Origin: a virus
DNA: 23,256 nucleotides
Reading direction: 5' to 3' (one strand)
IMG/VR virus record: IMGVR_UViG_3300030339_000243
Location: 1 to 23,256 of that record
In this document: piece by piece, positions 1 to 23,256 of the stretch
Layout: each line of letters begins with the position of its first letter
Numbering within the stretch: the stretch's first letter is position 1
Notes under the pieces: generated by a model
The model's input: only the letters and a program-made list of their open reading frames with translations
Told to the model about the DNA's origin: nothing
Database searches by the model: none
Program-made: the position numbers and the translations under genes

Positions 1-1
1 C

Positions 2-199
2 TCCCATTTTTCCCCGGGGGTGGTATTTTCAGGCACTTTTTCTAATGTTGGAACGGCTCTGTCCCCTTATTTTATTACTGAAGTAAAGTCTCCTTTCAAG
101 AGTATTATAGATAAAGTAAAAGCTCTTCCAACATTAGCAAAAGTGCCTGAAAACTACCACAAAGTACTAACAAACACATTAAAACTATACACAATCTAA
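2..199 (+). CDS. 3' end of an unidentified upstream gene (partial at window edge)
   Basis: One frame stays open from the window edge to a TAA at 197-199, giving 65 residues of a protein whose start lies outside the window. The end of the stretch reads naturally as protein (proline, lysine and hydrophobic residues mixed), and its stop lies 23 bases before the next start, which fits the packed + strand layout. I do not recognise the family. The frame contains a long inverted repeat (20-59 against 121-160), odd for ordinary coding DNA, so the stretch could instead be a non-coding packaging or regulatory region that is open by chance. A GTG at 20 is in frame but has no ribosome binding site. Moderate to low confidence. 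Confidence 0.4.
   Translation, partial: SHFSPGVVFSGTFSNVGTALSPYFITEVKSPFKSIIDKVKALPTLAKVPENYHKVLTNTLKLYTI
11..25. other. Candidate cos/packaging site (GC-rich palindrome)
   Basis: TCCCCGGGGGTGG is a run of G and C in otherwise AT-rich DNA and includes the perfect palindrome CCCCGGGG at 12-19. It lies about 200 bases before a small terminase-like gene and 500 bases before an HNH nuclease gene. HNH proteins next to terminase genes are established as a packaging component of many cos phages (HK97 gp74 type), and cos overhangs are often GC-rich. That this is the cleavage site is inference; it could simply be a GC-rich codon run in the upstream reading frame. Confidence 0.25.
20..160. repeat. Long imperfect inverted repeat beside the packaging genes
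   Basis: Bases 20-59 are nearly the reverse complement of 121-160. The matching blocks read GTGGTA, TTTTCAGGCACTTTT and CTAATGTTGGAA on the left arm, broken by one indel and a few mismatches. The arms are about 39 bases and the spacer about 61. In RNA this would form a long hairpin; in DNA it is a large dyad just upstream of the terminase genes. It could be a packaging recognition element, a transcript structure, or the trace of a local inversion. Mismatches between the arms argue against a simple amplification or assembly fold-back. Confidence 0.75.
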
Positions 200-222
200 C
201 TATGATTTGGAGGTGATGCACA

Positions 223-540
223 ATGACAAACCCTATCAGAAAACGTCAACCAGCCACAACTCCTCAGTTCAGAGAAAATCAAATGGTTTCGTATGCTACT
301 GATCTTGCGGAGAAACAATTACGTGATGGTACTGCATCATCACAAGTTATAACCCATTATTTAAAACTTGGTTCTACAAAAGATCAACTTGAGAAAGAAA
401 TTTTAGTTGAACAGAAAAAATTACTAACTGCAAAAACTAAAGCTCTTGAATCTGAAAAGAATGTTGAAGAACTTTATAAGAATGCTATCAATGCTATGAA
501 ACGTTATTCAGGTAATGGTGATTCAGATGAAGAAGAATAA
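223..540 (+). CDS. Small terminase-like packaging-region protein
   Basis: This 105-residue protein is the first complete gene of the packaging cluster. Its strong ribosome binding site GGAGGTGATG (209-217) precedes the ATG at 223. The N-terminus is basic and probably disordered (residues 1-20). Residues 22-50 form a helical segment around the DLAEKQLRDGTASS stretch. Residues 50-95 form a charged coiled-coil-like helix rich in Lys, Glu and Leu, and the end is acidic (DSDEEE). I recall relatives directly upstream of HNH and large terminase genes in clostridial phages. Position and a helix able to oligomerise suggest the small terminase subunit, which recognises phage DNA and loads the large subunit. 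No clear helix-turn-helix is visible, so the role is inferred from context. The next gene overlaps its 3' end. Confidence 0.6.
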   Translation: MTNPIRKRQPATTPQFRENQMVSYATDLAEKQLRDGTASSQVITHYLKLGSTKDQLEKEILVEQKKLLTAKTKALESEKNVEELYKNAINAMKRYSGNGDSDEEE

Positions 541-946
541 AAATTATTCAGATTTAATTAAACTCTCAACCTTTGAAGAACGATTTGAATATTTAAAATT
601 AAATGGTGTAGTTGGAAAAGATACTTTTGGATTTACAAGATGGGTTAATCAAGTTCTATATACTTCTGGCGAATGGCGAGGATTTAGAAGAACTATTATT
701 CTTAGAGATAATGGATGTGACTTAGCTTGCGGACCAGACTTTGAAATTTATGGACCAATGTTATGCCATCACATAATACCAATAACTTATGATGATGTTA
801 TAGAAAGAAGATCAATAATATTTGACCCAGAAAATTTAATAACTACAAAATTAAATACACATAATGCTATTCACTATGGTGACATTAGTAAATTAGATAT
901 CAAACCAATAGAAAGAACAAGGAATGATACTTGTCCTTGGAAGTAA
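515..946 (+). CDS. HNH endonuclease (packaging-associated)
   Basis: The protein has 143 residues and the layout of phage HNH nucleases. Residues 15-60 form an N-terminal helical part with an EERFEYLKLNG stretch. The metal-binding core has His85-His86 in CHHIIP, Asn107 in DPENLITT, and the final His120 in NAIHYG. Cysteines at 68, 72 and 139 may help hold a zinc ion. Such proteins beside terminase genes are established as stimulators of cos cleavage and packaging in HK97-like phages. The ATG at 515 overlaps the previous gene by 26 bases; a second in-frame ATG at 527 is equally possible because neither has a strong ribosome binding site, so expression is probably coupled to the gene upstream. 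An alternative is a homing HNH nuclease, but the intact operon context favours packaging. Confidence 0.85.
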   Translation: MVIQMKKNKNYSDLIKLSTFEERFEYLKLNGVVGKDTFGFTRWVNQVLYTSGEWRGFRRTIILRDNGCDLACGPDFEIYGPMLCHHIIPITYDDVIERRSIIFDPENLITTKLNTHNAIHYGDISKLDIKPIERTRNDTCPWK

Positions 947-967
947 TTAAAAAGGAGGCTAAGTAAA

Positions 968-1342
968 ATGGCTAGTACTAGTATACTGACCTCAATAAAA
1001 AGTTTATTAGGTATACAAGAAGAAGATATTAATTTTGACTCAGATATTATATTACACATTAATACAGTATTCTTTGTTCTAAAACAAATAGGAGTTAACC
1101 CAGACTTACCTTTTGAAATTGAGGACAAGCTCCAAAATTGGGATGAATATATAAAAGATAACATGGATCTTAACTCGATAAAATCATATATTTATTTAAA
1201 AGTTAAATTACTATTTGATCCACCATTAAGCAATGCAAATATTGATGTAATCAAAGCTCAAATAGTAGAACTTGAATGGAGAATAATGGTAACGGTAGAT
1301 CCAAAACCAATAGTAGAGGAGGTAATATATTATGGAGAATGA
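968..1342 (+). CDS. Putative head-tail adaptor (gp6-like connector)
   Basis: This 124-residue, mainly helical protein starts at an ATG after AAAGGAGG (951-958). The N-terminus (SILTSIKSLLGI) followed by an acidic 'D.DIILHIN' helix, and the later segment YIYLKVKLLFDPP near residues 73-85, resemble small connector proteins of the HK97 gp6 type, which form the first neck ring under the portal. I recall close relatives in clostridial phages upstream of the large terminase, usually labelled hypothetical or gp6-like. The gene overlaps the next by 11 bases. The usual position of such an adaptor is after the capsid gene, so finding it before the terminase is unusual for the function but apparently usual for this phage group. 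Assignment rests on recall of pattern, not on a catalytic motif. Confidence 0.6.
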   Translation: MASTSILTSIKSLLGIQEEDINFDSDIILHINTVFFVLKQIGVNPDLPFEIEDKLQNWDEYIKDNMDLNSIKSYIYLKVKLLFDPPLSNANIDVIKAQIVELEWRIMVTVDPKPIVEEVIYYGE

Positions 1343-1739
1343 TACATTAGCACATACAGGGGTTATAGGAATGCATTGGGGTCATAAGAAAGCATCGGGA
1401 TGGAGTCCTAAAGATAATACAGCGGCAAAACAACAGGTTGCAAAATCAGGTAAAAAGATAGCTAAGCCTTTTGTTAAACCTGAGAAAAAGACAAGCACTA
1501 CTTCTACTGGTCCAAGACTAACTGATGCTCAACTTAAAAGTAGAATAAATAGAATAGAAATGGAACAGAAGTATGCAACATTAACAAAGAAGAAAATATC
1601 GCCTGGACGAAAAATGGTTACAGACATTCTTACAAATGCTTTTAAAACAACGGCAACCACATATTTAACAAAAATGATGGGTAAGAATGTTGAAAAATTA
1701 ATGAATGGAAAAGCCCCAGATGCTCCGGTTCCTCCCTAA
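1332..1739 (+). CDS. GMxWG-motif protein, probably extended by +1 frameshift
   Basis: The main frame encodes 135 residues and starts after GAGGAGGT inside the preceding gene. Residues 6-17 carry a LAHTGVIGMHWG motif that recurs at the N-terminus of many small phage structural-region proteins and again in the gene at 3639. A basic Lys/Thr/Pro-rich linker follows (18-65), then a helical stretch (66-90) and a compact C-terminus ending PDAPVPP. The function is unknown; position suggests a head or packaging accessory. The stop TAA (1737-1739) is preceded by CCT CCC, and the +1 frame continues for 45 codons to 1872, just before the terminase start. Without the shift, 136 bases would be untranslated in an otherwise gapless operon. 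A sequencing deletion could give the same picture. Confidence 0.75.
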   Translation: MENDTLAHTGVIGMHWGHKKASGWSPKDNTAAKQQVAKSGKKIAKPFVKPEKKTSTTSTGPRLTDAQLKSRINRIEMEQKYATLTKKKISPGRKMVTDILTNAFKTTATTYLTKMMGKNVEKLMNGKAPDAPVPP

Positions 1740-1872
1740 TGCGGATAATACAAATTCTAATAACAGGACTAATCAAACCTCTAATACTGGGGCTAATTCA
1801 AATACTAGTGGTACTAGATATGGCACAACTAGACCTTATACTCCCCCACAATCATTACTTCCAGGACACTAA
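1735..1872 (+). other. +1-frame extension of the GMxWG protein (candidate recoding)
   Basis: Slipping from CCC (1734-1736) to the overlapping proline codon CCT (1735-1737) bypasses the TAA and reads 45 more codons to a TAA at 1870-1872. The peptide is rich in Asn, Thr and Ser (for example NADNTNSNNRT), then turns to RPYTPPQSLLPGH. It looks like a disordered tail, and its codons mostly end in A or T like true phage genes. The stop lies three bases before the terminase ATG at 1876, consistent with coupled translation. Shifts of this kind at overlapping proline codons are known from capsid and tail genes of Listeria phage PSA. Competing readings are a one-base sequence error or re-initiation at the TAATG (1737-1741) into a 48-residue Leu/Ile-rich peptide. 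Confidence 0.5.
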
Positions 1873-1875
1873 AAT

Positions 1876-3624
1876 ATGTCTTTAGATAATAAAGCGACAC
1901 CAAAGTATTACGGGAAATTTAAGGATGCAGTATTAAGAGGAACTATGCCAGTTTGTAAAGAAGTATCTATGGAGATGAATCGAATAGATGATCTAATAGA
2001 TAATCCAGGAGTATATTATGATGATCAAGCTGTTGAAGGCTTTATAGATTATTGTGAACAAGAATTAACATTAACGGATGGTTCAGATTTACACTTGCTT
2101 GACAGTTTTAAATTATGGGCAGAACAAATATTCTGTTGGTTTCACTTTGTTGAGAAAAGTATTTATGTTCCAGATGAAGACAATCATAGTGGACATTATG
2201 TCCGTAAAAATATTAAGAAGCGGTTAGTAAATAAACAATTTTTAATTGTTGCCAGAGGTGCAGCCAAATCTATGTATGCTTCGTGTATTCAGAATTACTT
2301 TCTAAATGTTGATACAACGACTACGAGTCAGATAACTACGGCTCCGACGATGAAACAATCTGAAGAAGTAATGTCCCCTATACGAACAGCCATAACAAGA
2401 GCTAAAGGACCTCTATTCCAATTCTTAACTGAAGGTTCTATGCAAAATACAACTGGCTCAAAATCCAATAGAATAAAACTTGCACCTACTAAAAAAGGTA
2501 TTCAGAATTTCTTAACTGGTTCAATACTTGAAATACGTCCAATGGCTATTGCTAAACTTCAAGGACTAAGACCTAAAATCTCTACTGTGGATGAATGGCT
2601 TTCTTGTGATATAAGAGAAGATGTTATAGGTGCAATTGAACAAGGTGCATCTAAGTTAGATGATTATCTTATTATTGCTATGAGTTCAGAAGGAACTGTT
2701 CGTAATGGCAGTGGAGATACAATTAAAATGGAGTTACTAGATATACTAAGAGGCGATTATGTTAATCCTCATGTATCTATCTGGTATTATAAATTGGATG
2801 ACATACAAGAAGTTAGTGATCCATCTATGTGGTTAAAAGCAAATCCAAATCTTGATAAGACTGTTACTTATGAGACGTATCAACGTGACGTAGAAAGAGC
2901 AGAGAATGCTCCAGCTTCAAAGAATGATATTTTAGCAAAGCGTTTCGGAATACCACAAGAAGGTTATACATACTTCTTTACATATGAAGAAACACGTCCT
3001 CATACTCAAAAAGATTTCTGGAACATGGCTTGTTCTATGGGAGCCGATTTATCTCAAGGTGATGATTTCTGTGCCTTTACATTTTTATTCCCACTACCTC
3101 GTGGTAGATTTGGAATTAAGACAAGAAGTTATATCACTGGTTTAACATTAAGAAAACTTCCTGGTGCTATGAGAAATAAATATCAAGAGTTTATTGATGA
3201 GTGTAGTCTAATCATAATGGATGACAGTAAAGTTCTTGATATGATGGAAGTGTATGAGGATCTAGAGCAATACATTGCCACTTCAAGGTTTGATGTTGTA
3301 ACATTTGGCTTTGATCCTTATAATGCAAAAGAATTTGTAACTAGATGGGAACAAGAGAATGGTCCATTTGGAATTGAGAAAGTTATTCAGGGAGCTCGAA
3401 CAGAATCGGTACCTCTTGGTGAACTTAAGATATTATCCGAAGAGAGAATGCTTTTATTTGATCAAGATTTAATGTCCTTTGCAATGGGTAACTGTATAAC
3501 TCTTGAAGACACAAATGGTAATAGAAAACTATATAAAAAACGTTATGATGAAAAGATAGATAACGTTGCTGCTTTACTAGATGCTTATGTAGCTTATAAA
3601 GCAAACAAAGACTCTTTTGAATAA
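1876..3624 (+). CDS. terL: Large terminase subunit (ATPase and nuclease)
   Basis: This 582-residue protein is the packaging motor that pumps DNA into the prohead through the portal and cuts it. The ATPase half shows a Walker A-like loop ARGAAKS (residues 126-132, Lys131), an adenine-side motif region TTAPTMKQSEE (154-164), and Walker B ISTVDE (235-240) with catalytic Glu240. The nuclease half begins near residue 385, with the first metal-binding Asp391 in MGADLSQGDD. A middle FGFDPYNAKEF segment and the C-terminal NVAALLDAYVAYK segment supply further acidic residues. The length is normal for the HK97/Terminase_1 type. The ribosome binding site is only AGGA (1863-1866), so expression may depend on coupling with the frameshifted gene upstream. 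The stop overlaps the ribosome binding site of the following gene. Confidence 0.96.
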   Translation: MSLDNKATPKYYGKFKDAVLRGTMPVCKEVSMEMNRIDDLIDNPGVYYDDQAVEGFIDYCEQELTLTDGSDLHLLDSFKLWAEQIFCWFHFVEKSIYVPDEDNHSGHYVRKNIKKRLVNKQFLIVARGAAKSMYASCIQNYFLNVDTTTTSQITTAPTMKQSEEVMSPIRTAITRAKGPLFQFLTEGSMQNTTGSKSNRIKLAPTKKGIQNFLTGSILEIRPMAIAKLQGLRPKISTVDEWLSCDIREDVIGAIEQGASKLDDYLIIAMSSEGTVRNGSGDTIKMELLDILRGDYVNPHVSIWYYKLDDIQEVSDPSMWLKANPNLDKTVTYETYQRDVERAENAPASKNDILAKRFGIPQEGYTYFFTYEETRPHTQKDFWNMACSMGADLSQGDDFCAFTFLFPLPRGRFGIKTRSYITGLTLRKLPGAMRNKYQEFIDECSLIIMDDSKVLDMMEVYEDLEQYIATSRFDVVTFGFDPYNAKEFVTRWEQENGPFGIEKVIQGARTESVPLGELKILSEERMLLFDQDLMSFAMGNCITLEDTNGNRKLYKKRYDEKIDNVAALLDAYVAYKANKDSFE

Positions 3625-3638
3625 GGAGGTTTTTATTA

Positions 3639-4070
3639 ATGGTAGTTCAGGAAGATGACTATCTAGCACATATTGGAATTATGGGTATGCGTTGGGGTCG
3701 TAGTCGAAATCCGCAACATTTAGTTAAAAAAGCAGAAACTCTTAATAAGAAAATAGTTGGAATTGATGTAAAATCCGCTAAAATTAGTCGTAAGACGGCT
3801 ATAAATCAGAGTAGATTAAATGATTTTCAAATGAAAAATCTATCATTTGAACTTACTGATAGAGGGATGGCTAAGGCTAAAAGAACAGTTAAAAGAATAA
3901 AAAGTTTATCCAAAAAGAATGCAAAACTTGAAGTTAGATCTGCTAAATACAAGCAAACGATTTACAAAGATGCTGCTTTTGTTAAGAGATTAGCAAGTAA
4001 AACATCTAGTATAACTGCGAAAGAACTTAGTACTGGAAAAACTATAGTTAATAATGCGTTTGGTGAATAA
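3639..4070 (+). CDS. Second GMxWG-motif basic protein
   Basis: This 143-residue, strongly basic protein is preceded by TAAGGAGG, whose TAA is the terminase stop. Residues 7-20 read DYLAHIGIMGMRWG, the same motif as in the protein at 1332, here followed by RSRN. The rest is a long Lys/Arg/Ser helix with repeated 'VKSAKISRK' and 'VRSAKYKQ' type units (about residues 40-115), likely a coiled coil able to bind nucleic acid or an acidic partner. I recall similar proteins between large terminase and portal genes in clostridial phages, without a known role. Its place suggests a head-associated or scaffold-like accessory. Function unknown. Confidence 0.75.
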   Translation: MVVQEDDYLAHIGIMGMRWGRSRNPQHLVKKAETLNKKIVGIDVKSAKISRKTAINQSRLNDFQMKNLSFELTDRGMAKAKRTVKRIKSLSKKNAKLEVRSAKYKQTIYKDAAFVKRLASKTSSITAKELSTGKTIVNNAFGE

Positions 4071-4087
4071 CAAATAAAATGTCTAAT

Positions 4088-4110
4088 TAAGGAGGTGAGT
4101 CACTATGTAA
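4088..4110 (+). promoter_or_regulatory. Full-length Shine-Dalgarno followed by start-stop ATG-TAA
   Basis: TAAGGAGGTGA (4088-4098) matches the whole anti-Shine-Dalgarno end of 16S rRNA. It is followed at ideal spacing by ATG (4105-4107) and then directly by TAA (4108-4110), so initiation here would give only formyl-methionine. AGTCAC (4098-4103) can pair with GTGACT (4114-4119) to form a small hairpin around the start-stop. The portal gene has its own separate site, AAAAGGAG, before 4147. It may hold ribosomes to protect or tune the portal transcript, or be the relic of a lost small gene. Confidence 0.6.
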
Positions 4111-4146
4111 AAGGTGACTAATAGAACCTAAAAAGGAGAATAATAA

Positions 4147-5502
4147 ATGAATTTTAATAATAGACTACAACATGCTTGGAATGCTTTCACTAATAAAGAT
4201 CCAACTAGCTTTCAAGGAAATGGTCCAGGTTATTATGTAAGACCTGATAAAACTAGATTATCTTCTAGTACTAGTCAGTCAATAGTATCTTCCTTGTATA
4301 ATAGAATAGCAATAGATGTAGCGTCTGTTACCATATCTCATGTCAGACTAGATGATAATAAAAGATATTTAGCGGACATTGATTCATCACTTAATGAGGC
4401 ATTAACAATTGAAGCAAATATTGATCAAACAGGAAGAGCTTTAATTCAAGATATAGTGATGTCTATGTTTGATGAAGGTTGTGTTGCAATAGTTCCAGTA
4501 GATACTACATATGATCCAACTGTGACTGATGCGTATGAAATACAAACTTTAAGAGCTGGAAGAATTGTTGAATGGTATCCGGAAATGGTAAAAGTTGAAC
4601 TTTATAATCAAAAAACTGGTTATAAAGAAAACATTACTATTGATAAAAAGTCAGTTGCCATTATCGAAAATCCTTTATATGCAGTTATGAATGAACCTAA
4701 TTCAACCTTAAAACGTTTAATTAGAAAGTTAAATCTATTAGATACGATTGATGAACAAAGTGGATCTGGTAAATTGGATTTAATTATTCAGTTACCATAT
4801 ACAATAAGAACTGAAGCTCGTCGTGTACAAGCAGAAACTCGAAAAAAAGACATAGAGATGCAACTAAGTGGGTCAAAGTATGGTATTGCTTATACTGATG
4901 GAACTGAAAAGATTACTCAGTTAAACAGACCAACCGAGAATAACTTAATGGCTCAGATCACATATCTAACGAGTATGTTATATAACCAGTTAGGATTGAC
5001 TGAGAGTGTTTTTGATGGAACTGCCGATGCAAAGACAATGCTTAATTACTTTAATAGAACTATTGGGCCAATCTTATCTTCAATAACAGATGAAATGATA
5101 CGTAAATTCTTAACCAAAACTGCTCGATCTCAGAAACAGAGTATCATGTACTTCTCAGATCCATTCAGACTTGTTCCTGTTACTGAGTTAGCTAATATAG
5201 CAGACAAACTCACACGTAATGAGATTCTGTCTTCTAATGAGTTCAGAGGAATCATTGGTTATAAACCTTCTGCAGATCCTAAAGCTGATGAGTTACGTAA
5301 TAAGAATGTAACCAATCCTAATGCTCAATTAAATCAAAATGGTACTGCTGATCCAACACAAGTACAGTCAACCGATCAAGCCCCAGTAACAATGGATTCA
5401 TTATCAGCTGTTACTGATGCACAAGGAACAATACTACAAGACTTACTTAATGGTGTAGAAGCAGATATTGATGAAATCTTAGGCGGTGGGAAAAATGGAT
5501 AA
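4147..5502 (+). CDS. Portal protein
   Basis: This 451-residue protein has the layout of the HK97-type portal family, which forms the dodecameric channel at one capsid vertex. The early SIVSSLYNRIAIDVASV segment (about residues 45-62) matches the conserved 'v..c...ia..va' portal helix. The LTSMLYNQLGLTESVFDG region (about 275-295) is the conserved C-terminal stretch before the crown, followed by the DPFRLVP and LTRNEILSSNEFRGIIGYKP regions. The last 70 residues are Gln/Asn/Asp-rich and probably flexible. Length is normal for this family. It lies between a GMxWG protein and the coiled-coil protein upstream of the protease-capsid gene, the usual portal position. The ribosome binding site is GGAG at 4135-4138. 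Confidence 0.93.
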   Translation: MNFNNRLQHAWNAFTNKDPTSFQGNGPGYYVRPDKTRLSSSTSQSIVSSLYNRIAIDVASVTISHVRLDDNKRYLADIDSSLNEALTIEANIDQTGRALIQDIVMSMFDEGCVAIVPVDTTYDPTVTDAYEIQTLRAGRIVEWYPEMVKVELYNQKTGYKENITIDKKSVAIIENPLYAVMNEPNSTLKRLIRKLNLLDTIDEQSGSGKLDLIIQLPYTIRTEARRVQAETRKKDIEMQLSGSKYGIAYTDGTEKITQLNRPTENNLMAQITYLTSMLYNQLGLTESVFDGTADAKTMLNYFNRTIGPILSSITDEMIRKFLTKTARSQKQSIMYFSDPFRLVPVTELANIADKLTRNEILSSNEFRGIIGYKPSADPKADELRNKNVTNPNAQLNQNGTADPTQVQSTDQAPVTMDSLSAVTDAQGTILQDLLNGVEADIDEILGGGKNG

Positions 5503-6301
5503 GATTGGAGAGTTCTTACAGCATTATGTAGAACAACCATATGATCCAGTAAAAGCCCATGAATATTATCTTAAGAATAGAGATCTTAAAGGACGAACAA
5601 CTTCTGGTATGAGTCAACTACAAAAAGAAGCATGGGACTATTCTAAATCTCGTGTAGATTCAGATAAGAAACAATCTGTTGATGCCAATAAGGTTGCTAA
5701 TGACCAAAAGATTGAAGCGTTCCAACAAGAAGCCGATGCAACTCGCGCTAGAATTACTGAAAAACTAAAAGCATTAGCTGAAAAGATTGCAAGTGATTCT
5801 AAGGCTGAACGAACTAGCATAGCAAACAAAGTTAAATCTGACATTGCGAATGTCGAACCAATACCTGATGGGGTAACTGGTGAAGAACGAGCTAGACTCT
5901 TGGAGAAAAGAAAGAAAGAGATAGCCGACATACGTGATACTGCTAGTTCTGATAGAAGTAATGTAACAACTGATGCCACAACATCAAGACAAAATGGTAG
6001 CAACTCTGCTTCTGATGAAAGAGATAAGGCCAGAACTGATTTAAAATCAGTAATTACAAAAGCCAAGGATGACTATGCTAAAGCAAAAGAAACCCTTGAT
6101 TCTAAGTATGAAACTATATATGCTAAAGAATATAGGAACGTACTTAATACCGTTGCAGGAAATGCCCCTAAGGTTAAAACTCCAGCTAAGGCTAAAACTA
6201 AGACTGCAGCTAAGGCCAAAACCCCTAAAGCTGCTAAGACTAGTGACTCAGGAATTATCTATTATACCCCTGCTGAAATGGCAGCGAATAAAAAATCTTA
6301 A
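5495..6301 (+). CDS. Coiled-coil head protein with histone H1-like tail
   Basis: The ATG at 5495 gives 268 residues and overlaps the portal end by 8 bases; an in-frame GTG at 5486 is less likely. Residues 1-40 contain a YDPVKAHEYYLKNRDLKGR segment that I recall from proteins next to portal genes in clostridial phages. Residues 45-215 are charged helices rich in Lys, Asp, Ala and Ser, a likely long coiled coil. Residues 225-247 are a Lys/Ala/Pro/Thr repeat of the type KTPAKAKTK and KAKTPKAAK, much like bacterial and eukaryotic H1-type tails, followed by a short GIIYYTPAEM end. Position between portal and protease-capsid suggests a scaffold or internal head protein, possibly DNA-binding through the basic tail. 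No enzyme motif is visible. Confidence 0.7.
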   Translation: MDKIGEFLQHYVEQPYDPVKAHEYYLKNRDLKGRTTSGMSQLQKEAWDYSKSRVDSDKKQSVDANKVANDQKIEAFQQEADATRARITEKLKALAEKIASDSKAERTSIANKVKSDIANVEPIPDGVTGEERARLLEKRKKEIADIRDTASSDRSNVTTDATTSRQNGSNSASDERDKARTDLKSVITKAKDDYAKAKETLDSKYETIYAKEYRNVLNTVAGNAPKVKTPAKAKTKTAAKAKTPKAAKTSDSGIIYYTPAEMAANKKS

Positions 6302-6329
6302 CTAGTTAATAATGAAGGAGGAAATTAAA

Positions 6330-8138
6330 ATGGCAAATAAAAAGTTTGACTTTAGTGGATATGCCACTAAGAATGATGTACCTTGCACAGATGGACGAGT
6401 TATTCGTAAAGATGCATTTTTAGAAAATAATGGGACAATAGTACCATTGGTTTGGCAGCATATACATGACAACCCTACTAATATATTAGGGCATGCTCTT
6501 CTTGAAAATAGAGAAGATGGTGTATATTGTTATTGCTCATTCAATGATACTGAAGCTGGTAAAAATACCAAAATGGCAGTTCAACATGGGGACCTTACTT
6601 CTTTATCAATCTATGCAAATAAATTAAAGCAACAAGGAGCTAGTGTATTGCATGGTGCTATAAGAGAAGTAAGTCTAGTAATGGCTGGAGCAAATCCTGA
6701 AGCATTTATTGATAATATTAGTATCCAACATGGAGATTCTGTAGAACCAATAGCAGATGAAGTTATCATATATTCTGGTGATTTCCTTGACCCAACAGAA
6801 ATAGAACATTCAGATTCCATATTAGATGAAGAGGAAATAGAACACTCAGAAACTAAAACTGTTCCAGAAGTAACTGTACCAGAGGCTGAGAAAACAGTAC
6901 AAGATGTATTTGATACTCTTAATGATGAACAGAAAAATGTAGTTTATGCTATGATTGCTGATGCTTTAGAAGAGACTCCTACACCTGAAACTACTCCAAA
7001 AACAGAACCAGCTAAAACAGAACCAATAAAAACTAATGACGGCAAGAAAGTTGTCGTACATTCTGAAGGAGGAAAAATAATGAAAAACAACGTATTTGAC
7101 AAAGCTACAGAAAACAAGGATGAAAAGGTGACTCTTAGCCATTCAGAGGTAAATGCAATATTTACTGATGCTAAAAAGTCTGGTAGTTTAAAAGAATCAT
7201 TTCTTGCTCATGCAGTAACTTATGGTGTAGAGAATATAGATTTCTTATTCCCAGATGCAAGGGTTGTTAATGGTGTACCTGAAGTAATTAAGAGAGATGA
7301 TGTTTGGGTAGAAGCAGTTTTAGCAGCTTCAAATCATACTCCTTTTAGCAGAATCAAATCAACAGCAGTAGATCTTACAGCTGATGAAGCAAGAGCTAAA
7401 GGTTATATCAAAGGTGGTTTAAAGAAAGATGAAGTTATTAAACTTCTTAAAAGAACAACCTCTCCACAAACTATCTACAAGAAACAGAAGCTTGACAGAG
7501 ATGATATTGTAGATATTGTAGATTTAGATGTTGTTGTTTGGCTAAAGGCTGAGATGAGAACAATGCTAAATGAAGAAATTGCAAGAGCAGTATTAGTTGG
7601 TGATGGTAGATCAGAAGCTGATGCAGATAAGATTAATACTGATAATATCAGACCTATTTATCTTGATGACGTTTTATATGCTCCTCATGTACTTGTTAGT
7701 GGTGAGCCTGATGAAATGGTTGATGATATATTAAAGGCTAAAATTCAGTATAAGGGCTCAGGTAATCCTATGTTCTATACAAATCAAGCAAGCCTTATTG
7801 AAATGTTGCTTGTAAGAGACACAACTGGTAGAAAGATTTACTCAAGCGTAGCTGAACTTTGTCTTTCTCTTGGAGTATCTGGAGTTGTAGAAGTTCCAGT
7901 TATGGAAGGTGTATCTCGTATGGGTACAGAAACAACACCTCTTCAACATGACCTTGTTGGTATAATTGTTAATCTTAAAGATTATACAATTGGTGCTGAT
8001 AAAGGTGGAGCAATCAATATGTTCGATGATTTCGATATTGACTACAATCAACAGAAATACTTAATCGAAACTAGATGCTCTGGTGCTTTAACAAAACCTT
8101 ACTCTGCTATAGTTGTTGAGAAACTTCATACTGTTTAA
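6330..8138 (+). CDS. Fused prohead protease-major capsid protein
   Basis: Start ATG 6330 is chosen because AAGGAGG (6315-6321) lies before it; an upstream in-frame ATG at 6312 would contain the site inside the gene. The 602-residue product has an N-terminal HK97-type (S78) prohead protease, about residues 1-135. Its likely triad is His44 (VWQH), Ser93 (LTSLSIYA) and Glu113 (REVSLVMAGANP). An acidic Glu/Thr/Pro linker (about 136-250) holds several HS(E/D) motifs. From about residue 251 the HK97-fold capsid protein follows, with ARAKGYIKGG, KKQKLDRDDIVDIVD, VLVGDGR and the conserved MFDDFDIDYNQQKYLIETR end. The protease would cut itself off and trim the shell during maturation. An internal start at 7080 may supply free capsid protein. 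Confidence 0.93.
   Translation: MANKKFDFSGYATKNDVPCTDGRVIRKDAFLENNGTIVPLVWQHIHDNPTNILGHALLENREDGVYCYCSFNDTEAGKNTKMAVQHGDLTSLSIYANKLKQQGASVLHGAIREVSLVMAGANPEAFIDNISIQHGDSVEPIADEVIIYSGDFLDPTEIEHSDSILDEEEIEHSETKTVPEVTVPEAEKTVQDVFDTLNDEQKNVVYAMIADALEETPTPETTPKTEPAKTEPIKTNDGKKVVVHSEGGKIMKNNVFDKATENKDEKVTLSHSEVNAIFTDAKKSGSLKESFLAHAVTYGVENIDFLFPDARVVNGVPEVIKRDDVWVEAVLAASNHTPFSRIKSTAVDLTADEARAKGYIKGGLKKDEVIKLLKRTTSPQTIYKKQKLDRDDIVDIVDLDVVVWLKAEMRTMLNEEIARAVLVGDGRSEADADKINTDNIRPIYLDDVLYAPHVLVSGEPDEMVDDILKAKIQYKGSGNPMFYTNQASLIEMLLVRDTTGRKIYSSVAELCLSLGVSGVVEVPVMEGVSRMGTETTPLQHDLVGIIVNLKDYTIGADKGGAINMFDDFDIDYNQQKYLIETRCSGALTKPYSAIVVEKLHTV
7066..7082 (+). promoter_or_regulatory. Internal ribosome binding site and in-frame start for free capsid protein
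   Basis: AAGGAGG (7066-7072) stands seven bases before ATG 7080, in the same frame as the protease-capsid gene (Met251). The site is as good as those that start separate genes here. Initiation would give a 352-residue protein (7080-8138) that begins MKNNVFDK and holds the whole capsid domain. This would let the phage make many capsid subunits per protease fusion, like nested scaffold genes in lambda-type heads. That it is used is inference. Confidence 0.65.
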
Positions 8139-8160
8139 TATTAAGGAGGAATAATTCAAA

Positions 8161-8493
8161 ATGGCAAAGTTTTATGGGAAAGTTGGCTACGGAATAAATA
8201 CTGAAGTTCCAGTTGGATCTGGGGTATGGAAAGATGTAATAATTGAACATAGTTATTCGGGAGAAATTCTTAGAAATAGTAGAAATTTGGTTAGTGCATC
8301 TAATACATTAAATGATAACATAAAGATGTCAAACGAAATAAGTATTGTAGCCACTCCATTTGCCAATCAGAATTTTCAATCTATTAGATATATAGAATAT
8401 ATGGGTACTTTATGGAAAGTTCTTAATGTTTCGGTTCAGTACCCTAGATTGATATTGGGAATGGGGGATGTTTACAATGGGAAAAAGGCTTGA
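8161..8493 (+). CDS. Neck/head-closure-like protein
   Basis: This 110-residue, mostly beta protein starts after AAGGAGG at an ATG directly behind the capsid gene. Conserved-looking segments are YGKVGYG near the start, 'GEILRNSRNLVSASNTLNDNI' around residues 37-58, a short SIVATPFA strand, and IEYMGTLWKVLNVSVQYPRL near residues 79-98. I recall relatives in clostridial phages between capsid and tail terminator genes, where head-closure proteins of the SPP1 gp16 type sit. The shape fits a small beta-barrel stopper that seals the portal after packaging, but no decisive motif is visible. It overlaps the next gene by about 17 bases, suggesting coupled translation. Confidence 0.6.
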   Translation: MAKFYGKVGYGINTEVPVGSGVWKDVIIEHSYSGEILRNSRNLVSASNTLNDNIKMSNEISIVATPFANQNFQSIRYIEYMGTLWKVLNVSVQYPRLILGMGDVYNGKKA

Positions 8494-8782
8494 TCTCCAA
8501 AAACTATTGTTAGATCTTTTAGGGTCTGGTAACGTATATTACCAACCCCCTTCTACAACAAATATGCAATACCCAGCAATAGTTTATTCACGGGATCAAA
8601 TTAAAACTACGTATGCTAATGACTCTGTGTATTCTATTAAAATTGCATACGAAGTAATATTAATCGATGAAGATCCAGATAGTATATATATAGGTAAAAT
8701 TGCATTGTTACCTAATTGTCGATGGACTAAAAATTATACTATGAATAATCTTAATCATGATGCTTTCACATTATATTATTAA
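8477..8782 (+). CDS. Tail terminator / neck-completion-like protein
   Basis: The ATG at 8477 is preferred over an ATG at 8468 because GGGGGA (8463-8468) then stands at correct distance; the product is 101 residues. It begins with a basic helix (LQKLLLDLLG), then strands with YYQPPSTTNMQYPAIVYSRD and VILIDEDPDS, and ends with the LNHDAFTLYY motif that I recall from phage neck or tail-completion proteins of clostridia. Such proteins cap the tail tube and provide the surface that binds the filled head. The position just before the major tail protein supports this. The fold is inferred from sequence pattern only. Confidence 0.65.
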   Translation: MGKRLDLQKLLLDLLGSGNVYYQPPSTTNMQYPAIVYSRDQIKTTYANDSVYSIKIAYEVILIDEDPDSIYIGKIALLPNCRWTKNYTMNNLNHDAFTLYY

Positions 8783-8798
8783 TAAGGAGGAGTGAATT

Positions 8799-8915
8799 AT
8801 GCAACATCATATTACAAAATATGAAGAAGATGGTATTAGAAAAGCAACCTCATGGACTCAAATTAATGTGTTTGGAAAGTGCTTTTGCTTTTTTAAGAAA
8901 ACAATAAATATTTAA
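8799..8915 (+). CDS. 38-residue microprotein between neck and tail tube genes
   Basis: An ATG at 8799 follows TAAGGAGGAG (8784-8793), a ribosome binding site as strong as those of the large genes, and a 38-codon frame runs to TAA 8913-8915. The peptide starts MQHHITKYEEDG, has a middle 'ATSWTQINVFGK', and ends in a Cys/Phe segment CFCFFKKTINI. I recall similarly placed small peptides with a SW.Q...FGKCFCF pattern in other clostridial phages, which supports a real gene. It has two cysteines spaced C-F-C and no membrane segment long enough to span. Function unknown; a tail-tube cofactor or a small decoration protein is possible. Confidence 0.7.
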   Translation: MQHHITKYEEDGIRKATSWTQINVFGKCFCFFKKTINI

Positions 8916-8934
8916 ACAATAAGGAGGAATAATA

Positions 8935-9891
8935 ATGTCAAAATTAGTTTGGGATCAATTAGGAGAAAGAACCTATGAAACAGGCGTAAAACAAGCAGTC
9001 CTTTATCCACTTCAAGCAGGTGGATTATATTCTGTAGGTGTAGCATGGAATGGTTTAACAGCTGTTACAGAGAGCCCTTCTGGAGCAGAAGCTTCACCTA
9101 TATATGCAGATGATATTAAATATTTAAGTCTTGTATCAGCAGAAGAATTTGGTGCAACTGTTGAGGCTTACACTTATCCAAATGAGTTTGGTGTATGTGA
9201 TGGATCAGGACTAGTAACTCCAGGAGTATCTGTTGGTCAACAGAATCGTAAGGCTTTTGGTCTTTGTTATAAGACAACTATCGGTAATGATACAGAGGGA
9301 GCAGATCATGGATATAAACTTCATTTAATATATGGAGCTATGGCAGCACCTTCTGAGAAAGGGTATAAGACAGTTAATGATTCTCCAGAGGCAATAACTT
9401 TCTCTTGGGAAATTACAACTACCCCAGTAGCATTAACCGGTTTTAAACCAACAGCATCTTTAACCATTGATTCAACAAAAGTTACATCTGCTAACCTTGC
9501 AATACTAGAAGCAATTCTGTATGGAACAACGGGTGTGAATGCTCGTATGCCATTACCAGATGAAATTGCAACCATCTTTGCAGGAGAAGTACCAGATGAA
9601 TTAGCACTATCTACTAGTGTTCCTGCTGATGCAGCTACTACTGTAGTTACTTCATCTAGTATAGTTCTTACATTCAATAATAAAATAGCTAATGATGGAG
9701 TATTACTTACATCTGCTGCTGGAGTAGTTATTGCAGGAACTAAGACTTGGGATGCTACAGGAAAAATATTGACCTTCAAACCAACTGCAAACTTAACAGC
9801 AGATACACCTTACTTGATAGTAGTTCTTAATACTATTGACATTTACAATCAGTTACTTACTCCTATAGTTAGGACATTCACAACTGCTTAA
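8935..9891 (+). CDS. Major tail protein with C-terminal Ig-like domain
   Basis: This 318-residue protein starts after AAGGAGGAATA. Residues 1-215 look like a phage tail tube protein: WDQLGERTYETGVKQAVLYP at the start, an NGLTAVTESPSGAEASPIYADD region, a 'YTYPNEFGVCDGSG' turn, and FSWEITTTPV, all typical of siphovirus major tail proteins of Firmicutes. Residues about 222-318 are an added Ig-like beta domain of the Big_5/SbsA type (SVPADAATTVVTSSSIVLTF, LTFKPTANLTADTPYLIVV, RTFTTA). Such domains decorate the outside of the tail tube and may bind surface sugars. The protein would polymerise around the tape measure. The Ig domain is in frame, with no need of a frameshift. Confidence 0.9.
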   Translation: MSKLVWDQLGERTYETGVKQAVLYPLQAGGLYSVGVAWNGLTAVTESPSGAEASPIYADDIKYLSLVSAEEFGATVEAYTYPNEFGVCDGSGLVTPGVSVGQQNRKAFGLCYKTTIGNDTEGADHGYKLHLIYGAMAAPSEKGYKTVNDSPEAITFSWEITTTPVALTGFKPTASLTIDSTKVTSANLAILEAILYGTTGVNARMPLPDEIATIFAGEVPDELALSTSVPADAATTVVTSSSIVLTFNNKIANDGVLLTSAAGVVIAGTKTWDATGKILTFKPTANLTADTPYLIVVLNTIDIYNQLLTPIVRTFTTA

Positions 9892-10095
9892 TAATTCAAA
9901 ATGGTGGCCATTCAACATTAGTTGAGGTTACTAATTAATTTTAAAAGGCTTACCTGCATTGGTAGGAAGTCTTCCTAATACACTATATGTAGTAATTAAT
10001 GTATTAGCTTACTTTAAAGGGCTCAACCTATTTGACTGTAGTAGCTGAGTCCTTTAATTAAATTTGAAAATTTCTCTTGAAAGGAGATTATTAAC
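9892..10095. other. Non-coding gap with several dyads
   Basis: This is the longest internal gap without a convincing gene. It holds TCAAC-ATTA-GTTGA (hairpin near 9912-9925), a 15-base palindrome TAGGAAG-T-CTTCCTA (9963-9977), AATACA against TGTATT further on, and a ten-pair stem AAAGGGCTCA/TGAGTCCTTT (10016-10025 and 10046-10055). A six-codon frame from 9901 has no ribosome binding site. The palindrome could be an operator and the last stem a processing or attenuation structure. No convincing promoter boxes were seen. Confidence 0.5.
10016..10055 (+). terminator. Stem-loop downstream of the major tail protein gene
   Basis: AAAGGGCTCA pairs with TGAGTCCTTT over ten positions with one G-T pair, around a 20-base loop. 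It lies about 130 bases after the major tail protein stop and 40 before the next gene. The sequence after it (AATTAAATTT) is AT-rich but not a clean T run, so it is more likely an attenuator or RNA-processing/stability hairpin than a strong terminator. Such a structure could make major tail protein transcripts more abundant than those of the downstream genes. Confidence 0.4.
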
Positions 10096-10488
10096 ATGTT
10101 AAAGAAAAAGATAACTTATATCGATTATAACGGTGCTGAAAGAACGGAGGATTTTTACTTTAATCTTTCAAAGGCTGAAGTAATGGAAATGGAAATGTCT
10201 ACTAATGGCGGATTAAGTGCTATGCTAGAAAAACTTGTTGCAACACAAGATATGCCATCAATTATAAAAATATTTAAAGACCTTGTTCTTAAGTCTTATG
10301 GTGAAAAATCTGCTGATGGTAAAAGATTTATCAAGAACAAAGAATTAGTTGAGGGCTTTTCTCAAACAGAAGCATTTTCTAATTTGTTTATGGAATTATC
10401 TACTGACTCTGTGTTATCAGCAGCTTTTGTTAATGGAATAGTTCCACAAGCTGAAAAGCAACCAACCTCTATCCCAGAAGGAAAGTAA
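10096..10488 (+). CDS. Tail assembly chaperone-like protein (first)
   Basis: This 130-residue protein follows GAAAGGAG and starts at ATG 10096. It begins with KKKITYIDYNGAERTEDFYFNLSKAEVMEME (shown in parts: strand ITYIDYNG, then FYFNLSKAE), continues with an IIKIFKDLVLKSYGEKS helix and ends with a VNGIVPQ segment. I recall this pattern as the standard tail assembly chaperone of clostridial siphophages, located between major tail protein and tape measure. It coats the tape measure before the tube polymerises. Many phages make a longer partner by a -1 shift, but here no slippery heptamer is evident and a second, separate chaperone-like gene lies at 11271. Confidence in the family is good. Confidence 0.78.
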   Translation: MLKKKITYIDYNGAERTEDFYFNLSKAEVMEMEMSTNGGLSAMLEKLVATQDMPSIIKIFKDLVLKSYGEKSADGKRFIKNKELVEGFSQTEAFSNLFMELSTDSVLSAAFVNGIVPQAEKQPTSIPEGK

Positions 10489-10563
10489 TATTATAGAGGG
10501 CCTCTTTGAGGGAGACCTTTTACTCTGAATTATTTATTATTAAATTAGAAAGGAGAAAATAAT

Positions 10564-10830
10564 ATGAGCAAAATACAACAAACATTTATCGATAAAGCAA
10601 AAGTCGCAATAGCTAAGTATTTTAATGAAGAAGCTGAAAAGACTGATAATGTAAGCATAACTTCAGATGACGTTTATGTTGTTTGGCAGTGCAAGACTTT
10701 GCAGAATAATAAAGCAATGCTTAGTACTACTGTTTCTGATGGTATGTATTATGAGTTTACCTGGAATGGTGATAAAAATGAAGGATATCTTGATGCTTAT
10801 AAGAAATGTAAAAATGTAGTAGTAAAATAA
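10564..10830 (+). CDS. DUF6275-like small protein
   Basis: This 88-residue protein starts after AAAGGAG at ATG 10564. Its core reads VYVVWQCKTLQNNKAMLST followed by DGMYYEFTWNGDKNEGYLDAYKK, which I recall as the hallmark of DUF6275, a short family found in clostridial phages, often near tail genes. It is an alpha-beta protein with no membrane segment. Function is unknown. The 75-base gap before it contains a GC-rich stretch (GAGGGCCTCTTTGAGGG) able to form a small hairpin. Lying between two chaperone-like genes, it may assist tail assembly or be an inserted accessory gene. Confidence 0.75.
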   Translation: MSKIQQTFIDKAKVAIAKYFNEEAEKTDNVSITSDDVYVVWQCKTLQNNKAMLSTTVSDGMYYEFTWNGDKNEGYLDAYKKCKNVVVK

Positions 10831-10850
10831 ATTAGAAAGGTGGCAATACA

Positions 10851-11249
10851 ATGAAAGAACCAAAAATTAATGTGGAATCAACAGAAGAGCCAAAAGGTGT
10901 TCTAATAGATACCCCAGAATCAACAGAAGAGCCAAAAGTAGTAGATAACACTGAACCAACAGTTGAGTCTATGCAATCAACTGATCCTATATCAAATCCA
11001 AAACAATTAAAGGATACCTATGATATGATGGTTAGTTCAGATTATGCAGAACGATTCAAAGCTGAATATTTTCAAGTAAAGATTAGAGCAAACGGGCTTA
11101 AAGCAATGTTACAAAAGTATAAAACAGGAACTCTTTCTTTTAAACCAACTTGTAGTTATAGTATATTAAAAGGCCAATTAAGTAGTATGTTAATATATGC
11201 TTCATTTTTGGAAAGAAGAGCCAATGCTGAAAAAATTAATTTAAAATAA
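10851..11249 (+). CDS. crAss001_48-related protein with repeated N-terminus
   Basis: This 132-residue protein follows AAAGGTGG. Residues 1-45 are a disordered acidic leader containing the unit ESTEEPK twice (residues 9-15 and 23-29), with the underlying DNA also repeated. Residues 58-130 form a helical domain with a TYDMMVSSDYAERFKAEYFQ start, a later LKAMLQKYKTGTLSF part, and a LERRA end. I recall this as the 'crAss001_48 related' family, a small domain of unknown role in many gut phages, both tail-adjacent and in accessory regions. It is often involved neither in structure nor in lysis as far as known. Its place inside the tail operon is notable. Confidence 0.7.
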   Translation: MKEPKINVESTEEPKGVLIDTPESTEEPKVVDNTEPTVESMQSTDPISNPKQLKDTYDMMVSSDYAERFKAEYFQVKIRANGLKAMLQKYKTGTLSFKPTCSYSILKGQLSSMLIYASFLERRANAEKINLK

Positions 11250-11270
11250 ATTTATATGGAGGCAAAAGAA

Positions 11271-11810
11271 ATGCTAAAACTTATTATATCTGATTTCGAA
11301 GAGTATGATAATGAGAAGATGGAATTTATTAACACTAAGGGACAGATAATAACAATTGAGCACTCTCTTGTCTCTATTTCCAAATGGGAATCAAAATGGC
11401 GTAAACCCTTTCTTTCAAAAGAACCTAAAACAATAGAACAAACTCTTGATTATATAAGGTGTATGACCATTACTCAGAATGTCTCAGATAAAATTTATAG
11501 TATTATTACTAATGAAAATATTAAAACAGTTAGCACATATATAGAAGACCCAATGACTGCAACCTGGTTTACTAAAATAAAAGGTTCAGCATCAAATGAG
11601 ATAATTACATCTGAAATAATTTATTATTGGATGATTACATATAGTATTCCTTTCGAATATCAGAAATGGCATTTGAATAGACTTTTAGCATTGATCACAG
11701 TATGTAATAAAAAGCGTGAGAAAGCTAAACCTATGTCAAATTCAGAAATTATGAGTAAAAATACAAATTTAAATAATGAACGAAGAAAAAGATTAAACAG
11801 TGAAGGATAA
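11271..11810 (+). CDS. Tail assembly chaperone-like protein (second)
   Basis: The start at 11271 is preferred because GGAGG (11258-11262) lies eight bases before it, whereas an in-frame ATG at 11256 overlaps that site. The 179-residue protein contains HSLVSISKWESKWRKPFLSK (about residues 32-51), 'QTLDYIRCMT', ATWFTKIKG and IPFEYQKWHLNRLLALI. I recall this pattern as a nearly universal gene before the tape measure in clostridial siphophages, usually annotated hypothetical or tail assembly chaperone. Position and conservation suggest it is the partner of the 10096 gene in loading the tape measure. The C-terminus is basic (NNERRKRLNSEG). Confidence 0.68.
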   Translation: MLKLIISDFEEYDNEKMEFINTKGQIITIEHSLVSISKWESKWRKPFLSKEPKTIEQTLDYIRCMTITQNVSDKIYSIITNENIKTVSTYIEDPMTATWFTKIKGSASNEIITSEIIYYWMITYSIPFEYQKWHLNRLLALITVCNKKREKAKPMSNSEIMSKNTNLNNERRKRLNSEG

Positions 11811-11822
11811 GGAGGTCTTTAT

Positions 11823-12197
11823 ATGATATCATTTACACAAACAGGTGATTTTTCAAAGACTAGTAAGTTCTTAAGTAAGGCTAAAGGCCTCCGTATAAGT
11901 GACTTAGGTAAATATGGAGAACAAGGAGTAACTGCTCTAGCTAGAAATACCCCAGTTGATTCTGGAGTAACAGCATCTTCTTGGTCTTATAAAATTATAA
12001 CTGCTGGAGGTAAAACTACTATTTCATGGTTTAATTCTAGCAAAGTAGAGGGTGTACCGATTGCTGTTATATTACAATACGGTCATGCTACAAAAAATGG
12101 TAGATGGGTTGCAGGAAGAGATTATATTAACCCTGCTATTCGTCCAATATTTGATAAAATTGCAGACTTAGCATGGAAGGAGGTTACTAAATTATGA
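11823..12197 (+). CDS. HK97 gp10-like neck/tail protein
   Basis: This 124-residue protein starts after TAAGGAGG. It has an N-terminal helix pair and a 'TPVDSGVTASSWSYKI' segment, then ISWFNSS, VPIAVILQYGHATKNGRWVAGRDYI and PAIRPIFDKI. The TPVDTG-like motif and the 'QYGHATK..G.yV.gRdfi' motif are typical of the HK97 gp10 family, neck or tail-completion proteins that act at the head-tail joint. In most phages this gene lies between capsid and major tail protein; here it sits directly before the tape measure, with which it overlaps by four bases (ATGA). The family is secure; its exact role in this place is inferred. Confidence 0.83.
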   Translation: MISFTQTGDFSKTSKFLSKAKGLRISDLGKYGEQGVTALARNTPVDSGVTASSWSYKIITAGGKTTISWFNSSKVEGVPIAVILQYGHATKNGRWVAGRDYINPAIRPIFDKIADLAWKEVTKL

Positions 12198-15100
12198 GTA
12201 CAGAAATTGATGAACGAGTAGTCTCAATGAAATTTGATAACAAACAATTTGAGTCAGGGACTGCAGTTACCATGAGCACTCTTGATCGTTTGAAAAAAGG
12301 TCTAAATTTAGAAGGTGCATCTAAGGGTTTAGAAGGTGTTGGTGCAGCAGCAAAAAATATTTCTATGGATGGATTAGCTAGTGGTGTAGATGCTATAAAA
12401 GTAAAATTCTCAGCATTACAAGTTATAGCTGTTGGAGCACTTTTAAATATCACAAACTCTGCTATGAATGCTGGAAAGAATCTTATTTCATCATTAACCC
12501 TTGACCCAGTAATGGATGGTTTTAAGGAATATGAAACTCAGATGGGCGCTATACAAACAGTACTAGCGAACACTTCTTCTAAAGGTACAACACTTAAAGA
12601 TGTAAATGCAGCATTAGGTGAGTTAAATACATATTCTGATAAAACTATTTATAATTTTACTGAAATGACTAAAAATATTGGTACTTTTACAGCAGCTGGA
12701 GTTGATCTAAAGACCTCTGTAGCAGCAATTAAAGGTATTGCTAATTTAGCAGCTGTATCAGGTTCTAATTCAGAACAAGCATCTACAGCAATGTATCAGT
12801 TATCACAAGCAATGGCTTCTGGTACGGTAAAGCTTATGGATTGGAACTCTGTTGTTAATGCTGGTATGGGTGGTGAAATATTTCAAAAATCACTACAAGA
12901 AACAGCAAAAGTTCATGGTGTCAATATTGATGCTATGATAAAAAAAGAAGGTTCTTTTAGAGAAACATTAAAAACTGGTTGGTTGACAACTAGTGTATTA
13001 ACTGAAACTCTAAGTAAATTCACAGGTGATCTAAGTGCTCAACAACTTAAAGCTCTTGGATATAGTGATAAACAAGTTGTATCTATAATGAAAATGGGTC
13101 AGACAGCATATGAAGCAGCTACTAAAGTTAAAACATTTAGCCAGTTATTAGATACTTTAAGAGAAGCAGTTGGATCTGGTTGGGCTCAAACTTGGGGTAC
13201 TATAGTAGGTGACTTTGATGAAGCCAAAATGTTATTTACAAGTGTAAGTAATACTCTTGGTGGAATTATAGGTGCTTCAGCTACTGCTCGTAATACAATG
13301 CTTACTGGATGGAAAGCCTTAGGTGGACGTACTGCGTTAATAGATGCAATTAGAATAGCATTTACGAATGTAATGGATGTTGTTAAAGCAGTTAGTTCTG
13401 CATTTAGAGAGGTATTTCCTGCAACTACATCCAAACAGTTATTTAATATTACAACTGGATTAAAAAGCTTTGTGTCAAGTCTTACTATGAGTAAATCTGG
13501 TCTTGAAAATATACATAACACATTTAAAGGTTTATTTGCAGTATTAGATATTGGTGTACAAATCATAACATTCATTGCAAAAGCTCTATTCTTAGTTGTA
13601 GGAGCATTCCTTCCAGTAACAGATGGAGTCTATGCCGTAACAGGTGGATTTGGTTATTTCTTAGCAATGATTGACAATGCAATTAAGAAAAGTAATATCT
13701 TTGGTATTGCTCTAACCGGCATCGGTGCAGTTATGGGAGTTGTAAGAAAAATCATAACAACAGCTATTAGTGTAATTGCCCTTGGCTTTAATACAGTAGC
13801 AGATGTTATACGACCAGTAATTGAACAATTTAAAAACTTTGTAAAAACATCTACCTTAATTGCTGATGTAACAGATAAAGTTAAATCTGTATTTATAAAT
13901 ATCGGAAATGCTTTGATACCTTACATTGAGCAATTAAAGACCTTTGTAAGAACTTCGACCTTAATTGAGGACATAACAAATTCAGTTAAAGATGCATTCA
14001 CAGCTGCTTGGATGGCTCTATTACCATATATTGAAGCAGTAAATCATTTTATACAAACATCTACTCTATTTGAAGATGTTGTAAATAGTATTAAAGATGC
14101 CCTAGGACCATACATTGATAAATTCAAAACATTTGTACAAACATCTACTCTATTTGAAGATGTATTAGGTACAATCAAAATGCTGTTTATGGATCTTGGT
14201 GGTGGTATTAAAAATTTAATAGCTAGTATACAGAAACTTAATTTTAATGAAGCTACAGGAGCATCTGATAAACTTAGTACAGCATTTGTATTTTTAAGTA
14301 ACACCGGAGATAAAGTAAAAGAATCTTTCTCTGGTGCAGGAAATAAAATTGAAGGTTTTAAGAATGTCTTAGAAGAAATTGGTGGTGCTATAAAAAGAAC
14401 ATTTGGCCCAGCTATTACATTCTTGATTGATAAAATTAAAGGTTTAACATTATCAGATTTAGGTATAGCTCTTGCTGGTGGTGGTATATTCATGCTAGCT
14501 AAATCATTCACTAAAGCTATAGGCTCAGTAAAATCTGTAACTGATGGTTTCTCAGAAATAATTGAAGGCGTCACAGGATCACTTGAAGCATTTCAAAAGA
14601 AACTTAAAGCAGAGTCAATATTAAAAATAGCAATAGCAATAGGTATACTTGCTTTATCAGTTGTTGCTTTATCATTAATTCCAACTGAGGCCTTATATAA
14701 GGCTTTAAGTGCACTCACAGTAATATGTTTAGAATTATCTTTAGGCATGATGGTATTAGATAAAGCCTCATCTGCCTCTCCAGGATTGCCAACTAAACTT
14801 ATAGCTCTTGGCGTAGCAATTATGTTTATTGCCGAAGCTGTAAAGAAACTTAGTGAAATTGATAATGAGAAAATGAAAACAGGTGTGCAAGGGTTAGCTG
14901 CAATATTAACAACTCTTGCAATATTTATTAAATTTACATCTAGTGCAGCTGGTATACAAACAAGTATTATAGGAGTAGTTGGTATTGCATTAGCAGTATT
15001 AATTCTTTGTGATGCTGTAAAGAAGTTTGGTGCAATTGATCCAAAAGTTATGGACGCTGGAATACAAGGTATTGTTTCAGCACTATTGGTTCTAGGAGTG

Positions 15101-17506
15101 TTCATTAAGGTTATTGGTAATCCAGAACATATGATTGCTGTTGGTGTTGGCATGACCTTAATGTCCGTAGCATTAACATTATTTGCTGGAGCGATTGGTT
15201 TGTATGCTATTATACCTATACCAGTTTTAGCCAAAGGTATGATTGCTATAGGTGTTGCATTAGGTATTTTAGCATTAGCAGCCAGAGCAATGAGTGACCC
15301 AGGAGTTTTAGCAGGAGCAGCAGCTTTACTAGTATTAGCTATAGCGGTTAATGTATTAGTACCAGCAATGGTTATATTAGGACTTCTTCCAATCAAAGTT
15401 ATAGGGGTTGCTCTATTAGCCTTAGCTGGAATATTTGTAGTATTAGGGTTGGCCGGATTAGTATTAGCTCCATTAGCCCCTATTATATTTACATTAGCTG
15501 CAGCCATCGGACTTATTGGTGTAGGAGCATTTCTTTTAGGAGGAGGTCTTATTCTATTCTCTGCTGGATTAGCCGCTTTAACTGTTTCACTTGGTGCCTT
15601 TATTGCAGGTCTTATTGCAGGATTTGTTGTTCTACTTAAAACCATTCCAATGATAGCAAAACTTATAGGTACTGCAGTAATAGCAATAGCCACAGAGATT
15701 GAAGCAGCGATTCCTGCTATACAAGGAGCGGTTATTGCAATAGCAACAGGAATAGTAGCAGTTATCGATGCTCTTATCGATCCAGTTGTAAAAGCAGCTG
15801 TAAAGTTGTTATTAGTATTATTAGTTGAGTTAGCCAAATACATTTTGCCAATGGTTGATGCTGGAATGAAATTAGTTATAGGTTTTATGAATGGAATAAC
15901 TAATAACATGCCACAACTTGTGCTAGCAGCTGCAAAGTTTATGCTAGCTTTTCTAAATAGCATAAACGGCCAGATTCCAAAATTAATCGACGCTGCTGTA
16001 ACTATTGTAATAACATTTGTAGATTCTGTTGCTGCTCAGTTACCAAGAATAATTGAGTCAGCATTGAATTTTATATTAGCATTCGTAAATGGATTAGCAG
16101 ATGCGATTAGAAACAATACTCCAGCTATAACAAGTGCTTGTCTTAACTTAATAACAGCAATTGTTGATGCCCTTAATAGTATGAGTGATATGTTGTTAGA
16201 TGTTGGTATAAATATTGTAAAAGGTATTCTTAGTGGTATGGATAGTATGATGGCAGCTTTGTTTGCTTCAGTAGCAGATTTAGGTGCAGGAATGCTTAAA
16301 TCTATTAAAGATTTCTTAGGCATACATTCTCCTTCAACAGCCTTTGCAGAGATAGGCCAATTTATTTGTCAAGGACTAATCAATGGTATTCTTAACTTAT
16401 CGGCTACTGTTGTTAGAACCGTTTGGAATATGGCGAATGGAGCACTTAATGCCGTTGGTAGTTTTATAGGTAGCTTTGTATCTAGTGGTGTTAATATCAT
16501 AACAGGACTTATTAGAGGTATTTGGAGTTTAGTTGGCAGTGTTTCAGGTACAGTTTGGAACATTGTATCTGGAGCAGCAAATACTGTTGGTAGTTTTATT
16601 GGGACTTTTGTCTCTTGGGGTATTAATATCATAACAGGGCTTATCAGAGGTATTTGGAGTTTAGTCGGTAGTGTATCCGGTACAGTCTGGAACATTGTAT
16701 CTAGTGCAGCAAATACTATCGGCAGTTTTGTTGGGACTTTTGCCTCTTGGGGTATTAACATTATAAATGGTCTTATTAGAGGTATTAGTTCTATGGCTGG
16801 ATCAGTTGCTCAAACTGGGAGGAATGTTGTACAAGGAATAATTAATGGAGTTGGGGGAATGATTGGTGGTTTCACTGACTTTGGTCGAAATGTAGTACAA
16901 GGTATGATAAATGGAATCACTAGTATGGCTGGAGAATTAAAGAAAAAGGCTTTATCAGTATTTTCTGGATTACCAGATGGTGTAAAAAAGATGTTAGGAA
17001 TAGCATCACCATCTAAAGTATTTAAAAAGATTGGTGGATATACTGGTGAAGGATTTGTTATAGGTCTAACAAGTTATGCAAGTAAAGTATCAGATTCAGC
17101 TAAAAATCTTGGACAAGGAGCAGTTAATGCAATGTCAAAAGCTATCTCTGGAGTCTCAGATATAGTTAACATGGGAATAGACCCTAACCCAACTATTACA
17201 CCTGTAATGGATCTATCAAATATTCAAAATGGTAGTAAACAATTATATAGTATGATGAATGGTATAGATGGTTCTGTTATATCAGGGTCTGTCAACTTAG
17301 CAAATAATACTTCTAGGAGTATTCAAGCAAGCACAAATTCTATAGTAGACTCTAAGACATCTCAATCATCTAATGATGCCCCTATTGCTGGAGTAGGCAA
17401 CAATAATGTATTTAATATCAAAAGCACTGATCCTAAACAGGTTGCTGTTGAAGTTGCTAATATTCTCCAGAAGAAAGTGGAAAGGAGTGATGCTACATGG
17501 GCATAG
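12194..17506 (+). CDS. Tape measure protein
   Basis: This 1770-residue protein sets tail length and is thought to be ejected with the DNA; at about 0.15 nm per residue it predicts a tail near 265 nm. The N-terminal part (about 1-280) holds a tape-measure domain with DWNSVVNAGMGG. Residues 549 to about 665 contain four (F)xxTSTLxxDV repeats of 35, 35 and 28 residue spacing. Residues about 809-1225 are highly hydrophobic with many possible membrane segments (for example GVGAFLLGGGLILFSAG), suited to forming a channel in the host membrane. Residues 1422-1553 are three 44-residue repeats (GSFIGTFVSWGINIITGLIRG). No lysozyme or peptidase motif is visible. It overlaps Dit by ten bases. Confidence 0.96.
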   Translation: MSTEIDERVVSMKFDNKQFESGTAVTMSTLDRLKKGLNLEGASKGLEGVGAAAKNISMDGLASGVDAIKVKFSALQVIAVGALLNITNSAMNAGKNLISSLTLDPVMDGFKEYETQMGAIQTVLANTSSKGTTLKDVNAALGELNTYSDKTIYNFTEMTKNIGTFTAAGVDLKTSVAAIKGIANLAAVSGSNSEQASTAMYQLSQAMASGTVKLMDWNSVVNAGMGGEIFQKSLQETAKVHGVNIDAMIKKEGSFRETLKTGWLTTSVLTETLSKFTGDLSAQQLKALGYSDKQVVSIMKMGQTAYEAATKVKTFSQLLDTLREAVGSGWAQTWGTIVGDFDEAKMLFTSVSNTLGGIIGASATARNTMLTGWKALGGRTALIDAIRIAFTNVMDVVKAVSSAFREVFPATTSKQLFNITTGLKSFVSSLTMSKSGLENIHNTFKGLFAVLDIGVQIITFIAKALFLVVGAFLPVTDGVYAVTGGFGYFLAMIDNAIKKSNIFGIALTGIGAVMGVVRKIITTAISVIALGFNTVADVIRPVIEQFKNFVKTSTLIADVTDKVKSVFINIGNALIPYIEQLKTFVRTSTLIEDITNSVKDAFTAAWMALLPYIEAVNHFIQTSTLFEDVVNSIKDALGPYIDKFKTFVQTSTLFEDVLGTIKMLFMDLGGGIKNLIASIQKLNFNEATGASDKLSTAFVFLSNTGDKVKESFSGAGNKIEGFKNVLEEIGGAIKRTFGPAITFLIDKIKGLTLSDLGIALAGGGIFMLAKSFTKAIGSVKSVTDGFSEIIEGVTGSLEAFQKKLKAESILKIAIAIGILALSVVALSLIPTEALYKALSALTVICLELSLGMMVLDKASSASPGLPTKLIALGVAIMFIAEAVKKLSEIDNEKMKTGVQGLAAILTTLAIFIKFTSSAAGIQTSIIGVVGIALAVLILCDAVKKFGAIDPKVMDAGIQGIVSALLVLGVFIKVIGNPEHMIAVGVGMTLMSVALTLFAGAIGLYAIIPIPVLAKGMIAIGVALGILALAARAMSDPGVLAGAAALLVLAIAVNVLVPAMVILGLLPIKVIGVALLALAGIFVVLGLAGLVLAPLAPIIFTLAAAIGLIGVGAFLLGGGLILFSAGLAALTVSLGAFIAGLIAGFVVLLKTIPMIAKLIGTAVIAIATEIEAAIPAIQGAVIAIATGIVAVIDALIDPVVKAAVKLLLVLLVELAKYILPMVDAGMKLVIGFMNGITNNMPQLVLAAAKFMLAFLNSINGQIPKLIDAAVTIVITFVDSVAAQLPRIIESALNFILAFVNGLADAIRNNTPAITSACLNLITAIVDALNSMSDMLLDVGINIVKGILSGMDSMMAALFASVADLGAGMLKSIKDFLGIHSPSTAFAEIGQFICQGLINGILNLSATVVRTVWNMANGALNAVGSFIGSFVSSGVNIITGLIRGIWSLVGSVSGTVWNIVSGAANTVGSFIGTFVSWGINIITGLIRGIWSLVGSVSGTVWNIVSSAANTIGSFVGTFASWGINIINGLIRGISSMAGSVAQTGRNVVQGIINGVGGMIGGFTDFGRNVVQGMINGITSMAGELKKKALSVFSGLPDGVKKMLGIASPSKVFKKIGGYTGEGFVIGLTSYASKVSDSAKNLGQGAVNAMSKAISGVSDIVNMGIDPNPTITPVMDLSNIQNGSKQLYSMMNGIDGSVISGSVNLANNTSRSIQASTNSIVDSKTSQSSNDAPIAGVGNNNVFNIKSTDPKQVAVEVANILQKKVERSDATWA
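14052..14163 (+). repeat. 28-base exact direct repeat in the tape measure gene
   Basis: TACAAACATCTACTCTATTT followed by GAAGATGT occurs identically at 14052-14079 and 14136-14163, 84 bases apart. It encodes the last two of four TSTLxxDV repeats. The exact DNA match suggests a recent duplication or gene conversion, since the two earlier copies (from 13838 and 13943) have diverged. Confidence 0.85.
16457..16852 (+). repeat. Three 132-base (44-residue) repeats in the tape measure gene
   Basis: Units start at 16457, 16589 and 16721. Units one and two are close in DNA (both contain ATTAGAGGTATTTGGAGTTT or a one-base variant), while the second half of unit three diverges (SSMAGSVAQTGRN). Each unit encodes GSFIG.F..WGINII.GLIRG and a SGTVWNIVS.AANT part. 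Gain or loss of one unit would change predicted tail length by about 6-7 nm. Confidence 0.85.
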
Positions 17507-18213
17507 TTACATTTAATCATATATCATCTGATGTTCATCATATTCAGGTTGAGACTCCTCCTGATTATGAGACAGCAGAAAGAGATTATAATGTTCAACA
17601 TATTCTTGGACGAAACGGGGATATAGTTCAAGATACAGGTTCTTATAAGAATGTTCCTCGTAGTTATAAAGTTGCAATAGGTTCTTATGAGGAAGAATAT
17701 AGTGTAATGGCTAATAGAATTTCCAAATGGTTACATTCTGGATCAGGCTACTTAAGATTAGAAGATTCATATGAACCAGATTATTATAGGTTAGCCATGT
17801 ATATGGAAAGTGGTTCATTATCAAATTTATATGGGCATGCAGGAAGAACTACAATAAATTTTAATTGTAAACCTCAAAGATTCCTTAAAAGTGGAGAAGT
17901 AGAAACTACCTTTTATACATTAGGGAAGATACTAAACCCAAGTGATCAGGTAGCCTTGCCAATTATAACAGTAGTAGGAGATGGACCTGGAGTACTAACA
18001 ATAGGTTCATATACTATAACAATGTCTCAAATTACAAATAAAGTGACAATTAATTGTGAAATTGAAGACGCATATGATGGAACTCTAAATCAAAATAGTT
18101 ACATAATAGTAGCTAATAAACTATTTCCTAAATTACAGTTAGGAGAAACTGATATATCATTTTCCGGAGGAATAACCTCTGTGAGAATTATGCCAAGGTG
18201 GTGGACTTTATGA
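17497..18213 (+). CDS. Distal tail protein (Dit)
   Basis: This 238-residue protein starts at ATG 17497 after AAAGGAG (17481-17487) inside the tape measure gene. The N-terminal half matches Dit-type ring proteins: DYETAERDYNVQHILGRNGD, then DTGSYKNVPRSYKV, an AMYMESGSLSNLYGHAGRTTINFNCKP region (given in parts) and PQRFLKSG. The C-terminal 95 residues form a second beta domain with PIITVVGDGPG and an ISFSGGITSVRIMPRWWTL end, typical of the Dit galectin-like part. Dit forms the hexameric hub that joins the tail tube to the tip protein. The order tape measure, Dit, Tal is standard. Its stop overlaps the next start as ATGA. Confidence 0.88.
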   Translation: MGIVTFNHISSDVHHIQVETPPDYETAERDYNVQHILGRNGDIVQDTGSYKNVPRSYKVAIGSYEEEYSVMANRISKWLHSGSGYLRLEDSYEPDYYRLAMYMESGSLSNLYGHAGRTTINFNCKPQRFLKSGEVETTFYTLGKILNPSDQVALPIITVVGDGPGVLTIGSYTITMSQITNKVTINCEIEDAYDGTLNQNSYIIVANKLFPKLQLGETDISFSGGITSVRIMPRWWTL

Positions 18214-21200
18214 TTACTTTATTTAATTCTGAAGAACTGGTATTTGAAACTAATGGTTTAGGTCCTTTGTCTGATAGTGTATCTTGTATTGTAAATGAGG
18301 AAGGGAATGGTATATATGAATTAGAACTTGTTTATCCAATGACAGGTATTCATTATTCAGATTTAGGATTGAGAAAAATAATATTAGCTAAACCTAATCC
18401 ATATTCTGATCCTCAACCATTTAGGATATATAGCATATCAAAACCTTTAGATGGTGTTGTAACAATAAACGCTGAGCATGTACGTTACGATTTATCAGGG
18501 TATCCTGTTCCACCATTTGCATGCTCAAATATTGAAAATACAATGGTAATGATAGCAAATACTGCTCCAGTTTCTTGTCCTTTCTCATTTACCACGAATA
18601 AACGAACAGAGGGAAATATAGAAACACTAGTACCATGGAGTATTAGTTCTATACTTGGTGGTCCTATACTAGATACTTATGGCGGAGAATATGAATTTGA
18701 TAAATTTAATGTTAAGTTATTTAATGAACGAGGAGTTAATAGAGGAGTTACAATTCGTTATGGGAAAAACTTAGTTAGTCTAAAGCAAGAAGAGAATTGT
18801 AGTTCTGTATATACCGGAGTGTATCCTTATTGGTATTCTCAGAAAGATGGATTAGTCCAACTTGAAGAAAAACTATTAAATACCCCTGGTACTTATGACT
18901 TTGTTAGAATAATGCCATTAGAATTATCATCAAATTGGTCAGAGAAACCTGCAGTTGAAGCATTAAGAGCCGCAGCGCTTGAATATATTACGACCAATAA
19001 TATTGGTGTGCCAAAAGTATCAATTGAAGTAGAGTTTGCGCAATTATCACAAGATCCTGAGTTTAAAGACTTAGCTATACTAGAAACTGTTAATTTATGG
19101 GATACAGTTACAGTTGAATTTCCAGCATTAGGAGTCAGTGCAACAGCAAGATGCATAAAAACTGAGTATAATGCATTAACTGATAAATATACAAAACTAG
19201 ATCTTGGAGATGTTAAATCTAATTTAGCAACTACAATATCATCAGGTGGACAAATAATAAATAAAAAAGTTGATGCTCTAGAAACATTCTTTACTACTGA
19301 GATAGATAATGTAAAAATTGATGTAGCAGATATACAATTTGCTATAATAGGAGTAGTTAAGGTTGGAGATTTAGATGCTAATTATGCACATATTACAACA
19401 GGTGTGATTGATAATGCTACAATAGATTATGGTAATGTTAATAATTTATCAAGTCAAGTAGCTACAATAGCCTCAGCAGTTATGGGGAGTGTTATAATTG
19501 GTCATGCCCAGATATCAGATGTGGATATTAGTTCTTTAAATGCCGGGACAATTGATACAACTAAAATACAGTTATCAGGTGCAGATGGACGATTGCTTAT
19601 AAATGGCAATAGAATACAATTATTTGATACAATGGCTGATGGAGTAACATTATTTGAACGAATATCTATTGGTGATGTTAATTTTGATGGGTCAGTTATC
19701 GGTATAAGAATAAGAGGTGATGATGGGGTTACACTCTTATATGATGAAAAAGGTCAAACAAAAGAAGGATTTACAGATGGTTATGGTAAACTTGTAGATG
19801 CCTCATTAGATCCTAAAAAGATTGATATAAGTAAAGTAATATCAATGATAAATGCTAATGGTTCTATTACAATCAATAGTTCCAAAATACAAATGACCAC
19901 TAACACATTAGACGTAGAATTTAGGTCAATTACAACATTAGTAAATGATATAAACACTATTGTTGGGACCCAGACTACAAATATTGCAGCTAACACTCAG
20001 GCTATAAAATTAAGTGCAACGTCTACTCAATTAGATGCAACGAATACTGCCGTGGCAGCAGCTTATAATAAAGCTAGTCAAGGAGTATCAGATGCAGCAG
20101 CAGCACAAGCTAAAGCAGATCAAAGTTTATCTGATGCTAGTGCAGCTCAGACTCAAGCTGATTTAGGAGTTGCTAATGCAGCAACAGCAATCTCTAATGC
20201 AGCAACAGCAATCTCTAATGCAGCAACAGCTCAGACCCAAGCTAATGCCGCAATCTCTAATGCAGCAACAGCTCAGACCCAAGCCAACTTAGGTGTTACT
20301 AACGCAGCTACAGCACAAGCTAAGGCAGATCAAGGAGTGTTGGACGCAGCAACAGCACAAACTAATGCAGCACAAGCTATACTAGACGCAGCGACTGCTC
20401 AGACCCAAGCTAACTTAGGAGTTACTAATGCTGACATAGCATCTTCTGCAGCAGCACAAGCCCAAACAACAGCTAATATTGCCAAAACATATACTGATAA
20501 TTTGGCTCTGGATTCAGTTATAACTCCAGATGAGAAACTTGATTTAAAGCAACAATGGACACTTATAGTATCAGAAGCTACAGTAACAACTGGTAAAATA
20601 CCAGCACAAGCAATTGCATTTGGTGTCGATCATAATATATTTGACACAGCATATAATGATTTGAATACTTATTTGAATACCACACTAACCGTATTTTCTT
20701 CTATGACTACAATTACTTCAGATATTGTTAGATCTACATGGGATTCAAAATGGACTACTTATTACAATGCTAGAACTGACTTACTTAATTTAATTGCCTC
20801 TACAGCTAAGGAAAGAGCTGAATTAGGAGTTACCAATGCTACAACAGCTTTAAATAACGCCGCAACAGCTCAGACTCAGGCTAATACAGCTACTAGCGAC
20901 GCAGCAACAGCTCAGACTAAAGCTAATACAGCTACGACTAACGCTGCAAACGCTCAGATTCAGGCTAACTTAGGAGTTGCTAATGCATCTACAGCTCAGA
21001 TTCAGGCTAATACAGCTACAAGTAACGCAGCAACAGCTCAGACTCAAGCTACTAAGGGTGTTACAGATGCAGCAACAGCTCAGACTCAAGCTACTAAGGG
21101 TGTTACAGATGCAGCTACGGCACAAGCACAAGCAAATAAAGGTGTGACTGATGCTAAGACTGCATTAGATGCGGCAACTGCTGTAGCATCGAATCTAACA

Positions 21201-22556
21201 ACTAATTATTCAACTAGTACAGTAACAGCTACTAATATAACAAATGCAGTAAGTGCTGTTACAACTAATATAACAAATAATTATTCAACAACAACTGCAA
21301 TGAACTCTGCAATCTCTATTAGTGCTAGTGGCATACTAAGCACCGTTTCATCTACATATGCTACGAATACTACAGTTAATGGTAAAGTATCATCTACGAC
21401 ATATAATTCTTATATTGCACAGACAGCCCAAGATATAGACTTAAAAGCTGATAAACTAACATTAAATGGTTATGTTACCATAACAGCCATTGGCGTTGCA
21501 GGAAGTGTTACTATCAATGGTGGAAACATTAAAGGTGGAACACTTGTACTAGGTGGTGCTGATAATATAAGCGGTGCATTAACTATGAATGATGCTAATG
21601 GCAATATTATTGGAAGTATAACTAAAGATGGATTAGCTATCATGATAGGTAAAATTCAAATACAGAGTTCAACAGGACAATGGTATGGACAAGGAGGAAG
21701 TACTGATAGTACATTAACCTTAGATGGTGGTTTGTACGGTAATTTCTATATACCAGAGAGTGCTGTACAAGGATCTAGAATAGCTGATATTGTTTATATA
21801 TATCCTTCTGGTCTTGATCTAACTTTACATTCTGGTGGTGATAGATATGGATATGGTGTAGAGAATGAAATAGCATATCGATGTTTTATGGTTAGACATA
21901 TGTTTAATGGAGATTCAAGTCCAATGGGTTACTACTATGAATCATCAGGTACTACCGATTCTAATCATACTGGAACAATAATTTATTCGCAAAAGCAATT
22001 AATGTTTCATGCGGGTAGAACAGCAAATATAAATGACCCATCTTTGACTATAAATAATGAGGGAGTTCTTGTAGTTCCAAGAACAATAGTTGCTTCTGGT
22101 GGAATTAAAATTGGTGGTGATTATAGTTATTGTGGGATATTAAGTGGAAATGGTGATAATGCAACTTTTACTGCATATAATATGGCTATTAACTCTTGGT
22201 ATGGAATTGGGTTTACAAGTTATGATAATATTTGTAGAATCGTTATGGATACAAGAGCTGGAAATTTAAGTATTACTGGGAATTTAACAGCTACTTTTAT
22301 TAATGGTATGTATCTAGGAGCAGTTGGTAAAGATATAAGTGGTGCAAATTTAAACGATTATGTTGCTGCAGGGATGTTCAGAGGTTGTAATTTAGTAAAT
22401 GCTCCAGCTGGATGGGCTAATGCTTGGTTTTATTTATTTGTTCAAGGTCATGATGCTAGTGGATGGTGCTCACAAAGATTAGACTCATATACTGAAAATA
22501 TATTCTTCACAAGGAAAAAAGTTAATGGTGTATGGGGTACATGGAAACAATATTAA
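18210..22556 (+). CDS. Tail-tip protein (Tal-like) fused to receptor-binding fibre
   Basis: ATG 18210 is preferred over the GTG at 18198 because AAGGTGG precedes it; the product is 1448 residues. Residues 1 to about 340 match the tail endopeptidase/minor structural protein N-terminus that plugs the tail below Dit. Residues about 380-600 are beta-rich with repeated 'INGNRIQL' and 'INSSKIQM' type units, likely fibre shaft. Residues 629-744 and 884-993 are Ala/Thr/Gln coiled coils with 14-residue repeats (AATAQTQANLGVTN). Between them lies a helical domain with ITPDEKLDLKQQW that I recall from other tail fibres. The end (about 1378-1448: LNDYVAAGMF, NIFFTRKKVNGVWGTW) resembles a pyocin-knob domain, likely binding surface sugars. 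No cell-wall hydrolase motif is visible. Confidence 0.87.
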   Translation: MITLFNSEELVFETNGLGPLSDSVSCIVNEEGNGIYELELVYPMTGIHYSDLGLRKIILAKPNPYSDPQPFRIYSISKPLDGVVTINAEHVRYDLSGYPVPPFACSNIENTMVMIANTAPVSCPFSFTTNKRTEGNIETLVPWSISSILGGPILDTYGGEYEFDKFNVKLFNERGVNRGVTIRYGKNLVSLKQEENCSSVYTGVYPYWYSQKDGLVQLEEKLLNTPGTYDFVRIMPLELSSNWSEKPAVEALRAAALEYITTNNIGVPKVSIEVEFAQLSQDPEFKDLAILETVNLWDTVTVEFPALGVSATARCIKTEYNALTDKYTKLDLGDVKSNLATTISSGGQIINKKVDALETFFTTEIDNVKIDVADIQFAIIGVVKVGDLDANYAHITTGVIDNATIDYGNVNNLSSQVATIASAVMGSVIIGHAQISDVDISSLNAGTIDTTKIQLSGADGRLLINGNRIQLFDTMADGVTLFERISIGDVNFDGSVIGIRIRGDDGVTLLYDEKGQTKEGFTDGYGKLVDASLDPKKIDISKVISMINANGSITINSSKIQMTTNTLDVEFRSITTLVNDINTIVGTQTTNIAANTQAIKLSATSTQLDATNTAVAAAYNKASQGVSDAAAAQAKADQSLSDASAAQTQADLGVANAATAISNAATAISNAATAQTQANAAISNAATAQTQANLGVTNAATAQAKADQGVLDAATAQTNAAQAILDAATAQTQANLGVTNADIASSAAAQAQTTANIAKTYTDNLALDSVITPDEKLDLKQQWTLIVSEATVTTGKIPAQAIAFGVDHNIFDTAYNDLNTYLNTTLTVFSSMTTITSDIVRSTWDSKWTTYYNARTDLLNLIASTAKERAELGVTNATTALNNAATAQTQANTATSDAATAQTKANTATTNAANAQIQANLGVANASTAQIQANTATSNAATAQTQATKGVTDAATAQTQATKGVTDAATAQAQANKGVTDAKTALDAATAVASNLTTNYSTSTVTATNITNAVSAVTTNITNNYSTTTAMNSAISISASGILSTVSSTYATNTTVNGKVSSTTYNSYIAQTAQDIDLKADKLTLNGYVTITAIGVAGSVTINGGNIKGGTLVLGGADNISGALTMNDANGNIIGSITKDGLAIMIGKIQIQSSTGQWYGQGGSTDSTLTLDGGLYGNFYIPESAVQGSRIADIVYIYPSGLDLTLHSGGDRYGYGVENEIAYRCFMVRHMFNGDSSPMGYYYESSGTTDSNHTGTIIYSQKQLMFHAGRTANINDPSLTINNEGVLVVPRTIVASGGIKIGGDYSYCGILSGNGDNATFTAYNMAINSWYGIGFTSYDNICRIVMDTRAGNLSITGNLTATFINGMYLGAVGKDISGANLNDYVAAGMFRGCNLVNAPAGWANAWFYLFVQGHDASGWCSQRLDSYTENIFFTRKKVNGVWGTWKQY
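20094..20442 (+). repeat. Heptad-encoding DNA repeats, first coiled-coil block
   Basis: About eight units of 42 bases (14 residues, two heptads) encode AATAQTQANLGVTN-type segments. The half-unit GCAGCAACAGCAATCTCTAA is repeated in tandem at 21-base spacing near 20177-20219. The register is kept at multiples of seven residues, as needed for a trimeric coiled coil. Confidence 0.85.
20859..21152 (+). repeat. Heptad-encoding DNA repeats, second block, with exact tandem duplication
   Basis: Seven 42-base units encode AATAQTQANTATSD-type segments. Units 21027-21068 and 21069-21110 are identical over all 42 bases, a likely recent duplication by slippage or recombination. The same motifs occur in the first block, so the two blocks could recombine and delete the domain between them. 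Confidence 0.9.
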
Positions 22557-22584
22557 AAATAAAATAAAAAAGGGGATATTAATA

Positions 22585-22965
22585 ATGAAAATAAATAATT
22601 TAAAAATGGTAAATGATTCTGAAATATTAAAGCAAATATCAGCAAAGGAACTTCCAATAAAAGTATCATATGCAATAGCAAAAAATATTGCTAAAATTGA
22701 TAATGAGTTGAAGATTTATAATGAAGAACGACAAAAATTAGTAGAGAAATATGGTTTAAAGGATAATGATGGTAAGTTAATCATTAATGATAATGGTACT
22801 GTATCATTTATTGGTGAAGATCTTGCTGGATGGAATAAAGACTTTAAAGAGTTATTAGAAATAGAAAACGATGTTAATATCCATACTTTCAAACTAGAAA
22901 ATTTAGATGGATATACAATGACTCCTTCTGAATTTATAATCATAGACTATATGATTGAAGAGTAA
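22585..22965 (+). CDS. Small protein after the tail fibre (DUF1617-like)
   Basis: The ATG at 22585 follows AGGGGAT and gives 126 residues; the open frame extends upstream into the fibre gene but without a suitable start. The protein is helical and charged: ELPIKVSYAIAKNIAKIDNELKIYNEERQKL (in parts: PIKVSYAIAKNIAKID, then EERQKLVEKYG), then DLAGWNKDFKELLEIE, and the end MTPSEFIIIDYMIEE. I recall this pattern in proteins between tail fibre and lysis genes, some labelled DUF1617. The role is unknown; a chaperone for fibre assembly is plausible by position. Family naming is tentative. Confidence 0.72.
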   Translation: MKINNLKMVNDSEILKQISAKELPIKVSYAIAKNIAKIDNELKIYNEERQKLVEKYGLKDNDGKLIINDNGTVSFIGEDLAGWNKDFKELLEIENDVNIHTFKLENLDGYTMTPSEFIIIDYMIEE

Positions 22966-23005
22966 TAAATAATAAATAATAATAAAAAAGGAATGGTGAT
23001 TAATA

Positions 23006-23251
23006 ATGATAAACATAACAACAAACATAACTGCTATAGTAACTGGAAAAGCTGAAAATGGGGTCGATGTTCAGGTAGCATTTTTAAATGCAAATTTAGA
23101 TACAACTAGTCAAAATGTAAATGTTTCAATGACTGTAAGTAATATGACATTGCTTCAATCTAATGCTGTAACAGTAAAGACCCAGTACGAAGCATTCCAA
23201 GCAGCAGTAAAAGATAGGGCAATAGAACTTGGATTTGTTATATATGTATAA
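23006..23251 (+). CDS. Small beta-rich protein of unknown function
   Basis: This 81-residue protein follows AAAAGGAATGG and starts at ATG 23006. The first 55 residues look like alternating strands (NITTNITAIVTGKAENG, VQVAFLNANLDTT, NVNVSMTVSN), and the last 25 form a helix (KTQYEAFQAAVKDRAIELG). I recall similarly sized proteins after tail fibre genes in clostridial phages, but no function is known. It has no signal peptide or membrane segment, so it is not a holin. The window ends five bases after its stop; lysis genes would be expected downstream. Confidence 0.7.
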   Translation: MINITTNITAIVTGKAENGVDVQVAFLNANLDTTSQNVNVSMTVSNMTLLQSNAVTVKTQYEAFQAAVKDRAIELGFVIYV

Positions 23252-23256
23252 TTCAA

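Follow-up and report, generated by a model that had tools for sequence, protein, structure and literature searches.

We conclude, with a probability of about 0.92, that one phage gene makes two head proteins by means of a nested start. The gene is located at positions 6330–8138 (plus strand, as are all of its parts described below) of the window, i.e., the whole stretch of 23,256 nucleotides that was analyzed (positions 1–23,256 of the IMG/VR virus record IMGVR_UViG_3300030339_000243). Translated from its own start it encodes a protease-capsid fusion of 602 aa, and a nested in-frame start at 7080 would yield a free capsid protein precursor of 352 aa. It is very probable that the nested start is genuine, because homologues of the gene keep both the start codon and the ribosome binding site (RBS) at the DNA level. 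Fused genes of this kind pose an unexplained stoichiometry problem, namely one protease for each shell subunit. The conserved nested start would be a concrete and, judged from the sequences compared here, plausible answer to this problem across phages of Bacillota and Actinomycetota.

The fused gene and its homologues

In a profile search, the 602-aa product was matched by PHROG 3270 over residues 4–598 (E 1e-218). This end-to-end match identifies 6330–8138 as a protease-capsid fusion of the type found in phage 1706, with a head maturation protease followed by the major capsid domain in a single ORF. The gene is preceded by its own RBS (AAGGAGG, 6315–6321). Its protease domain (residues 1–135, 6330–6734) is matched at residues 7–128 by the Pfam family PF04586 (Peptidase_S78) with 27.1 bits, compared to a curated cut-off of 21. 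His44, Ser93, and Ser115 are invariant alignment columns in 58 homologues and may include the catalytic His and Ser. In an AlphaFold2 model of the full fusion, the protease and capsid domains were predicted with confidence, whereas residues 136–270 were mostly disordered with the exception of a helical element at residues 190–214. This conserved element (6897–6971) is located in the linker between the two domains (6735–7079). Met251, the first residue of the nested product, sits in the predicted disordered region just ahead of two helices.

The family contains gp10 of Lactococcus phage 1706 as well as actinophage genes that carry the annotation "major capsid and protease fusion". It was found in 244 records of the phage collection and in at least 592 stretches of IMG/VR. 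One ORF spans protease and capsid in 353 of 359 loci. The remaining six comprise five contig-edge fragments (L195, L199, and L354 are among the contig-edge cases) and one remote, unfused relative. Three loci considered as split relatives with only the capsid half (L193, L197, and L200) were rejected as such, as the full fused ORF is present in each, and no split family member was found among the 359 loci. Each of eight complete phage genomes contained exactly one capsid match, and therefore no other capsid gene was found in them that could relieve the fusion. A scan using D_HF5_2C as query gave no matches. The helical element of the linker (profile positions ~174–224) occurs in several tandem copies in Arthrobacter phage Qui (L095, 2492–4924), and four further actinophage loci (L083, L087, L091, and L093) may hold two copies of it.

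The internal Shine-Dalgarno sequence and start codon in the window

The sequence-only reading had placed a Shine-Dalgarno (SD) sequence and an in-frame ATG inside the fused gene, followed by a nested product of 352 residues, and these coordinates proved exact. The sequence AAGGAGG at 7066–7072 is followed by ATG at 7080–7082, which is codon 251 counted from the start of the fused gene at 6330 (7080 − 6330 = 750 nucleotides, or 250 codons), and the nested ORF (7080–8138) comprises 352 codons with its stop at 8136–8138. The same reading had judged the internal site to be as strong as real gene starts. Consistent with this judgment, the 12-mer TGAAGGAGGAAA occurs in identical form at the internal site (7064–7075) and ahead of the fused gene's own start (6313–6324), and the computed anti-SD pairing energy is −11.7 kcal/mol for each RBS. 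The pattern AGGAGG-N4-10-ATG was found ten times in the window compared to 1.07 times expected from shuffled sequences, and its occurrence at 7067 is the only one within a long gene. Seven of the other nine sites are located ahead of listed ORFs, and the one at 8785 precedes an ORF of 38 aa. The remaining site, AGGAGG at 4090–4107 with ATG at 4105, opens no ORF of ≥20 aa and is located 42 nucleotides before the portal start. The fused gene has 15 other in-frame start codons, each with a weaker SD sequence than the internal site. Synonymous recoding of the encoded peptide gave an equal or better SD sequence in 32% of the cases (p = 0.32 for the window gene alone). Thus, the window by itself does not prove a nested start, because the peptide often gives such an SD sequence by chance. 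Upstream of the internal start, only weak promoter consensus matches were detected, which were not clearly above those in shuffled sequences. No terminators were found in this search, and Rfam had no match anywhere in the window.

Conservation of the start codon and ribosome binding site at the DNA level

We anchored 346 fused homologues on a conserved N-x-F motif, 244 of which remained after dereplication. Excluded from the 346 were nine loci that lack a clear N-x-F anchor; most of these carry an inserted linker or have a Met within the motif. The anchored homologues originate, among others, from phages of Lactococcus, Faecalibacterium, Clostridia, Arthrobacter, Gordonia, Streptomyces, and Rhodococcus. 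The sequence-only reading had proposed to examine in homologues whether the internal RBS and Met251 are kept in the DNA, and had named their absence from homologues as a refutation. All 346 anchored homologues have ATG, GTG, or TTG at 1–8 codons ahead of the anchor and an SD-like site upstream, and this DNA-level conservation supports the earlier proposal of a nested start that yields free capsid protein. One apparent exception, the CTC codon in Microbacterium phage DizzyRudy (L090), was rejected because the position had been mis-anchored; a GGAAGG...ATG arrangement was found further on in this gene.

This degree of conservation has to be weighed against three readings without a nested product. 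According to the first, the fusion is the only product, so that every shell subunit begins with a protease, and the internal signal would once have belonged to a separate capsid gene and survive as a decayed relic. The signal indeed lies at the position expected for the start of a separate capsid gene, and annotators list one CDS. A relic would decay across homologues with ~50% identity, yet start codon and SD sequence are kept in all 346, and hence we regard this reading as highly improbable.

The second reading attributes the conservation to the protein: the block of acidic EGG/EGD followed by M-K-x-N-V-F-D would be kept, for example, for its role as a hinge or as a protease site, and Glu-Gly codons would give rise to the SD-like DNA as a by-product. 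The N-x-F motif is invariant in the protein, and an SD sequence often results from the peptide alone. The codons argue strongly against this explanation. Among the 244 dereplicated homologues the nested start is ATG in 210, GTG in 32, and TTG in 2. Wherever Val replaces Met it is encoded by GTG (32 of 32 dereplicated cases; joint P ~10^-26.6 given the codon usage of each gene), even in genes where GTG accounts for only about 1 in 50 Val codons, and Leu is encoded by TTG in every case. In contrast, eleven other Met-rich columns of the family, which served as controls, showed no enrichment of GTG or TTG (for example, GTG accounted for 0 of 42 and 4 of 31 Val codons).

The RBS is likewise kept as DNA. 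In low-GC genes, the SD sequence was better than the synonymous null in 94.5% (Wilcoxon p = 3e-15). In GC-rich genes, the simple SD-energy null ran the opposite way, with a weaker SD sequence than the synonymous null in two thirds, and a codon-specific test for Glu and Gly was applied to these genes after the SD-energy null. The Glu-Gly pair before the nested start used GAA in 108 of 110 cases (35 expected, z = 16) and GGA in 82 of 110 (16 expected), far from the usage of these genes. The choice of GAA-GGA in place of GAG-GGN weakens the internal SD sequence in the GC-rich homologues, as if a moderate strength were selected. Across the family, SD-like sequences are encoded by varied peptides (EGG, KGE, KES, KED, EED, and QEE), mostly in two codon phases. 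Where the start shifts relative to the protein anchor the SD sequence moves along with it, so that the mean spacing between them stays at ~4–7.5 nucleotides. Local mRNA structure was weaker at the nested start than elsewhere in the same genes in 88% of 120 genes (mean z +0.8). On these codon data we consider conservation of the protein refuted as a full account, and its probability as a competing explanation to be just as small as that of the relic.

According to the third reading, the internal SD sequence acts on elongating ribosomes, by pausing for co-translational folding or by frameshifting, and not on initiation. SD-like sequences within genes have known effects on elongation and frameshifting. 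Such a role leaves the strict use of ATG, GTG, or TTG at normal SD spacing unexplained, and the capsid frame simply continues through the site. We therefore give this reading even less credence than the other two and retain the nested start as the explanation of the conserved signal.

Fold of the nested product and the mature N-terminus

The nested product was proposed to be the shell protein itself, and fold comparisons agree with this assignment. The 352-aa product has an HK97 fold, with 1ohg as the best Foldseek match (E 3e-12). VIA-align gave a Z of 16.8 against 1ohg (259 residues aligned, rmsd 6.4) and of 17.5 against the GTA capsid. Sequence searches of the PDB with the capsid part, as a single sequence and as a profile, found no relative; only the fold comparison succeeded.

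The sequence-only reading had also suggested that the mature N-terminus could result from initiation at Met251 instead of cleavage. This would imply that the nested product enters the virion without further processing, and a free N-terminus at Met251 is possible. Our results do not favor this suggestion. The mature N-terminus of HK97 (residue 104) aligns with nested residues ~39–44 (VIA-align on the model). Nested residues 1–48 are predicted to consist of disorder and two helices (residues 21–34 and 37–48), with residues 1–14 mostly disordered. In addition, motifs of the type LxH[GASD] have a density of 2.8 per 100 aa in the segment between the nested start and the capsid core, compared to 0.07 in the core itself, and are often found directly ahead of a GIxNIDxLFPD block. 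An uncleaved N-terminus thus appears unlikely. Based on the LxH[GASD] motifs and the alignment with HK97 residue 104, cleavage ~44 residues past the nested start probably generates the mature end of the capsid protein. In the window gene, the candidate site is between His44 and Ala45 of the nested product (LAH/A, 7209–7214), just before YGVENIDFLFPDA. Nested residues 1–44 (7080–7211) would then form a short delta-like N-terminal region that is probably removed at maturation, and 7212–8135 would encode the mature shell protein if LAH/A is cut. Under this scheme, the nested start would set the N-terminus of the precursor rather than that of the mature shell protein.

The motif LxH[GASD] recurs in the linker (6735–7079), in the adjacent 7080–7214, and in homologues, at a density ~40 times higher than in the capsid core, and we regard it from its distribution as a candidate for the motif that the S78 protease recognizes for cleavage. 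Two small related proteins, encoded at 1332–1739 and 3639–4070, flank the terminase and carry an N-terminal LAHxGxxGMxWG motif (DUF7211), whose first residues form an LxH sequence similar to the candidate cleavage motif.

Proposed synthesis of two head proteins from one gene

We propose that translation from 6330 yields the protease-linker-capsid fusion, and that a further initiation event on this mRNA, at the SD sequence at 7066 and the ATG at 7080, would yield the capsid protein alone. The two products would co-assemble through their identical capsid domains, and the fusion, as a fraction of the subunits, would therefore carry the protease into the procapsid. Cleavage of the linker and of the short N-terminal region by the protease, with LxH[GAS] motifs as the probable sites, would then convert the fusion and the free capsid protein into identical mature shell protein.

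The strengths of the internal RBS and that of the fused gene are similar on average across the family and equal in the window gene, which is compatible with much free capsid protein, although conservation of codons and starts cannot report amounts of product. The internal RBS of five actinophages that were analyzed in detail is GGAAGG with −6 to −8 kcal/mol, mostly weaker than the RBS of the fused gene. Since the internal SD sequence is mostly weaker in GC-rich actinophages, the fusion could be as abundant there as the nested product or more so, and the ratio of fusion to free capsid protein may differ between lineages.

Comparison with known systems and other fusions

Fusions of the major capsid protein and the protease have been described in Arthrobacter phage clusters AM and AU (PMC5513430) and in Microbacterium phage cluster EL (PMC7302621), in accounts whose sections on the fusion make no mention of an internal start. 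The AM/AU fusions (Mudcat, Circum, and Gordon) and the 1706-type fusions belong to the same family and matched end to end, and one CDS is annotated in the regions of this family that were viewed. Hence, the protease-capsid fusion as such was already known, whereas the nested start is apparently without report in the open-access literature searched. A nested start would predict a missing CDS in many phage annotations, given the 244 phage records that carry the fusion, and would alter the assignment of capsid N-termini and scaffold-like regions in structural work.

In phage lambda, the protease fusion gene C/Nu3 contains an internal in-frame start, and its C-terminal product co-assembles and helps to deliver the protease. 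This nested product serves as the scaffold, and lambda encodes its capsid protein E in a separate gene. The genes studied here share with C/Nu3 a conserved in-frame internal start and RBS within a protease fusion gene, but differ in that the nested product is the shell protein and not a scaffold. They would thus extend the lambda arrangement to the shell protein itself. On account of the HK97 shell fold of the nested product, we do not file the window gene as a C/Nu3 member, although it would work like one. In HK97, the protease (gp4) and the capsid protein (gp5) are encoded by separate genes. Common to both systems are an S78-type protease, an HK97-fold capsid protein, and an N-terminal region that is apparently removed on maturation. 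In contrast to HK97, protease and capsid are fused here, the capsid protein would be re-initiated inside the fusion, and the N-terminal region comprises ~44 aa in the nested product compared to ~103 in HK97.

Rhodococcus phage RRH1, Gordonia phage GMA5, and phages Jeanie and Schiebs (L362, L365, L366, and L367) also have a protease fused to the capsid protein, but belong to a different sequence family. All four have an in-frame ATG with an SD-like site at the boundary of protease/linker and capsid, which in GMA5 reads CAGGAGGACACCACA followed by ATG. In a comparison of seven fusion genes from small-genome actinophages, the boundary site was the strongest combination of SD sequence and start inside the gene in GMA5 and Schiebs, tied for the strongest in Jeanie, and weaker in the Arthrobacter examples Toulouse, Whytu, and Corgi. 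The boundary sites of the RRH1/GMA5/Jeanie/Schiebs family thus represent a possible case of convergence. A broader and rather speculative idea, toward which we lean less than away from it, is that internal capsid re-initiation is a general and obligatory rule of protease-capsid fusions that arose independently in unrelated fusion families, with RBS strength setting the protease dose of each capsid.

Between the portal gene and the fusion, the window contains a Lys/Ala-rich gene with a GTG start (5486–6301; PHROG 11413, function unknown). In Microbacterium phage DizzyRudy, the gene in the corresponding position carries the note scaffolding protein.
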